Positions 1 to 64,000 of a stretch of DNA of 64,000 bases are shown here, piece by piece. The notes under the pieces are model-generated. The model saw only the letters and a program-made list of their open reading frames with translations. It had not been told where the DNA came from and ran no database searches. The stretch lies in NCBI RefSeq assembly GCF_000330885.1, contig NC_020062.1, positions 1,868,374 through 1,932,373 on the forward strand. The letters are read 5' to 3'. The DNA is from Rhizobium tropici CIAT 899 (GTDB lineage: Bacteria > Pseudomonadota > Alphaproteobacteria > Rhizobiales > Rhizobiaceae). Each line of letters opens with the position of its first letter. Position 1 is the first letter of the stretch. The translations under genes and the position numbers were made by a program.

Positions 1-900
1 CACCCTGTACTGGGCATCGCCAAGATAGGCATCCTCACTGATCAACAAAACGAGTTTGTCGGCTCCGGTACCGATCGTAGTTCCGCCGCTCGCTGGCGGA
101 GGAACGGTTACCGGAGGCGTCGGAGTGGTAGCGGGAAGGTGAGAATACACGCGGATATAATCGATCTGCTCTGAAATCGGCGCTTTGGTAATATCCGCAT
201 TGTTATTGGGGTCGTCCTGCGTGGCCAGATCGGCCAAGAGATACATTGGCCCATGCATATCACTCGGCGTGGCCTTCGTTCCCATAAGCTGGCCATCGAC
301 GTAGAAGCCTAGGGTATCCGCGTTCCAATCCAATCCATATGTATGAAAACCGGATGGCTGAGCGAGCTCGCTATAGACCTGCAAATTTTGTTGCCAGTTA
401 AGATTCGGCGCGGCATCGGTCGTGTGAATGCCGCTATATATGCCCTTCTCGAAACTTCCATAGTTTTCGACGACGTCAAGTTCCTGCCAGTGCCCGGCGT
501 TATTTGGATCGGCTATCATATTGTCCGGTAGAAGCCAGAACGCGGCCCATGCTCCCGGAAGGTTCGAGAGATCGGCCCGCATCTCGAAGTAGCCATATGT
601 TTGCGAAAAATGCCCCTGCGTCGTGATCAGGCCGGATTCCCAGCTGCCGGGGAAGCCGGACGCGGTGTGGTCGGGCACAGCCGTAATCGTCAACACACCG
701 TCGCTCACTTTGAAGGGATCGTAACCCGACGAAGGGTCAACGAATGAAGAACGACCAAAGCCGATATCGGAATTGGCGTCGTAGCGCCATTGCGGACGGA
801 TATCGGCCCAAGTCGTGCCGTTGCCTGTCTGAGAAATGCTGCGCGTGTTGAACTCGTCGTCAAACGTCAGTTGGTATTGGGTAAGATCGATCGTAGACAT
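1..900 (-). CDS. Secreted GH16 beta-glycanase (3' end beyond the window)
   Basis: The first 300 residues of a family-16 glycoside hydrolase can be read from an ATG at 900, preceded by a GGAGGTGG ribosome site. The GH16 catalytic signature ELDVVE is intact, with E140 as nucleophile, D142, and E145 as acid/base. Aromatic-rich strands typical of laminarinase/lichenase folds surround it. After a Thr/Pro-rich linker (about residues 255-270) a new domain begins with GADKLVLLISEDAYLGDAQ, the opening of the calcium-dependent xylan-binding module often attached to rhizobial ExsH/PlyA glycanases. There is no Sec signal peptide, which fits export by the type I system encoded upstream. Glycanases of this kind trim acidic exopolysaccharide in rhizobia; the substrate here is inferred. 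The C-terminus lies outside the window. Confidence 0.9.
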   Translation of the reverse strand, partial: MSTIDLTQYQLTFDDEFNTRSISQTGNGTTWADIRPQWRYDANSDIGFGRSSFVDPSSGYDPFKVSDGVLTITAVPDHTASGFPGSWESGLITTQGHFSQTYGYFEMRADLSNLPGAWAAFWLLPDNMIADPNNAGHWQELDVVENYGSFEKGIYSGIHTTDAAPNLNWQQNLQVYSELAQPSGFHTYGLDWNADTLGFYVDGQLMGTKATPSDMHGPMYLLADLATQDDPNNNADITKAPISEQIDYIRVYSHLPATTPTPPVTVPPPASGGTTIGTGADKLVLLISEDAYLGDAQYRV

Positions 901-1087
901 CTCCACCTCCACGACAAATTGGTCCGCTCCGGTTTTCGCCATTGCGTGGACCGCCAAAATGCAATGCCAACAAAATGCAAAATACGCGACAATACAGGGG
1001 GTACTATATCCCGCTGTCCGATGGCACCCTCGTCAAATTGCCGCTGATGCCTCTCGGCTCATCCCCAAAGGGCCTTAACTCCGCTGC

Positions 1088-2380
1088 TTATGCGAACAGA
1101 AAATCATGTGCCAGCAGCGCATGCTGACTGTGCACGACCACACCACCCGTACCGAATGCAATCGTGGTGTCGTGCGTAACTGGATCGAACGCTGAGATAA
1201 TATTGAGCTGGCTGAAGTCTTTGATTCCCAGTGCCGAGACGTCTATATGGTCGACTCCCCAATTCGACCCTGCCCCGCAAGCGCCCTGACCAAAATCCTC
1301 GATTTTGTCACTGCCGTTATTGGGCTTGAATATAAACGTGTCATTTCCACCTTGGGCATGGCCGACCATTACCTGCGCATCACCCCACATGTCGTCGTTG
1401 CCATTGCCGCTGATCAGGGTGTCGTTGCCGCCATGGGAATTACCGGACATCTTCACCCCGTCGCCAATCAGGGTAATAGGCCCTTCCGTGTGACGAACCG
1501 CAGAGACGTTCAGTACGTCGTCGCCTCCATGCGCATGGCCCGATATCGTTTGCGCATCACCCACGATCATGTCATTTGCGATTTGTTGCGCCGTAACAAT
1601 AAGGCTGTCATCGCCGCCACGGGCATTACCCGACATGCTATTCGCATCGCCATAGGCCAGAACGGCTCCGACGGAAGCAACGTTCATGGTATCGTTACCG
1701 CCAATGGCATGATCGCGGAGATCACCACCGGCGTCGCCATAAAACGTTATGCTGTCTTCGAGGCCTGTATTAAGAACATCATTACCGCCATGCGCATGGC
1801 CGGACATGTTCTTGCCCGCATCGCCGTAGAATGTAACGAAGCCCTCGGAGCTACCGTCTGTGACTGTGTCGTTGCCGCCGACGGCATGATCCTTCATGTT
1901 GCCGCCAGCGTCGCCATAGATTGTGAAAGTGTTCTGAAACGCAGAAAGCTGAAACGTATCGTTGCCTCCCGCTGCGTGCCCTGACATATCCTTTCCGGCG
2001 TCACCATACATGGCAACCGTGATGTTGGTTGGGCTTGGAGCTACGCTGAAAACGTCGTTGCCGCCTTTCGCGCTGTCAGAGAGGCTTCCTCCCGCGTCCC
2101 CATACAAATTGGTCGTCGTACTGCTTGATCCGGTTATCTGGACGAACAGAAAATCGTCGCCACCGGTCGCGTGATCAGCGATATTTCTGACGGCATCGCC
2201 ATAAAAGCTGCCCGCGCCATGTATGGTCAGATTATCGTTGCCGCCCGTGGAGTGATCCAACAGGCTGCCTCCGGCATCCCCGTAAAGGATATTCGTCGAA
2301 TCCGGCGCTATCAATATATCGTCCGAGCCGATTTGATGGTCGGTTAAATTCGCTGTTGTTATAGGAACTAGCTTAACCAT
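1088..2380 (-). CDS. RTX-like secreted protein with 11 GDA/GGND repeats
   Basis: This 430-residue acidic, glycine-rich protein starts at ATG 2380, chosen because GGAGGGG lies 5-10 bases upstream; an in-frame start at 2446 lacks such a site. It has about eleven copies of a roughly 30-residue unit built on Y-G-D-A-G-x-x-M-x-x-H-A-x-G-G-N-D-x. This is related to, but not the same as, the GGxGxDxLx nonapeptide of RTX proteins. The last 75 residues follow the serralysin/RTX C-terminal pattern (D-x-I-D-x-S at HIDVSALGI, then TTIAFGTGG) and end in the hydrophobic tail DFLFA typical of type I secretion signals. There is no Sec signal. Its position just downstream of the exporter genes supports export by them. 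No catalytic domain is recognised; a calcium-binding surface or matrix role is inferred. Confidence 0.75.
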   Translation of the reverse strand: MVKLVPITTANLTDHQIGSDDILIAPDSTNILYGDAGGSLLDHSTGGNDNLTIHGAGSFYGDAVRNIADHATGGDDFLFVQITGSSSTTTNLYGDAGGSLSDSAKGGNDVFSVAPSPTNITVAMYGDAGKDMSGHAAGGNDTFQLSAFQNTFTIYGDAGGNMKDHAVGGNDTVTDGSSEGFVTFYGDAGKNMSGHAHGGNDVLNTGLEDSITFYGDAGGDLRDHAIGGNDTMNVASVGAVLAYGDANSMSGNARGGDDSLIVTAQQIANDMIVGDAQTISGHAHGGDDVLNVSAVRHTEGPITLIGDGVKMSGNSHGGNDTLISGNGNDDMWGDAQVMVGHAQGGNDTFIFKPNNGSDKIEDFGQGACGAGSNWGVDHIDVSALGIKDFSQLNIISAFDPVTHDTTIAFGTGGVVVHSQHALLAHDFLFA

Positions 2381-2533
2381 CTCGGCCCCTCCAAGCTTAA
2401 ATGGAATTTCAGCTTGCGACCGAACCCCCCTGAAATCAAGGGTCAAATCAAGCCTGCTTCCTATCCCATTGATCCTGCAGACTAGCTTTTTTCAGCTACA
2501 GCGAATTGACGGCAGCGATGTAGCGGCGAGGCG

Positions 2534-3844
2534 CTATTCTTCGCGAAAAGCGCGAGCCATCTGATCGGCCATCGGCTTTGTCAAATAGGTCAGTACCGTT
2601 CTATCACCGGTCTGCAAGAAGGCCTCGACCGGCATGCCGGAGACGGGCGTGAGCTTTCCGAGCCGACCCCACTCCTCCTTCGATATGCGGGCGCGCAGGA
2701 CGTAATAACTTGCATTGGAATGCTGGTCGGTCGTCGGCTCGGCCGAGATCTTGGTGATTTGCGCGTTCAGTTGAGGCGTATCCCGCTGACTGAACGCTGA
2801 AAACCTGAGCATGACCGGCTGCCCGACGGTTACCTGGTCGATATCCTGCGGCGAAAGTTTAAGCTCGGCGACAAGCGCGTCCCGATCCGGCACGATCTGC
2901 ATAATGGTTTCTCCGGGCGATATCACAGCACCCGCCGCATGCACGCTCAGATGGTCGATGATGCCGGCCTGCGGCGCTCTTATGTCGATCCGCTTCAGAT
3001 CATCCTTTGCGGCGACCAATCGCTCCATAAATTGCCCGGTGTCGCTCTGTGCCTGACGCAGTTGCTCCGAAACCTCGGCGCTATGATCGTCGTCAACCTG
3101 TCTGATTTGCAGTTCCGTCTCGGTCATCTTGCCTTTGGCCTGTGCGATGCTCGAAACGAGATTACCGAGCTCTCCGGTCAGGCTGGCACTCTCGCGCTGC
3201 AGCGCATAGACCTTCGCCGCAGGGATGATACCCTTATCGAACAGCCGCTGAAGGCTGGAAAGCTCCTTGGCGATCAGATCGATCTCCCGGCGCTTGCCAT
3301 TCTCTTGCGCGACCAGACCGTCCACTTCCTGGCTCAGCTGTTGGATACGCTCGCTCAGCTGTGATTTGCGGCTTTGCCTGGATGCCAATCGGTCTTCGAA
3401 CAGGCGCGTCTCGCCGGCGATCGTGCGCGAGACTTCGTCTTCGTCGGCACGCGAAAGCAGTTCCGCCGAAAAGGCGATCGCTGGCGCGCCGTCGCGTTCC
3501 GCTGCCAGCCGCGCCGTTCTCGCGGACAGTTCATCCAATCGTTTTCGTATGATCGCGAGATTGGCGTTCGTTTGCGTATCGTCGAGATGGATCAAAAGCT
3601 GGCCAGCATCGACACGATCACCGTTCTTGACTTGAATGTCGCCGACAATTCCCCCTTTGAGATGCTGGACTGATTTTACATAGCTGTCGACCGCAAGCGT
3701 TCCGGGGGCAATGACCGCACCCGATATCTCCGTGGTCGCAGCAAGGCCACCGATCACGCCGACAAGCAGGACGATCGTCCCCAACGCCGCAACGGAAAGC
3801 CGGCGTATCGAACGCTCGCTGGGTGACGGCTTTTCTGTGCTCAT
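2534..3844 (-). CDS. Type I secretion membrane-fusion protein, HlyD/PrsE family
   Basis: This 436-residue periplasmic adaptor links the inner-membrane ATPase to a TolC-like outer-membrane channel. It has a short cytoplasmic N-terminus, one membrane helix (about residues 16-37) and a split lipoyl/barrel-sandwich domain (SVQHLKGGIVGDIQVKNGD near 60-80 and IRAPQAGIIDHLSVHAAG near 280). Between them lies a long alpha-helical hairpin rich in Arg, Glu and Gln, and the C-terminal beta domain has the family sequence PVSGMPVEAFLQTGDRT. Its start overlaps the upstream ATPase stop by 4 bases (ATGA), so the two are translationally coupled. Length and architecture match PrsE/HlyD; no outer-membrane partner is encoded in the window. 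Confidence 0.93.
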   Translation of the reverse strand: MSTEKPSPSERSIRRLSVAALGTIVLLVGVIGGLAATTEISGAVIAPGTLAVDSYVKSVQHLKGGIVGDIQVKNGDRVDAGQLLIHLDDTQTNANLAIIRKRLDELSARTARLAAERDGAPAIAFSAELLSRADEDEVSRTIAGETRLFEDRLASRQSRKSQLSERIQQLSQEVDGLVAQENGKRREIDLIAKELSSLQRLFDKGIIPAAKVYALQRESASLTGELGNLVSSIAQAKGKMTETELQIRQVDDDHSAEVSEQLRQAQSDTGQFMERLVAAKDDLKRIDIRAPQAGIIDHLSVHAAGAVISPGETIMQIVPDRDALVAELKLSPQDIDQVTVGQPVMLRFSAFSQRDTPQLNAQITKISAEPTTDQHSNASYYVLRARISKEEWGRLGKLTPVSGMPVEAFLQTGDRTVLTYLTKPMADQMARAFREE

Positions 3845-5589
3845 GATCCGGCGTCCTCGCCGGCGACCATCAGGCGGACCGCACTCTGTTTGATCGGTTG
3901 CTTCACCGGCTTTCCGAGGACCATGTCCTTAGGTCCAAACGCCTGCAGCCGTCCCGCGGCGATGACCATCAACATGTCGGCCGCCACCAAAGCGCTCGGC
4001 CGGTGAGCGATGACCATTGCGATGCCGCCCCGCGCACCGACGCCGAGGAGAGCTTGGGTCAGAGCCGCATCGCCTTCTGCATCGAGATTGGAATTGGGTT
4101 CATCCAGCACCACCAAAAACGGATCGCCATAGAGCGCTCGCGCAAGCGCAATGCGCTGCCGCTGCCCAGCGGAAAGCCGGGAGCCCCCCTCCCCGATCAT
4201 CGTATCGAAGCCCTGAGGCAGCTCCACGATCATGTCATAGACGCCGGCAGACTTTGCAGCAGCGACAACCAGTTTCGATGAAGGCTGCTTTTCAAAGCGG
4301 GCGATGTTCTCGGCAATCGAACCATCGAAGAGGCTGACATCCTGTGGAAGATAGCCGATGTGACGCCCAAGTTCCGAGGGATCCCATTGCGCGAGAGCAG
4401 CGTGATCAAGGCGTACCGAGCCGATCGTCGTCGGCCAGAGGCCGGTGACCGCGCGGGCAAGCGACGACTTTCCCGAGGCGCTGGGACCAATGACACCCAA
4501 TATGGTCCCGGCCGATATATCAAACGACATGTTACGAAGGATGAGTTCACGGCTTCCCGGAGAGGCGAGGCTCAGACCGTCCACCGTCAATTTTGATCTG
4601 GGTGCCGGCAAGCTGATGCTCCGCTCTCCGGCAGGCAGGATTTCAAGCAGTTTGACAAGGCGCAACCAGCTTTGTCGGGCGGCAACGAATGCCTTCCATT
4701 GGCCGATAGCAAGCTCCACCGGTGCGAGCGCCCGGCTGACCAGGATCGAGCTTGCGATCATGATGCCACCCGTCGCTTCCTGCCGGATGACGAGGACCGC
4801 GCCGACCGCAAGCACGGCAGACTGAAGCATCATGCGAAGGATGCGGGAGGTGGTCGTCAGGATTCCAGTTACATTGGCGGCGGCAAGTTGATTTTCGAGA
4901 TAGGCCCCGTTCAGATCGGCCCATCGCTCCGCCATCCGACCGACGAAACCCATTGCGACAACCGCTTCCCAGTTTCGTCGTGCACCTTCAGCAAAGGCAA
5001 GGCGCGCTGCCGACTGTTTGGCCGCCTCGGCTGCCGGACGTTGCGACAAGATCTCGGCAAGAACGGTCAGAACGATGAGGACGATGGCGCCGCAGGTCGC
5101 GGTCAGCCCGATCCAGAAGTGGAAAAGAAAGCACAATCCGAGATAAAGCGGTATCCATGGCAGGTCGAACAGGGCGATCGGACCGGTACTGGAGAGAAAA
5201 GACCGAACTCTGTCCAGATCGCGAACCGACTGCATTCCATCGCCTGTCGCCGTCATTACTTGTGGTTGAAGCACCAGCGAGGCAAAGACCTTACCGTTCA
5301 TCCGCTCGTCCAGCGCCACGCCAACGTGCGCCAGGAGCATCGAACGCAACAGCTCAAGAGCGCCGTGAAACACGAAAAGGGTTGCAGCGATGATCGCAAT
5401 GCCGACCAGCGTCGAAAGGCTATGGCCGGGAATGACCCGGTCGTAGACCTGAAGCATAAAAAAGGAACCGGTCAGGGCCAGCACGCTGATCACGGCACTC
5501 GTAATCGCGATGCTGAAGAACGCCTTTCGAAGGGATGCCAGCACCGCCATCAGAAATGTTCGAGGCAATTTTTTCGACGGAAGAGCCAT
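3841..5589 (-). CDS. Type I secretion ABC exporter, PrsD/HlyB family
   Basis: This 582-residue half-transporter powers one-step export across both membranes. The N-terminal half is a type-I exporter membrane domain with no C39 peptidase, as in PrsD/AprD exporters of RTX proteins. The ATPase has Walker A GPSASGKSS (about residue 375), the ABC signature LSAGQRQR (about 470), Walker B FLVVLDEP and an H-loop in VIAHRPS. Ala replaces the usual Gly in Walker A, and the signature carries Ala in LSAGQ where LSGGQ is usual; both changes occur in this exporter family. It is the first gene of a minus-strand operon with the adaptor and the two likely substrates. Rhizobial PrsDE exports PlyA/ExsH-type glycanases, which matches this content. 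Confidence 0.93.
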   Translation of the reverse strand: MALPSKKLPRTFLMAVLASLRKAFFSIAITSAVISVLALTGSFFMLQVYDRVIPGHSLSTLVGIAIIAATLFVFHGALELLRSMLLAHVGVALDERMNGKVFASLVLQPQVMTATGDGMQSVRDLDRVRSFLSSTGPIALFDLPWIPLYLGLCFLFHFWIGLTATCGAIVLIVLTVLAEILSQRPAAEAAKQSAARLAFAEGARRNWEAVVAMGFVGRMAERWADLNGAYLENQLAAANVTGILTTTSRILRMMLQSAVLAVGAVLVIRQEATGGIMIASSILVSRALAPVELAIGQWKAFVAARQSWLRLVKLLEILPAGERSISLPAPRSKLTVDGLSLASPGSRELILRNMSFDISAGTILGVIGPSASGKSSLARAVTGLWPTTIGSVRLDHAALAQWDPSELGRHIGYLPQDVSLFDGSIAENIARFEKQPSSKLVVAAAKSAGVYDMIVELPQGFDTMIGEGGSRLSAGQRQRIALARALYGDPFLVVLDEPNSNLDAEGDAALTQALLGVGARGGIAMVIAHRPSALVAADMLMVIAAGRLQAFGPKDMVLGKPVKQPIKQSAVRLMVAGEDAGS

Positions 5590-6260
5590 GTAGCTTCAGT
5601 CCTTCATTTATCGCCGCCCGAGGATAAATATCGAAATTGATTATTATTACGAAACTACATGTATATCTATTCACAAATACAGCAAAATATCCAATTCTTA
5701 TTTGTATATACAACTTCGAAGTCGATCTGAAGTGTAACACAACTCCGCGCACGACTCGCCACTTCTACTGGAAGCGGCGCTTTTGAGATGAAAAGCGGCG
5801 GCGGCTCTGGTGCACAAGTCTATCAGACAGTGGCTGACACGGTGATGCTCCGCTGCAGGTAAGCGCGTTCGGAAGATCTAAGCTCTCGATGGGGATCGAA
5901 CCGTCGAACTGCCTGAGGCCGAGAACGGAATGTCAGCTTATGGTCGCAAGCCATGGTGAATGGGACGGCCTCTCGACTAGCGGCCCAGCCTTGTCGATGC
6001 GAACTTACTTCCGGCAGGCGTCGCCGAATTCACTCTTCTCGTGATGGCGATCATCCATTCCTCCCCACTATGGTTTCCTTGGATAGAGCGAGGTCACGGA
6101 TCCCTCCGTCTTAACAGCCACTATGCACTTTAGAGATCTTACGGGCTCGTAACACCTGTTGGAGCAGAATTCACATTTGCAATTCTCGCTGTCAACTGAA
6201 CATAGAAAGTATAATGTCATGATGATATTGTCATCATGGGAGAACATTGGGAGGATTAAC
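5590..6260. other. Intergenic region between divergent genes
   Basis: No convincing gene is seen in these 671 bases. The segment 5620-5720, just upstream of the exporter operon, is strikingly AT-rich compared with the flanks and probably holds the minus-strand promoter. The rest is of ordinary composition and has only short open frames. A TTG at 6159 and ATGs at 6219/6222 are in frame with the downstream methyltransferase but lack ribosome sites. Confidence 0.5.
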
Positions 6261-7037
6261 GTGGACAATTTCTTTATCACAAGAAATTTCGATTGGGGTT
6301 TACGGAGATCATCTCATGCCGATCGAGCGCTTAACCTCATAACGAGGCGCTTCGGCATCGAAGCGCGAACCGCTTCTTTTGTCGATGCGGCCTTGTACCG
6401 GATAACAGGCATGAAATTTTCTGCTGTGCATTCAGGTGTTTCCACCAATGTCGAGCAGAGAATGAACATGTTCCATCTGGTCTCCCAGACAATCGCCTAT
6501 GACGTGGAGGGGGACCTGGTGGAGGTTGGCTGCAATCAGGGCCAGTCCTCCGTGCTGATCGCAAAGGTGATCAGCGATTTCGGATCTTCAAAGCAGCTTC
6601 ATGTTTTCGATAGTTTCGAAGGCCTTCCACCGGCGAGCGATGTGGATGGCGCTTCCTACAGGGAGGGCGATCTCGCAACCTCGGAGGAGGTTCTGGTTCA
6701 CAATTTCAAATTGCATGGATTGCGCCTTCCGATAATTCACAAAGGCTGGTTCAAGGATACGTTGGCCGACGGGCTACCGAAAAAGATAAGCTTCGCCTAT
6801 CTGGACGGAGATCTCTACGACTCGATCATGATCAGCCTGGAAAATGTTTATCCGCGGCTTTCGAAAGGTGGGATTTGTCTTGTTGATGACTATTGCGACA
6901 CCGAGATCAATCCGGACGGATGGAACTATCTTCCAGGCGTAAAAAAGGCCTGTGACGATTTCCTGTGCGACAAACCCGAACAGATGTCCTACATCTATTC
7001 AGGGGCATTCACGCATGCCTTTTTCCGCAAGCATTGA
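6261..7037 (+). CDS. TylF/MycF-family O-methyltransferase
   Basis: This 258-residue class I SAM-dependent methyltransferase resembles the macrocin O-methyltransferase (TylF/MycF) family, whose members methylate sugar hydroxyls on glycosides or glycans. The SAM motif is DLVEVGCNQGQSSVLI (about residue 84), followed by FDSFEGLPP and the metal-binding/catalytic segment YLDGDLYDS (about 180) with LVDDY (about 210), all characteristic of the family. A GTG at 6261 is chosen because GGGAGGA lies 6 bases upstream. The gene stands alone, divergent from the secretion operon, so methylation of an exported polysaccharide sugar is possible but unproven. Confidence 0.8.
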   Translation: MDNFFITRNFDWGLRRSSHADRALNLITRRFGIEARTASFVDAALYRITGMKFSAVHSGVSTNVEQRMNMFHLVSQTIAYDVEGDLVEVGCNQGQSSVLIAKVISDFGSSKQLHVFDSFEGLPPASDVDGASYREGDLATSEEVLVHNFKLHGLRLPIIHKGWFKDTLADGLPKKISFAYLDGDLYDSIMISLENVYPRLSKGGICLVDDYCDTEINPDGWNYLPGVKKACDDFLCDKPEQMSYIYSGAFTHAFFRKH

Positions 7038-7220
7038 ATGCCGGCGTCTTTCGCGATCAACATGACGCGATCTTCGGGGCGGCAAATCACTGACCTTTAC
7101 GATTGTTCCATCTGTTCCGTGCGGAGGTGTCCGCCCATATCCGGCATGTTTCTGAGGGTGTGATCCTCGCCCTGTTCCTGCAATGGCGAGGATCGGAAGA
7201 TCCGGCACTTTTCGATCGCA

Positions 7221-8348
7221 CTACCTCGCGAAGCGTTCCGGCCGGAAGGAAGCCAGAAGCGGATGCCGTTTACCGGTGGCGATCTCGTCGGCAAGCAACT
7301 CGCCCGCGATCAAGCCGAGAGTGGCACCGCTATGGCTGAAGGCGACGAAGTACCCCGGGATTGCCTGCAATTCGCCGAATACCGGCTCGCCATCACCCGG
7401 AATAGGTTTGGGGCCGACGCCGTAGTCACCGATTTCGAGCTTCGGATTTCCTTGCAGCACCCTCGAGGCTTCCTGCAGCAAACCTTCGAGTGTCGAAGGC
7501 TTGATTTCGTAGCTATCATCGGCCTTTACGATGACCTCTTCTTCCGACCAGGCTGAATCCAGCGCAAAGGCGCCGTCGGGTGTGGGGCGGATGGCGACGC
7601 GCGGCGTGTTAAGGACCGCCTTCAGCGGGTGCCTGATCGGCTTCGTGCGAACGAGAAGCGCAATTGGCGTATCATCACCGATATGCTGGCCTGCCTCCGC
7701 AATGATCGCCGGCACTTCACCACCAGCCGCCAGCAGCACGGCATCCGCGGCCCAATCGGCACCGTTCGCTGTCGTAACGCCGATAGCGCGGCCATTCCGC
7801 ACGTTCACCCTCGCCCGGCCGGCATCGGTGACGATTTCGCCGCCCAGTGACCGGAACTCCTCGGCAAGAACGCCGATCAGGGATGGCAGGTCGACCCAAC
7901 CCTCCCCCGGATTGAAGATCGCTCCCTGTCTGGTCACCGAGTCGGCATCGACGCCAGGCGTCGCCTTGGCGATCTGATCGGGCGTCAGCAACAGCGCGTG
8001 ATAGGCAAGGTCACGCTCATACTCGAAAACGGCGGCAATGTCGTTGCCGGCATCATCAGCGTCCCAGGTGAGACCACCATCGAAGCGCAACCAGGCCGCA
8101 TCCGGATATTTGGCGGAAAGTGTACGATAACGGTCGATCCCAGCTAGGCGCAGCCGATGATAGGCATCGGACCGGCGCCTTGCAGAATTGAGCCAGGCGA
8201 GCGAGCGGCCGGATGCGCCATTTGCCAAAGGACCGTCATTGATCAGCGTTGTTTGAACGCCAAGCCGAGCCAGATGAACGGCCGTGGAAACGCCGAAGAT
8301 ACCGCCGCCGACGACAACGACTTTCGAAGGGCGAGTGGAAGCATGCAT
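7221..8348 (-). CDS. FAD-dependent amino-acid oxidase (DAO family)
   Basis: This 375-residue oxidoreductase has an N-terminal FAD-binding Rossmann motif (VVVGGGIFGVSTAVHLARLG, residues 10-29) followed by the DAO-family sequence GASGRSLAWLNS. A second FAD contact near the C-terminus reads FVAFSHSGATLGLIAGELLADEI. It is soluble and of the size of glycine, sarcosine or D-amino-acid oxidases. It is the last gene of a minus-strand operon behind an amino-acid-type importer, so it probably oxidises the imported amine or amino acid. The substrate could be a D-amino acid, an N-alkyl amino acid or an opine-like imino acid; the sequence does not decide. Confidence 0.87.
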   Translation of the reverse strand: MHASTRPSKVVVVGGGIFGVSTAVHLARLGVQTTLINDGPLANGASGRSLAWLNSARRRSDAYHRLRLAGIDRYRTLSAKYPDAAWLRFDGGLTWDADDAGNDIAAVFEYERDLAYHALLLTPDQIAKATPGVDADSVTRQGAIFNPGEGWVDLPSLIGVLAEEFRSLGGEIVTDAGRARVNVRNGRAIGVTTANGADWAADAVLLAAGGEVPAIIAEAGQHIGDDTPIALLVRTKPIRHPLKAVLNTPRVAIRPTPDGAFALDSAWSEEEVIVKADDSYEIKPSTLEGLLQEASRVLQGNPKLEIGDYGVGPKPIPGDGEPVFGELQAIPGYFVAFSHSGATLGLIAGELLADEIATGKRHPLLASFRPERFAR

Positions 8349-8416
8349 GTTGGGAAACCTTGTCAGTTTGAATGTTGCAATCGAAAGGCCGTCGGAAGTC
8401 TCGCCGACCCTGTTTG

Positions 8417-9937
8417 TCAGAGAACCTCAGCGAGGAAGCGCTTCAGGCGTTCGCTTTGCGGATTGTCGAAAATCTGTTGCGGCGGGCCGGCTTCGACGAT
8501 GCGGCCTTCATCCATGAAGACGACCTGGTCGGCCACCCTGCGGGCAAATCCCATTTCGTGGGTGACGACCGCCATGGTCATCCCCTGGCGTCCGAGATTG
8601 GCCATCAAATCGAGAACGCCCTTCACCAGTTCGGGGTCAAGTGCGCTCGTGACTTCGTCGAAAAGGATGACTTCCGGATCCATGGCGAGAGCCCGGGCGA
8701 TGGCGACGCGCTGCTGCTGGCCGCCGGAAAGACCGGCGGGCCGATGGTCCTTGCGTCCGGCGAGCCCGACCTCGGCGAGGCGACTTTCGGCGATCCGGCG
8801 AGCCTCGCTTCTTGGCATCTTCTTGATCTTCGTCAGCGACAGCATGACGTTTTCCAGCGCCGTGTGATCCGGAAAGAGATTGAAGTGCTGAAAGACCATG
8901 CCGACGCGGCGGCGCAGGCTTTCCGGCTTCATCGACAGAATGCTTTCGCCATCGAGGTGGATATCGCCGCGCTTCGGCTCCACCAGTCGGTTCAGGCACC
9001 GGAGCAGTGTCGACTTTCCCGAGCCCGATGGGCCGATGATGCAGGTTACGGTGCCCTTTGCTATGTCGAGATCAATGCCCTTCAGCACTTCGAGGTCGCC
9101 GTAGGACATGCTGAGATCGCGGATTTGAACGGCCCCACCTTTGAAGCGCAAAACGCCGGGGACCTGAGCGCTCGAGGCCGCCTCGAGTTCGCCGACCTCG
9201 ACAAGACCGCTCGTCGCACCGGAACTGCGGCCCTGCCGCCCAAGACGCAGGTGTGCATCGATATAGTTGACCAGGTGCGTCAGGGGAACGGTGATGACGA
9301 GATAGAAGACGCCTGCCAGCAACAAGGGTGAGAGATTGCCGGTGACGACGGCCTGATCCTGGCCGACGCGAAAAATCTCGCGCTCCGAAGCCAGCAGTCC
9401 CAGAAAATAGACAAGGCTTGAATCCTTGACGTTGCCGATGAACTGATTGACGAGGGCCGGCAGGACGCGCCGTACGCCTTGAGGGATAATAATCAGCCGC
9501 ATCCCCTGCCCGTAGCTCATACTGAGCGCACGGCAGGCCTCCATCTGCCCGCGTTCGACGCTTTGAATGCCGGATCGGAAGATCTCGCCGATATAGGCGC
9601 CGGCGATCAGGCTGAGTGCGATGATCCCCAGCGGAAAGGGCGACGGACCGAAGATCTCGCGGCCGATACGGGCAAAGCCCTGGCCGATGATCAGGATCGT
9701 CACGATCGCCGGCAGGCCGCGAAATATATCGGTGTAGATGCGCGCCGGCAGACGCAGCCAGCGTGATTGCGAAATACCCATCACGGCCAGCACCATGCCG
9801 ATCACAACGCCGAGCACGGTGGAGGCTGCCGCCAGGATAAGTGTGTTCTTCAGTCCGACCGTGATCATGCTCGGCAGGACTTCGGCCATCGCATTCCAGT
9901 CAAGAAAGCTGCGCCGGAGGTTTTCAAGCCAATCCAT
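8417..9937 (-). CDS. Amino-acid ABC importer, fused permease-ATPase
   Basis: This 506-residue fusion joins a HisM/GlnP-type permease (residues 1-240) to a GlnQ-type ATPase (residues 262-506). The permease half has an EAA-loop-like segment EACRALSMSYGQGMRLIIIPQ. The ATPase half has Walker A GPSGSGKST (about 302), signature LSGGQQQR (about 403), Walker B VILFDEVTSALD and switch His in VVTHEMGFA. A 20-residue linker joins them. The two functions are normally separate genes; fused versions exist in rhizobia and actinobacteria. The gene lies between the binding protein and the FAD oxidase in one operon. As only one permease is present, the transporter is probably a homodimer. Confidence 0.93.
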   Translation of the reverse strand: MDWLENLRRSFLDWNAMAEVLPSMITVGLKNTLILAAASTVLGVVIGMVLAVMGISQSRWLRLPARIYTDIFRGLPAIVTILIIGQGFARIGREIFGPSPFPLGIIALSLIAGAYIGEIFRSGIQSVERGQMEACRALSMSYGQGMRLIIIPQGVRRVLPALVNQFIGNVKDSSLVYFLGLLASEREIFRVGQDQAVVTGNLSPLLLAGVFYLVITVPLTHLVNYIDAHLRLGRQGRSSGATSGLVEVGELEAASSAQVPGVLRFKGGAVQIRDLSMSYGDLEVLKGIDLDIAKGTVTCIIGPSGSGKSTLLRCLNRLVEPKRGDIHLDGESILSMKPESLRRRVGMVFQHFNLFPDHTALENVMLSLTKIKKMPRSEARRIAESRLAEVGLAGRKDHRPAGLSGGQQQRVAIARALAMDPEVILFDEVTSALDPELVKGVLDLMANLGRQGMTMAVVTHEMGFARRVADQVVFMDEGRIVEAGPPQQIFDNPQSERLKRFLAEVL

Positions 9938-10008
9938 TCAATTCCCCATGAAATTCGCGAGGCAGGCCAATGGCCGCCACCCAGCGCACTCGGACGGCGG
10001 CCGCAGCC

Positions 10009-10836
10009 TTACTTCTTGGGAAGATATTGGTTGGGCATCGGCGAGCCGGGGAACCACTTCTCATAGAGCGTCTTCCAGGTGCCGTCCTGCATCGCTTCGT
10101 GCAGCGCCTTGTTGAGCGCCAGACGGAAGGCATCGTTGCCCTTGTGGACGACGAAGCCCGCCGGTGCGTCGAAGGATGGGATATTCACCGCGATTTTCAG
10201 CGCGGGATAGCGTTCGCCATATTGCTTGGCGGCTTCATAGTCGAGGAAATGCGCGTCGATGGTACCGTTGTTCAGCGCCGCCACGGCGGAATTGTTGTCC
10301 GGAAATTTGACGAGGTCCGTGCCGGCAAAATTCTTTGTCGCATAGATCTCCTGCAGCGTGCCCTGCACGACGCCGAGGCGCTTGCCCTTGAGGCCGGCTG
10401 CATCCTTGATCGAGGCATCCGATGTCAGAACCGAGAGGTAGCCGGCGAGATAACCATCGGAGAAATCGACCGTCTTCTTGCGTGCCTCGGTCGTTCCGAT
10501 TGCGGCAACGGCGACGTCGAAACGCTGGTTGGCGACCGACGGCAGCAGAGCCGAAAACTCCTGGCCGGTGAACGTCACCTTGTCCTTGGGAAAGCCCATG
10601 CGGGAAACGACGTTCAGAAAGAGTTCGATATCGAAGCCGGTGAATTGGCCATCGGCCGTCGTGAAGGTGTAGGGCTTGGAATCTCCCATCGTGCCGACGC
10701 TGATGACGTTCGGATCGATCAGATTATAGGGATTGTCGGCTGCAACCGCTGGGACCGCGCTTGCTGCGACGAGGCAGGCCAGCAGGCCAGCGCCCAAGGG
10801 CACGGCAAAGGCCGAGAATATGGCAGATAGTTTCAT
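10009..10836 (-). CDS. Amino-acid-type solute-binding protein
   Basis: This 275-residue periplasmic protein of the polar-amino-acid binding family has a clear Sec signal peptide of about 33 residues ending at AVPAVAADN. The mature part carries family landmarks: [18 protein letters not shown], where the ligand pocket forms, [16 protein letters not shown], and DYEAAKQYG. It is the first gene of the importer operon and delivers substrate to the fused permease-ATPase 71 bases downstream. The paired palindromes at 10929-10962 lie upstream of its start and suggest repression by the divergent LacI protein. Confidence 0.92.
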
Positions 10837-10928
10837 GTTCGTTCTCCGCTCTGAAGGATGCTCTTATTGGCATTCATGCATGCGCGCCCATCCCTCGCCT
10901 ATACATCGGAAAGAGGTCATCTGGACAA

Positions 10929-10962
10929 GAGACCGGTTTCACATTAAAAAGAGACCGGTCTC
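10929..10962. promoter_or_regulatory. Two LacI-type operators between divergent genes
   Basis: GAGACCGGTCTC at 10951-10962 is a perfect 12-base palindrome with the central CG of LacI-family operators. GAGACCGGTTTC at 10929-10940 is the same site with one change. Their centres are 22 bases apart, about two helical turns, on the same face of the DNA. They sit between the importer operon and the LacI-type regulator gene, so both promoters could be controlled from here. Confidence 0.72.
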
Positions 10963-11021
10963 ATTCATATTTGTTACCGTGAGATTGACCGTCCGTCAAC
11001 AACTCTTGTAATCGTCATCGA

Positions 11022-12101
11022 ATGGAAGAATCCCTCGCCTCGAAACGCTCCGTCACTGTCGCCGATGTCGCAAGAGCCGCGAATGTCTCAAAGGCAACAG
11101 CGGCGCGCGTGCTCGGTGGCTATGGCGTCGTCAGCGACAGGGTTCGCGAGCAGGTGCTAGCCGCGGCGACGGCACTCGAATATCGACCGAACGAACTCGC
11201 CCGAAGCATGACCACAGGCAAATCCGGCATCATCGGGGTTGTGGTCGGCGATATAGAGAATGCTTTCTTCAGCCTCGCTGTCAGAGGGATCAGCGATGTC
11301 GCACGCATGGCTGGTTTCAACGTCATCATCGCCAATTCCGGCGAGGAGATCGAGGCCGAGAAATCAGCCGTCGACCTGCTCATCGGCAAGCGCGTCGATG
11401 GATTGATCGTGACACCGGCACGATGCGACCGGATGGAGCATCTCCAGGATATACGCCGCGTCGGCGTGCCACTCGTTCTGTTTGACAGAACCATTCCGGA
11501 ACTAGGCGTCGATGCGGTCACCGGTGATGATTTTGACGCTGCCGCGAGCGCGACCCGCCATCTCATCGACATGGGGCATCGGCGGATCGCCTATATTTCG
11601 GCGATGGATGCTGAGAGCGAATTCCTTGACGATATCAGCAGCATTTCCAATTCCGCGGTGCGCGAACGCGTGGAGGGGGCTCTGAGGGAGCAAGCCGACG
11701 CCGGCATAGAGGAGGCTCGGCATTACGTGCGTCTCGGCGCCACGGACCAGCCGAAAACGGATGGTGTCGTCGAGCGCCTGTTGCAAGACGCAGCACCCCC
11801 AACCGCCCTCATCGCTTCGGACAGTCTCGTCGGCCTTAGAGTTTTCAAGTCTCTGCAGACCCTCGGGTTATCGATACCGCGCGACATCTCGATGATTTCG
11901 TTTCTGGACGCCGATTGGACGACCGTCACGACACCGCCGATCACCGTCATCGACCAGCCTGTCTACGAGATGGGCAAGGAGGCGGCCGAACGGCTGATTT
12001 CGCGCCTGAGCGGCAAGGACATTCCTGTCGGACGCGCTACCATAAAAACAAGTCTGATCCCGCGCGGATCAGTCGCCTCGCTGTCTCGCAGCGACCATTA
12101 G
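11022..12101 (+). CDS. LacI-family transcriptional regulator of the importer
   Basis: This 359-residue repressor has an N-terminal LacI helix-turn-helix (VADVARAANVSKATAARVLGG, residues 13-33) and the hinge sequence EYRPNELARSMTTGKSGIIGVVV. A periplasmic-binding-protein-like effector domain follows (ENAFFSLAVRGISDVARMAGF to the C-terminal DISMISFLDADWTT). It is divergent from the amino-acid importer and FAD oxidase operon, with two matching operators between them. Its ligand is probably the transported substrate or its product. The start at 11022 places the helix-turn-helix at the usual distance from the N-terminus. Confidence 0.92.
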   Translation: MEESLASKRSVTVADVARAANVSKATAARVLGGYGVVSDRVREQVLAAATALEYRPNELARSMTTGKSGIIGVVVGDIENAFFSLAVRGISDVARMAGFNVIIANSGEEIEAEKSAVDLLIGKRVDGLIVTPARCDRMEHLQDIRRVGVPLVLFDRTIPELGVDAVTGDDFDAAASATRHLIDMGHRRIAYISAMDAESEFLDDISSISNSAVRERVEGALREQADAGIEEARHYVRLGATDQPKTDGVVERLLQDAAPPTALIASDSLVGLRVFKSLQTLGLSIPRDISMISFLDADWTTVTTPPITVIDQPVYEMGKEAAERLISRLSGKDIPVGRATIKTSLIPRGSVASLSRSDH

Positions 12102-12243
12102 CGCTGGACTGACGCAACTCGGCCAAATCGCCCCCCGCGCCGGTATCGATCATTGCGTGCTCCTTTCGTTATATTCCATGCTCGACGGAACTTTTAGCTC
12201 GCCGATCGAGTTGCTTGGATCGGAGTTAGGAGGATCATCAGAC

Positions 12244-12534
12244 ATGGAAATGCAACGGTCTTTCGAACGGCGCCGGCCGACAAGAGGCGTCCCCTATAGT
12301 CTGGCGGATTTCCAGAAGAAATACGGACTCGATGACGCGACGGCCGAGGACCTGTTCGTTCGGTTCGGCCCTTCTTCGATCGAGCTTGATCTCCTCATGG
12401 CGGCGAAGCGCAAAACTCTTTCCTTCGATGACCTGACGAACGAGATGCCCTTGCGATCGGCCTGCCCGAAGGAAACCAATCCGTCTTCAGGAACGAGAAG
12501 AAACTTCAACGGCCGGCAACGAAGAACAAAATGA
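12244..12534 (+). CDS. Small hypothetical protein, possibly frameshifted
   Basis: This 96-residue protein starts at ATG 12244 behind an AGGAGG site at about 12228. The first 60 residues are soluble and look coding (YSLADFQKKYGLDDATAEDLF, then RFGPSSIELDLLM), faintly resembling the short helical DUF3606 fold of rhizobia. After residue 67 the frame turns basic and low in quality, while the next frame reads sensibly as IGLPEGNQSVFRNEKKLQ. A frameshift near 12445 is therefore suspected. A decayed DUF2934-like frame follows. Function unknown. Confidence 0.45.
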   Translation: MEMQRSFERRRPTRGVPYSLADFQKKYGLDDATAEDLFVRFGPSSIELDLLMAAKRKTLSFDDLTNEMPLRSACPKETNPSSGTRRNFNGRQRRTK

Positions 12535-12640
12535 CGAAAAGCGCCGCGAGAGCGCCTACAGGATTTGGGAGGAAGAGGGGTGGCCAGAGAGCTGCCATCT
12601 CGACAAGCGGCAATGGGAAGGAACCGCACTGACCACGACT
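12500..12640 (+). pseudogene. DUF2934-like remnant
   Basis: One frame encodes RRESAYRIWEEEGWPES followed by KRQWEGTA. This matches the pattern R-AY-IW-EEG-P-x8-H/QW of DUF2934 proteins, of which an intact copy lies at 52778. The frame has no start codon downstream of its last stop at 12434 and runs on into sequence antisense to the next gene without a sensible end. It looks like a gene that lost its start and end through frameshifts. Confidence 0.4.
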
Positions 12641-12699
12641 GTGCGACACAAATTCCTCTTAAGCTTCAGCCTCGGCGTTTTTGCCTCGAAAATTAGGAG

Positions 12700-13521
12700 T
12701 TATCCGACAGCTTTAGGGCGGCCAGCGCTCATCAGCTCGATAAGTCTTTCCAGACGAGTCACTACGTCACTAGTTTCCAAGAGTTGCTGCTGCCGTTCGA
12801 TAGTGATCGACAGCAACGGGGCGACCGTGTCGGCTAACAAGCTCGGATTTCCGATCGAAGGTAGGCCAAACCTGACCTTGGATCCCGGTGGAAGTGCAGA
12901 AAAGTCTACTTTGGCGTAGGTCTGGTACGCATCGAGAACCGCACGCGAAAGGGTCGCCGCCTCCGTCGACTGGTCGCGTTCATCGTCCATCGGCATAACC
13001 TCGGCCGCGAGGAACCCGTCGTCGGTCAAACGGACGATGCCCGTTCGCTGAAGTCCACGTACGGTAACTTTGAGCGTCCCGTCCACCTGTGTCTGGCAAT
13101 CTATCACGTTTGCTATGACCCCCACCGGATTGAGGGCTCTGAGAGTGCTTGGATGATCGTCGCTGCCATTTCTCTGGGCAACAACGACAACGCGTTGATC
13201 ACTGACAATGGCTCGTTCCACGGCTTGGCGGGTTTTCTCGCGCGCCACGAAAATCCGCGAGATCATGTGCGGAAACAGGACTAGATCCCGCATGGGAACG
13301 ATGGGGATGCCAGCTCCGGCTGACGCCGACCTACTGGCGGTAGCCAAGGTCGCGGACGGCTGGCTCGCTTTAATTCTTGCGGCTAAAACGTTCCAATCTC
13401 GAAAGCCAAGAATTCGAGCAACGAGTTCTTGGCTCTCACTGGTGGTGAACGCGACAGATTTGGCGTGAAGCGCTTCACGCAGCGTTTGGGCCATGACTTT
13501 GGCATCGCGGAAATCGCGCAT
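12700..13521 (-). CDS. Lon substrate-binding (LAN) domain protein with N-terminal glyoxalase-related domain
   Basis: In this 273-residue protein, residues 1-50 (FRDAKVMAQTLREALHAK and ESQELVARILGFRDWNVLAA) match a small domain found in proteobacterial glyoxalase-superfamily proteins. Residues 72-265 match the N-terminal substrate-recognition domain of Lon protease: GIPIVPMRDLVLFPHMISR opens it, and LNPVGVIANVIDCQ and TVRGLQRTGIVRLTDDGFL follow. There is no AAA+ ATPase or Ser-Lys protease domain, so it cannot degrade proteins itself. An adaptor or sensor role is possible. It stands alone on the minus strand. Confidence 0.75.
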   Translation of the reverse strand: MRDFRDAKVMAQTLREALHAKSVAFTTSESQELVARILGFRDWNVLAARIKASQPSATLATASRSASAGAGIPIVPMRDLVLFPHMISRIFVAREKTRQAVERAIVSDQRVVVVAQRNGSDDHPSTLRALNPVGVIANVIDCQTQVDGTLKVTVRGLQRTGIVRLTDDGFLAAEVMPMDDERDQSTEAATLSRAVLDAYQTYAKVDFSALPPGSKVRFGLPSIGNPSLLADTVAPLLSITIERQQQLLETSDVVTRLERLIELMSAGRPKAVG

Positions 13522-14100
13522 GGGATGATCCTTTGCGAAAACGAACGGAAAGCGTCAGGGGCTTGCATTGCTGACCCGTTCGTTCGGGCAAAGAGAGCCA
13601 TGAGCGGCTCGATACATTCACCGGACCCCGACGGGGCGCAAGCAGCAGGCTGTATCGACCTGGCACCAATTGTTTGCAGAAGCTTTGCTAACAGTCAATC
13701 CCTGGCTTGCCGCAGGTCCTTTTAGGTCGGAGCGACCGCCCCCTGTCGCAGAATATGGATTTCTGCGATAGCGCATGCCCCTTTCGCGCAAAACGGCCCT
13801 TGGTTCTGAGCCACGTGCCATCTTCGACTAAATATCAATCTTTTCAGTGGAGAGGCCTCGGCGGGCAGAGCATCCTGAGGCTGTTCTACGAATTCCATTG
13901 CGTGTAGGGCAAGTTCCCTATTTTCCGGCGTCATATGTTCTGCAGAGAACCCCCGGCCCGCCACGGCAATGTTATTCAAGACGCTAAGAATCTTCCTCCA
14001 TTCACGAACTGCCGGCACGCTGGCAGCTCACCGATTAGGATCTATGCGCCCGCTAGATCTCCATTCACCCGTTGCTGCGCCTGAGCTATTGCCTAGAAGT
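13522..14100. other. Poorly coding region with one possible small ORF
   Basis: No recognised gene lies here. A minus-strand frame at 13722-14018 (98 codons) contains plausible protein sequence such as MTPENRELALHAMEFVEQPQ and PAEASPLKRLIFSRRW, but it has no good ribosome site and no recognised family. It may be a remnant. The rest shows only short frames. Confidence 0.3.
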
Positions 14101-14523
14101 TCAGCCCTGCCATGGATCAACGATGATCACACCGGTTCCATCGAAGTCTTTGATATTCCGCGTGACAATAGTCAGACCATGGACCAGCGCCGTTGAAGCG
14201 ATCAAGGCATCGGCCTCGTTGCGACGGTCCGGAATGTGAAGATGAGCACAGCGCGTAGCGACGGCGTCGTCTATGGGCAGAATGCGATCCACAAATTCCG
14301 GGCGAACGCGGCTATCCATCCACTCTCGCAATCGAGCGCCTTGTGACGCATCGCGGCGCTGAACACTCAAGATACCGCGTTCGATCTCCAGGATCGTTAT
14401 AGCGGAGATGAAGAGTTCACCAGCATCCTGCGATGCAACCCATTGCGTGACGTTTGCATCTGCCTTGCCATCCCCAACCTTGCGCAGCTCGGAGACGACG
14501 TTCGTATCGAGCAGATACTTCAA
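14101..14523 (-). CDS. VapC/FitB-like PIN-domain toxin
   Basis: This 140-residue PIN-domain ribonuclease is probably the toxin of a type II pair. The acidic residues that bind Mg2+ are in place: D6 in YLLDTNVVSEL, E46 in TILEIERG, D105 in NEADALIAST, and D126 near TRNIKDFDG. Members of this family cut tRNA or other RNA when freed from antitoxin. The start overlaps the antitoxin stop by 4 bases, which couples their translation. The arrangement resembles FitAB/VapBC loci, which often persist as addiction modules on rhizobial replicons. Confidence 0.9.
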   Translation of the reverse strand: MKYLLDTNVVSELRKVGDGKADANVTQWVASQDAGELFISAITILEIERGILSVQRRDASQGARLREWMDSRVRPEFVDRILPIDDAVATRCAHLHIPDRRNEADALIASTALVHGLTIVTRNIKDFDGTGVIIVDPWQG

Positions 14524-14774
14524 GACAGATCGACCTCGCGTGTCGCGATTTTGGCTCTAGGCGTATCCACCTCAATAGTCGAAAGGCCGGGCATAGCGAG
14601 CGCGTCAACGAGGTTCCTGCGTTTCCCTGACAAACGCTCGAATTCGCTGTAGGTCATCAGGACGTGAGATGGCTTGCCGCGATCTGTGATAATCACGGGA
14701 CCGTTCTGAGCGGCCTTTTTAGCCTTGCTGACATCATGATTGACCTCTCTGCTGGACAAACTCGTCATGCTCAT
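14520..14774 (-). CDS. Phd/YefM-family antitoxin
   Basis: This 84-residue antitoxin starts at ATG 14774, set by GGAGG six bases upstream; a TTG at 14780 is less likely. The N-terminal Phd/YefM DNA-binding fold is visible in SSREVNHDVSKAKKAA and PVIITDRGKPSHVLMTYSEF. The C-terminal tail (about residues 55-84) would wrap the VapC-like toxin. It is the first gene of the pair, directly behind a palindrome that is the probable autoregulatory operator. Confidence 0.88.
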   Translation of the reverse strand: MSMTSLSSREVNHDVSKAKKAAQNGPVIITDRGKPSHVLMTYSEFERLSGKRRNLVDALAMPGLSTIEVDTPRAKIATREVDLS

Positions 14775-14785
14775 AGGCAACCTCC

Positions 14786-14805
14786 ATGTAGGTACGTTCC
14801 TACAT
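14786..14805. promoter_or_regulatory. Palindromic operator of the toxin-antitoxin operon
   Basis: The perfect inverted repeat ATGTAGG-6-CCTACAT begins one base upstream of the antitoxin ribosome site. Phd/YefM antitoxins repress their own operons from such sites. Here it would overlap the transcription start or leader. Confidence 0.7.
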
Positions 14806-15029
14806 ATAGAGTATCATTGATTTTGGGGCAATAGTCTCGCCGGCTGAGGTCTTGAAGAGATTTAAACCTACTACCCCTTACTCAGAAGGCTAAGTGATGT
14901 AGCACAGATCTCGGCCGAGCCATGTGAGCAACGCTTAGTCTTTTCTAATCAGTTTCAAGGATGATAGCCGGCAGGAGGGACATGAAATGAGAAGCAAGGT
15001 GGCGTGGACGAACAACTGCAACGCCTCTA

Positions 15030-15153
15030 AGGATCATGACGACGTCGCCCGATTTGAGAACAGGTAGAGTTGGCGTTCGACATAGGCTCGAAAGCACTGG
15101 CCATTGATCAGTCCGTCAAAGACACAGGGTGCAACGGCCTGGATCAAGACCGG
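15030..15153 (-). pseudogene. IS630-family transposase remnant
   Basis: Read on the minus strand, the fragment gives APCVFDGLINGQCFRAYVERQL, the central DDE-domain motif of IS630-type transposases (A-P-C-V-F/I-D-G-P-I-N-G). A shift of frame at about 15065 then gives VLKSGDVVMI, the expected next motif (L-x-P-G-D-V-V-I-M-D-N). Both ends are missing and the frame is broken, so it is dead. It marks a past insertion between the toxin-antitoxin pair and the nitrogen-compound locus. Confidence 0.6.
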
Positions 15154-15290
15154 TCTGCCAAGACTACTATCTGCTTCGTCGACTGAGAAGAGATGCGAAC
15201 CGCCGAGGCGTGGCGCTGGCAACCACCTCACTGCGGGGGCGACTACAGGGCCGCATCGCGCCGCGGCCGCCCCGACATCGGTTGTTTTCA

Positions 15291-16676
15291 TCAGTGCATT
15301 CTTGGACAGTCTACATTAGTTATTGCCTCTTCCAGCGCCAGAGCGGCCCCCAGCAACCGCTCATCATGGTTCTTGGGAGCCGACAGCAGAAAGCCGGCCG
15401 GCATGCCCGCTTCGCCCGCCCCGCAAGGCAGGGAAACGCCGCACCAGTCAAGAAAATTACCGATCGCCGTATTGCGCAGCGTTCTGCCATTGATCTTCAC
15501 GAACAGTTCGTCGTCGGCCTCCAGGGGGCCAAGCGCCGGCGCGACATGGGCAACCGTCGGATAGGCGACGAATTCGTTCGGCCCAAGCGTTGCGGCAACC
15601 TCCTTGATCAGTTGCTCACGCACCTTGAGCGTTTCCAGATAGCCGACCAGCGTCGTCTTCTCTCCAAGGCGCGTTCGCGCGACAACGCGCCGGTCCATGG
15701 AATCGGCTTCCGGTCCTGCCAGACGGCGGTGATGCAGCACGAAGGCCTCGGCAGTAACCAACGGCCCATACTCGGCCATCAGCTCAAAGAGCCTTTCGAA
15801 TGCCGGAAAGGCCACTCGCCGGATCTTAACGCCGGCGGCACTCAATCTCGCCAGCGTCGCCTCGAAAGCTGCAAGAACAGCATCCTGCGCATCATCCATG
15901 ACAATATTTGTCGGCACGACGATGGAAAGCCCGGCGACTTCGGCGCGCTCCACCTCGGGGACAAAGCGCCCACGCATTGCGGCATCGACCCAGATCGCAT
16001 CCTGGACGCTGCGGCACAGCGGACCGAGCGAGTCGAGGCTCGTCGACAGCGGAAAGACGCCGGCCATGCTGTAACGGCCATGGCTTGCCTTATAGCCGAC
16101 AAGGCCGTTGAAAGCAGACGGGATGCGCACCGAGCCGCCGGTATCCGTGCCGATCGCCACCGGCACGAGACCGGCCGCAACCGCGACGGCGGAACCCGAG
16201 GACGAACCACCGGGAATTCGCGGCACATCCGTTGCCAGCGGGTTTAGCGGCGTACCGTAATGCGGATTGAGACCGATACCGGAAAAGGCGAATTCGCTCA
16301 TATTGACCCGACCGACGGCCACCATGCCCGCCGCCTGCAGCGCCCTGACGACATCGGCATCGTCCTGCGCGGGCGCGGCATCCGCAAGCACAATCGAGCC
16401 GGCCGTCGTCGGCAGGCCGGCAATGGCGAAGAGATCCTTCCAGGCGACGGGAATGCCATCCAGCAGCCCACGCGAACGCCCCTCACGCAGCCTCTTGGAC
16501 GAAGCAGCCGCTTCCTCCTTCGCGCGCCGCTCCAAAAGCTGCGTGAAGATCGCCTGGTCCCTATAGGTCCGGATCGCGTCGAGGGTCTCCTCGGCCAGCG
16601 CGACCGGGTCGAGACTGCCGGACTGGATCAGGACGGAGAGTTGCGCGATCGATTTGCCGAGATGTGTCTTTGTCAT
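15291..16676 (-). CDS. Amidase-signature hydrolase, probable half-amidase
   Basis: This 461-residue amidase-signature enzyme has an intact Ser-cisSer-Lys triad: K80 in IPVAWKDLFAIAG, S158 in PGGSSSGSAVAV and S182 in TDTGGSVRIPS. The 24-residue spacing of the two serines is the family standard. It would hydrolyse a carboxamide to acid and ammonia. It is the last gene of a long minus-strand locus with importer genes and an imidase-like hydrolase, so it may open the half-amide made by that enzyme. This pathway step is inferred. Allophanate hydrolase (AtzF) is an alternative, but the extra C-terminal domain of AtzF is absent. Confidence 0.87.
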   Translation of the reverse strand: MTKTHLGKSIAQLSVLIQSGSLDPVALAEETLDAIRTYRDQAIFTQLLERRAKEEAAASSKRLREGRSRGLLDGIPVAWKDLFAIAGLPTTAGSIVLADAAPAQDDADVVRALQAAGMVAVGRVNMSEFAFSGIGLNPHYGTPLNPLATDVPRIPGGSSSGSAVAVAAGLVPVAIGTDTGGSVRIPSAFNGLVGYKASHGRYSMAGVFPLSTSLDSLGPLCRSVQDAIWVDAAMRGRFVPEVERAEVAGLSIVVPTNIVMDDAQDAVLAAFEATLARLSAAGVKIRRVAFPAFERLFELMAEYGPLVTAEAFVLHHRRLAGPEADSMDRRVVARTRLGEKTTLVGYLETLKVREQLIKEVAATLGPNEFVAYPTVAHVAPALGPLEADDELFVKINGRTLRNTAIGNFLDWCGVSLPCGAGEAGMPAGFLLSAPKNHDERLLGAALALEEAITNVDCPRMH

Positions 16677-16693
16677 AGCCCTTGCTCTCCTCT

Positions 16694-17911
16694 TCAGCCG
16701 ACCAGCTGCATCCAGCGGCGCACGAGATAATTGTGCTCATCCATTGTCGTATTCCAGACGGCAATGCAATTGGCGCGCTGCCAATAGGATCCGCCGCTGC
16801 GCACCGATCCTTTCCTGATCCGCAGCTGGCCATCCGGGCCGGGCAAGTCTTCGGTGGCCGCCGCGCCTTCATACCAGTAGTCCCATTCGGCCTGGGTCAT
16901 GAACTGCCGCGAACGCTGCGGTGTCGAAATGTAATAGCCCTGCCGCGCGACCACGGCACCCGGCCATCCCGATATCCACCAGTTCAGATAGTCGTAGGCA
17001 ACGTCGAGGAGGCGGCCGCTCAACTGTTTCGAAAGACACAGACCACCATGCCAAGCGCGATAGCCTTCGGCGGGGACGGCCTGCTCGACCGGCACGCCCT
17101 TCGAATTCAGGATGCCGATTCCGGGCGACCACATGCTCTGGACGCTGGTCTCGCCGGCGATCATCAGCCGGGCCGCATCCTCGGCAGTTTTCCAGAAATC
17201 CCGGAAGAAGCCAGCCTTCTTGCGCTGCTCCAGGAGATCGATCAGCTGGTCGATCTCCTGAATGGACATATTGCCGATATCGTCGAAGGACATGAGGCCA
17301 GCGGCCTGTGCCGCGAGCGCCGCATCGAAAATGCCGATGGCGGGCTCATCGACCAGCGCCACCCTGCCCGCCCAGCGTTCGTCGAAGAGCGCGCCCCAGG
17401 AATGCATGCCGACACCATTGGGCGCCAGATCGGTCCGATAGGCGAAGCTGTCGAAATTATGCGTCGTCGGCAGCATGGAGATGAAGCGCGATGGCGTATC
17501 GCCCAAGGCGAGGTTCGGCTGCACGAAGAGCTTCTTCGCCGGCACGTCGCCGAGCCCCAATCGCGGATTGGGGCCGATGTGGCCGGTCTTCGTCAGATCG
17601 TTGACCTCATACCAGAGCACAATGCGCTGGGTGTCCACAGGCTGGATCGCACGCCAATGCCAGACGATATCGAGATTGTGGAAGCACTGGTCGTAGATAT
17701 CGTAGGTCTCCGGCTCGCGGGCCGCCTTGTATTGAGTCGTCAGGAAGTCGTTATTGTCGAAGATGACGTCGATGCCGAGATCGTCCTGCGCGCGCAGGCG
17801 CAATTCCTCCAGCAGCGAGATCGCAGTGCCGAGAACGCGCAGGCGCGGCCGTCCCTTCAGATGCAAGGCGGGAGCGGACATGCTTTTGGCGACGGATTCA
17901 TGCTTGTTCAT
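16694..17911 (-). CDS. PotD-like binding protein without a signal peptide
   Basis: This 405-residue relative of spermidine/putrescine-type binding proteins is paralogous to the one at 21448; compare GAVVARQGYYISTPQ here with GITVSEQGYYSPSTN there, both followed by WYEG. The N-terminus (MNKHESVAKSMSAPALHLKG) is polar and has neither a Sec nor a Tat signal. It should stay in the cytoplasm unless a start was missed. The ATG at 17911 has no strong ribosome site; GTG or ATG starts further upstream overlap the preceding GTPase gene and add no hydrophobic segment. A cytoplasmic ligand-binding or regulatory role, or recent loss of export, are both possible. Confidence 0.78.
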   Translation of the reverse strand: MNKHESVAKSMSAPALHLKGRPRLRVLGTAISLLEELRLRAQDDLGIDVIFDNNDFLTTQYKAAREPETYDIYDQCFHNLDIVWHWRAIQPVDTQRIVLWYEVNDLTKTGHIGPNPRLGLGDVPAKKLFVQPNLALGDTPSRFISMLPTTHNFDSFAYRTDLAPNGVGMHSWGALFDERWAGRVALVDEPAIGIFDAALAAQAAGLMSFDDIGNMSIQEIDQLIDLLEQRKKAGFFRDFWKTAEDAARLMIAGETSVQSMWSPGIGILNSKGVPVEQAVPAEGYRAWHGGLCLSKQLSGRLLDVAYDYLNWWISGWPGAVVARQGYYISTPQRSRQFMTQAEWDYWYEGAAATEDLPGPDGQLRIRKGSVRSGGSYWQRANCIAVWNTTMDEHNYLVRRWMQLVG

Positions 17912-17927
17912 GGAGATACCAATTGGG

Positions 17928-18983
17928 TCACCGCGCCGCTGCGATCTGACAAGATGCAACGACGGGCATATGCGCCAGTGTGAAGGCTTCGAAGGAGCGT
18001 TTCAATAGCGCGCCATCGAGCCCGTCCAGGATGAAGACCAGTCGCGAGCTGCGGTCTTCCGAGGGCCATCCATCCATATGCACCGGCGTATGAACCAGAT
18101 GCTGAACCCCATGAACAGCGACCGGGCGCTCCTCTCCATTGAGATTGAGAATACCTTTTACCCGCAGCACGCGCTCCCCATGCCGATTGAGCAGCATGGT
18201 CAGCCAGAGCCCGAAAGCGGTCCAGTCGACGGGCCTGTCGATACTGAGAGAAATCGAGGAAATGGCGGCCTGATGCGGCACGCCATCCGATGAGACAAGC
18301 CTTACCGGCTCCTCGCAGTAAAAGCCGCTCTGCGACAGGCTGCCGCTTGGCGAGACGTCGCTTTGGACGGCAACAAGGGAGGAGAGATCGAGATTCGGAT
18401 CGGCCGCTGTCAGGATTGGAGCATCGGGATTGAGCGTTCGAAGGCGAGCTCGAAGGGAATCTCCCTTGCTGTCGGCTTCAAGATCGGCCTTGGTCACGAT
18501 CAAACGATCCGCGACCGCTACCTGCCGGTTGGATTCGATATAGGTGTCGAGCTGGCGCAGCCCGTTCACCGTATCGACAGTCGTAATGACGTTGCCGGCG
18601 CAGAAATGATGCCTGAGCACCGGATCGGCCTTGATCGTCGACAGGACTGGAAAGGGATCGGCAAGACCCGTGCTTTCAATGATGACGCGCCGGAATGGCG
18701 GCAAGAGCCCGCGCTCGCGGCGGGAATAAAGTTCCTTGAGTGCTGTGGCAAGGTCGTCTCGCACCGTGCAACAGACGCATCCCGAACGCAGCAGCACCAT
18801 CTCGCCATCGACGCTTTCGACGAGATCATGGTCCAGCCCGATCTCGCCGAATTCGTTGATGAGTACGGCGGTATCGGCAAAGGCCGGGTCCGCAAGGATG
18901 CGCTTGAGCAGCGTCGTCTTGCCGGAGCCGAGAAAGCCGGTCAGAAGATTGATCGGCAGGAAGCCGCTTGCTTCAACCGACAT
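17928..18983 (-). CDS. CobW/COG0523-family GTPase (metal chaperone-like)
   Basis: This 351-residue P-loop GTPase has Walker A GFLGSGKTT (residues 16-24), the metal-binding motif CVCC (about 72-75, in RSGCVCCTVRDDL) and a guanine-specificity motif in LIVTKADL. A CobW C-terminal domain follows (VLRVKGILNLNGEERPVAVHG). The start at 18983 is chosen for the GGAGGG site; longer in-frame sequence upstream is only antisense-like. Family members insert or traffic Zn or other metals. It overlaps the small CxxC gene upstream by 11 bases. In this locus it may metallate the imidase-like hydrolase or another enzyme, which is inferred. Confidence 0.9.
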   Translation of the reverse strand: MSVEASGFLPINLLTGFLGSGKTTLLKRILADPAFADTAVLINEFGEIGLDHDLVESVDGEMVLLRSGCVCCTVRDDLATALKELYSRRERGLLPPFRRVIIESTGLADPFPVLSTIKADPVLRHHFCAGNVITTVDTVNGLRQLDTYIESNRQVAVADRLIVTKADLEADSKGDSLRARLRTLNPDAPILTAADPNLDLSSLVAVQSDVSPSGSLSQSGFYCEEPVRLVSSDGVPHQAAISSISLSIDRPVDWTAFGLWLTMLLNRHGERVLRVKGILNLNGEERPVAVHGVQHLVHTPVHMDGWPSEDRSSRLVFILDGLDGALLKRSFEAFTLAHMPVVASCQIAAAR

Positions 18984-19305
18984 GGCGTCCCTCCATCCTG
19001 GCGACGAAGGCAAGGTCAAGCGGATCGCAGTACCGGCCGACGAGCCTTTCGGCTGCCGGCCAGAGATGGCCGAGATCCTCGATGATTTCGCTCCTGCCCG
19101 TTCTGGTCGACAGCACGAAGGACGCGCCCTGCCAGTCAGAAAGGACAAGGCCGAAACCAGAGAGCATCTCATTGGCGGCCCGCACGCGCTCGGCGCGCTC
19201 GCGCCGCCGGTCGAAACTTGCGTGATTCCGCGTGAACACACCCGGCCGTGCCGCGGCATCCGTCCAATGCTCGTTGCCGCCGAGCACGCCGCACAGTGAA
19301 CACAT
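18973..19305 (-). CDS. Small CxxC protein upstream of the CobW GTPase
   Basis: This 110-residue soluble protein begins MCSLCGVLGG, placing a CxxC pair at positions 2 and 5. ATG 19305 is preceded by GGAGG at 8 bases; a TTG at 19320 is an alternative. The rest (TRNHASFDRRRERAERVRAA, then EMLSGFGLVLSDWQGASFVL) is not recognised as a named domain. Its overlap with the GTPase gene implies co-translation, and the cysteine pair suggests metal handling together with it. Confidence 0.72.
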   Translation of the reverse strand: MCSLCGVLGGNEHWTDAAARPGVFTRNHASFDRRRERAERVRAANEMLSGFGLVLSDWQGASFVLSTRTGRSEIIEDLGHLWPAAERLVGRYCDPLDLAFVARMEGRHVG

Positions 19306-19350
19306 GGCAATCGCCTCCAACCTGATGCTTCGATACTTCAGCCTAGCCGT

Positions 19351-20232
19351 CTATTTCTTGCGCGGAAAGCGGGCGGCGAAATCGTCGGCGATCTCATTCA
19401 TCGTGACGAACTTGACGCCTGGATGCTTGATCATATGCGCGTAGAGCCGCTCCAGCATCATCAACACCTGCGGCCGGCCGGCGACGTCGGGATGGATGGT
19501 GATCGGGAAGACAGCGTAATCCATCTCGCGATAGACCCAGTCGAACTGGTCGCGCCACATCTGCTCGATGTGATGAGGGTTGACGAAGCCATGGCTGTTC
19601 GGAGATTTCTTGATGAACATCATCGGCGGCAAGTCATCGAGATACCAGGATGCCGGGATTTCGATCAGATCGGTCTCCTGGCCGCGCTTCAGCGGCACCA
19701 TCCAGTCCGACGGCTTGCGCGAATAGTCGATCTTGGTCCAGCTGTCGCCGACACGCACATAATATGGCGTGAAGTCATTGTGCATCAGCGAGTGATCGTA
19801 CTTGATGCCGCGCTCCAGAAGCAGCTCGTTCGTCACGTTGGAGAACTCCCACCACGGTGCGACATAGCCGGTCGGGCGCTTCCTGGAAAGCTTGGTGACC
19901 AGCTCGATGCACTTGTCGAGGATTTCCGTCTCCTGCTCGCGCGTCATGGCGATCGGATTTTCATGGCTGTAGCCATGGATGCCGATTTCGTGGCCGGCAT
20001 CGGCCACCGCCTGCATCTGCTCGGGAAAGGTTTCGATCGAGTGACCGGGAATGAACCATGTCGTCTTGATGCCGAAGCGTTCGAAGAGCTTCACCAGCCG
20101 CAGGCTGCCGACCTCGCCGGCAAAAAGGCCTCTCGAGATATCATCGGGCGAATCCTCACCGCCGTAAGAGCCGAGCCAGCCGGCGACGGCATCGACGTCG
20201 ACGCCAAAACTGCACAAGATTTCCTTTGCCAT
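19351..20232 (-). CDS. Polysaccharide-deacetylase-family hydrolase, probable cyclic imidase
   Basis: This 293-residue NodB-type (CE4-fold) enzyme opens with [15 protein letters not shown], where the Asp pair is the usual catalytic/metal site, and has [14 protein letters not shown] with the HxxxH metal-binding histidines. Its length and N-terminal sequence are what is recalled for the cyclic imide hydrolase of Pseudomonas putida and for PuuE/HP0310-like proteins, which act on small cyclic ureides or imides rather than on polysaccharide. There is no signal peptide, so it is cytoplasmic, unlike true polysaccharide deacetylases. It sits between the transporter genes and the amidase, which fits ring opening of an imported cyclic compound. 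Confidence 0.8.
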
Positions 20233-20265
20233 GAGATGACCTCCTTCAATTTGAGTTTTCTGTAA

Positions 20266-21369
20266 TCAGTGAGCCGGGATGACGGTCGCGTCGGCCGGAT
20301 CCCAGGTAAGCATGACCTCGGCGCCTAGGGGAAAGGCGCCGGGCCGGTATTTGTCGATATGCGCTTCCAGCGCCAGGCCTCGGCCGTCGGGCAAGCTGAT
20401 GCCGATCTGCGAGATATGGCCGACCACGTCGAAACGCTCGACGCATGCTCCGACCACATTGCCGCTGAACGCCCGGGCGAGATTTTCACGTGCCGAGCCG
20501 CCCGCCGCATGAACCTCGATCGCCTCCGAGGGGATGACGATGTTGACCTTGCTGGAGAGGCCGCCATTGGCGCAGCCCGACAGGGTGCCAAACGCGGTCG
20601 ACACGAATGTGTTGTCGGCCTGCGTGCCGGCAACCTCGCCTTCGAAGATGGTGTTGCGGCCGATGAACTGTGCCACGAACGGTGTATCGGGACGTGTATA
20701 AAGCTGATGCGGCGGGCTGATCTGCTCCACCCTGCCCTGGTTCATGACGACGATGCGGTCGGATAGCGCCAGCGCTTCCGACTGGGCATGTGTGACGAAG
20801 ACGAAGGTCACGCCGAGCTTCTTCTGCAGCAGCTTCAGCTCATTCTGGATCGCCTTGCGCAGATTGGCATCCAAAGCACCCAGCGGCTCGTCGAGAAGCA
20901 GCACATCCGGCTCGACCACGAGGCCGCGGGCAAGCGCAATACGTTGACGCTGGCCGCCGGAAAGCTTGTCAGGCTTCCGCTCGGCAATATCCTCCAGCCC
21001 AAGAGTTGCGAGAATACGATCGACCCGCGCATCCCGCTCGGCTTTCGCCATGCCCTTGACCTCAAGACCATATCCGACATTCCGCCGGACGGTCATATGT
21101 GGGAACAGAGCATAATTCTGGAAGATCATCGATGTCGGCCGCTTCTGCGGCCTGACATCATTCATGCGCTCGCCCTTGATCATCATGTCGCCGGAGGAAA
21201 TGCTTTCAAAGCCGGCGATGATGCGAAGCGTCGTGGTCTTGCCGCAGCCCGAGGGACCGAGAAAGGCGATGAATTCGCCCTTCCTGATCGACAGATTGAA
21301 GTCGATGACGGCGGGCGTGCCATTGTCATAGACCTTGCCGACATCGATGAGTTCCAAATCATATATCAT
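20266..21369 (-). CDS. PotA-like ABC transporter ATPase (first copy)
   Basis: This 367-residue ATPase of the spermidine/putrescine/iron importer class has Walker A GPSGCGKTT (about residues 38-46), signature LSGGQRQRIALARGL, Walker B VLLLDEPLGALD and switch His in FVFVTHAQSEALALSD. A C-terminal TOBE domain (about 280-367) follows. It lies downstream of the Tat-exported binding protein. The locus holds a second PotA-like gene at 26117 but only one permease pair, so either two ATPases share the permeases as a heterodimer or one is a leftover of duplication. Confidence 0.92.
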   Translation of the reverse strand: MIYDLELIDVGKVYDNGTPAVIDFNLSIRKGEFIAFLGPSGCGKTTTLRIIAGFESISSGDMMIKGERMNDVRPQKRPTSMIFQNYALFPHMTVRRNVGYGLEVKGMAKAERDARVDRILATLGLEDIAERKPDKLSGGQRQRIALARGLVVEPDVLLLDEPLGALDANLRKAIQNELKLLQKKLGVTFVFVTHAQSEALALSDRIVVMNQGRVEQISPPHQLYTRPDTPFVAQFIGRNTIFEGEVAGTQADNTFVSTAFGTLSGCANGGLSSKVNIVIPSEAIEVHAAGGSARENLARAFSGNVVGACVERFDVVGHISQIGISLPDGRGLALEAHIDKYRPGAFPLGAEVMLTWDPADATVIPAH

Positions 21370-21447
21370 GGGAGATCTCCGGGCGTAGACGAGAAGGCGG
21401 ACATCGCCTCCCCGCGCGGCATAGGATGGCCGGCGGCAGCCATCGAA

Positions 21448-22680
21448 TCAGGCATTGAGGAATTCATCCCATTTCTGAACCAGATGGTCGTATTCATCCG
21501 GCCACTGGTGCCAATAGGCGACGTTCTTGGCGCGTTCAGCCAGCGAGCCGCCATCGCGCAGGTCGCCTTCCTTGATGCCGCGCTCGGCAGCGCCGACCCA
21601 TGGCTTGCCCTCGTACCAGAAGGCGTATTTGTCTGGCGCCATGACCTTCTGGATATTGGTCGACGGCGAATAATAGCCCTGTTCGGAAACGGTGATGCCG
21701 GGCTCGCCGGAGAGCCAGTAATCGGCATAGGCGATCACGGCTTCCTTGTTCGGCGTGCCGGCGATCATCGACGGGCCGATCGCCCAGCCGCGATAGCCTT
21801 CCTTCGGCACGGCATACTTGCATGCCTTGCCCTGGGCCTTGACCGCCATGACGGCCGGCTGCCAGGCGTCGCAGACGACCATCTCGCCCGATGCCATCAG
21901 ATTGACCAGCTCGCCGAAATCGCCCCACAGCGCCCGGAACTGCCCGTCCTTCTTCTTCGAAACGAGGAACTTCGCCGCTTCGTCGATTTCGGCCGTGCTC
22001 GGGTTGCCGGGATTTTTCACGTTCAGAAGGCCAAGCGTGTTCATGGCCATGATCGCCTGACCGAACGCGATCAGCGGATCGGTGTTGAGGCCGGACTTGC
22101 CCTTGAACTTCGGATCGAAGATCGCCGCCCAGGTATTGGCTTCCTCGGCGGAGAGAACGTCCGGGTTGTAGCCGATGGAATCGTAGTTATAGACCGCGGG
22201 CACCATGTTCAGCGTGGTCTTGGCATCATCCGCCCAGATCTGACCGACGATCTGCTGCTTCGGCTCCCACTTGTCGGAGGGCGTGGTGAAGGTATCGCGG
22301 ATATTGGCCCAGTTCTTCAGGGAAGCGGCCGGAACCGGCTCGACATTGTTGGTCATGACGATCGACGGCAGACGCTCGCCGATGATCTCCCAGCAATCGT
22401 AATCCTTGGAACCGGACAGGATCTTGGTCTGCGCGTCGGGAAAGGTCGCCGCAGTACCTGAGGTCTGCCCGACGCCGCTCACCTTGCGGAAGTCATCGAG
22501 GATCCGCTCCTGGACGGTGACCGAAAGGCCGATGGTGCGCAACTGCTCCTTGGCGAGATTGGCAGCCTGTGCGTAAGCCGCGCGCGATGACAGGAAGGGT
22601 GAGCCGCCGCCGATCGCGAGCGCCATGACGCCGGCCGAATGCTTCAACAGAGAGCGTCTGTTCAATTCCATTTTGGACAT
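21448..22680 (-). CDS. PotD-like solute-binding protein, Tat-exported
   Basis: This 410-residue periplasmic binding protein starts at ATG 22680 behind GGAG. The N-terminus NRRSLLKHSAG followed by a hydrophobic stretch and a cut near AAYAQA is a twin-arginine signal, so the protein is exported folded. The mature chain has the PotD-like features VVCDAWQPAVMAVKAQG and VIAYADYWLSGEPG. It is the importer's receptor in this locus. The ligand is unknown; enzymes nearby point to a nitrogen-containing small molecule rather than a simple polyamine. Confidence 0.9.
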   Translation of the reverse strand: MSKMELNRRSLLKHSAGVMALAIGGGSPFLSSRAAYAQAANLAKEQLRTIGLSVTVQERILDDFRKVSGVGQTSGTAATFPDAQTKILSGSKDYDCWEIIGERLPSIVMTNNVEPVPAASLKNWANIRDTFTTPSDKWEPKQQIVGQIWADDAKTTLNMVPAVYNYDSIGYNPDVLSAEEANTWAAIFDPKFKGKSGLNTDPLIAFGQAIMAMNTLGLLNVKNPGNPSTAEIDEAAKFLVSKKKDGQFRALWGDFGELVNLMASGEMVVCDAWQPAVMAVKAQGKACKYAVPKEGYRGWAIGPSMIAGTPNKEAVIAYADYWLSGEPGITVSEQGYYSPSTNIQKVMAPDKYAFWYEGKPWVGAAERGIKEGDLRDGGSLAERAKNVAYWHQWPDEYDHLVQKWDEFLNA

Positions 22681-22775
22681 TTTTGTTCTCCAGTGCTGAT
22701 TGCTGTTCCCTTGGCCCTTGTCGGGCCTCTTCATTGCCGTATCGCCCCTACCCAGCCATCGCCGGACGATGACGA

Positions 22776-23543
22776 TCAGTACCGCCCCACAAGGAGGCCA
22801 CCATCAACGACCAGAACCTGGCCGGTCATGTAACTCGCGCCGTTTGACGCAAGGAATGCGATCACATCGGCGATGTCTTCCGGTTCGCCGAGCCGGCCCA
22901 TCGGAATGAACTCGGCCGCCTTTTCCGCGCCGGCGGGGCCCAGTGAATTCTCTTCCGAAAGGAGCTGAGCCGTGCGGATATAGCCCGGTGCAATACCGTT
23001 GACCCTGATGCCGTCCTTCGCCAGCTCCACGGCAAGCCCGCGCACCAGCCCGACGACGCCGGACTTCGCCGCCGAATAATGGACATGCTCATCCCAACCA
23101 TAGGCGACACCCATGATCGAGGAGAGCGCGACGATGCTGCCCGATCCGCGGGCGCGCATGCCGGGCACGGCGGCGCGCACCAGCTTGAAGATGCCCTTCA
23201 GATCGACATCCATGGTCAGGTCCCACTTGTCGTCGGTGAGCTTGTCGAGCGGTGTCCGATGCGCGATGCCGGCATTGGCGACGATGACGTCGATCTTGCC
23301 GAAACGCGCCTCGACATCGGCGACTAGCTGGTTTGCCGCTTCCGTCGAGCGCACGTCGTAAAGATGAAACTCGGCCGAGCCGCCGGCGGTGAGAATGTCA
23401 TGAACCGTCTGCTCGCCTTCCTTTTCAAGAATATCGGTGACGACAACATGGTCGCCGAGCGCTGCAAAAGCCTTCGCCGTTGCCTGGCCGATACCGATGC
23501 CCGCACCCGTGACGATGACCACCCGCTTTTCTAAACTGTCCAT
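22776..23543 (-). CDS. Short-chain dehydrogenase (first)
   Basis: This 255-residue classical SDR has the cofactor motif TGAGIGIGQATAKAFA (residues 12-27), VANAGIAHRTP, the catalytic Ser in SIVALSSIMG and YxxxK in HYSAAKSGVVG. The Asp at the end of the second strand (VVTDILEKE) favours NAD over NADP. It is adjacent to a second SDR of identical length, suggesting an old duplication or two consecutive oxidation steps on a hydroxyl compound derived from the imported substrate. Confidence 0.9.
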   Translation of the reverse strand: MDSLEKRVVIVTGAGIGIGQATAKAFAALGDHVVVTDILEKEGEQTVHDILTAGGSAEFHLYDVRSTEAANQLVADVEARFGKIDVIVANAGIAHRTPLDKLTDDKWDLTMDVDLKGIFKLVRAAVPGMRARGSGSIVALSSIMGVAYGWDEHVHYSAAKSGVVGLVRGLAVELAKDGIRVNGIAPGYIRTAQLLSEENSLGPAGAEKAAEFIPMGRLGEPEDIADVIAFLASNGASYMTGQVLVVDGGLLVGRY

Positions 23544-23556
23544 CTGCTTGTCTCCC

Positions 23557-24324
23557 TCAGAGCATCACATCGCCGGAATTCGGCCCGAGCGTCTGGCCGA
23601 CGAAAAGGCTCGCGGCCGGCGAGGCCAGGAATGCCACGGTCGCGGCCACTTCTTCCGGTTCCCCAAAGCGGCCAAGCGGCAATTCGCGCTTCTTGCGTTC
23701 GCGCCATTCTTCCGAAAGGCCGCGCACCAGCGGCGTATTGATCGGTCCCGGCGCTACAGCGTTGACCCGCACGCCCCGGCCAGAGACCTCACGAGCGAGT
23801 GCCTTTGTCATGCCGATGATCGCGGCCTTGGCACCGGAATAGTGAACCAGCTCGATGCCGCCGATCTGCCCGAGCTGGGATGCGACGTTGACGATGACAC
23901 CCTCGCCCCGCGCCAGCATCGGCGGCAGGACGGCCTTGGTCATCAGGAAGGTGCCGCGCACATGCACCGCGAACATTCGGTCGAAATCCTCAAGCTCGAG
24001 GTTCTCGAATGCCGCCTGATGCGCAATACCGGCATTGTTGACGAGAAGAGCGACCTCGCCGTACGCGGCCTTGGCAGCCGCATGGATCGCCGCCACATCC
24101 TCGGGCCGCGCCACATCCCCGGCGATCGCGGCCGCCGCTCCGCCCGCCTTGATAATTTCCGCGGCAACAGACTTGGCGCGCTCCTCGGAGAGGTCATTGA
24201 CCAGAACCGCATAACCGTCGGCGGCAATGCGCAGCGCAATGGCACGGCCGATACCGGAGCCGGCGCCGGTGACAATGGCAGAGAGGGGGGCGGAGATCGG
24301 GGAGAAAGCCTTCTCAGCCATCAT
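23557..24324 (-). CDS. Short-chain dehydrogenase (second)
   Basis: This 255-residue classical SDR has TGAGSGIGRAIALRIA (residues 18-33), LVNNAGIAHQAAF, the Ser region VIVNVASQLGQIGG and YxxxK in HYSGAKAAIIG. Asp in VLVNDLSEERA again suggests NAD. It is distinct from its neighbour except in the core motifs. It overlaps the permease stop upstream by 4 bases, so it is part of the transporter operon. AGGAGG lies just before the two adjacent ATGs; the second (24321) is equally possible as the start. Confidence 0.9.
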   Translation of the reverse strand: MMAEKAFSPISAPLSAIVTGAGSGIGRAIALRIAADGYAVLVNDLSEERAKSVAAEIIKAGGAAAAIAGDVARPEDVAAIHAAAKAAYGEVALLVNNAGIAHQAAFENLELEDFDRMFAVHVRGTFLMTKAVLPPMLARGEGVIVNVASQLGQIGGIELVHYSGAKAAIIGMTKALAREVSGRGVRVNAVAPGPINTPLVRGLSEEWRERKKRELPLGRFGEPEEVAATVAFLASPAASLFVGQTLGPNSGDVML

Positions 24325-25166
24325 GCGTCCTCCTGAATGCGGACGCGCTTGGCGCGCCGTACCGACAGACCCATCAGGATCGCGTAGGTGCCGAGAAGCG
24401 CGAAGGAAAACAGCGTCGTCAGCACCCCGAAGGCGAAGACGTTCGGGTGCACCTCGACCGAGAAGGTGCCGTAGATGGCGAGCGGCAGCGTCAGCTCGCG
24501 GCCAGAGGCAAATAGGGTGCGTGAGAACTCGTCATAGGAGAGCGTAAAGGCAAAGAGCATCGCCGAAAGCACGCCTGGGAAGATGAGCGGGAACGTGACC
24601 TTGCGGAAGGTGCGCGCCGGCGTGACGCCGAGCGACCAGGAGGCTTCCTCCATGCTCGGATCGAACCTGTTGAAGATGGCGAGCATGACCAGGAAGGCGA
24701 AGGGGAAAGTATAGACGACATGCAGGACGAAGGCGGTGCTCCACCAGTGACGGTCGATGCCGAAGGCGTTGGCGACAAGCGCCATGCCGAGGCCGACAAG
24801 CACGCCCGGCACCATCATGCCGAGAACGATCAGATAGAAGGCCACGCCCGAACCGCGGAACTTGCGGCGAAAGGCCTGCGCTGACATGACGCCAAGCACG
24901 GTCGAGACGATCATGGTCATCAGCGCCAGAAAGAGTGAGCGGATCAGTGCCTGATCGATCGGCAGGGGCGCGATGCGCGAGGGCGGCGTGAGGCCGAGGA
25001 GATGCCGGTACCAATAGGTCGACCATTCGATGATCGGGAATTGCGGCCCACCCTCCGGCCCGGTCTGGAACGACAGGATCGCCAGGACGACGAGCGGTCC
25101 ATAGAGGAAGATCAGAAAGAAGGTCGTATAGACCCCCAGGCCGAGCTTGATACCGCCAGCATTCAT
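24321..25166 (-). CDS. PotC-like ABC permease
   Basis: This 281-residue inner-membrane permease of the spermidine/putrescine class has about six helices. The cytoplasmic EAA loop that docks the ATPase reads EEASWSLGVTPARTFRKVTFPL. Start ATG 25166 is fixed by AAGGAGCTC, which itself contains the upstream permease stop. It pairs with the PotB-like protein encoded just before it. Confidence 0.93.
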   Translation of the reverse strand: MNAGGIKLGLGVYTTFFLIFLYGPLVVLAILSFQTGPEGGPQFPIIEWSTYWYRHLLGLTPPSRIAPLPIDQALIRSLFLALMTMIVSTVLGVMSAQAFRRKFRGSGVAFYLIVLGMMVPGVLVGLGMALVANAFGIDRHWWSTAFVLHVVYTFPFAFLVMLAIFNRFDPSMEEASWSLGVTPARTFRKVTFPLIFPGVLSAMLFAFTLSYDEFSRTLFASGRELTLPLAIYGTFSVEVHPNVFAFGVLTTLFSFALLGTYAILMGLSVRRAKRVRIQEDA

Positions 25167-25168
25167 GA

Positions 25169-26068
25169 TCAGAGCTCCTTTCTGAGGTCGACGACCTTGA
25201 GCAGGGCGGCGACAACAGCACCCATGATGATCGTCAGCACAACGCCGGCAACGGCGGCGAAGGCCCATTTCAACGAGCCGACCTGGGTGACGATGATGTT
25301 GCCGAGCAGATTGACCTTGCGGCCGGACAGGGCGGCGGACGTTGCGAATTCACCCAGAACCATGACGGAAACGAAGATCGCACCGACCACCACGCCGGGC
25401 ATCGAAAGCGGCAGGATGATCGTGCGGAAGATGCGCCAGAAGCCCGCACCGAGATCCTGGGCCGCCTCGATGACCGAGGCGTCGATGCGACCCATCATGA
25501 AGGCGATCGGCCCGACCATGAAGACGCAGTAGATCTGGGTCATACCGATGATGACGGACAGTTCCGAAAACAACAGTACCTCGATCGGCTGCCGAATAAC
25601 GCCCAGATTCATCAGGATCATGTTGATCGCGCCCTCGGTGCCGAGCATCGGCCGCCAGGCGAGAACTCGGATCAGGAAGGACGTCCAAAACGGGATGACG
25701 CAGAGTACCAGCAACACGGTCTGCAGCGTCTTGTTCTTGATGAGAAGGCCGACGAAGAGCGCTGCCGGATAGCCGACGATAAGCGTCGACAGAAGCACAA
25801 GCAGCCAGATGCGGATCGTCGTCCAGAGCGCACCGAGATAGGTGGCGCTCGTCAGGAAGGTGATCCAACTCTGCAAGGTCAGCGCCGGTTCGATCTTGAA
25901 GGTCGTCTGCGTCCAGAAGGAAACGTAGACCATCATCAGCATCGGCAGGACGAGGAAGGCGACCATCCAGATCATGCCCGGCGCAAGAAGCCAGAGCGTC
26001 TTGCTCGATCTCCGGCGCACGGCTGCGCCTTCCTGCACGGCTTCCTCTGATGTCGCGACCATGGTCAT
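25169..26068 (-). CDS. PotB-like ABC permease
   Basis: This 299-residue inner-membrane permease starts with a polar cytoplasmic arm (residues 1-25), then six predicted helices. The EAA loop IEAAQDLGAGFWRIFRTIILPL matches the family. It forms the channel with the PotC-like protein, whose gene starts 2 bases downstream. Both lie behind the second PotA-like ATPase, giving the gene order ATPase, PotB, PotC. Confidence 0.93.
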   Translation of the reverse strand: MTMVATSEEAVQEGAAVRRRSSKTLWLLAPGMIWMVAFLVLPMLMMVYVSFWTQTTFKIEPALTLQSWITFLTSATYLGALWTTIRIWLLVLLSTLIVGYPAALFVGLLIKNKTLQTVLLVLCVIPFWTSFLIRVLAWRPMLGTEGAINMILMNLGVIRQPIEVLLFSELSVIIGMTQIYCVFMVGPIAFMMGRIDASVIEAAQDLGAGFWRIFRTIILPLSMPGVVVGAIFVSVMVLGEFATSAALSGRKVNLLGNIIVTQVGSLKWAFAAVAGVVLTIIMGAVVAALLKVVDLRKEL

Positions 26069-26116
26069 CTCTCGCTCTCCTTGGAGGGTCCGGTAGAAGG
26101 GTTCGAAGGGCTCACA

Positions 26117-27190
26117 TCAACCGAAAACAAGGGCATCCTCCTTCTTCCAGACGAGCGCATAGCGGTCCTTCTCGACAAAGGCCGGCGGACGGGCATGGCT
26201 CAGATGGGATTCGACCTCGAAGATGTGGCCGCCATCGAGCGCAAAGAAGGAATTGACCGCCGCACCGGAATATTCGCTGGCGATGAAATCCGCCTCGATG
26301 CGCACTTCGTCATCCGATAGCACCGCATCGCGGGAGCGGATCGAAACGCGGTCGTAGCGGATCGCATAGGCTGGCTGCGGCGCCTTTCGGCGCGAACCAT
26401 TCAAGGGGAAGCGACCGGCCGGGCCGACGAAAGCATCCGCGACGACATCGCCGGCAAAGAGGTTATAGCAATTGAGAAAACGGGCGACCGAGGCCGTTGC
26501 CGGGCTGTTGTAGACGACGTCCGAGGCGGCGGCCTGCGCGATGCGGCCGCGATCGAGCACAAGCACCAGGTCCCCCATCGCCAGGGCCTCGCTCTCGCTG
26601 CCCGTAACATGCAGGAAGGTGACGCCGCAGCGTTCGCGGATGATCTTGAGCTCGCTTCGCATGCGGCCGCGCAGATTGGCGTCGAGCGCGCCGAGCGGCT
26701 CGTCCAGCAGCACCATCTTCGGCTCCGTCACCAGAGTACGTGCCAAGGCGACGCGTTGGCGCTGACCGCCGGAAATCTGCGTCACCGCGCGGTCGTCAAA
26801 TCCGCTGAGGCCGACCAGCGACAGCATATCCTGAACCCTTTTTGCCAGGACGCGCGCATCCGTCACCGGATCGACCTTGCGATTGCGCAGGCCGAAGGCG
26901 ACGTTCTCGGCAACGGAAAGATGCGGAAACAGAGCGAAGTTCTGAAAAACGAAGCCGATGCCGCGATCATGCGGCTCCACGCCGTCAAGCCGTTTGCCGT
27001 GGAAGAGGACCGAACCGGCATCAGGTTCCTCGAAGCCGGCAATGACGCGCAGCAGCGTCGTCTTGCCGGAACCACTCGGCCCGAGCAGCGAGATATAGGC
27101 ATCGTCGGGCAGAGAGAAATCTATCCCGTCCAGTGCAGCTGACGGGCCATAGGACTTGGTGACTTGGCTGAGCTGAAGAACGGTCGACAC
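26117..27190 (-). CDS. PotA-like ABC transporter ATPase (second copy)
   Basis: This 357-residue ATPase has Walker A GPSGSGKTT, signature ISGGQRQRVALARTL (Ile in place of Leu), Walker B MVLLDEPLGALD and a TOBE domain (about 270-357). The switch His lies in TFLHVTGSESEALAMGD, where Gly replaces the His usually seen after Thr in VTH; the order reads H-V-T-G rather than V-T-H, so the catalytic histidine appears to be missing. Such an ATPase may be impaired or depend on the other copy in a heterodimer. It is the first gene of the minus-strand locus, facing the GntR regulator. Confidence 0.88.
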   Translation of the reverse strand: MSTVLQLSQVTKSYGPSAALDGIDFSLPDDAYISLLGPSGSGKTTLLRVIAGFEEPDAGSVLFHGKRLDGVEPHDRGIGFVFQNFALFPHLSVAENVAFGLRNRKVDPVTDARVLAKRVQDMLSLVGLSGFDDRAVTQISGGQRQRVALARTLVTEPKMVLLDEPLGALDANLRGRMRSELKIIRERCGVTFLHVTGSESEALAMGDLVLVLDRGRIAQAAASDVVYNSPATASVARFLNCYNLFAGDVVADAFVGPAGRFPLNGSRRKAPQPAYAIRYDRVSIRSRDAVLSDDEVRIEADFIASEYSGAAVNSFFALDGGHIFEVESHLSHARPPAFVEKDRYALVWKKEDALVFG

Positions 27191-27397
27191 CGAATTCCCA
27201 CCAGTTTCAAGGCAAGGACCATCCTTCCGGCAAAGCTCCGCTTTCGTCTGGATCGCATCGATCCGGACGTTCAGACGTCAGCCTGCACTCGCGCATGCTC
27301 ACATGCGCCTCAAAGAGATGTTCCTTGGCGTTTCAAAGAGTTCCACCTGCGACGCTTCTGACGAGCGTCTTGATGTTCAGAGCATTACATAAATGAT

Positions 27398-27412
27398 TTT
27401 TGTATTCAATAG
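27398..27412. promoter_or_regulatory. Candidate GntR operator near the transporter promoter
   Basis: TTTTGTATTCAATAG occurs here and again, identical over 15 bases, at 27652-27666. Its core TTGTATTCAA is one base from the perfect palindrome TTGTATACAA, the type of site bound by FadR-class GntR proteins. This copy is on the transporter side of the divergent promoter region. Confidence 0.6.
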
Positions 27413-27651
27413 ACTTTTCTAGAAAATGTCGAATCCCAAGGTAACAACTGATTGAGGGACGACTGGAAAAAGGCGGCGATATCGACAAGCATCCAGGCCC
27501 TATCCATAGAATTGGCAACGAAATGGCTCCAACAGCCGCCATAATGTGGCGCACCGCGGCCGGCATCATTCAGCAAACAGCGCCAATCGCGGCGCTAAGT
27601 ATCAACCGTCAGCGAAAAGAGATTCGCTGCGTTGGCGAGCCAAAAAACATA

Positions 27652-27666
27652 TTTTGTATTCAATAG
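27652..27666. promoter_or_regulatory. Candidate GntR operator near the regulator promoter
   Basis: This is the second exact copy of the 15-base element, about 80 bases before the regulator's chosen start. Two copies about 254 bases apart, one near each gene, fit joint control of the transporter locus and autoregulation. Confidence 0.6.
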
Positions 27667-27745
27667 TCATTTATTTTTGCGCTATGTTAGAATTACAAAA
27701 CGCGTAAGAGTGGGGCATCAGAACGACGTGAGTCCATTGCATCAG

Positions 27746-28756
27746 ATGACCGAAAACCATGCGCGCCCGAATGCGCAAAAGCGCTACGAGATCGCCGAGG
27801 ATGTTCTGCGTGGCAATATCGAGGACAACACGCTGCCGCGCGGCGTGGTGCTCCTCGAAGGGCCGATCGCCGATATCCTGCAGATTTCGCGCGCGCCCGT
27901 GCAGAGGGCGCTGCAGACGCTGGAGAGCGAGGGACTGGTACATCGCTTCAACGGACGCGGCTATCTCGTCGGTCCCGCTGGCCAGGGCATCGAGCCGAAG
28001 CGCGCCGATATCAAGACCCTCGGCCTGACCATTCCGCGCCACGCCGACGAGGCCTTGCAGAGCCGCGCGTCCTGGGAGCGCATCTACAATACCGTCGAGG
28101 CCGATGTCGCCGGCTGCGTCGTCTTTGGCCAGTACCGCATTATCGAGATCGAGCTCGCCGACCATTTCAACGTCAGCCGCACCGTGGTGCGTGACGTGCT
28201 GACGCGTCTGCGCGAACGCGGTCTTGTGCGCAAGAACCAGTCGTCCCACTGGATCGCCGGCCCGCTGACGGCGCAGATGATCAAGGATCACTACGGCCTG
28301 CGCGGCATGCTGGAGCCGCAGGCGCTGGTCGCTGGGGCCAGCCGCGTCGACCGGGAGCGACTGGATGATCTGTTCCAGCGCCTCTCCGATCTCGAGCGGC
28401 ACGAACCGGCCGACCACCTTGCGGCGCTGGAAACCATCCATGCCGACTTCATCGAGATTTGCATTCTCGCGACACCGAATGAGCGGCTGAAGGAATCGAT
28501 CCGCAACAATCTGCTGCCTGTCACGGCGACGGAGCGATTGCTGCGGCGGCTCGGGCTGCCCGGCGATCCCGCCATCATCACGGAGTTGCGCCTGATCGCG
28601 GAACTGCTGCTGCGAGGTGCCGTCAAGGCGGCGGCGGCGATGATGGAGAACCATCTCGAAGCCTCGGTCGACCGCACGATCGCACAAATGAAAATCGTCG
28701 CCATCATCCCAAGCCCCGGCGTGACGGCCGCCTACTTGACCCGCGTTCTCGAGTGA
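27746..28756 (+). CDS. GntR-family regulator with two winged-helix domains
   Basis: From ATG 27746 this is a 336-residue protein; GTG 27728 is also possible, and neither has a strong ribosome site. It has two successive GntR-like winged helices. The first, residues 13-75, includes LQISRAPVQRALQTLESEGL; the second, 110-172, includes FNVSRTVVRDVLTRLRERGL. An FCD-type ligand domain (about 178-310) follows. Typical GntR/FCD proteins have one winged helix and about 220-250 residues, so this is an extended architecture. It is divergent from the PotABCD-like locus and is probably its regulator. Confidence 0.85.
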   Translation: MTENHARPNAQKRYEIAEDVLRGNIEDNTLPRGVVLLEGPIADILQISRAPVQRALQTLESEGLVHRFNGRGYLVGPAGQGIEPKRADIKTLGLTIPRHADEALQSRASWERIYNTVEADVAGCVVFGQYRIIEIELADHFNVSRTVVRDVLTRLRERGLVRKNQSSHWIAGPLTAQMIKDHYGLRGMLEPQALVAGASRVDRERLDDLFQRLSDLERHEPADHLAALETIHADFIEICILATPNERLKESIRNNLLPVTATERLLRRLGLPGDPAIITELRLIAELLLRGAVKAAAAMMENHLEASVDRTIAQMKIVAIIPSPGVTAAYLTRVLE

Positions 28757-29112
28757 GACGCAGGCGACCCCTGATCTATTCCATCTGCGCCCGAAATGGG
28801 GGATTGAAGAGGCAGCCATCCGCTTGATGCCTTACGCCAGAGCAGCGCGAAGGCGCGCGAGCAATCCTGCCGGTTCGCCCGCGCCGCCAATGCCTGATCC
28901 ATAGTGACCTCCACGAATTGCGTCGGCATATGCGGCTGCAGTTGGGCGATCAGATCCATGTCGGCCGAGATCACCGTTCCCAGCATGAAATAGCCGCCGC
29001 CCGAGACGGCATCGCGATGCAGGATGATCGGCTCTGTTCCGCCCGGCACCTGGATGGAGCCATAGGGATAGCAGCTGTCGACTATATTCGACGGATCCGA
29101 GCCTGCGCCGAA
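28732..29112 (-). pseudogene. C-terminal fragment of biotin-dependent carboxyltransferase/5-oxoprolinase subunit C
   Basis: The minus strand encodes YGSIQVPGGTEPIIL, GGGYFMLGTVISADM and LIAQLQPHMPTQFVEVT. This is the C-terminal pattern of PxpC/KipA-type proteins (GSIQVP-x-G-x-PI, GGYPKIGTVISAD, QLRPGD-x-x-FV). The N-terminal two thirds are gone: the frame meets the IS6 end at 29113. Its stop overlaps the GntR 3' end. The intact ancestor would have acted in opening a cyclic amide such as 5-oxoproline, in keeping with the rest of the locus. Confidence 0.8.
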
Positions 29113-29923
29113 GGCGCATCGTCAACTTAACGGAATGTGGAATTGGACATGAGATGACGGGCCATGACAGACCGTGATCCACTCTATCGCCGCCATCGCT
29201 TTCCTGGCGAGATAATCGCCCACGCGGTGTGGCTCTATTTCCGTTTTCCTCTCAGTCTGCGGATGGTCGAGGATATGCTGGCGGCGCGTGGGATTATTGT
29301 CTCGCACCAGACTGTGCGGCTATGGGCCGAGAAATTCGGACGTGCCTTTGCGAGCGAGATCCGCTGCCGCTCAGCCGGTCGGCTGGGCGGCAAGTGGCAC
29401 CTCGACGAGGTCGTCGTTTCGATAGGCGGCAAGAAGCACTGGCTCTGGCGAGCCGTCGATGAGGACGGTTTCGTCCTCGACGTTCTGGTTCAAAGTCGTC
29501 GCAATACCAAGGCGGCCAAGCGTCTCATGCGCAAGCTGTTGAAGAGCCAGGGGCGCACGCCGCGAGTGATGATCACCGACGAGCTTCGGTCCTACGACGC
29601 TGCAAAGCGCGAGATCATGCCAGGTGTCGAGCATCGCTCCCACAGAGGCTTGAACAATCGGGCGGAGAATTCCCACCAGCCAGTCCGGCGACGAGAGCGG
29701 GTCATGAAACGCTTCAAGGCTAGGCGACATCTACAGTGCTTCGTCTCCATCCATGATCCGATCGCAAACCTGTTCCACATCCCCCGCCACGACATCCCCT
29801 CCAGCCATCATCGAGAACTGCGTTCAGCGGCGATGAACCTGTGGGCGAAAATCACTCGAGCGTGAACCGCAACAGCGCAAGCGGGCTACGACTGCCTTGT
29901 ACCCGTTAAGTTTACCATGCCCC
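29113..29923 (+). mobile_element. IS6-family insertion sequence
   Basis: This element of about 811 bases is bounded by imperfect inverted repeats of about 21 bases (29113-29133 and 29903-29923), sharing the inner AACTTAACGG. It carries one transposase gene. The 8-base flanks (29105-29112 and 29924-29931) do not match, so no target duplication is left. It lies between a truncated carboxyltransferase gene and a truncated second IS6 transposase, which suggests a deletion or recombination between elements. Confidence 0.85.
29164..29865 (+). CDS. IS6-family transposase
   Basis: This 233-residue DDE transposase appears intact. Family landmarks are HRFPGEIIAHAVWLYFRFPLS at the N-terminus, D81 in WHLDEVVVSIGGKKHWLWRA, D139 in VMITDELRSYDAA and E168 in NNRAENSHQPVR. 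A helix-turn-helix (ARGIIVSHQTVRLWAEKFG) precedes the catalytic core. IS6 elements move by cointegrate formation and often flank accessory DNA. Confidence 0.95.
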   Translation: MTDRDPLYRRHRFPGEIIAHAVWLYFRFPLSLRMVEDMLAARGIIVSHQTVRLWAEKFGRAFASEIRCRSAGRLGGKWHLDEVVVSIGGKKHWLWRAVDEDGFVLDVLVQSRRNTKAAKRLMRKLLKSQGRTPRVMITDELRSYDAAKREIMPGVEHRSHRGLNNRAENSHQPVRRRERVMKRFKARRHLQCFVSIHDPIANLFHIPRHDIPSSHHRELRSAAMNLWAKITRA

Positions 29924-30036
29924 TCCACAAGACGCAGGCTCAGCGGAAACCGAAAGTAGAACCAGGCCGCGTGGGCGATCATCTGGGGTGGGAAGCGATG
30001 ACGCTTGTCGCTGACCAGCGAGGTGTTCATCCACAT
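29924..30036 (-). pseudogene. N-terminal fragment of a second IS6 transposase
   Basis: Read on the minus strand from 30036, the fragment gives KRHRFPPQMIAHAAWFYFRF and LSLRLVE, the N-terminus of an IS6 transposase that differs from the intact neighbour. It breaks off exactly at the neighbour's right inverted repeat, so the neighbour inserted into it or recombined with it. It is in inverted orientation to the intact element. Confidence 0.8.
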
Positions 30037-30084
30037 GCGTCTATGCAGCCCATCCTCACAAGCCGTTGCCGTGACATCGCCCCG

Positions 30085-30975
30085 TCATTCCATATAGGCA
30101 GCAAGCTCCTCAGGCGTTCCCCGAGGAAAAGCTTCCTTAAGATAGTCCAGAAATGCAGACACGCGGGCACTGAGCAGCCGCCGCGTCGGGTATAGCGCCC
30201 AAAGGGCGGTCTGAAATCCTTCTACCTCACCCCAACTCACCAGCCTGCCAGTGGCCAGATCCGGAATGGCGAGCGATAGGGGTAGACGCGCCGCGCCCAC
30301 GCCGGCGCGGACGGCATCGCGAACCATGATGAAGGAGGAGACGCTCAGAACCGGCCTTGCCACAAGGCGAAATTTTCCCGCTGAAGTCGTGACCTCCCAC
30401 GATTCAGCCTGGGCCATCGCTCCACGGCTGACGGCGGGAACAGCATTGCGGCCTGCTGGACGCGGCAGGTCGGGACTTGCCACGACAACAAGCCGATCAT
30501 GCAGGAAGACGCGGCCGACAAGGCTTTCATCCGGCTCCGGATTCACGCGAATGACCACATCATAGGCTTCCTCGATCATGTCGACGGCCCGGTCTTCCGT
30601 CGTGATCTCGAGCTGAACTTCGGGATATTTCCGGACGAATCCTGCTGCAAGCTTTCCCAACGCCGTCTGCGAGAACAGCAAGGGCGCGCTGATCCTCAAC
30701 CGACCGCGGGGGCTATGTCCACCTGAAGCGATCGCCTTCGCCGTTTCGTCGAGCTCGGTCAGCAGCGCGCCCGTTCGCTCGAAGAGTGCGCGCCCCTCCT
30801 CCGTCAGCTTCAGCATCCGTGCACCGCGCTCGAACAGGCGCAGGTCGAGACTTGCCTCCAGCTCGGCCACGCGCCGTGACAAGGTTGCCTTCGGACGACC
30901 TGTTGCGCGAGCGGCCCTTCCGAACCCGCCATGACGGGCGACCAGATTGAAATCGGCGAGAGCGAGCAGGTCCAT
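30085..30975 (-). CDS. LysR-family transcriptional regulator
   Basis: This 296-residue regulator starts at MDLLALADF (ATG 30975, GGTGA upstream). The N-terminal winged helix reads FNLVARHGGFGRAARATGRP and KATLSRRVAELEASLDLRLF, and a two-lobed effector domain follows (about 90-290). The closest subgroup appears to be the one that controls divergent oxidoreductase genes. It faces the NmrA-like gene with 106 bases between them; the interrupted palindrome TCCAAAT (31000-31006) and ATTTGGA (31026-31032) in that gap may be its site. Confidence 0.9.
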   Translation of the reverse strand: MDLLALADFNLVARHGGFGRAARATGRPKATLSRRVAELEASLDLRLFERGARMLKLTEEGRALFERTGALLTELDETAKAIASGGHSPRGRLRISAPLLFSQTALGKLAAGFVRKYPEVQLEITTEDRAVDMIEEAYDVVIRVNPEPDESLVGRVFLHDRLVVVASPDLPRPAGRNAVPAVSRGAMAQAESWEVTTSAGKFRLVARPVLSVSSFIMVRDAVRAGVGAARLPLSLAIPDLATGRLVSWGEVEGFQTALWALYPTRRLLSARVSAFLDYLKEAFPRGTPEELAAYME

Positions 30976-31081
30976 GTGTTTCACCAGTGAGACAGTGAGT
31001 CCAAATGTGGCGTCTATCGGGGCCAATTTGGATCATTAAATTGATGACTGTCAACTGAACACCCCAACCGGAGTAACCACA

Positions 31082-31951
31082 ATGACCATTCTCGTTACAG
31101 GCGCCACCGGCCGTGTCGGCCACCATGTCGTCGATCAACTCGTCAAGCGCGGCGCAAAGGTCCGCGTGCTGACCCGCGATCCCTCGAAGGCCAATGTCCC
31201 GGCCGGCGTCGAAGTTGCCCAAGGCGACCTCCTCGACATCGATGCCCTGCGCAGCGCCTTCGATGGCGTCAGCACGCTGTTCCTTCTGAATGCCGTTACC
31301 GGCGATGAGTTCGCCCAGGCGATCATCACGCTCAACATCGCCCGCGAGGAAGGCGTCGAACGGGTCGTCTATCTCTCTGTGTTCGAAGCCGATCGCGCGG
31401 TGAACGTGCCGCATTTCGCCGTCAAGTTCGGCGCCGAGCGCATGCTCGTGCAGATGGGCTTCAGCGCCACCATCCTGCGCCCGACCTACTTCATCGACAA
31501 TGAGCTGATGATCAAGGACGTGATCCTCAATCACGGCGTCTATCCGATGCCGATCGGCAGCAAGGGTGTTGCCATGGTGGACGCCCGCGATATCGCCGAG
31601 GTCGCCGCCATCGAGCTGATCCGCCGCGACCAGGCTCCCGGCAAGCTGCCGATCGAGACGATCAATCTGGTCGGACCCGACACGCTGACCGGCCCGGATA
31701 TGGCCAAGATCTGGTCGGACTTGCTCGGCCGGCCGGTTGTTTACGGCGGCGACGATCCCAGCGGGTTCGAAGAGAACATGGCGAGCTTCATGCCGAAGTG
31801 GACCGCTTATGAGATGCGCCTGATGGCGGAACGCTATGTCAGCGACGGCATGATCCCCGAGATCGGCGACATCGAACGGCTGACCACCATCCTCGGCCGC
31901 CCGCTGCACAGCTATCGTGACTTCGCAGCGGCGATTGCGAACGCAGCATAG
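31082..31951 (+). CDS. NmrA-like NAD(P)-binding protein
   Basis: This 289-residue atypical short-chain dehydrogenase has the dinucleotide motif VTGATGRVGHHVVDQLVKRG (residues 5-24), R38 in LTRDPSKA that favours NADP(H), and no YxxxK motif in the usual place. Such NmrA/azoreductase-like proteins act as quinone reductases or redox sensors. GGAG precedes the ATG by 9 bases. It is divergent from the LysR gene, its probable regulator. Confidence 0.87.
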   Translation: MTILVTGATGRVGHHVVDQLVKRGAKVRVLTRDPSKANVPAGVEVAQGDLLDIDALRSAFDGVSTLFLLNAVTGDEFAQAIITLNIAREEGVERVVYLSVFEADRAVNVPHFAVKFGAERMLVQMGFSATILRPTYFIDNELMIKDVILNHGVYPMPIGSKGVAMVDARDIAEVAAIELIRRDQAPGKLPIETINLVGPDTLTGPDMAKIWSDLLGRPVVYGGDDPSGFEENMASFMPKWTAYEMRLMAERYVSDGMIPEIGDIERLTTILGRPLHSYRDFAAAIANAA

Positions 31952-32175
31952 TCCTGGCTGCTCACCTCAACTTCGCCTGGAAATCCGTCGTGATTTATTC
32001 AGCTACCACTATGCTGCTGAAGCTCTCCGACGAGATCGCGCTGAAAGCAACGGCCCGGTAAGCCGCACCGACCGCTTTCAAACGATTGTGTAAAGAATGC
32101 CCGCCGCCGCGCCAAGATCGAAGCTCTTGGCGCGGCGGCGGCATGAGATCAACTTACCTGGAGATCGCGCGCCGC

Positions 32176-32601
32176 CTATTGCTGTGCAGGCTCGGCTTTC
32201 TGGATCTTGTCCTGGACTTTCTTCACAAGCACAGGATCACTCTTTGCGGCCGTCAGAATTGCGTTATATTCGTTCACCGACATGCCCGGCGAGGTCTGGA
32301 CGGCCTGCACCATCTGCTTGCTTGCCTCGGTCTGGAGCTGTTGCTTCGCGGTTGGATCCTGCGTTGCGCCGATCTTGGCCGAGTATTCCTGCCTGATCTT
32401 GTCCACCTGGAGATAGGCAACCGCAAAGGCCTCTATCTTCTGGTCGCTGACGGGTGCAGCCGCTGCATTGCTGTCGGGCTGCTGCACTTGCGCAGGTGGC
32501 TGCTCCTGCGTTGCTTGCTGCGCAAAGGCCTGGTTGCCGAGAACCATCAAGCTCAAGACTGCGGCGGTCAGCGATGCAGCGGGGATATGACGAACAATCA
32601 T
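32176..32601 (-). CDS. Secreted DUF4168 protein
   Basis: This 141-residue protein has a Sec signal peptide (about residues 1-27, cut at NQAFA-QQ). A low-complexity Gln/Pro segment (28-50) and a DUF4168 helical domain follow (IEAFAVAYLQVDKIRQEYSA; SPGMSVNEYNAILTAAKSDP). The function of DUF4168 is not known. The gene stands alone on the minus strand. Confidence 0.85.
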   Translation of the reverse strand: MIVRHIPAASLTAAVLSLMVLGNQAFAQQATQEQPPAQVQQPDSNAAAAPVSDQKIEAFAVAYLQVDKIRQEYSAKIGATQDPTAKQQLQTEASKQMVQAVQTSPGMSVNEYNAILTAAKSDPVLVKKVQDKIQKAEPAQQ

Positions 32602-33057
32602 CTCAATTCCTCTTCAGTCGTGCGGGGGAACACCTCTTTGACGGCGTAGAGCTAGGGGTGACATATCGTTTCGATATCACCGCCGGTTAGGTTTCAGGAA
32701 CGATCCGGCGGCAATGTGGCCGTCAAACGGTTTCTATGGGGTCATAGCGCGGCGACGTGTTGGCGATAGAACGGCAGCTTTATGGCAGCAGTTCCGCTTC
32801 GGCGCGGGTTTCTTGCCAAGGTGACAAGCATCGTTACGGGATGTGAAAGCCTGTGAAGTTCACGATGGTGACTGAGCCTTGGCCATCGTTATTGTGTGAC
32901 CATCTCACCGGCGAGGGCCACGGAATAACGATCGAGCGGCCCGGAACGTACTATTCACCGGGGGATGCAGCTCACCAAAACTTTGAACCGCTCTCTCCTT
33001 TCACGCATTTCTAGACGGAAAATCGCTGAGCACTTTTCCTGGAATTGCGCTATCGGT
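32602..33057. other. Intergenic region with two inverted repeats
   Basis: No gene is seen in 456 bases. Two symmetric elements stand out: ATATCG-TTT-CGATAT at 32663-32677, close upstream of the DUF4168 gene and a possible operator, and 9-base arms ATCGTTATT (32885-32893) and AATAACGAT (32924-32932). The latter lacks a following T-run, so it is not a clear terminator. Confidence 0.45.
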
Positions 33058-33975
<918 letters not shown>

Positions 33976-34003
33976 CTATCGTCGATTGGTATGACAACGG
34001 CTC

Positions 34004-34978
34004 TCAGGCGCCTTCGAGCGACTGAACGAGGGCGGCGATGTAGCCGTAGCAGAAGGCGAAAGCGACGCCGGTCGGGTCCCGGCCACTGATGGTCGGCACA
34101 TGATCGGGCATCAGCATGTATTGATAGCCGACCTCCTTGTAGACCTTCGCGGAACGAACCATGTCCATGTCGCCCTCATCCGGGAAGGTCTCCATGAAGG
34201 AGAGCTTGCCGCCGCGAATGTTGCGGAAATGGACGTTGAAAAGCTTGCCGCGCGTGCCGAACCAGCGAATGATGTCGTCGATCTCCTCCGTCGGATTGTC
34301 GAGCATCTCGCCGACCGATCCCTGGCAGAAATTCAGCCCATGATAGGGGCTTTCCCGCATCAGCACGAATTTCTTCAAACCTTCGACGGAGCCAAGGGCG
34401 CGAGTAACGCCGCGATAGCCCGGCGGCGTATAGGGATCATGCGGGTGGCAGGCGAGACGGACGCGATTGCTCTCCGCCACAGGCACGACGCGCTCGAGGA
34501 AGTAGTCGATGCGCTCCCAATTCTCGTCCTCCGACAGCACTCCGGCAAGGCCGGGGGCAGCCTGGTGGTCCGCCTTGTCCCAGCGGAAGCTCGCATTCAG
34601 CGAACCGCCGCGGCCGGGTTCTTCCGGCGTGCGGGGAATGCCGATGAGGTTAAGGTTGTATTTTGCCGCAGGAATTCCCGCGGCCGCCACATCTTCGATG
34701 AGCTTGCAGACCGCATCGATCTGGCGATCGCGATCCGGTCCGGCAAGCAGAATATCGGGATAGGTCGCCTTCTCAATCGGCTGAGACGGCAAGGGAAGCT
34801 GGATCATGTCCAGAATCAGCCCGAAATTCTCGACCTTGTCGCGCAGGCGCTCAAGATCGGAAAGGGTCCAGCTTTCCGGCTTTCCCGGCGGGTCCGCGCA
34901 AATATGTTTCACCCCCAATTGGGCGAAAACGCGGTAGTCGTCATCATCCCGCGCCTCGACCTGCGTCCCTACATACAC
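34004..34978 (-). CDS. uxuA: Mannonate dehydratase (UxuA-like)
   Basis: This 324-residue TIM-barrel enzyme would convert D-mannonate to 2-keto-3-deoxygluconate. Family features are LACHPHDPYTPPGYRGVTR, GLNFCQGSVGEM, NVHFRNIRGG (metal ligands His and Cys) and the C-terminal YMLMPDHVP. GTG 34978 follows GGGAGAG; a longer frame to 35047 would cover the AT-rich putative operator. It is slightly shorter than E. coli UxuA but matches the short rhizobial form. A tandem with KdgD is not the standard glucuronate pathway pairing. Confidence 0.85.
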   Translation of the reverse strand: MYVGTQVEARDDDDYRVFAQLGVKHICADPPGKPESWTLSDLERLRDKVENFGLILDMIQLPLPSQPIEKATYPDILLAGPDRDRQIDAVCKLIEDVAAAGIPAAKYNLNLIGIPRTPEEPGRGGSLNASFRWDKADHQAAPGLAGVLSEDENWERIDYFLERVVPVAESNRVRLACHPHDPYTPPGYRGVTRALGSVEGLKKFVLMRESPYHGLNFCQGSVGEMLDNPTEEIDDIIRWFGTRGKLFNVHFRNIRGGKLSFMETFPDEGDMDMVRSAKVYKEVGYQYMLMPDHVPTISGRDPTGVAFAFCYGYIAALVQSLEGA

Positions 34979-35292
34979 GGAGCGTCTCTCCCACGAGATT
35001 GATCCATATCGTATGACATAATATGAATTTCTGTGGGAGTCGAGCATTATTGCTCCGTGCGGGCGAACCTCATATGCGCCCTCAATCTGCGGCTCAGCGG
35101 AAGGCCGATCGGGATCAAGACCATCCCAGAAGAGTTTAAAATGGCGCTAATCCCACCAATGTCATAATATGATACTGGCGTAGATTCTATGGTGGCCCAA
35201 GGCGGGGAAACGGCACCGTGATATGCCGGATCGGGAAGCAGTAGAAGACTACCCGCCCTGCGACGACGCCATTCGCCTTCGATGCTCTCTTC
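34979..35292. promoter_or_regulatory. Promoter region of the sugar-acid operon with repeated CATAATATGA
   Basis: In this 314-base gap the element G[A/T]CATAATATGA occurs at 35015-35026 and 35161-35172 in the same orientation. The second copy contains TCATAaTATGA, a near-perfect palindrome. AT-rich symmetric sites of this type upstream of uronate genes are commonly GntR-family (UxuR/KdgR-like) operators, but no such regulator gene is in the window. No gene is seen here. Confidence 0.45.
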
Positions 35293-36090
35293 TCAGGCGC
35301 TCGCGCCCAGCATGCGGAGGAAATCCACGTCGTCGCCGATAAGAGCATCGATTAGCCGGTCGCGGATGCAGCTTCGGATCATGGGAAGCAGATCCCGTCC
35401 GCCCTGCCAGAACATGGCAAGCTTTTCCGGCACCGGTAGGCTCAGACGCACGGCAATGCCGGCTTCCTGCAGCGCTTCGGCATCGGCGCGATGAAAGCGG
35501 TTCAGTTCCAGCGAGACGCCGTCGATGCCGCCGGCGCGCATCGAAGCCACCACATCTACCGGACGATGGTGTAGGATCGCTTCCGTCTGCAGGCGCGGCT
35601 CGAGCTCCTTCACGCGCAACAGGTCAAGATGGTCGAAGGAGGATATGGCGACATGCTCAAAAGCATCGAGCTCCCGCAGTGTCGCGATCATGAGATCGAT
35701 GAGGCGATCGGGACGTTCGGGCTCCTTCATCTCGATTGCGAGACGGGTATCCGTTTGCTTGGCCCACAACAGCGTATTGACAAGCGTCGGCACAGGGGTC
35801 GCGGCGAAACGCGGGTCGAATTTCGCACCGGCATCGAGCGAAAGAATGTCCTGGAGATCATGATCGGCAACGAAGCCGAAGCCGTTGGTCGTGCGATTGA
35901 GCGTTCTGTCGTGGATCACTACGATCTGGTCGTCGCGGGTCAGCATGAGGTCGATTTCGCACTCGTTGGCGCCTGCGTTCACACCCTCCTGGAAAGCGAG
36001 AATGGTGTTTTCCGGGAAGCGTCGGCTGAAGCCGCGGTGAGCGGCAATGCGGAGCGAGCCATGACGGGCAGCGTGCAGGGGCAAAGGCAA
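35293..36090 (-). CDS. Cytoplasmic glycerophosphodiester phosphodiesterase
   Basis: This 265-residue GDPD-fold enzyme has the catalytic signature: AAHRGFSRRFPENTILAFQ (His and Arg), ECEIDLMLTRDDQIVVIHD (Glu, Asp, His) and later EMKEP. It hydrolyses glycerophosphodiesters or related sugar phosphodiesters. A TTG at 36090, six bases after AAGGAGA, is the best start. There is no signal peptide. It is the last gene of an Opp-type importer operon, so its substrate is probably what that importer brings in. Confidence 0.87.
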   Translation of the reverse strand: MPLPLHAARHGSLRIAAHRGFSRRFPENTILAFQEGVNAGANECEIDLMLTRDDQIVVIHDRTLNRTTNGFGFVADHDLQDILSLDAGAKFDPRFAATPVPTLVNTLLWAKQTDTRLAIEMKEPERPDRLIDLMIATLRELDAFEHVAISSFDHLDLLRVKELEPRLQTEAILHHRPVDVVASMRAGGIDGVSLELNRFHRADAEALQEAGIAVRLSLPVPEKLAMFWQGGRDLLPMIRSCIRDRLIDALIGDDVDFLRMLGASA

Positions 36091-36128
36091 TGCAAGTCTC
36101 CTTGGGGTCGGTTTTCTACGGGAGCAAC

Positions 36129-37043
36129 CTAGTGAAGTGTCGGGTCGAGAACGTCGCGCAGATAATCGCCGATCAGGCTGATCGACAGGGACAGGATGAA
36201 GATCACGATGCCCGGCAGGATTGCGATCCACCACTCGGTCATCACATAGTCACGGCCTGCACCGACCATGCTGCCGAGGCTGACGAGCGGCGGCTGGATG
36301 CCGAGGCCCAAAAAGCTCAGCGCCGATTCCTGCAGCAGGATTTCCGGCAGGACGATCGTCAGGTTGACGAGGACGACGGAGAGGATATTGGGCAACACGT
36401 GCAGGAAGGCGATGCGCCCCGTTCCCGCACCATTTCGTCTCAACGCCGCGACATAGCCTCGCTCCAACTCCAGCCCGGCCATGGCGCGCACCAGCCGCGC
36501 GTAGCGCTCCCAGCCATAGAGGCCGAGCAATGCCATGAACAGCCAGAGATTGTCGCCAAAGAAGGCGAGGACGGCGAGCGCGATGATGAGGAACGGCATC
36601 GATGCCTGAAAATCGACGGCGACGCGGATCAGCATATCGGCAAATCCTCGGCCGAAAGCGGCAAGCAGCCCCAGCACGGTGCCGAGCGTCAGGCTGATCG
36701 CAGATGCGCCGAGCGCGATCAGCAGGCTGGTACGCAAGCCATAGAAGATGCGACTCAGAATATCCCGGCCAAGCTCGTCCGTGCCGAGAATATGCTTGAA
36801 GGAGCCGCCAAACAGGATCGGCGGCGCCTTGCGAGCATGAAGATCGATCTGTGCAAAACCATGAGGCGCAAGCACATTTGCAAGGAGCGCGACTATGATG
36901 AAGGCCACAAGGATAATGGCGCATATGGCCGTCATCAGATCGAACCGAAGCCTGGGCCGAAAAGATCGCTCCGATCTGGTCTTCGGGGGAGCATCGGCGC
37001 CCGTCGCTGCATTCGCCATGGCTTTTACCTTTCGAGCGGCCAA
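36129..37043 (-). CDS. Opp/Dpp-type ABC permease (DppC/OppC-like)
   Basis: This 304-residue inner-membrane permease has the N-terminal segment and periplasmic loop of DppC proteins (LLANVLAPHGFAQIDLHARK, then HILGTDELGRDILSRI) and the EAA loop GYVAALRRNGAGTGRIAFLH. Five to six helices follow the N-terminal one. It directly abuts the partner permease gene upstream and precedes the phosphodiesterase. Confidence 0.93.
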   Translation of the reverse strand: MAARKVKAMANAATGADAPPKTRSERSFRPRLRFDLMTAICAIILVAFIIVALLANVLAPHGFAQIDLHARKAPPILFGGSFKHILGTDELGRDILSRIFYGLRTSLLIALGASAISLTLGTVLGLLAAFGRGFADMLIRVAVDFQASMPFLIIALAVLAFFGDNLWLFMALLGLYGWERYARLVRAMAGLELERGYVAALRRNGAGTGRIAFLHVLPNILSVVLVNLTIVLPEILLQESALSFLGLGIQPPLVSLGSMVGAGRDYVMTEWWIAILPGIVIFILSLSISLIGDYLRDVLDPTLH

Positions 37044-37970
37044 TCAAGCCGATGCGCGATGCCGCAGACGCGGATCGGCAAGAATATAGAGACAATCGAT
37101 AAGGAGATTGGCCGTCACCATCGTCGCAGTAATGAGCAGCACGATGGTCTGCACGATGTTCAGATCGCGCTGCGCAACGGAGGAGACGAGAAAGCGGCCG
37201 ACACCCGGCCAGGCGTAGACGCTCTCGACCACGGCCGCGCCGCCGATCATGCCACCAACAAGGAAGCCGAGCATGGTCAGAAGCGGCAACGCGGCATTCG
37301 GCATGATATGCCGCCACAGAAGAGCACTTTCGCCGATGCGCTTGGCGCGCGCTGCCAATATGAAGCGCTGCCCTAGCACTTCCAGTACGCTCGAGCGGAC
37401 GAAGCGGGCGATGATGCCGGCATTGTAAAGACCAATGACCAGAACGGGCATGACGAGATGCGCCATCGTCGATCCCCCACCGCTCGGCAAGATCCGCAAG
37501 GAGACGGCAAAAAGCTGGATGAGCAGGATGGCGATCAGGAAATTCGGCAGCGAATGCATCAGCACCGCAAGCGCCATGACAAAGCGATCGATCAAGCCGC
37601 CGCGGTTGCGTGCAGCCAGAATGCCGAAGGGCACGCCGGCGCCGAACGCCAATATCAGGGCGGCGCCCATCAATTCCAGCGTGGCTGGGACTTTCGACAG
37701 AACCAGCGTCAGAGCATCCTGCCCGTTCAGCAGCGACGTTCCGAAGTCACCGCGCAGAAGGTGGCCGAGATAGGCGAAATACTGGATGTAGAGCGGCTGA
37801 TCGAGACCCCATTGCTGCCGCATCAGCGCCACCACTTCCGGCGGCGTCTCGATCGGCAACAGGGAATGCAAGGGATCGCCGCTGACGCGCAGGATGACGA
37901 AGGTGAAGGTCATCGCCAGGAACAGGGTCACGAGTGCTCGCAGAAACGCCCGCAGGATGGATTGAAGCAT
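37044..37970 (-). CDS. Opp/Dpp-type ABC permease (DppB/OppB-like)
   Basis: This 308-residue inner-membrane permease starts at ATG 37970 after AAGGAAC. The N-terminal MLQSILRAFLRALVTLFLAM and VILRVSGDPLHSLLP match DppB; the EAA loop is ILAARAKRIGESALLWRHIM. Stop and next start are adjacent, so the two permeases are made together. Confidence 0.93.
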   Translation of the reverse strand: MLQSILRAFLRALVTLFLAMTFTFVILRVSGDPLHSLLPIETPPEVVALMRQQWGLDQPLYIQYFAYLGHLLRGDFGTSLLNGQDALTLVLSKVPATLELMGAALILAFGAGVPFGILAARNRGGLIDRFVMALAVLMHSLPNFLIAILLIQLFAVSLRILPSGGGSTMAHLVMPVLVIGLYNAGIIARFVRSSVLEVLGQRFILAARAKRIGESALLWRHIMPNAALPLLTMLGFLVGGMIGGAAVVESVYAWPGVGRFLVSSVAQRDLNIVQTIVLLITATMVTANLLIDCLYILADPRLRHRASA

Positions 37971-37981
37971 TGCCTGTTCCT

Positions 37982-38848
37982 TCAGAGCGTTTCGAGTATC
38001 GCCGCTGCCTGCCGCGCTCTGCTGCGCCGACCGCGAGGAACGGCCGACAGGAGTTTTGCGGTATAGGGGTGGACCGGGTTTGCGAAGACTTCCTCGGTCG
38101 GGCCGGTTTCCACGATCTGGCCTGCCTCCATGATCGCGACGCGATGCGAGACATGTCGGACCACCCGCACGTCGTGGCTGATGAAGAGCAGCGACAGGCC
38201 GCGTGCCCGCTGCAATTCGAGCAGGAGGTTCAGCACCTGCGCCTGCACGGAAACGTCGAGCGCCGAGACTGGCTCGTCGCACAGCAGAATTTGCGGTTCG
38301 ACCACGAGGGCACGGGCGATGGCGACGCGCTGACGCTGGCCGCCGGAGAGCTGATGCGGAAATTTCTGCAAGACAGAGACCGGCAGGCTGACGGCCTTGA
38401 AAACCTCTGCCGCGCGATCGAGTCGGCTTGCCGGATAGCCTATGCCGTGGATCGTGAGCGTTTCCACCATCTGATGACCGACGCTTCGGCGCGGATCGAG
38501 CGCGCCCATCGTATCCTGCGAGATGACTTGCAGATGTTTTGCCAGACCACGCCGGTTCGGCCTCATCAGGTGTTTGAAAGGCTGACCGAACAGCGTGATT
38601 TCGCCTGATGTCGGCTCACGATCGCCGCAGAGCAGCGAGGCAAGCGTGGACTTGCCACAACCGGACTCACCGACGAGACCCAGTGTTTCGCCGGGCTTCA
38701 ATTCCAGGCTCACATCCTTGATGGCATGAAATCCCCTGGCGCGTCCGCGCCAAAGGGAAAAGCCCGGCGCATAGGAAAACTGCAGATCGCGGGCGGCAAG
38801 TGCCGCACCAGCAATCTGCGCATCGGGTGGCATCTGCTTGTCAGGCAT
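37982..38848 (-). CDS. Opp/Dpp-type ABC ATPase (DppF/OppF-like)
   Basis: This 288-residue ATPase has Walker A GESGCGKST, signature LSGGQRQRVAIARAL, Walker B ILLCDEPVSALD and the H-loop in LLFISHDVRVVRH. The C-terminal oligopeptide/dipeptide transporter extension (YTAKLLSAVPRGRRSRARQ) is short. It overlaps the preceding ATPase gene by 8 bases. ATG 38848 follows ATGGAG. Confidence 0.92.
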   Translation of the reverse strand: MPDKQMPPDAQIAGAALAARDLQFSYAPGFSLWRGRARGFHAIKDVSLELKPGETLGLVGESGCGKSTLASLLCGDREPTSGEITLFGQPFKHLMRPNRRGLAKHLQVISQDTMGALDPRRSVGHQMVETLTIHGIGYPASRLDRAAEVFKAVSLPVSVLQKFPHQLSGGQRQRVAIARALVVEPQILLCDEPVSALDVSVQAQVLNLLLELQRARGLSLLFISHDVRVVRHVSHRVAIMEAGQIVETGPTEEVFANPVHPYTAKLLSAVPRGRRSRARQAAAILETL

Positions 38849-39809
38849 TATGGGAGCTCCATGGATTGAAGCAGGCAAGTGCCGCCGCACCGGCAATCAA
38901 TGGCGGGACCGTCGTCGCGCAACTCGGCTCGGCGCGTGGACAACGAGGCGCGAAGGCGCAGGCCTGCGGCAGGTCATCATGCAATTTCAGTTCGCCGGGG
39001 ATGTCCGCGAGCCTTTCCAGCGGCCTACCCCGTCCAGGCATCGCCTCGAGCAACAGCCGCGTATAGGGATGGCGCGGATTGTCGTAGAGATCGTCTGTGC
39101 GATTGATCTCGACCAGCGACCCCGCATACATGACCGCGATACGGTCGCAAACCTCCGAGACGAGATCGAGATCGTGGCTGATGAAGATCATGGGGATGCC
39201 GCGCTCACGCACCGCCTTGACCAGGAGAGCGACGACCTGCGCCTGCACGGTGACATCCAGCGCTGTCGTCGGCTCGTCGGCAATGATCAATCGCGGCTGC
39301 ATGGCAAGCGCCGTGGCAATCATCACGCGCTGGCACATGCCGCCGGAAAATTGCGCGGGATAGGCATTGTAACGCGTCTCGGGTTGCGGAATGGCGACTT
39401 CCGCCAGAAGCCGGAGCGCTTCATCCCTGGCTTCCTTTGCGGACATGCCGGCGCTGACAGCCGCCTCGGCGATCTGTGAGCCGATCGTGCGCACCGGATC
39501 GAGGCAGGAGACGGGCTCCTGAAAGATCAGCCCGATGGGCGGCAGCTTTACCCGCGACCGCGGGCCGAACTCGGCTGCGTCATACATCGCATCCTGGAAG
39601 GAGATATAGCCCGTGGCGCTGGCGCTCGGCCCGAGAAGACCCGCAAGCGCCAGGCAGGTGAGGCTCTTTCCCGATCCGCTCTCGCCGACAATGCCGAGGA
39701 TCTCGCCCTCGGCAAGGTCGAAAGACACGTTGTTGACCGGATGAAACCGCCCGGCGCCCGTTCTGAACGAGACACTCAGATTGTCGACGGAAAGAACGGG
39801 AACGCCCAT
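38841..39809 (-). CDS. Opp/Dpp-type ABC ATPase (DppD/OppD-like)
   Basis: This 322-residue ATPase has Walker A GESGSGKSL, signature FSGGMCQRVMIATAL, Walker B LIIADEPTTALD, H-loop FISHDLDLV and a C-terminal cysteine-containing extension (ACAFAPRCPRAEPSC, then LACFNPW) typical of the peptide-importer class, which can bind an Fe-S cluster. It starts at ATG 39809, 11 bases after the binding-protein stop. Confidence 0.92.
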   Translation of the reverse strand: MGVPVLSVDNLSVSFRTGAGRFHPVNNVSFDLAEGEILGIVGESGSGKSLTCLALAGLLGPSASATGYISFQDAMYDAAEFGPRSRVKLPPIGLIFQEPVSCLDPVRTIGSQIAEAAVSAGMSAKEARDEALRLLAEVAIPQPETRYNAYPAQFSGGMCQRVMIATALAMQPRLIIADEPTTALDVTVQAQVVALLVKAVRERGIPMIFISHDLDLVSEVCDRIAVMYAGSLVEINRTDDLYDNPRHPYTRLLLEAMPGRGRPLERLADIPGELKLHDDLPQACAFAPRCPRAEPSCATTVPPLIAGAAALACFNPWSSHNA

Positions 39810-39820
39810 CGCGAAGCAGC

Positions 39821-41428
39821 TCAGCTCTTCTGCTCTTCGAAGGCAAGGCTGCCGGCGCCGAGATCCATCTGGAAGGCCGGCAGAGGCTGCCACTTGATGC
39901 CCTTGCGGATACCGAAGAAGACAGCGTTCTGATGGAGGACGGTGACGCCCGGATCTTCCCACTCGATCAGATGCAGCATGTCGCGGAAGATCTTGGCGCG
40001 GTCGGCCGGATCGACTGCCTGCTCCATCTTGGCGCCGAGGGCATCGAAATCGGCATTCTGCCAGATTTTGAACGAGCTCAGATTGCCGGCCGAGCTGAAC
40101 TGCGTGAAGAAAGAGATATAGGGGTCGGGGACCTGGCCGGTGCTCGACCAGTTGCCGGTCGCGCGGGTCGGCGAGGCCTCAAACAGCTTACCCGATTCCA
40201 CGAACTTCATCTTGGCATTGACACCGACAGCCTGCCACATGGCGACAACGGCCTGCGTGACCGGGTTTTCCGCCGTGTAGTAATTGTTCTGCGAACGGAT
40301 CTCGATTTCCTCGCCGTTGTAGCCGGCATCCTTCAGGAGTTGCATGGCCTGGTCCGGATCATATTTGTAGGCGGGATAGTCCTTGAGATACACCGGCCCG
40401 TAGAGCTCGAACTGCAGGCCGTTCGGCACTCTGGTGCGACCGTTCCAGATCGTGTCGACGATCGCCTGGCGATCGATGGCGAGGATGAGTGCCTGGCGAA
40501 CGCGCGGGTCCTTCAACGCCGGATTGTTCTTGTCGAAGAACAGGATGCGGTTGTTCGGCACCGGGCCACCGACGATCTCGTGATCGGTGCTCGCTGTGAC
40601 GACCGAGAGCTGATCCGGCGGCAGGTCCGTCGCAATGTCATAGTCGCCGGCCAGCAGACCGGCAATGCGCGAGGAAACCTCGGGCACGATGCGCAAGGTC
40701 ACGCGCTTGGCGGCCGGTTTACCGCGATAGGCCTGATCATGGGCGGCCAGCACGACGCTCTCATTAACCGTATAGCTTTCGACCTTGTAGGGGCCGGCGC
40801 CGACCGGCTTCTGCCGCCAGGTCGTCCAGTTGCCGCCGTTTTTCTGCCAGGCATCCTTGCTGATGACGACGGCCGCGTAAGATGCGAGGCGCTGCAGGAA
40901 GATCGGGTCCTGGAACTTGGTGACGAAGCGGACCGTCAGCGAATCCACAACTTCGACATGATCGAGGCTGGTGAAATTCGTGCGATAGGTGGGATAGCCC
41001 GGCGCGTCCTTGTTCAAAAGTCGCTCAGGCCCGAAGGAGAAGGCGACGTCATCAGCGGTCATCTCGCGGCCATCATGGAAGATCACGCCGGGGCGCAGCT
41101 TCATTTCGAGCACGGTCGGCGAAATCCAGGTCCAGGACTTCGCGAGATTGGGCTTGACCGAAAAATCGCCGCGCATGTCGAGCGCAAGCACTGTCTCGTG
41201 AATGGAAAAGTTATTGCGAAAGGCGACATTGCTGGCGGCGTCGACGGGCTCCTGCGAGACCGGATTCATCTGAACGGCGATGCGCAACTCAGGCCTTTTG
41301 TCGGTGCTCTCATCAGCCGAGGCCGACAACGCCGGGACAAAAGCCGAGAGGCCGGCCGCGGCTCCCATCAGAAGGGTTATGCGGCGGGTAACCGGGCTGT
41401 TGAAGCCGCTGGGCAGGTAATCGGACAT
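39821..41428 (-). CDS. Opp/Dpp-type periplasmic binding protein, Tat-exported
   Basis: This 535-residue binding protein of the peptide/opine/nickel class starts at ATG 41428 after AGGAAG. The N-terminus TRRITLLMGAAAGLSAF with a cut near ALSASA is a twin-arginine signal. Family landmarks are LAKSWTWISPTVLEMKLRPG, DVAFSFGPERL, and the C-terminal half with DPDQAMQLLKDAGYNGEEIE. It is the first gene of the importer operon. The phosphodiesterase at the operon's end points to a phosphodiester-linked ligand rather than a peptide. Confidence 0.92.
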   Translation of the reverse strand: MSDYLPSGFNSPVTRRITLLMGAAAGLSAFVPALSASADESTDKRPELRIAVQMNPVSQEPVDAASNVAFRNNFSIHETVLALDMRGDFSVKPNLAKSWTWISPTVLEMKLRPGVIFHDGREMTADDVAFSFGPERLLNKDAPGYPTYRTNFTSLDHVEVVDSLTVRFVTKFQDPIFLQRLASYAAVVISKDAWQKNGGNWTTWRQKPVGAGPYKVESYTVNESVVLAAHDQAYRGKPAAKRVTLRIVPEVSSRIAGLLAGDYDIATDLPPDQLSVVTASTDHEIVGGPVPNNRILFFDKNNPALKDPRVRQALILAIDRQAIVDTIWNGRTRVPNGLQFELYGPVYLKDYPAYKYDPDQAMQLLKDAGYNGEEIEIRSQNNYYTAENPVTQAVVAMWQAVGVNAKMKFVESGKLFEASPTRATGNWSSTGQVPDPYISFFTQFSSAGNLSSFKIWQNADFDALGAKMEQAVDPADRAKIFRDMLHLIEWEDPGVTVLHQNAVFFGIRKGIKWQPLPAFQMDLGAGSLAFEEQKS

Positions 41429-41464
41429 CGGCACACTTCCTGTTAAAGCAATTTATACACCGCT

Positions 41465-41480
41465 GCACAAACGTTTGCGC
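41465..41480. promoter_or_regulatory. LacI-type operator before the importer operon
   Basis: CAAACGTTTG (41468-41477) is a perfect palindrome with the central CG of LacI-family sites. It extends to GCaCAAACGTTTGcGC with one mismatched pair. It lies 40-50 bases upstream of the binding-protein start, between that gene and the 3' end of the LacI gene. Confidence 0.62.
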
Positions 41481-41521
41481 ATATGAAATACGACCGCTTG
41501 CGTTCAAGATCGTCTTTTCTT

Positions 41522-42568
41522 TTACGCAAGGGAAAGTGGCCGCAAACTAGGCGAGCTCGATGACGCACGTATGACAAGTTCGGGGGTAACGAACCGTATG
41601 GGACGCTTTGCAACGCGTGCGTCCATCGGAAGGTTCGAAAGCTCAACCAGAAGATCGAGCGAGGCTTCGCATAGCGCATCCGTCGGCTGTGCGACCGTCG
41701 TCAGCGGTGGCGCCCAATAGGCAGTGTCGGGCACGTTGTCATAGCCGACGACGGAAATATCCGTGGGGATCTGCAGGCCGAGATCGCGCAGGAAGGCGAC
41801 AACTTCGATGGCAATGCCGTCACTGCCGCAGATCAGAGCCGTCGGGCGTTCCGGCGATGCCAGGAGATCGGCAAGGAACTTGCGGTCGTGCTCGCCCTTC
41901 TCAAAGGAGATGATATCACCGGCGATCAAGCCGGCACTGCCGGCAACCGCGTCCTGGAAAATCGACATCCGATCGCGAAGCGCGCTGCGGCTGACGCGGT
42001 AGACGAAGGAAATGCGGCGGTGCCCGAGCTCCATAAGGTGATCAAGCAGCAGTCTGATGCCAAGCCGATCATCGGTTAGAACCGCAGGAAGCGGACCCGT
42101 CAGCCCCGCACCGAGCGTCACATGCGCCTTACCTATGAGATCAAGGTGATCGCAGAGCGCCTGCTGGCCCGCGAGGTCGCTCACCATAATGACGCCGTCG
42201 AAGAAATCCTGTTGAAACAAGCGCAACTGGCCGGCGATTTCGCCGGCCTCCGTCTTGGCTTGCGCGACCAGCAGTTCCACGCCCCGAAGCTGTGCCACGA
42301 TTTGAAGGCGGCTTGTCAGATGCGGCTGATAATGACCCGACAGGCTGTTGACGATCGCCCCGAACACACCGGTCCTGTGTGTTCTGAGCGACGTTGCCAG
42401 ACGGTTGACGACGTAGCCGAGGCTGCTTGCCGCCGCCCTGACACGATCCTGCGTCTCCAGGCTGATGCGGCTGTCGACCTGACCATTCAGGACGCGCGAT
42501 ACGGTCGTAGCCGACACGCCGGCCAACCGGGCGACGTCCAGAATGCCGATTCTTTTGGGTGCTCTCAT
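41522..42568 (-). CDS. LacI-family regulator of the phosphodiester importer
   Basis: This 348-residue regulator has a LacI helix-turn-helix (ILDVARLAGVSATTVSRVLN, residues 8-27), the hinge VVNRLATSLRTHRTGVFGAI and an effector domain ending DISVVGYDNVPDTAYWAPPL. ATG 42568 gives the normal spacing to the helix-turn-helix. It lies just upstream of the importer in the same direction, with a palindromic site between them, so it probably controls the importer locally. Confidence 0.9.
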   Translation of the reverse strand: MRAPKRIGILDVARLAGVSATTVSRVLNGQVDSRISLETQDRVRAAASSLGYVVNRLATSLRTHRTGVFGAIVNSLSGHYQPHLTSRLQIVAQLRGVELLVAQAKTEAGEIAGQLRLFQQDFFDGVIMVSDLAGQQALCDHLDLIGKAHVTLGAGLTGPLPAVLTDDRLGIRLLLDHLMELGHRRISFVYRVSRSALRDRMSIFQDAVAGSAGLIAGDIISFEKGEHDRKFLADLLASPERPTALICGSDGIAIEVVAFLRDLGLQIPTDISVVGYDNVPDTAYWAPPLTTVAQPTDALCEASLDLLVELSNLPMDARVAKRPIRFVTPELVIRASSSSPSLRPLSLA

Positions 42569-42930
42569 ACAGTCTGCCGAAATTTTTCGCGCCGCGCCGC
42601 ACCGGCGCAAGGGGGTTCCAGAAGTCTTGCCCCACTTGCTTCGAGACGCAAGATCACATTTCGACTTCGAGCGAAATTTTCATAGGCGACTATGGATCAC
42701 GAATTTCACAGCTGCTCCAAAGACTGCTAAATCAGGATGGCATTGCGCCGCCCTTAAGACGCGCAGAGCAATTCATGAGATCGTCACGGCCGTAACGCAA
42801 AGTGGGATAAAGCCACGCAACTGGCCAGACGACCAGACGCGCCCGATTAAGGCTTCGCGGTCAGGTATCGGCGCAAATCCGCTACGCCGCAGTGAGAGGA
42901 ACAGAAGCAACCATCCAGGGGAGAGGGATA
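42569..42930. other. Intergenic region between divergent genes
   Basis: This region of 362 bases separates the minus-strand LacI gene and the plus-strand phospholipase-D-like gene. Two imperfectly inverted AT-rich patches, AATTTTTCGCG near 42580 and GCGAAATTTTC near 42670, may be regulatory. No gene or clear promoter motif is evident. Confidence 0.35.
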
Positions 42931-44664
42931 ATGAACATAAATCTGATCGTGCATCCCGGTGTCGATAGTGCTCTTATCGCCTGGCGCAGCGACTTCATCG
43001 ACCAATGCCGTGGCTTTGCCCTGCGGCGGAAGATCAAGCGGGCGGCCGGAAGCCCGCAAAGCCCGAATACGGTCTCCGATGTCGATGCCGATGGCTTTCA
43101 TGAGGAGATCGTCGCAAGCTGGGTCGGCTTTGCCGATGGGCCGGCCGTGGAGGAAGGCACGCGCAAGCCGACGACGGAATGGCCGATCCAGAAGTACCTC
43201 TGGTCCGATTTCGCCGTCAATCCGGGCGATGTCGTCGCCTACCGGGTCTCCGCCATGGTCGGCCCCGAGACGGCACTGCAGGAATCGGCCGATCATGCAT
43301 CGGACTGGAGCGATGCCATGCAGATCGGGGCCGAAACCAGCGGCCACGTCAGCTGCTATTTCAACCGAGGCATCGTCGCCAGCCAATGGCTTGCCCGCCT
43401 ATTGCCCGAAGAGGCCCCCACCACCAAACTCAAGAAGGCAATTGCCAACCCGGAAGACCCGATCCGTCAATTCCTTGCAGGGCCAATCCGCGACAAGCTG
43501 GTCTCGCTCCTCAATGATATCAGGTCGAATGGCGGCCATATCTATGCCGCCCTGTTCGAGCTCGACGATCCCGAACTCATTCCGCTGCTGCAGGGGTTCA
43601 AGAAACGCGCCCATATCGTGCTGGGCAATGGCAGCGTCAAGAAAAAGGGCGAGGACGAAAACGAAGACGCCCGATCCGACCTGTCTTCCTGCGATGTCAG
43701 GGATCGCATGAGCGCGCCGCGGGCGCTGGCGCACAATAAATTCCTGGTCATCTGCGGCGCCGATAAATCGCCGCAGGCCGTATGGACCGGCAGCACCAAC
43801 TGGACGATGACCGGCCTTTGCACCCAGGCCAACAATGCGCTTCTGATCGACAACCCGGCTGTCGCGCAATTCTATCTCGACCAGTGGAAAACGCTTGCCG
43901 CCGACGGCAACGATTCCCCGCCCGCCCTCTATCAAAGCAATGCGGAGCCCAGAACGACGCCCAAGGCCAAGAACACGACGGTCTGGTTCACGCCCATGCG
44001 CGAAGGACTCGACCTCGAACAGGCAGGCGAGCTGATCCGCGGCGCCCAGCAGGGCATCCTGTTCGCCATGTTCAATCCGGGTCCTCGCGGTACGCTTCTC
44101 AACGACATCATCGAGCTTGCCTCTCCGTCGAGCCCTTCATTCAAGCCCGATCTCTACATCCAGGGTGTGGTCAACCAGAATCCCGGCACAGCAAAGAACC
44201 CGGTCGTGCTGTTCAACAGAGGCGAGAGGATCGACGCCAATGCCGACGTCGTCCTGCCCGCCGCTATCCCCGGCCGTTTTGCCTATTGGCAGAAGGAAGT
44301 TCTGAAGCTGCCGACGGCCCATGCCATGGTCCACAGCAAGGTGGTCATCGTCGATCCATATGGTCCCAATCCCGTTGTCATGACCGGCTCCCACAATATG
44401 GGTCCGAAGGCGAGCGGCGTGAACGACGAGAACCTGGTAATCATCACCGGCAACGGCGATCTTGCCAGCCAATATGCTGGCAAGATCATGGAAATCTATG
44501 CCCAGTATCGTTGGCGGCAATCCGTCCAAAGACAGGGCGGCGCGCCCAAGTGGACCGGTCTTGCCGATGATGACAGCTGGCAGATCAAATCGCCGGATCA
44601 GCCCTATGACAAACGCCGCATACGCGAGCTCGACTTCTGGTTCGGCAAGAAAGACACCGCCTGA
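42931..44664 (+). CDS. Phospholipase-D-like protein with two HKD motifs
   Basis: This 577-residue soluble protein starts at ATG 42931 after GGAGAGGG. Two PLD motifs are visible: AHNKFLVICGADK (about residue 268), which keeps His and Lys with an Asp six residues later, followed by TGSTNWT; and VHSKVVIVDPYGP (about 468), a full HxKxxxxD, followed by TGSHNMG. The two together form the catalytic dimer of phosphodiesterases. The first 200 residues are unlike a nuclease and not recognised. There is no signal peptide. It could be a phosphatidyltransferase, lipase or nuclease; no defence genes are next to it. Confidence 0.82.
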   Translation: MNINLIVHPGVDSALIAWRSDFIDQCRGFALRRKIKRAAGSPQSPNTVSDVDADGFHEEIVASWVGFADGPAVEEGTRKPTTEWPIQKYLWSDFAVNPGDVVAYRVSAMVGPETALQESADHASDWSDAMQIGAETSGHVSCYFNRGIVASQWLARLLPEEAPTTKLKKAIANPEDPIRQFLAGPIRDKLVSLLNDIRSNGGHIYAALFELDDPELIPLLQGFKKRAHIVLGNGSVKKKGEDENEDARSDLSSCDVRDRMSAPRALAHNKFLVICGADKSPQAVWTGSTNWTMTGLCTQANNALLIDNPAVAQFYLDQWKTLAADGNDSPPALYQSNAEPRTTPKAKNTTVWFTPMREGLDLEQAGELIRGAQQGILFAMFNPGPRGTLLNDIIELASPSSPSFKPDLYIQGVVNQNPGTAKNPVVLFNRGERIDANADVVLPAAIPGRFAYWQKEVLKLPTAHAMVHSKVVIVDPYGPNPVVMTGSHNMGPKASGVNDENLVIITGNGDLASQYAGKIMEIYAQYRWRQSVQRQGGAPKWTGLADDDSWQIKSPDQPYDKRRIRELDFWFGKKDTA

Positions 44665-45419
44665 TGCCTGGCCTGACATCGCGTAGAGGCTAATCCGGGA
44701 TCACAACCGATTGCTTCGGGATTAATGAGTTGCGATCCCCTTGCGCCTGCAGCTCGGTCCGGCCGAGCATTTGTAATGCCGACGCAATCTTCGGCTTCTA
44801 GTGGCTTGGCAACAATCTGGATTCCCCGATGTTGCTCCGCTATGCTTTTCCCGTTCCTATTTTTATCGGCGCTTTGGCACTCACGGGGTGGGCTTTCCCT
44901 ATTCTCAAAAGCCATACCGTCCGGCCAGACGAGATGGCCACGCCATATCCCGGGGCGTTTGCCGACATGCGTCATCTCACGTCCGAGCGACAGGATCCTG
45001 CAGGGTATAAGATTGCCGGCGATGCCGTACCGACCGGTTCCGGCGGCGAGGCTCGTCAGGCTCCATCATGTGGTGACAGTAACGCACCTTCGCCACCCGG
45101 CTATTTCGAACGAGCCAGGATGCTTCTATACCTTCTGCGGACGCGCCACCGGCGAAAATAGACCGGCCATGAGGCTACATAAGCGAATACGAGGCATGAA
45201 TGATCCCGCCGTTGCAGATCGGTTGCCGGACTCTCCCCGCCCGCCGAAGCCTCCAGCCATCCATTCGGGCAGGTTAAATAAACCTCTGGTAGCTGATATG
45301 GTTTTAACTACCGGCTTGGATGCCACCCCCGAGCCGGCCACCGCAGCGTCCGGCGGGACTGCATGCCCTCGCAGTGTCGTCGGACACCCTCCCCTAAAAC
45401 CGCGCCCATTTCGACCGGC
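44665..45419. other. Mostly non-coding region with one possible small ORF
   Basis: This is a 755-base gap. A plus-strand frame at 44829-45161 (110 codons) begins with a hydrophobic helix (MLLRYAFPVPIFIGALALTG) and could be a small membrane protein, but has no clear ribosome site and a composition that changes half-way. Other frames are weak. No terminator with a T-run was identified. Confidence 0.3.
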
Positions 45420-47060
45420 TTATGCCGCCCGCCCTGCATTGCGGCCGGAAAAGATGCATCCTCCCAGAAATGTGCCCTCCAACGCATTGTAGCCGTGATA
45501 TCCGCCGCCGCCGAAGCCTGCGGCCTCGCCGCAGGCATACAATCCCGGGATGAGTGCGCCGCTCCGCCCGAGCGCCTGGCTATTCAGATCGGTTTCGAGA
45601 CCGCCAAGAGATTTCCGCGTCAGAATATGGAGGCGCACGGCGATCAATGGACCTGCCTTAGCATCCAATATGCGATGCGGAGGAGCCGTGCGCATGAAGC
45701 GATCGCCGAGATAGCCGCGCGCCTGTCGCAAGGCGACGATCTGGGCATCCTTGGCAAAGGGGTTATCCAATTCACGATCGCGGGCTTCGATCTGCCTGCG
45801 CAGATGGGCAAGATCGAGCGGACGATCGCCGATACGGTTCATGCCGGCCACAAGCTCCTCCAGCGTTTCGGCGACGACGAAATCCCTACCCTTCGCCTTG
45901 AAGGCTTCCACCGGCGGAGGAGCCGATCGCCCAAGGCGGCTGCGCAGAAGAAGCCCGATATCGCGTCCGGTAAGATCCGGGTTCTGCTCGGAGCCCGAAA
46001 GGGCAAATTCCTTCTTGACGATTTTCTGCGTGGTCACGAACCAGCTGTAGCTATGACCGAGCTTGCAGATGTGCTGCAGCGTCGCAAGGCTGTCAAAGCC
46101 CGGCAGGCAAGGTGCGGGCATGCGATTGCCGTCTGCGTCGAACCAGAGCGAGGACGGCCCCGGCAGGATGCGAATGCCGTGGTTGGGCCAGATCGGGTCC
46201 CAATTGGCAATGCCTTCGGTATAGTGCCACATGCGGTCGCCGTTGATCGGCCGTGCACCGGCCGCCTCCGCATGACCGATCATCAGACCGTCCACATGAT
46301 GGGGCACGCCGCTCAGCATCCGTTCAGGAGGCGAGCCGAGACGGCCGATTGGCCATGCGCGGCGAACCAACTCCGGATTGCCGCCGATGCCGCCGCTCGC
46401 CACGATCACGGCGCCCTCAATGCGGAAGTCGCCGACAACATCACGGTTCGATTGCTGACCCCGGCGGATGTTGTCCTCGGCGAGGATTTCGCCCTCCACG
46501 CCGAAGATGCCGTCTTCATCACCGACCAATCGTGTCACGCGCCGCCGGAACAAGAGCTCGATCTTGCCGTCCTTCTCCGCCGCCAGCACTCGCTTCACGA
46601 AAGGATCGAGTACGCCAGGACCCGTACCCCAGGCGACATGGAAACGCGGCACGGAATTGCCGTGCCCGTCGGCAAGGCCACCGCCGCGTTCTGCCCAGCC
46701 GACAACGGGAAACCAGCGCATGCCTAGCCCATGCAGCCAGCTGCGCATCTCACCAGCGGCGAAATTGAGGTAGGCCTCTGCCCAGGCACGCGGCCAGAAG
46801 TCCTCCGGTCGGTCGAAGGCCGCAGCGCCCAACCAATCCTGGCGGGCGAGATCGAGACTGTCGCGAATGCGCACCCGCCGTTGTTCCGGCGTATCGATCA
46901 TGAACAGCCCGCCAAGCGACCAGAAGGCCTGTCCGCCGAGACTTGCCCGAGGCTCCTGATCGACAAGGATCACCCGTTTCCCGCGCTCCAGCAGCTCGCA
47001 AGCCGCAACAAGGCCTGACAAGCCTGCTCCAACGATCACCACATCAGCATGACTGCTCAT
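45420..47060 (-). CDS. FAD-binding dehydrogenase of the fumarate-reductase/KSTD family
   Basis: This 546-residue flavoprotein starts at ATG 47060 behind GGAGGGGG. The N-terminal FAD motif VVIVGAGLSGLVAACELLERG and GGQAFWSLGGLFMI match a subgroup annotated as FAD-binding dehydrogenases near 3-ketosteroid dehydrogenases. The C-terminal FAD contact reads GLYACGEAAGFGGGGYHGYN and ALEGTFLGGCIFSGRNAG. There is no Tat signal. It stands alone, so the substrate remains open. Confidence 0.85.
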   Translation of the reverse strand: MSSHADVVIVGAGLSGLVAACELLERGKRVILVDQEPRASLGGQAFWSLGGLFMIDTPEQRRVRIRDSLDLARQDWLGAAAFDRPEDFWPRAWAEAYLNFAAGEMRSWLHGLGMRWFPVVGWAERGGGLADGHGNSVPRFHVAWGTGPGVLDPFVKRVLAAEKDGKIELLFRRRVTRLVGDEDGIFGVEGEILAEDNIRRGQQSNRDVVGDFRIEGAVIVASGGIGGNPELVRRAWPIGRLGSPPERMLSGVPHHVDGLMIGHAEAAGARPINGDRMWHYTEGIANWDPIWPNHGIRILPGPSSLWFDADGNRMPAPCLPGFDSLATLQHICKLGHSYSWFVTTQKIVKKEFALSGSEQNPDLTGRDIGLLLRSRLGRSAPPPVEAFKAKGRDFVVAETLEELVAGMNRIGDRPLDLAHLRRQIEARDRELDNPFAKDAQIVALRQARGYLGDRFMRTAPPHRILDAKAGPLIAVRLHILTRKSLGGLETDLNSQALGRSGALIPGLYACGEAAGFGGGGYHGYNALEGTFLGGCIFSGRNAGRAA

Positions 47061-47353
47061 TCGTTTCCCCCTCCGCGAATTGCATATCAATTGGAAGTTT
47101 ATGGAAGCTTACGTAAAAGTAAAATGGATACCGGAGCTGAAGAACATCCAGGATAGATCCACCAAGCCTGCATTTCGTCTCCACGAAACCTGCACGATGT
47201 TCATGTTGTCTTCCGACACTGACAGCGATCAATCGCCCCTTTTTGTTGATGCGGTTGCCGCTGTCGACACGAAAAGAACCCTCAGCAGGCATGGGCTTCC
47301 GAGCGAACGGAGATAGTGACGAGCGACATCGGCAGCCCCTCAAGGGAAACATC

Positions 47354-47578
47354 ATGTACAAACAGAAGTCGCCCACACTTATCGATTGGCTTTTCATGTT
47401 GGCGCGTCTGGCACCGATCATCATGGTTTACCTGTGGCCGACATTCCTTCGTTTCATTCTAGGCACTGTCTTTTTTGTCGCGCTTGCCGCGCTGATGTAT
47501 CATTTGGTTGACGTGGAACCGAACTTTTCGGTGCATGACTCTTCTCCACAAGTGGCTCCACTTACTCGCGAGCGGTAA
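47354..47578 (+). CDS. Small membrane protein
   Basis: This 74-residue protein starts at ATG 47354 after AAGGGAAAC. It has a polar N-terminus, two closely spaced hydrophobic segments (about residues 12-45, with WLFMLARLAPIIMVYLWPTF and FILGTVFFVALAALMYHLV) and a short polar tail. No family is recognised. Confidence 0.6.
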   Translation: MYKQKSPTLIDWLFMLARLAPIIMVYLWPTFLRFILGTVFFVALAALMYHLVDVEPNFSVHDSSPQVAPLTRER

Positions 47579-47762
47579 TCTTTGCCTTGGGAGGTCGAAC
47601 CAAATGGCGCCCCTTCGGCATAACGAAAGCCTCGTCCCGCAATTGACTGGCGGAGGGAAATCACGACAGAGTAGATGCCCATACAGCCTTCTCCACCGCA
47701 TCGGCTTGCCTGACATCGGAAAAGGCAATACCCGATTGCTTAACAGGAGAGGAGCAGGAGCC

Positions 47763-48140
47763 ATGGGCAAGCTTCCCGACATGACGAAACACCGCGGCTT
47801 TCCTTCCGGCATGCCGGGTACAGGCGTACAATTCACCATTCGCCGCGCAAATCCCAAAGGCGTGACGCCGATCAAGAAACTGCCACGCCGCGCGCGGCCG
47901 GGAACGCAGGAACACCGGATCGACGCCGCTTTTCTGCATGCGCTCTGGCACTATTTCGGAGCAGAACCCTTCGAGCGCGGCAATCTCGACGCTGCACGGC
48001 TTAACCTGCTCTTCGAGCGCGAGGTGTTGCCCGCAAACAAGGATTTCGATCCGCTCTCCTATGAAGCCATGCTCGTCATCAACGAGAAACTGGCGCGGGA
48101 GAGCTTTCCCGAAGCGTTCGAAGACGTGATGGAGGTCTGA
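47763..48140 (+). CDS. Small soluble protein of unknown function
   Basis: This 125-residue protein starts at ATG 47763 after an AGGAG-rich stretch. The basic N-terminal half (KGVTPIKKLPRRARPGTQEH) precedes an acidic helical half (HALWHYFGAEPFERGNLDAA; DPLSYEAMLVINEKLARESF). No domain is recognised, but codon use and composition look genuine. It lies 158 bases before the acetate kinase gene in the same direction. Confidence 0.6.
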   Translation: MGKLPDMTKHRGFPSGMPGTGVQFTIRRANPKGVTPIKKLPRRARPGTQEHRIDAAFLHALWHYFGAEPFERGNLDAARLNLLFEREVLPANKDFDPLSYEAMLVINEKLARESFPEAFEDVMEV

Positions 48141-48298
48141 CGCCACGCGGACGCGCGCAGCCCTCCTGAACGGGCGGCAACGGAAGTACCGCGCCGCGGA
48201 GCCATGTCGATAAGGATGGCATGCGGCCCTATGTCCGGTTGCCTCCGGGCTGGAGCGCGCTAACTTACGGTAGTCGACACTCTTCATTTGAGGCTGAC

Positions 48299-49471
48299 AT
48301 GTCCGACGATGTCTTGCTGACATTCAATGCCGGCTCCTCGACCTTGAAAATCGGGGTCTTCGAGCTGACGGCAAAGGAACCGAGAAATGTCGGCCGCGGC
48401 AAGATCGATTTCGATCAGAGCCCATTGATGCTCCGCTATTCCATAGGCCCGGATCGATACGAGAAGGCGATCCGGGGCGATAATGGCGGGCAGTTCGTCT
48501 CCGTCATATCCGAAACGCTGGATCATTTGCTGACCCACCTTCCCGGCAGGCTCCGGGCGGTTGCCCATCGTGTCGTCCACGGCGGCATGATGTTTCAAGA
48601 GGCTATCCTCTTGGATGACGCTGCGATCGAGCGGATCGAGAAGCTGGTACCCCTAGCGCCCCTGCACCAGCCTCAGGCCCTGCGTGCCATTCGGTCGATG
48701 AAAACGCTGCGTCCGGACGTCCAGCAGACCGCCTCCTTCGACACGGCTTTTCATTCGTCGCAAGCCGACGTCGTGCGACGGCTGGCGATACCGCGCGCCA
48801 TGCATGACGATGGCGTGCGCCGCTACGGCTTTCACGGGCTCTCCTACAAATACGTCGCTGCGAGGCTTCGAGAGATCGATCCGGGAGCAGCGAAGGGCAA
48901 GGTCGTTGCCTGCCATCTCGGCAGCGGCGCCAGCCTGTGCGCGATGGAAAACGGCATCAGCCGCGACACGAGCATGGGGTTTTCGGCGCTCGACGGCATC
49001 CCCATGGCAACGCGTCCGGGCTGGCTGGATCCCGGCGCCCTGCTCTACCTCATGAGGACGGGAATGCGGCAACCCGAACGGATCGAGGATTTCCTCTACC
49101 ATCAATGCGGCCTGCTCGGCGTCTCCGGTATCAGCGGCGACACGCGGGTTCTGCTCGATGACAAGAGTCCTGAAGCGGCCGAGGCCATAGATCTATTCTG
49201 CTTGCGTATATCGGGTGAGATCGGGCGGCTATGCGCGACGATCGGCGGTCTCGAGGCCATCGTCTTCACCGCCGGCATCGGCGAGAATCAGCCGCAGATC
49301 AGGACCCGCGTCGCACAAAGGTTGCAGTGGTTGGGTATCGAGATCGATGAAGACGCGAGCATGCGCAATGCGATCGCAATCAACGCGGCGTCCAGCCGCG
49401 TGAAGCTGTTAGTGATCCCGACCGACGAGGAACGTGTGATCGCCGAGGAGGCCGTTGCCCTGATTGCTTGA
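48299..49471 (+). CDS. ackA: Acetate kinase
   Basis: This 390-residue enzyme interconverts acetyl phosphate and acetate with ATP formation. Acetate-kinase signatures are [18 protein letters not shown] (N-terminal), AHRVVHGG (catalytic Arg), [29 protein letters not shown] and [13 protein letters not shown] 48299 is chosen because it places LLTFNAGSS at the N-terminus as in the family. It is followed after 19 bases by phosphoketolase, whose product acetyl phosphate is the substrate here. Confidence 0.95.
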
Positions 49472-49490
49472 CGAAAACGAGGAGACGCAG

Positions 49491-51866
49491 ATGAATGCCG
49501 TTGCCACACCGCTTTCGCCCGAAGAACTCTCCCTGATCGACCGTTACTGGAAAGCGGCCAATTATCTGTCGGTCGGTCAGATCTATCTGATGGACAATCC
49601 GCTGCTGCGCGAACCGCTCAAGCCTGAGCATATCAAGCCGAGACTGCTCGGCCACTGGGGCACGACGCCCGGATTGAATTTCATCTATGCCCACCTCAAT
49701 CGCATCATCAAGGCGCGCGACCTCGATGTCATCTATATATGCGGCCCGGGGCATGGTGGCCCTGGCATGGTCGCCAACACCTATCTCGAGGGCACCTATA
49801 GCGAGATCTATCCGAATATTGCCGAAACGGCGGAAGGGATGCAAAGGCTGTTCAAGCAGTTTTCCTTTCCCGGCGGCATTCCGAGCCACGCCGCACCGGA
49901 GACGCCCGGCTCCATTCATGAGGGCGGCGAGCTCGGCTATGCGCTGGTGCATGCCTATGGCGCCGCTTTCGACAATCCCGATCTGATCGTTGTCTGCGTG
50001 GTCGGCGATGGCGAGGCCGAAACCGGACCTCTGGCGGCAAGCTGGCATTCCAACAAGTTCCTCAATCCGGCGCGCGACGGCGCAGTCCTGCCCATCCTCC
50101 ACCTCAACGGCTACAAGATCGCCAATCCGACGATCCTCGGCCGCGCAAGCGACGACGATCTGCGCAAGCTGTTCTGGGGCTATGGCTATGAACCCTTCTT
50201 TGTCGAAGGCCATGAGCCGGGCGCCATGCATCTGGCCATGGCCGACACATTCGACCGCGTCTTCGACCGCATCCGTGACATACAGAAAAACGCACGCGAA
50301 AAGACCTCGTCCGAAGACATGCCGCGCTGGCCCATGATCGTGCTGCGAAGCCCGAAGGGTTGGACCGGCCCCAAGCAGGTCGATGGCAAGAAGGTCGAAG
50401 GCTTCTGGCGCGCGCATCAGGTGCCGGTCGCCAATTGCCGCGGCGACGAGGCACACCGCAAGATTCTGGAAGATTGGATGCGCAGCTATGATCCGGATGA
50501 CCTCTTCGATCACGAAGGGCGGCTGAAGGCCGAGCTGCAGGCGCTGGCGCCGCGCGGCGAAAGGCGCATGGGCGCCAATCCCCACGCCAATGGCGGCCTG
50601 CTGCGCCGGGAGCTTCTGGCTCCCTCCATCGAGGACTATGCCATTGAGATCGGCGAGCGCGGCAGCAAGCAGGTGCAGTCCACCGAAATCCTCGGTCACT
50701 ATCTCCGCGACACGCTGAAGCTCAATGATATCGAGCAGAATTTCCGCATCTTCGGTCCCGACGAGACGGAATCGAACCGGCTCGGCAGCGTCTTTGAAGC
50801 CACGGATCGCGTCTGGATGGAGGAGATCGAAGATTACGACGTCCATCTTTCCCGCGACGGACGGGTGATGGAAGTGCTCAGCGAACATCTATGCCAGGGC
50901 TGGCTGGAGGGATATTTGCTTACCGGCCGGCATGGGCTTTTTTCGTGCTATGAGGCTTTCATCCACATCGTCGATTCCATGTTCAACCAGCACGCCAAAT
51001 GGCTGAAGGTTTCGCGCGAATTGCCGTGGCGCAAGCCGATCTCATCGCTGAACTATCTTTTGACGTCGCATGTCTGGCGGCAGGATCATAACGGCTTTTC
51101 CCACCAGGATCCTGGCTTTGTCGATCTCGTCGCCAATAAGAAGGCCGACATCGTGCGCATCTATCTGCCGCCGGATGCCAATACGCTGCTGTGGGTCGGC
51201 GATCACTGCCTCAGGACCTACGACCGGATCAACGTCATCGTTGCCGGCAAGCAGCCGGAATCGCAATGGCTCAGCATCGACGAGGCGGCCGCCCATTGTA
51301 AGGCCGGCGTCGGCATCTGGGATTGGGCGAGCTACGAAGACAACACGATCGCCCCCGACGTCGTGATGGCCTGCGCAGGCGATGTCCCGACCATGGAAAC
51401 GCTTGCCGCCGTCATGCTGCTGCACGAGGCGATCCCCGATCTCAAGATCCGCACGGTGAACGTGGTCGATCTTCTGGCCCTGCAGGACCCGCAACAGCAC
51501 CCGCACGGCCTTGATCATGAGGCATTCGATCAGATCTTCACCACCGACAAGCCGGTGATCTTCGCCTATCACGGCTATCCCTACCTGATCCACCGCCTGA
51601 CCTATCGGCGGACCAACCATGACAACATCCATGTTCGCGGCTTTATCGAGGAGGGCACGACGACCACACCATTCGATATGACCGTGCTGAACGAGCTGGA
51701 CCGCTATCATCTCGCCTTGGAGGCAATCAACCGTATCCCCGGCCTGTCGGAAAAAGTACCGGAGGTCGTGGATGGCCTGAAGGCAAGGCTCGTCAGGCAT
51801 CACGATTACGTCCGGCGGCACGGTGAGGATATGCCGGAAGTTCGCGACTGGCGGTGGAAACGATAG
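49491..51866 (+). CDS. xfp: Xylulose-5-phosphate/fructose-6-phosphate phosphoketolase
   Basis: This 791-residue thiamine-diphosphate enzyme splits xylulose-5-P or fructose-6-P to acetyl phosphate plus glyceraldehyde-3-P or erythrose-4-P. Hallmarks are [30 protein letters not shown], the ThDP motif [20 protein letters not shown] and [12 protein letters not shown] 49491 follows GGAG. With acetate kinase it gives a carbon-saving route to acetate and ATP, a pairing common in rhizobia. Confidence 0.96.
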
Positions 51867-51919
51867 AACTGGCCTGACGTCGACAACAAGCCGGAATACC
51901 GCCGTGCAGCCGCCAAACC

Positions 51920-52108
51920 TCAGGATTTGGAGGCGTGCTGCGGCTTTCCCTTTTGCTTGGTGGAGGCCATGTCGCGAAGCTCCTTCTCGCTCATGGAGTC
52001 GACCATGCTCTTCGACGCACCCTTCAGTTCGCTCTTCTTTCTTTCGCCGCGTTTGGCGGCGAGCGCCGCGCCGGCAGCCATTTGCTGTGATTTCGACTTT
52101 GCTGGCAT
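51920..52108 (-). CDS. DUF3008 small stress-type protein
   Basis: This 62-residue, very basic, Ser/Lys/Ala-rich protein matches the DUF3008 pattern throughout (MPAKSKSQQMAAGAALAAKR, then KKSELKGASKSM and SEKELRDMAS). These proteins are small, probably disordered, and often sit among general-stress genes, as here. AAAGGAG lies upstream. Confidence 0.88.
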   Translation of the reverse strand: MPAKSKSQQMAAGAALAAKRGERKKSELKGASKSMVDSMSEKELRDMASTKQKGKPQHASKS

Positions 52109-52175
52109 GATGACATCTCCTTTGGATTAGGTTGAAATTTGCCGCCGCCGATCGTGTCCGCTTGCAAGGCACGAC

Positions 52176-52637
52176 TTACGCTTGGTAGCTGCCGGTAAGG
52201 CTTGCTTCTGCAAGCGTGTGTTTCGTCACCTTCTGCCACATGGCTTCCGCGCCGGCGGCCTCGGGAAGCGTCACCCTCGGCACATCGAGGGCAGCAAGCC
52301 GGAAAATATACCGATGAGGTGGGTCGCCCGCCGGGGGCCGCGGACCATCGTAGCGGGCATTGCCGAAATCATTCTTGTAGAAACGCAGCGCCTGCTCCTG
52401 CATCGTGTCCACGCTTTCAACAAGGGCGCTCCATTGCGCCGGGATATTGGCGATGCCGCAATGACGGAATGTTCCGCTCGGCGCATCCGGATCCTCGATG
52501 ATCAGCGCGAAGCTTTGAGTTTTCTCCGGCGCGGCGCCCCAGGCAAGAGGCGGGAATATGTTTTCCCCCTCCAGGGCATATTTGCGCGGTATGGGCGTAC
52601 CCTCGGCAAAGGCCTTGCTGATCAGCGTCAAAGCCAT
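52176..52637 (-). CDS. YbhB/YbcL (PEBP) family protein
   Basis: This 153-residue phosphatidylethanolamine-binding-protein-like protein has LPPLAWGAAPEKTQ-type ligand-pocket sequence (IFPPLAWGAAPEKTQSFALI), DPDAPSGTFRHC with the conserved DPDxP and the later GPRPPAGDPPHRY. There is no signal peptide. Its biochemical role in bacteria is unclear. A GGAAC-N16-TGTT motif upstream (52697-52721, minus) suggests general-stress control. Confidence 0.92.
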   Translation of the reverse strand: MALTLISKAFAEGTPIPRKYALEGENIFPPLAWGAAPEKTQSFALIIEDPDAPSGTFRHCGIANIPAQWSALVESVDTMQEQALRFYKNDFGNARYDGPRPPAGDPPHRYIFRLAALDVPRVTLPEAAGAEAMWQKVTKHTLAEASLTGSYQA

Positions 52638-52694
52638 TCGATCCTCCTTTTATCGTCGCAGATTCATGAGCCTGTGAACCTCTGGATTTAAGGT

Positions 52695-52752
52695 GGAACA
52701 CATCAGAATCACTATTGTTCCCCCGGGGGAACCATTGCTCGCCTCAGTTGTT
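52695..52752. promoter_or_regulatory. Bidirectional EcfG-type promoter region
   Basis: GGAACA (52695-52700) and TGTTCC (52716-52721) form an inverted repeat that reads as GGAAC-N16-TGTT on both strands: minus at 52697-52721 toward the YbhB gene, plus at 52695-52719 toward the DUF2934 gene. A second plus-strand copy is GGAAC (52728-52732)-N16-TGTT (52749-52752). The alphaproteobacterial EcfG consensus is GGAAC-N16/17-CGTT. Confidence 0.65.
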
Positions 52753-52777
52753 CGGAGCATTCACGAAGGAGGAAGAG

Positions 52778-53035
52778 ATGGCGGATGAACGGTTCGAGTG
52801 GATCAGCAGACGGGCCTATGCGATTTGGGAAGCAGCCGGACACCCTTGGGGCTGCAGCCAGCATCATTGGGAGCAGGCAGCGAAGGAACGCGAGATCATG
52901 GAGAGAACGCGCGCATCGACAGATGGCGAAGAAATACTCGCAAGATTCAGAAAAACTCCTGCCAAGCAGCAGGCCGATGACGACGGTCAGGAATCCGAGG
53001 AAGAAACACAGTCCGGCGCCCGCCATGTCGGATAA
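52778..53035 (+). CDS. DUF2934 protein
   Basis: This 85-residue protein starts at ATG 52778 behind AAGGAGG. DUF2934 core: RRAYAIWEAAGHPWGCSQHH and WEQAAKERE. The tail is acidic and probably disordered. Function unknown; typical of rhizobial stress islands. It has EcfG-like promoter motifs just upstream. Confidence 0.9.
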   Translation: MADERFEWISRRAYAIWEAAGHPWGCSQHHWEQAAKEREIMERTRASTDGEEILARFRKTPAKQQADDDGQESEEETQSGARHVG

Positions 53036-53147
53036 TTTATAGACTTCCGCTTTTTGCAAAAATAAAGCCGAGAGCTGGTCCACCACGAGCACCCGGCACG
53101 AACGCATCGACCCCTTCCGGCGTCATCCGCAATTTCGAAAGCTATCC

Positions 53148-53504
53148 CTAATTCTGTGTTCCATCGCGGTTCGGCTGGGCCGGCGTGCTCTTCGTTCCCT
53201 GCTGATTGTTTTCCGTGCGATCGGTAGGAGCTGGCTGGGCCGTTTGGCCGGCGGGTGGCGTATTGTCTATCGTACCGGCCTGCGGCTGCCCGCTGGAGGA
53301 GCTGATCGTCGGCGACGGATGCTGAGGTGTGCCTGGCTCGATATAGCGACCCCAAATTTCCACGCCAGCCCATACGATGGCCGCCAGAACAAGCGCTGTC
53401 ACCAGCACGGTGAACAGATGTGTTCCCCGCACGCCCTGCCGGGCTTCAGTCGCGGACAGTGGTTTCGTCTGCTCCCGGGGCTTCTTCTGTTCGTCGAGCG
53501 CCAT
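53148..53504 (-). CDS. Small single-helix membrane protein
   Basis: This 118-residue protein starts at ATG 53504 after GGAGG. It has a cytoplasmic basic N-terminus, one membrane helix (about residues 27-50, HLFTVLVTALVLAAIVWAGV) and a Pro/Ser/Gln/Thr-rich periplasmic tail. No family is recognised. GGAAC-N16-GGTT at 53542-53566 (minus) lies 38 bases upstream, so it is likely part of the general-stress group. Confidence 0.7.
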   Translation of the reverse strand: MALDEQKKPREQTKPLSATEARQGVRGTHLFTVLVTALVLAAIVWAGVEIWGRYIEPGTPQHPSPTISSSSGQPQAGTIDNTPPAGQTAQPAPTDRTENNQQGTKSTPAQPNRDGTQN

Positions 53505-53541
53505 AGCAAGCCTCCATCTATTGCAAATTTCATATCGACCT

Positions 53542-53566
53542 AACCAAAACACCGGGCGATGGTTCC
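53542..53566 (-). promoter_or_regulatory. EcfG-type promoter of the single-helix protein gene
   Basis: On the minus strand the site reads GGAAC, 16 bases, GGTT. It differs from the EcfG consensus only in the first base of the -10 element and lies directly before the 53148-53504 gene. Confidence 0.55.
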
Positions 53567-53598
53567 ATTGAGGAGCCGCCAAGGAATTGGGTCGAAGC

Positions 53599-53623
53599 GG
53601 AACAACAGGCAGAGCCCAGCGTT
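53599..53623 (+). promoter_or_regulatory. Perfect EcfG-type promoter
   Basis: GGAAC (53599-53603), 16 bases, CGTT (53620-53623) exactly matches the consensus of the alphaproteobacterial general-stress sigma factor. It would drive the secreted-protein gene starting at 53776, with a leader of about 145 bases. Confidence 0.72.
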
Positions 53624-53775
53624 AGTCCTATGAGGTTGCAGATCGTGCCAAGCGGACACGATGGTGCTGAAGAATATGGAGATTTTTCCGCTTTCTCTCC
53701 ATAGCCAACGAAACGGCAGTCGAGCTTCCTATCCATCCGGCCTGCAGCCCCTCCAACATTTGAGGAGGGTAAAAA

Positions 53776-54177
53776 GTGCCCACAAGTATCGTCAACGCCC
53801 GGAGGCCGAAGAAATTGTCGACCCCGGCATCGTCGTCTCGCCCGAGGCCTGATCGACCACGTCATCGGAATGGTCGGAGCCTGACGAAAAGCGGCCGCCT
53901 GCTATTGATTGCGACGATAACGGCTGCGATGTCCTGGAATTTTGCCTTCGCACAGCAATCGAACGATGATCGCTGCAAAGCGGAAGAAACCAACCGGCAG
54001 ACTGACGGCAAGCAGGCGCAAGGCGAACAGGCACCGCCGGCAGCGAACAATCCCAGTCGTAAGCTCTCCGATTGCGACGGTGTGCTGAAACCGCCGGCGG
54101 TCGGCGACAGCAAGATGGAAAAGCCTGCGCCGCAGGTCGGCAACACTCCCGTCATCAAGCCTGGCGACACACAATAG
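53776..54177 (+). CDS. Small exported or membrane-anchored protein
   Basis: This 133-residue protein starts at GTG 53776, set by GAGGAGG seven bases upstream. A long basic N-terminus (residues 1-38) precedes one hydrophobic segment (about 41-59, ending SWNFAFA-QQ), so it is either anchored or has an unusually long signal peptide. The rest is Gln/Pro/Asn-rich, with two cysteines (C67 and C99 approximately). No family is recognised. Confidence 0.62.
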   Translation: MPTSIVNARRPKKLSTPASSSRPRPDRPRHRNGRSLTKSGRLLLIATITAAMSWNFAFAQQSNDDRCKAEETNRQTDGKQAQGEQAPPAANNPSRKLSDCDGVLKPPAVGDSKMEKPAPQVGNTPVIKPGDTQ

Positions 54178-54211
54178 CAGAACAATCAACAGCCAGCCAA
54201 ATGATGATCCG

Positions 54212-54358
54212 TCAGGGTTTGGGTTCGGGCTGCTCGATGGGGCCGTTCTTAACGGCGCCGCTGTCTCGGCCGTCGCTTGACGTAAACGGCTTGATGACGA
54301 GAATCGCCAGAACGGACGCGATCATCAGGCCGAAGATGACGAGCAACAACATCCGCAT
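54212..54358 (-). CDS. 48-residue single-helix membrane peptide
   Basis: This short gene begins at ATG 54358 (a second in-frame ATG is at 54352), 10 bases after the BON-protein stop. It encodes a hydrophobic helix, MRMLLLVIFGLMIASVLAIL, followed by KPFTSSDGRDSG and a Pro/Glu tail. AAGG precedes the start. It is probably co-transcribed with the BON gene. No family is recognised. Confidence 0.55.
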   Translation of the reverse strand: MRMLLLVIFGLMIASVLAILVIKPFTSSDGRDSGAVKNGPIEQPEPKP

Positions 54359-54367
54359 CTGGAAGCC

Positions 54368-54916
54368 TTAAGCCCGCTGCGATTTGCGGACGGCAAGGTT
54401 GCTGTCGTGCCCGATAATGCCGCCGGCCTGCCGGGATATCGCTTCCGCACGCTGCTTGGCCTCGTGATTTTCAACGGAACCTTCAATAACGACGCGCCCG
54501 TGACTGACGGTCACGAAGATACCGGTCTCGTCGAGCAGTTGATCGGCTTTCAGCCTGCTCTCGATTTCCGTTCGTATTTCGACGTCTGTTCTCTCCGGCG
54601 TCGATGCGTAAGGGGTTTCGGGTCGCGTACCTCCGTTGGTCTCTTCTGATCCGGAAGCTGCCCTTACGTCCGAGATTTTGCCGGAAACTTCATCAGCCAT
54701 CTGCCTGCGCAATAGATCATGCGTAGCCGAATCTTCGCAGCGCGCATCGTCGGTACCATTTTCGGGCCGCAGCTCTATTGGCGAGGCTCCTCCTGCCCGC
54801 TGTTCGGACTCGATATCCCCGGACCCACCGGCCGCCTGGTCGAGTGCCTGCACGGTGCGCGTATCGCCACGATGCGGGGAACCCCTTGCGTTTGTTCTAT
54901 CGCTGATCTTGGCCAT
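54368..54916 (-). CDS. BON-domain protein
   Basis: This 182-residue soluble protein has a polar, low-complexity N-terminal 105 residues and a C-terminal BON domain (about 110-178): VEIRTEIESRLKADQLLDET, FVTVSHGRVVIEGSVENHEA and the closing GHDSNLAVR. BON domains bind phospholipid or lipid-like ligands at membranes; members are often osmotic-stress proteins. No signal peptide is visible. GGAAC-N16-GGTT lies upstream at 54944-54968. Confidence 0.85.
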   Translation of the reverse strand: MAKISDRTNARGSPHRGDTRTVQALDQAAGGSGDIESEQRAGGASPIELRPENGTDDARCEDSATHDLLRRQMADEVSGKISDVRAASGSEETNGGTRPETPYASTPERTDVEIRTEIESRLKADQLLDETGIFVTVSHGRVVIEGSVENHEAKQRAEAISRQAGGIIGHDSNLAVRKSQRA

Positions 54917-54943
54917 GGCTTTCTCCCTGTTCGATGAGGGCTT

Positions 54944-54968
54944 AACCTTTGCCGCTCCGGAATGTTCC
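54944..54968 (-). promoter_or_regulatory. EcfG-type promoter of the BON gene
   Basis: On the minus strand the site reads GGAAC, 16 bases, GGTT. It lies 28-52 bases before the BON gene start. Confidence 0.55.
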
Positions 54969-54984
54969 GGTCTCAGGGCTTGCG

Positions 54985-55713
54985 TCAGGCCCCTGTCGTC
55001 AGCATTTCGAAGGACACCACCTTGTAACGCTCCTCAAGGGACGCAAGCAATTGCGCACCACCGCCATTCAGCCCCGCCTGCCGCCATCGCACCTCGTAGG
55101 AAACATGCGTTGTCGCGTCGCTCGGCCCCGTCCTGCAGCCAATAAAGGAGAAGGCATATCCGAGCGACTCCAGCGCTGCTTGCGCATCGTCGATCGCAAC
55201 GCCGCCATCGCGAGGCAACTCGATCACGAGGCGCGCCTTCTGCTTGCGTGGCATCAGCCTGTCGAACTGTTTGAAAGGCGATAGCACGATGAAGGCGATG
55301 ATTGCCCTGGCCGAACCCACGATCACTTGACCGCCGCCGATGCACAGGCCGACTGCCGTCATGATCCACAAGGTCGCCGCCGTCGTTACGCCGGTGACCA
55401 GGTCGCCCCGCTTGAGAATGGCGCCACCGCCGATGAAGCCGACACCCGTCAGCACGCCGAGCGGAAAGCGCAGCACATCCATCGAGGCGAATGATTGCGA
55501 CGTCTTGCCCAGCGTGGATAGAAGCAGATTGGCCTGGATCATCGACAGGCATGCGGCAAGCCCGACCAGGATTGTCGTGCGAAACCCGGCGGCATGACCG
55601 CCCATTTCCCGATTGATACCGATCAGCCCTCCGGCTGCGACGACCAGCAGCAGACGGACGGCGATATCCAGCCAGTCCGCGTCTATTGGCATAGTGTCGG
55701 TCAGGTCAGGCAC
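54985..55713 (-). CDS. MgtC/SapB-family membrane protein
   Basis: This 242-residue protein starts at GTG 55713, six bases after GGGAGGA. Four to five helices carry MgtC hallmarks (GGLIGINREMGGHAAGFRTT, GFIGGGAILKRGD, GVTTAATLWIMTAVGLCIGGG). A C-terminal ACT-like cytoplasmic domain (about 155-242) follows. MgtC proteins support growth at low Mg2+ and inhibit ATP synthase in some pathogens. A GGAAC-N16-TGTT motif at 55757-55781 suggests general-stress control. Confidence 0.92.
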   Translation of the reverse strand: MPDLTDTMPIDADWLDIAVRLLLVVAAGGLIGINREMGGHAAGFRTTILVGLAACLSMIQANLLLSTLGKTSQSFASMDVLRFPLGVLTGVGFIGGGAILKRGDLVTGVTTAATLWIMTAVGLCIGGGQVIVGSARAIIAFIVLSPFKQFDRLMPRKQKARLVIELPRDGGVAIDDAQAALESLGYAFSFIGCRTGPSDATTHVSYEVRWRQAGLNGGGAQLLASLEERYKVVSFEMLTTGA

Positions 55714-55754
55714 GATGTCCTCCCAAGGGAGTGTCACCAGCAAGATTCAGTGGG

Positions 55755-55781
55755 GGAACATCGCAAACAGCATTTCGTTCC
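55755..55781. promoter_or_regulatory. Two-way EcfG-type promoter upstream of MgtC
   Basis: Minus strand: GGAAC-N16-TGTT (55757-55781), facing the MgtC gene. Plus strand: GGAAC-N16-CGTT (55755-55779), a perfect consensus facing a stretch with no plus-strand gene. The two overlap through the inverted repeat GGAAC...GTTCC. Confidence 0.65.
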
Positions 55782-55929
55782 ATCTTCGATGGAAGATGCG
55801 TGTGAAAAACATAATAGAAGCAGCACGATGCTCTATCGCTTTATTGTCACCTCGGAAAAAACGCTTGAGCCCGTGGGCCGCCTCTCGCGCGTCAGGCCTT
55901 TGCTTTTTCCAGCCCCATCGCGAAATATA

Positions 55930-56559
55930 TCACATTGCCCGTGAGGACAGGCGAGCGGCACGCTGTCTTCGGTTGGCATCCAGCGCCCGTCGAAAATCGA
56001 GGTCGGTTCGCGCATGGTGACGGAGGTCGTCGAGAAAGCGAGAGATATCTTCGAGCGAATCGACGACGACATATCGCAGACCACCGCCCGCATCGATCAG
56101 ATCGTGGCCGATGCTGACGCCGAAGCCGTTGGCTACCTTGCGAAACCATGCCGAGCGCCAGCGCTTGAAACCATCGGGGTCCGACTGAAACTCTGCGAGC
56201 AGCATCTTTTGCTGATCAAGCCGGGCAAGGAATGTTTCAACCACATCCTGTGAGCCGGCCTTCGGCCTTTCCGCCTTCCTTGCCAGCCATTTTTCAAGAA
56301 GCTGAGAGCTGGGCTGCGGCGCTATCGCTTCACCGCGATCCATCAGAGCCGCGGAACCAATATCCAGGCGCTCCGCGCCGTCCTTGTGCTGGTCCTCATC
56401 CACGGACGAACCTGCTTGTGTCTCCTGCTCCACAGCCAAGGTCTGCTTGAGGTCGGCGGCGAGCTCTCCCCAGATGGATCTCGATGATTCGGCCGATCTT
56501 GCTTTCATCCGGCGGGAGGTTTTGACTTCGATGATAAAGGGCTTTGTCTGTTTAACCAT
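55930..56559 (-). CDS. Hypothetical soluble protein
   Basis: From ATG 56559 this is a 209-residue basic protein with a lysine-rich N-terminus (MVKQTKPFIIEVKTSRRMKA), a polar linker and a more structured C-terminal half (DVVETFLARLDQQKMLLAEF; GDFRRAL-like end reading RTDLDFRRALDANRRQRAAR). A longer frame to 56604 adds no recognised sequence. The type is common next to rhizobial stress genes; function unknown. Confidence 0.6.
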   Translation of the reverse strand: MVKQTKPFIIEVKTSRRMKARSAESSRSIWGELAADLKQTLAVEQETQAGSSVDEDQHKDGAERLDIGSAALMDRGEAIAPQPSSQLLEKWLARKAERPKAGSQDVVETFLARLDQQKMLLAEFQSDPDGFKRWRSAWFRKVANGFGVSIGHDLIDAGGGLRYVVVDSLEDISRFLDDLRHHARTDLDFRRALDANRRQRAARLSSRAM

Positions 56560-57164
56560 GATGCTTCGATATGTGCCCGATGATGGAGCGCAGTTGATGG
56601 ACAATCACTATGAATAAGAGGCTGGCATTCTCTGGGAGCAACACCGCAGCATGGCGATCGTCCGCAAATATTGAAGGTCTAGGGCCTACACCAAACCGCT
56701 TGATGAAGCAATCTCCGCCGCCGCCTCATCCCAAATGGGCATCAATGCATTGCGACCTGATCTGCGTCACGGACGTATGGCACAAGTCGGGACGATCATC
56801 AGGAAGGCCCCTTTGACGGCACTCATGTCTGCGAATCAACGATCATGTAATCGGACCATCCGATACGCACCACAACCACCGCAACGCCCCTGCCGCGACA
56901 ATACAATCTTAGTGCATTCAAAATGAAACAAACAAGGTGGTGGCAGTCCGTTTAAACTGCATATGTCTTAGCAATCATTGCTAAATATGAAGATCTCGTA
57001 ATATATTCGCTTAAAGCGGCTGCCGCCTTCTGGTAAGTTATCACTTGCGCGCGTACGCTCGATGAGATTGCTATTATTGATAGGCGTGCTCCGATGCGAA
57101 CGGACCAGTTCAAACTACACAATGCCCGGATTTTGCGCGGCCGGCTTGGGGAGGACGAGGCCAT
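56560..57164. promoter_or_regulatory. Promoter region of the signalling operon with a strong palindrome
   Basis: This 605-base region has no gene. The perfect palindrome TTAGCAAT-c-ATTGCTAA lies at 56968-56984, and a half-match ATTGCTATTATTG follows near 57070. CGCTT-a-AAGCG is at 57008-57018. The stretch 56930-57080 is AT-rich compared with the flanks and probably holds the operon promoter and a regulator site. GGGGAGG stands just before the ATG at 57165. Confidence 0.55.
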
Positions 57165-58862
57165 ATGCCCGAGAACCGAGTGGATCGGTCGCAGCAAACT
57201 CTCTATGGGTCCGAATCCGATAACGGTTTAGAGGCGACGGTCTCGCTTTGGGATCTGGATTTCAAACTGCTCGATTGCTCGAAGCGATTCAAAGAGCATA
57301 TCGGTCTTGCGCCTCGGAGCGAGGTATCCTTGTGGGAAGCCTATCCTGCGCTTGCGAAACCGACGCTTGCCGAGCTTATTCATAAAGTCATAGACACAGG
57401 CGAACCTTGCACGATCCAGTTCGACGATCCGACGCAGGGAAAGCGCCGCTTGCTCGCCTCCCGTATCCGAGTGGGGCTTCTGATCGTCGAAACCAATGGA
57501 GCACATGAAAGCCCATCGTCCGAAGACAATGAAAAAGCACAGCTCATCCATCAGGCAACGCACGATGTCCTGACCGGACTGCCCAATCGCCGCCAATTCA
57601 GCGCGGCTCTGACGCAATTGCTTCCGGTCACCGGCAAGATCGGGCCGGCGCTGATGCAGCTCGACCTCGATGATTTCAAGCCCGTCAACGACACACTCGG
57701 CCACGGAGCCGGCGACATCGTGCTGAAACTCGCCGCCGAGAGGATTACGAAAGCACTCGGCCGCGGCGGAACGGCCTACCGTCTCGCTGGCGATGAATTC
57801 GCCATCATCCAGATCGGTCCGCAGCGGGCCCTGGAGGCGGAACGGTTGGCAGACGCGCTGGTGGCCGAATTCAAAAAGCCGTTCACGGTCAACGGCATCT
57901 CACTTTTCGTCGGCGTCAGCGTGGGGATCGCAATCGCGCCGCGCGACGGCAACGAGGGAGAACAGCTGATGAAGGCTGCCGATGTCGCCCTTTATGCCGC
58001 TAAGAAGGAAGGGCGGCGGCGGGCGCGGACGTTCGATCCGGCCATGCTGATCGTGGTCGAACAAAGGGAGCTGCTGCGGCGCAGCCTGCGCGTGGCACTA
58101 CAGCGCGATGAGTTCTTCATCGAATATCAGCCGCTGGTGGAGCCTCCGTCCAATGTGGTCGGATTCGAGGCGCTCCTACGCTGGCGGCACCCGACCCTCG
58201 GGGTCATTCCGCCGGCAGCTTTCATTCCCATGGCCGAAGCCGATGGTCTTATGCGTGAAATCGGCCAGTGGATGCTGGAGGAAGCCTGCCGCGAGGCCTT
58301 GGCATGGCCGGATCACTATACGCTTGCCGTCAATCTTTCTCCCGCGGAGTTCCTGACGCCGGGCCTCACCGATCGCGTTTCTCAAACGCTGGATATCGTC
58401 GGATTTCCAGCCGAACGCCTGGAACTGGAAATCACCGAAGGTGTGCTTCTGGAGCGGACCATCAACAATCTCGACACGCTGAACACGCTGAACGTGCTCG
58501 GCATTCAGATTTCCCTCGATGATTTCGGCACCGAATATTCCTCGCTCAGCTACCTCAAGAATTTCCCCTTCGATACGATCAAGATCGATCGCTATTTCAT
58601 CAGGGATCTTTTGCAGGACGGCAAAAGCCAGGCCATTGTGCGCTCCGTCATCGGCCTTGCACATGGCCTGGGCATGCGGGTGACGGCGGAGGGTGTCGAG
58701 ACGCGGCAACAGGCGGCCTGGCTCCAGCAGGAGGGCTGCGACCGTCTGCAAGGCTATAGCATCAGCCCTCCGCTGAGCGCCGACAAGCTTGATGATTTCA
58801 TAAGGCAGGGTGCACGCGATCAGTCGGCCGCGACATTCGACGAATTTCACGCAAGTCCGTGA
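57165..58862 (+). CDS. GGDEF-EAL cyclic-di-GMP enzyme
   Basis: This 565-residue soluble protein has a PAS-like N-terminus (about 20-115), then GGDEF (about 125-290, opening THDVLTGLPNRRQF) and EAL (about 310-545). The GGDEF signature is AGDEF (about 206), a form often active, with no RxxD inhibitory site before it. The EAL domain keeps EALLRWRHP, Asn in AVNLSPAEF, LEITEG, LDDFGTEYSS, IKIDR and TAEGVET, so phosphodiesterase activity is likely. It would set cyclic-di-GMP levels. It is the first gene of a six-gene plus-strand operon, 44 bases before the next. Confidence 0.92.
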   Translation: MPENRVDRSQQTLYGSESDNGLEATVSLWDLDFKLLDCSKRFKEHIGLAPRSEVSLWEAYPALAKPTLAELIHKVIDTGEPCTIQFDDPTQGKRRLLASRIRVGLLIVETNGAHESPSSEDNEKAQLIHQATHDVLTGLPNRRQFSAALTQLLPVTGKIGPALMQLDLDDFKPVNDTLGHGAGDIVLKLAAERITKALGRGGTAYRLAGDEFAIIQIGPQRALEAERLADALVAEFKKPFTVNGISLFVGVSVGIAIAPRDGNEGEQLMKAADVALYAAKKEGRRRARTFDPAMLIVVEQRELLRRSLRVALQRDEFFIEYQPLVEPPSNVVGFEALLRWRHPTLGVIPPAAFIPMAEADGLMREIGQWMLEEACREALAWPDHYTLAVNLSPAEFLTPGLTDRVSQTLDIVGFPAERLELEITEGVLLERTINNLDTLNTLNVLGIQISLDDFGTEYSSLSYLKNFPFDTIKIDRYFIRDLLQDGKSQAIVRSVIGLAHGLGMRVTAEGVETRQQAAWLQQEGCDRLQGYSISPPLSADKLDDFIRQGARDQSAATFDEFHASP

Positions 58863-58906
58863 GTTTTTGAAGCGCATTTCATTCGGGAATTTTTCGAGAG
58901 GATACC

Positions 58907-59413
58907 ATGCGGGTGCAAGTGGACGCGGCTTTCGAGCCATTGCTTGAACTGGAAATGGAGATGGCGACCCTCGTGGCAGACTGGTCGAATTGCGATCAAT
59001 GTGCCGTTTACGTGGCTCGCATGGTCAGCCACGATCGGCACGATCCCATCCGCCATGCGAACCTGCTGTCGGCAGCCCTGAACGAGCTTTTCGAAATGTC
59101 GTTCCACACCAGAGAAAGCACCGGTACCCTTACCTTTCGCGTCTACCGAAATGGCTCGATCGAACGGATCGAACTGGCCTTTCCCTGCTCGGCCGAGCAG
59201 CGCAATTTGTATGAAACCATCGTCCAGCGCATTAGAAGCGGCCAGGCGCTCGCAAACTATCTCGATGTCATCACCGACGACACCGCGCGTGCCGAGCAGG
59301 CGATCCTCCTCGGCCTTGCCGTCAATTACGATGCCGACATCGAGCTGTCCATTCGGGATAAGGGAGCAACGACTTTCGTGGTAGATCTCGCGCTCGAAAG
59401 GCTACTCAATTGA
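58907..59413 (+). CDS. GHKL-ATPase-like switch protein (degenerate)
   Basis: This 168-residue soluble protein resembles anti-sigma-factor/switch kinases. LLSAALNELFEMSF is like the N-box of GHKL ATPases, followed by the strand TLTFRVYRNGSIERIELAFP and the closing TTFVVDLALERLL. The Asn of the N-box is retained (ALNELFE), but no glycine-rich G1/G2 boxes are seen, so ATP binding is uncertain. It overlaps the STAS-methyltransferase gene by 4 bases (TTGA), marking them as likely partners. Confidence 0.6.
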   Translation: MRVQVDAAFEPLLELEMEMATLVADWSNCDQCAVYVARMVSHDRHDPIRHANLLSAALNELFEMSFHTRESTGTLTFRVYRNGSIERIELAFPCSAEQRNLYETIVQRIRSGQALANYLDVITDDTARAEQAILLGLAVNYDADIELSIRDKGATTFVVDLALERLLN

Positions 59414-60585
59414 ACAACCGCTCCTCTGGCCGTTTCACAGCGCAATTTGATGCCAACAATCAAGAATTCTCCCTATCCGGAGTTCTGAGACCACATTCAG
59501 TTGCCGAGCTTGCCGATGATCTCGCCCTGCTGCGCAACGGCATCGAAACGGTGAACGGCGTCTGCTACGTCAATCTGAAACGCGTCATCCACATGAACAA
59601 TACGGCGTTCCGTGCCCTGACGCGTGTCCTGCTCGATGCCACGCGATCGCGGCCGGATCTCAAACTGACGGTCGTAGCTTCCAGCGTCGTTGCATGGGCA
59701 TCGCGACTGTTTCGCCATTTGAGCGATCTGTCACCCAACATCATCGTCGAGATCTATGATTCCGCCTTCTATCCCGGGCAGACATTCGTGGAGAATCAGA
59801 GCTTCATCCCGATCCTGCGAACCCAGACGAAGATGACTTGGCGGCACGAGCGCGAGATATTGCCGCGGCACGGCCTTCGAGAGGGTTTGCATATCGCCGA
59901 CATCTGCTGCGGCATCGGCGATTTCGCCATGCTGCTGCGGAAGGATTTCAAACCCGCGCGGATCGTTGCCCTCGACCATTCGATCCCCAGCCTGGAATAT
60001 GCCCGCAAGGTGGCGGAGGACTTCAATGTCCACGATATCGAATATACCTACGGCGATGCATCCCAGATGCTGTTCGAGAGCGACCAGTTCGATTTCGTGA
60101 CCTGCAGGCACTCGTTGCAGATCTTCGACCGCCCGGATGTCCTGCTTCGCGAACTCTATCGCATATGCAAGCCAGGCGGCAGGGTCTACATCACCAACGA
60201 GAAGAACTCCCATTGTCTTGGCGAGCCCAGAGCCGAAAGCATTCAATGGACCTATAACGAGGTCGCGAAACTGTTCGCGCATTTCGATATGGATGTCGAG
60301 ATGGGTCCCAAGGGCCGCCGCATGCTACTTGATGCCGGCTTCAAGGATGTGCGCATGGAAAGCTTCATGGTCACGAATCTCGATGGCGATCCGCAGGATT
60401 TCGCTGACATCATCACGGCATGGCAGAATGTCTATGCCGATGAAATGGCGGTTAGAAGAGGGGATTCGGCCGCATTTATCGAGCGATTCAAGCAAGGTTT
60501 CGCCGATCATATTTTTGCCGCGCTCCATCCAAGAGGCTATGCCGGCTGGCCGATCTGGGCTTCTTCGGGACAGAAACCGCTATGA
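59410..60585 (+). CDS. STAS-like domain fused to a SAM methyltransferase
   Basis: In this 391-residue protein, residues 1-120 follow the pattern of STAS anti-anti-sigma domains (FSLSGVLRPHSVAELADDLA, VCYVNLKRVIHMNNTAFRAL, where MNNTAF stands at the switch-serine site). Residues 130-391 are a class I SAM-dependent methyltransferase: motif I IADICCGIGDFAMLLRKDF (about 162), LDHSIPSLEYAR, DFVTCRHSLQIFD and LYRICKPGGRVYITNEKN. The start is TTG 59410, overlapping the previous stop. It could be the output protein whose methyltransferase activity is switched by phosphorylation at T/N near residue 70, which is inferred. Substrate unknown. Confidence 0.78.
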   Translation: MNNRSSGRFTAQFDANNQEFSLSGVLRPHSVAELADDLALLRNGIETVNGVCYVNLKRVIHMNNTAFRALTRVLLDATRSRPDLKLTVVASSVVAWASRLFRHLSDLSPNIIVEIYDSAFYPGQTFVENQSFIPILRTQTKMTWRHEREILPRHGLREGLHIADICCGIGDFAMLLRKDFKPARIVALDHSIPSLEYARKVAEDFNVHDIEYTYGDASQMLFESDQFDFVTCRHSLQIFDRPDVLLRELYRICKPGGRVYITNEKNSHCLGEPRAESIQWTYNEVAKLFAHFDMDVEMGPKGRRMLLDAGFKDVRMESFMVTNLDGDPQDFADIITAWQNVYADEMAVRRGDSAAFIERFKQGFADHIFAALHPRGYAGWPIWASSGQKPL

Positions 60586-62942
60586 CGGACGCGCCAATCG
60601 CCAAGCAACGGCTCGGACTGCGCTCATTTCGCGCCAAGTTTCTCCTCGTCGTCGGCGGAGCCGTTCTCTTCGACCTGCTCGTCAGCGGCGGCCTTGCTTT
60701 ATGGAACGTCCAGCGCCTTTCGCGCAACGCCACGACGGAAGTGGGACAAGGTCTCGAGAAAGCGAGCCAGGATTATATCGGCTCCTATGCGGATTCGACC
60801 GCCGCAGAGGTCGGTTTGCTGATCGACCAGGTCCATTCCGATGTGAAGGCGCTGACGGGCGTGCTGCAGGGGCAGATCGACAATCCGGCGCGGAGTGTCG
60901 ATGTCGGTGCTGCCATGAGCAGAGCGTCTCCAGGCGCTGTAACAGTGACCTACGACCAAGCCGGCCAGTGGTCACAAAACCTGCCCGGCACACCCTCGGT
61001 CGTCAGCGTCTGGGGTTACCTGCTTGATCAGGATCACCGTCCCCTGCCTCAGGTGCAGGCAGATATAGAATGGAGCGCGGTGCTCGATCTGGTTGCTCCT
61101 TCCTTGCTGCACAACGGCGCGTCGAAGCTGCAGATGTATTATATCGGCCCGAGGGAGCGTCCGATTTTCCGGACTGCTCCCTATACGACACAAGCACAGA
61201 CCTTTGACCGGCTCTATCCCGGCCACAACAGCTCCGATTTTTGGACATTCTTCTTTCCAGGCCTATACGAATCCTGGCAGCAATGGGCCTCCAACCCCTC
61301 ATCCCGCCCCGTTGCCGATTACATCACCCAGACGGCTCCCTATACCGACGCTATCACCGGCAAGCTGATCGTCAGCTTTTTCCATCCGCTCTGGACGCCC
61401 GATAGGCATCAGGTGGCCGGTGCGGCCGGCGCAGATATCACACTCACACAGCTTGCCGAGATCGTCGAACATGTGAAAGTCGCTCAAACCGGCTTCGGCT
61501 TTCTCGCCATGTCGAATGGGAATGTGGTCGCAATCAATCCCGTGGGCGAAAAGGTCATCGGCTTGCGCGCCGCCAACGATGCCGCCGCCAAGGGGGTTAC
61601 CGGCCTCGACCGATCCTTGCACAACAGCACGCAAACGGCCATTACCAAGCTGCCGCTCGACGCCGACGGCGTGATCCAGCACATCAGCCTCCGCGAACAG
61701 GGAGAGGACGTTCCGTATCTCGCGGTCGTCAAGCAATTGCGCCCGACCAATCTCTGGGTGGACGGACCGGTCAAGAGCGAGGTCATGTCGCTCGGGATCG
61801 TGGTGCCCGAGCGCGAGATCTACGCCTCGCTCATCGCCGCCAAGGATGAAATATCGCGGGCGACCAACCGCATTCTGCTCTATCAGATCATGGCCGTTCT
61901 GGTGTCTCTGATGATCGTCACGGCGGCGGTCTTTGCCGCCTCGAAACGCGTCACCAGCGGCATCAGCGCGCTGGCAAGCGCCGCAAAGCGCATACAGGCG
62001 AAGGATTATTCGGTCCGGGTCGATATCTCGACCAGGGACGAAGTGGGGGATGCCGGTATCGCTTTCAACAGGATGGCGGAGGATATCAGCTTCCACACGG
62101 AAAACCTCGAAAAGCTTGTTTCGGACCGGACCAGCGAGATCGAGGCGGCCAAGGAGGAGATCTCAACCCTCAACAGCCAATTGAAGAACGAAAACCTGCG
62201 GCTGGGTGCGGAACTCAACGTCGCCAGGCAGATCCAGCTCATGGTCCTGCCGCGGGCCAAGGAACTGACGGCAATCAACAATCTGGAGATCGCCGCCTAT
62301 ATGCGCCCGGCCGATGAAGTCGGCGGCGACTACTATGATGTTCTGCAGAACGGAAAGAACCTGAAGATCGGCATCGGCGACGTGACCGGCCATGGGCTGG
62401 AAAGCGGTGTGCTGATGCTGATGGTCCAGTCGATTGCCCGCGCCCTGCAGGAGGCAGGTGAGATGGACCCGGCAAAATTCCTGACCGATCTCAACCGCGC
62501 AATCTTCAAGAACATCGAACGGACCCGCACCGACAAGCATATTACCTTGTCGTTCCTCGACTACGACGGCGAGAGGCTGACGATATCGGGCCAGCATGAA
62601 GACATGATCATCATTCGCCGGGATGGCAAAGTGGAGCGCATAGATACGGGCGATCTCGGTCTTCCGGTCGGTCTCGAGCCTGATATCGCTCCCTTCATCG
62701 ATACGCGGCAAATACCCTTTGAGAAAGGCGACATGGTTGTCCTGCATACCGATGGCGTCACGGAAGCGGAGAACTCGAAGGGCGAGCTGTTTGGCTTCGA
62801 TAGGCTTTTGGAGGATGCGCGCCGCCTGCATGGCGGGACTGCGGAAGAAGTCGTCGAGGGCATACTCGACGATTTGATGACTTACATCGGAACCCACAAG
62901 ATCCATGACGATATCACCCTTGTGGTGATGCGGCACAGGTGA
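60582..62942 (+). CDS. Membrane Cache-HAMP-SpoIIE protein phosphatase
   Basis: This 786-residue sensor phosphatase has membrane helix 1 at residues 17-40 and a large periplasmic Cache-type sensor (about 45-420). Helix 2 (about 429-450), HAMP (about 452-505) and a coiled coil (505-545) follow. The PP2C-like SpoIIE domain (546-786) keeps the metal Asp residues in DEVGGDYYDVL, GDVTGHGLESG, LHTDGVTEAEN and DDITLVVM. It would dephosphorylate STAS partners on an external signal, as RsbU or SiaA do. Stop/start overlaps couple it with the methyltransferase gene before it. Confidence 0.93.
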   Translation: MTDAPIAKQRLGLRSFRAKFLLVVGGAVLFDLLVSGGLALWNVQRLSRNATTEVGQGLEKASQDYIGSYADSTAAEVGLLIDQVHSDVKALTGVLQGQIDNPARSVDVGAAMSRASPGAVTVTYDQAGQWSQNLPGTPSVVSVWGYLLDQDHRPLPQVQADIEWSAVLDLVAPSLLHNGASKLQMYYIGPRERPIFRTAPYTTQAQTFDRLYPGHNSSDFWTFFFPGLYESWQQWASNPSSRPVADYITQTAPYTDAITGKLIVSFFHPLWTPDRHQVAGAAGADITLTQLAEIVEHVKVAQTGFGFLAMSNGNVVAINPVGEKVIGLRAANDAAAKGVTGLDRSLHNSTQTAITKLPLDADGVIQHISLREQGEDVPYLAVVKQLRPTNLWVDGPVKSEVMSLGIVVPEREIYASLIAAKDEISRATNRILLYQIMAVLVSLMIVTAAVFAASKRVTSGISALASAAKRIQAKDYSVRVDISTRDEVGDAGIAFNRMAEDISFHTENLEKLVSDRTSEIEAAKEEISTLNSQLKNENLRLGAELNVARQIQLMVLPRAKELTAINNLEIAAYMRPADEVGGDYYDVLQNGKNLKIGIGDVTGHGLESGVLMLMVQSIARALQEAGEMDPAKFLTDLNRAIFKNIERTRTDKHITLSFLDYDGERLTISGQHEDMIIIRRDGKVERIDTGDLGLPVGLEPDIAPFIDTRQIPFEKGDMVVLHTDGVTEAENSKGELFGFDRLLEDARRLHGGTAEEVVEGILDDLMTYIGTHKIHDDITLVVMRHR

Positions 62943-62946
62943 GGAA

Positions 62947-63501
62947 ATGACGACAGCAATTTTCGGCGAGGAACGTCTGGTTTCGTTCGACGCCACCAAT
63001 GCTCTTCGCATACGACTATTCGACGGACCGCTGCATCTGGCATGGCGTCATTCAGCCATGACATCCGACTTTATCGCGGAGACGATAGCGCTCGGCTTCC
63101 GCTCTTCCGAGCGCCAATACAAGACGGTGCGGCACGACATCGGTTACCTGACCAACGAGCTTATCGAAAATTCCATCAAATTCCGCGCCTCGGGCGAGAT
63201 CCTCATCGAGGCATTGAGGGATGGCCATTATTTCCGGATGCGGACCGTGAATTTGATCGACCGCGAAGCTATGGCGCGATTTCAACAATTATTATTGAGA
63301 GTTACCGCTGGCGATCCCGGCGATCTCCTCATAGAACAGATCGAAGCAAGCGTTCTTGCCGGCGACGATGCGTCCGGACTAGGACTGTTGACATTGATGA
63401 GCGACTACCAGGTTCAATTGGCCTGGCATTTCGATGAGAATGGCCCGCAAAAGCGGATCAAGCTCCAAACCTATGCCGCCATGGCGATTTCATCGGCATG
63501 A
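62947..63501 (+). CDS. GHKL-type switch kinase (slr1658/DUF6272-like)
   Basis: This 184-residue protein matches the cyanobacterial slr1658-like family: LAWRHSAMTSDFIAETIALG, the N-box YLTNELIENSIKFRASGEIL, DPGDLLIEQIEASV and GLGLLTLMSDYQVQLAW. The family resembles the SiaB kinase of Pseudomonas and anti-sigma kinases, which phosphorylate a STAS partner. It follows the phosphatase by 4 bases and precedes a stand-alone STAS gene, its probable partner. Confidence 0.8.
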   Translation: MTTAIFGEERLVSFDATNALRIRLFDGPLHLAWRHSAMTSDFIAETIALGFRSSERQYKTVRHDIGYLTNELIENSIKFRASGEILIEALRDGHYFRMRTVNLIDREAMARFQQLLLRVTAGDPGDLLIEQIEASVLAGDDASGLGLLTLMSDYQVQLAWHFDENGPQKRIKLQTYAAMAISSA

Positions 63502-63519
63502 ACCCGCGAGAGGTCCTTT

Positions 63520-63858
63520 ATGGAAATCAAGGAAGAAGCATTCCGCGTCTGGTCCGAAGGCAGCACCTTATATTTTGACGGCACGATGCGCCTGGCTGGT
63601 CCCGATGCCTATGCACCGGTCTACGATCTGGCCAGGTCAGTTCTTCATGGGAGCGGAGGCAAAGCGACTTTCGATCTGACCGGTCTGCAATTCTTGAATT
63701 CTTCGGGCATCAACCTGCTTGCCAAACTGACCATAGAAGCACGCAAGCATCCGAATATTCACCTCACAGTGTGCGGCTCCTCGCAAATTCCCTGGCAGAT
63801 GAAATCATTACCGAACTTGAAAAAACTGCATCCGCGCCTGGATTTGCGCCTGACCTAG
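63520..63858 (+). CDS. STAS-domain anti-anti-sigma-like protein (slr1659-like)
   Basis: This 112-residue STAS protein has the switch motif [15 protein letters not shown] with paired serines for phosphorylation and an [18 protein letters not shown] end typical of slr1659-like proteins. It would be phosphorylated by the neighbouring GHKL kinase and reset by the SpoIIE phosphatase. Its downstream target is not encoded next to it inside the window. Confidence 0.88.
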
Positions 63859-63861
63859 CCC

Positions 63862-63936
63862 CATGCCGCGCAAAAGTGCGCGACGATTTTGCTACGATGA
63901 CATGCTGAAATCAAAGACAGAAATGCTCTAACGCTT
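63862..63936. repeat. Rhizobial intergenic palindromic repeat
   Basis: The segment CATGCCGCGCAAAAGTGCGC, with CGATTTTGC and a GACATGC block after it, resembles a dispersed intergenic repeat recalled from Rhizobiaceae genomes. It contains the hairpin CGCGC (63867-63871)-AAAAGT-GCGCG (63878-63882). It lies right behind the operon's last gene and could also serve as its transcript end. Identification rests on memory of the repeat; only one copy is in the window. Confidence 0.45.
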
Positions 63937-64000
63937 GGACGCGAATAGCCGCTGCGACGACTCGTCGTCGCGACACAAAATAACGCGTGGGTCTATCAGG

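Follow-up and report, generated by a model that had tools for sequence, protein, structure and literature searches.

One intact and one degenerate partner switch in a probable bgr operon of Rhizobium tropici CIAT 899

The window, the whole 64,000-nucleotide stretch of Rhizobium tropici CIAT 899 DNA analyzed here, carries six genes (57165..63858, forward strand), confirmed as real and as earlier described, in which one intact GHKL/STAS partner switch (pair b) lies beside a second pair (pair a). The unusual feature is that pair a is a look-alike without key catalytic residues and is coupled to a methyltransferase. What a sequence-only reading had called a doubled switch is corrected to one live and one degenerate switch, which are kept together across several alphaproteobacterial families. 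In all likelihood these six genes are orthologous to the bgr operon of Sinorhizobium meliloti, through which the system is largely known already. Our preferred explanation, which we regard as probable, is that this bgr ortholog comprises one working partner switch and an inactive twin that gates the methyltransferase by partner exchange. The features are as follows.

57165..58862, forward: GGDEF-EAL protein, probable BgrR ortholog (Pfam GGDEF 1e-40, EAL 3e-74)
57786-57800, forward: AGDEF signature within the GGDEF-EAL protein
58167-58184, forward: EALLRW within the GGDEF-EAL protein
58907..59413, forward: GHKLa, degenerate partner-switch kinase fold, probable BgrS (AlphaFold, structural matches, hhalign)
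59081..59098, forward: N-box equivalent of GHKLa, N59-E-L-F-E-M64 (Glu kept, Asn lost)
59294..59305, forward: G-box equivalent of GHKLa, E130-Q-A-I133 (both Gly of GHKLb absent in the window protein)
59410..60585, forward: STASa fused to a class I SAM-dependent methyltransferase, probable BgrT (slr1659_superfam, Methyltransf_25)
59596..59607, forward: STASa site N63-N-T-A66, replacing N-S-S-G of STASb (acceptor Ser lost)
59896..59928, forward: intact SAM motif ADICCGIGDFA of the methyltransferase domain
60582..62942, forward: HAMP-SpoIIE phosphatase with a weak dCache match, probable BgrU (SpoIIE 3e-41, HAMP 1e-10)
62947..63501, forward: GHKLb, intact switch kinase, probable BgrW (slr1658_superfam 165 bits, cut-off 100)
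63154..63171, forward: N-box NELIEN of GHKLb (E71, E74, and N75 each in 95/95)
63373..63393, forward: G-box SGLGLLT of GHKLb (S143 in 95, G144 in 94, G146 in 95, and T149 in 95; n = 95)
63520..63858, forward: STASb, free STAS switch protein, probable BgrV (slr1659_superfam 128 bits, cut-off 100)
63700..63702, forward: predicted phospho-acceptor Ser61 in NSSG of STASb (S61 in 95/95)

The expectation that these genes would occur together in other genomes was borne out, with all six collinear in 78 of the 80 named loci, and each GHKL/STAS pair was adjacent in those 78 and in 19 of the 20 fetched loci. That partner-switch proteins share an operon with a cyclic-di-GMP enzyme was likewise upheld. 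The presence of two GHKL/STAS pairs was substantiated by hhalign, which related GHKLa to GHKLb (96%, E 1.9e-9) and STASa to STASb (95%, E 1.7e-8). The GHKLa gene and the STAS-methyltransferase gene overlap or lie close (median spacing -4 nt, range -14 to 41 in 80 loci), suggesting that their products act jointly.

All six genes are present and collinear in S. meliloti 4H41 (L081), and the only SpoIIE match of that genome, like that of the S. meliloti 1021 pSymB record (near 459-466 kb), lies inside the orthologous operon. According to three papers that cite the published account, phosphatase BgrU and kinase BgrW of S. meliloti set the state of BgrV, which acts on the diguanylate cyclase BgrR and through it on mixed-linkage beta-glucan; the letters R, S, T, U, W, and V correspond to six genes, among them the phosphatase, kinase, switch protein, and diguanylate cyclase (Baena 2019). 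According to one citing paper, phosphorylated BgrV promotes glucan synthesis, the opposite polarity to SiaC. The assignment of the letters BgrS to GHKLa and BgrT to the STAS-methyltransferase is our own, and none of the titles among the literature matches listed concerned a STAS-methyltransferase in such an operon.

Pair b and the phosphatase have what was looked for in a partner switch, namely the N- and G-box of GHKLb, the acceptor Ser of STASb, and the SpoIIE phosphatase Asp. The kinase motifs and the acceptor Ser of this pair (62947/63520) are retained in 94-95 of 95 operons, and the conserved Asp of the four SpoIIE motifs in 95/95. The phosphatase, whose dCache_1 match fell below the cut-off, is the only SpoIIE match in the window's genome. 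Ser61 of STASb, which we take to be the acceptor after SpoIIAA, aligned with a Ser of RsfB in a weak match (E 0.05). A sequence search of the PDB with the GHKLb profile gave no convincing match.

The GHKL fold claimed for 58907-59413 was supported by an AlphaFold model (mean pLDDT 89.8), whose top structural matches were SiaB and SpoIIAB, and GHKLa scored only 36 bits against slr1658_superfam, short of the curated cut-off of 100. Both N-box Glu (E60 and E63) are retained in 96/96 GHKLa proteins, and Asn is found at position 64 in 0/96 (V35, M33, T11, L9, I7, and A1). The first G-box Gly (position 131) is present in 2/96. The second (position 133) is present in 13/96, exactly the 13 operons of five genes described below, and in 0/83 of the remaining operons, the window included. 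Despite this degeneration, GHKLa is under purifying selection (median dN/dS 0.17). Because the N-box Glu is kept throughout and the second Gly in these 13, nucleotide binding or activity of GHKLa is possible, above all in the five-gene forms.

STASa matched slr1659_superfam over residues 8-111 with 37 bits, below the cut-off of 100. Its position 64 is N in 73, S in 13, M in 6, and A in 4 of 96 operons, with N in all 15 outside the window's family. Though degenerate, STASa is also under purifying selection (median dN/dS 0.04). The fused methyltransferase (Methyltransf_25, 3e-19) appears intact, judging from the invariance of D164, C166, C167, G168, G170, and D171 in 96/96; its median dN/dS was 0.03. 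The AlphaFold model of the whole protein had a mean pLDDT of 54.7, the methyltransferase part being unusable, and the 32 sequence matches in the PDB were assorted class I methyltransferases, uninformative on substrate. In sum, pair a was found without the kinase Asn (0/96) and mostly without the acceptor Ser (13/96), the window's STASa being among those without it.

The GGDEF-EAL protein is distributed differently from the rest. Its AGDEF and EAL catalytic residues are invariant in 83/83 such proteins, and 13 of the 19 fetched double-pair operons have the core without this gene next to it, or 13 of the 15 fetched from outside the window's family. These 13 five-gene operons come from three other families, and in them the switch-methyltransferase core exists apart from the c-di-GMP gene; the two are thus separable. 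The core is perhaps older than the c-di-GMP link, and of the two outputs methyl transfer may have come first. The proposal that c-di-GMP is a linked output holds in part: the link is published for the S. meliloti ortholog, as citing papers relate, but the gene is missing from most of the operons fetched from outside the family.

In the explanation that we prefer, the SpoIIE phosphatase (BgrU) would perceive a signal through its N-terminal part and change its activity accordingly. GHKLb (BgrW) would phosphorylate STASb (BgrV) at Ser61, and BgrU would take the phosphate off. Depending on the state of BgrV, the GGDEF-EAL enzyme BgrR would be more or less active, and c-di-GMP and surface polysaccharide would follow. 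New here is the suggestion that GHKLa and the methyltransferase-fused STAS form a second pair largely blind to phosphorylation, in which GHKLa most likely holds the STAS-methyltransferase. Free BgrV or BgrW would compete for these partners, and a single phospho-switch would by such exchange also control methyl transfer. At the level of residues, the Ser retained in 13/96 STASa, the Glu kept in every GHKLa, and the second Gly of the five-gene operons may speak against an inactive twin.

More tentatively, and with rather less confidence than we place in the explanation above, we propose that the catalytically dead copy is a competitive binding module gating the methyltransferase, so that one phospho-switch has two outputs, methylation and c-di-GMP. 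The core would then predate the c-di-GMP enzyme, the dead kinase would have eroded further after the enzyme joined, and the methylation target would be an undescribed signalling output.

A somewhat unlikely alternative is that the inactive pair cross-acts within the same switch, with GHKLb (BgrW) phosphorylating or binding STASa, or with GHKLa as the inactive regulatory subunit of a GHKLa-GHKLb heterodimer, which would make the methyltransferase a client of BgrW and not of GHKLa. Partner-switch kinases such as SpoIIAB and RsbW are dimeric, which we count in its favor. In distance-matrix correlations over three overlapping sets (95, 82, and 26 operons), which ignore phylogeny, the partial r of GHKLb-STASa (0.39/0.50/0.33) was similar to that of GHKLa-STASa (0.40/0.39/0.29), and the values were 0.03/-0.13/0.27 for GHKLb-STASb and 0.16/-0.24/0.44 for GHKLa-STASb. 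The test is weak, which lessens its support for cross-action, and the joint action suggested by the gene spacing argues against cross-action; that the test did not single out the expected pairs counts against the preferred explanation.

Two working switches, as the sequence-only reading had it, would have each GHKL protein phosphorylate its neighboring STAS and one phosphatase reset both, with c-di-GMP and methylation in parallel. The adjacency of both pairs, the predicted kinase fold of GHKLa, its universal N-box Glu, the 13/96 operons that keep the STASa Ser, and the other 13/96 that keep the second GHKLa Gly are consistent with it. Nevertheless, the N-box Asn is found in no GHKLa, the first G-box Gly is missing from 94/96 and the second from 83/96, the acceptor Ser is missing from 83/96 STASa (15/15 outside the family), and the operons retaining Ser are not those retaining Gly. 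Such losses would leave the phosphatase little to reset at pair a; we consider this explanation highly unlikely and reject it as the leading one.

The polysaccharide genes speak for the identity with bgr and bear on the output. Among genomes of the genus, close bgsA homologs occur in 28 of 46 with the operon versus 0 of 14 without it (within 12 kb of the operon in 4 of the 28 having both), and an APS-type synthase in 22/46 versus 0/14 (within 12 kb in 9 of those 22). Even less probable is an operon dedicated to mixed-linkage beta-glucan, in which the second pair and the methyltransferase would fine-tune glucan synthesis and do nothing more: it agrees with the S. meliloti role, as citing papers give it, and with the restriction of close bgsA to operon-bearing genomes of the genus, but is disfavored because 18 of the 46, the window's own among them, lack close bgsA, as do all 15 tested genomes outside the family.

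We consider the operon well suited to the question of what function inactive GHKL/STAS pairs have. It also connects an uncharacterised methyltransferase with the control of surface polysaccharide in rhizobia.

Among known systems, the slr1658/slr1659 pairs of cyanobacteria and others resemble pair b, GHKLb and STASb passing the superfamily cut-offs, but these are single pairs with no methyltransferase fusion and with different neighbors. Lone intact-looking pairs were found on a cyanobacterial plasmid (L186) and in G875, the latter beside SpoIIE and GGDEF genes. In HptB-HsbR-HsbA-HsbD of Pseudomonas aeruginosa, the phosphorylation state of the STAS-type HsbA picks its partners, including a diguanylate cyclase. 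That system differs in that HsbR is a response regulator, the switch protein is single, and no methyltransferase is known to be part of it.

SiaABCD of P. aeruginosa shares the SpoIIE-type phosphatase, GHKL kinase, phospho-switch protein, and GGDEF enzyme, and SiaB is the closest structure to the GHKLa model. The present operon differs in having a STAS (slr1659) switch protein instead of DUF1987, two GHKL/STAS pairs, a methyltransferase, and GGDEF-EAL in place of GGDEF. The earlier comparison with SiaABCD thus stands for mechanism but not for membership, which we reject since the NCBIfam cut-offs for SiaA, SiaB, and SiaD were unreached by the operon proteins. Against the SiaB-family kinase model NF038262 (cut-off 85), GHKLb scored 12 bits, a distant GHKLb (L146) 26 bits, and GHKLa gave no match. 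STASb matches up to E 1 comprised slr1659, MlaB, and anti-sigma-antagonist models only, SiaC (DUF1987) not being among them; for the STAS-methyltransferase, the families covered were the best 25 of 44. DUF6272 is present on some GHKLb homologs.

The closest likeness is to S. meliloti bgr, in which BgrSTUWV control the diguanylate cyclase BgrR; as citing papers give it, six letters match six genes, with a phosphatase, kinase, switch protein, and diguanylate cyclase in both, and the comparison brought out no difference in gene content. The window's genome differs in lacking a close bgsA and in carrying an APS-type polysaccharide cluster immediately downstream of the operon. The orthologous operon of S. 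meliloti, a harmless genetic model, offers a route for testing the explanation preferred here.

The six genes of the block, set against the letters R, S, T, U, W, and V, make it close to certain that this is the ortholog of the bgr operon of S. meliloti:

Window 57165-63858, + strand: GGDEF-EAL protein, GHKLa, STAS-methyltransferase (its STAS part being STASa), SpoIIE phosphatase, GHKLb, and free STAS protein (STASb), in this order

The partner switch of S. meliloti is credited to Baena et al. (2019) in PMC8457831 and PMC7647112, in which the phosphatase BgrU and the kinase BgrW set BgrV to control BgrR (BgrSTUWV), named a diguanylate cyclase by these papers. According to PMC11619594, synthesis of mixed-linkage beta-glucan is promoted by the switch protein in its phosphorylated form. 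A single SpoIIE match was obtained from the S. meliloti 4H41 genome, and likewise from the 1021 pSymB record; both matches lie within the orthologous operon. S probably denotes GHKLa and T the STAS-methyltransferase, these two letters having been assigned in this analysis. This kind of system is already known.

A contig scan of genomes confirmed 194 relatives of the STAS-methyltransferase, and among the best 80 of these, kept as named loci, the six genes were collinear in 78. The sequence-only reading was accurate about the six genes, and their co-occurrence elsewhere is borne out by this collinearity. In the other two loci, the GGDEF-EAL gene is inverted (L067) or the contig edge falls inside the phosphatase gene (L045). 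Judged by their record titles, the 80 loci come from Rhizobium, Sinorhizobium/Ensifer, Neorhizobium, Pararhizobium, Mesorhizobium, and Aminobacter. Ensifer aridi LMR001 carries the operon twice, on two contigs (L067 and L073), with the GGDEF-EAL gene inverted in one. A near-full-length STAS-methyltransferase was present in 46/60 genomes of the genus; the slr1659 cut-off was reached in 21/397 genomes of the order and 4/385 of the class, and that of slr1658 in 7/398 of the phylum (the window's own genome counted throughout).

Twenty loci from other genomes were also fetched and searched for the operon genes, and 19 of them have the order GHKLa, STAS-methyltransferase, phosphatase, GHKLb, STASb. 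The GGDEF-EAL gene is present in 6 of these 19, four from the window's own family, some or all of which share their species with named loci, and two from family f221. It was not found in the other 13, with ~5 kb or more upstream searched; these belong to families f23, f41, and f116, the last of another order. The core of the operon is five genes. A second SpoIIE gene lies near 8 of the 13 five-gene operons (e.g., L146:5613-6578 and L170:7769-8707); at L170 it is adjoined by genes for an RsbW-like ATPase and type VI secretion. A further fetched locus, L148, gave a STAS match at chance level only.

Motifs were counted in the window, the 80 named loci, and the 15 fetched operons outside the family (n = 96 for pair a, GHKLa with STASa; n = 95 for pair b, GHKLb with STASb). 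Profile alignment matches the two GHKL proteins with each other (96%, E 1.9e-9) and likewise STASa with STASb (95%, E 1.7e-8). GHKLb has its N-box (E71/E74/N75 in 95/95) and G-box (S143 95/95, G144 94/95, G146 95/95), and STASb has NSSG in 95/95, the first Ser of which is the predicted phospho-acceptor, as in SpoIIAA; a weak alignment with RsfB agrees. GHKLa keeps both N-box Glu residues (E60 and E63 in 96/96), while V, M, T, L, I, or A replaces the Asn in every protein. Its first G-box position is Gly in 2/96 and its second in 13/96, exactly the 13 five-gene operons (L145-L147, L169-L174, L177-L180) and none of the 83 with the GGDEF-EAL gene; the kinase site has thus eroded stepwise. GHKLa of the five-gene operons might still bind nucleotide. 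Erosion of the site goes together with possession of the GGDEF-EAL gene.

STASa has N63 in 96/96, followed at the acceptor position by N in 73, S in 13, M in 6, and A in 4; the next residue is mostly T or V, and the one after it is A (96/96). Every one of the 15 operons outside the family has N at the acceptor position; the 13 with Ser are 12 rhizobial loci (Rhizobium and Neorhizobium among them) and one Mesorhizobium, and none of their GHKLa proteins has the Asn. Judged by these residues, the block comprises one complete switch and one degenerate pair; the earlier proposal of two resettable switches is not supported by pair a (Asn 0/96, acceptor Ser 13/96). What stands in its place, a twin that is conserved though degenerate and is linked to a methyltransferase, we consider interesting.

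Pair a is not in free decay, given its median dN/dS against 16-17 close relatives (GHKLa 0.17, STASa 0.04); the other values were 0.03 (methyltransferase), 0.04 (STASb), 0.05 (phosphatase), 0.10 (GHKLb), and 0.12 (GGDEF-EAL). Mean identity across 95 operons was lowest for GHKLa (46%), followed by GHKLb (54%), STASa (57%), STASb (67%), and the methyltransferase (80%). The methyltransferase and phosphatase look intact in sequence, the SAM motif being unchanged in 96/96 and the SpoIIE Asp residues in 95/95. The GGDEF signature is AGDEF and the EAL domain has all its catalytic residues in 83/83, so that both domains may be active; an RxxD I-site was found in 0/83. Beyond the control of BgrR by BgrU, BgrW, and BgrV reported in the literature on the ortholog, GHKLa would hold the STAS-methyltransferase, and BgrV or BgrW may exchange with these partners. 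A distance-correlation test singled out no GHKL/STAS pairing.

As putative bgsA of S. meliloti we chose the pSymB GT2 gene (L202) after an HlyD-type gene, to fit the bgsB-bgsA arrangement described in PMC9495663 and PMC7902896. Close homologs (71-92% identity) occur in 28/46 operon-bearing vs. 0/14 operon-lacking genomes of the genus (n = 60; Fisher p 2.9e-5, uncorrected for relatedness). Of the 28, two are fragmented and 26 nearly complete, a single internal stop codon interrupting three of the latter. They lie ≤12 kb from the operon in 4/28 genomes. No close bgsA was found in the window's own genome (best match 33%) or in the 15 operon-bearing genomes outside the family (best 40%).

The surroundings of the operon in CIAT 899 include the following:

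Window 48221-51866, + strand, upstream of the operon: tandem acetate kinase and phosphoketolase genes
C4:1932.7-1940.9 kb (L201:1224-9395, G000:C4:1932723-1940894), directly downstream of the window: CuxR/APS-type exopolysaccharide cluster with epimerase, GT2 synthase, DUF995, GH26-like, second DUF995-like, and AraC regulator genes

The GT2 synthase is 72% and the AraC regulator 45% identical to those of S. meliloti, in which pSymB has a matching APS cluster ~5 kb past the operon. The content matches that of the c-di-GMP-controlled cuxR plus uxs1-uxe-apsS-apsH1-apsE-apsH2 cluster (gene order from PMC7902896), but uxe is missing. Close APS synthase homologs (≥71%) occur in 22/46 operon-bearing vs. 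0/14 operon-lacking genomes of the genus, ≤12 kb from the operon in 9/22; a second group (59-62%) is more widely spread, with one operon-lacking genome (G014) among its carriers. Neither close bgsA nor close APS synthase was found in 9/46 operon-bearing genomes of the genus, and a 51% APS synthase match was found in 1/15 outside the family.

Single intact-looking slr1658/slr1659 pairs occur elsewhere. At L186:4294-10286, on a cyanobacterial plasmid, the pair is flanked by two putative SulP-type transporter genes, named by our reading of the sequence, with STAS and cyclic-nucleotide-binding-like parts. The pair at L181:4485-9140, the 20th fetched locus (same phylum, another class), shares its locus with genes for a GGDEF protein, a PstS-like binding protein, and a SpoIIE phosphatase, a Sia-like module with a STAS protein where Sia has SiaC.
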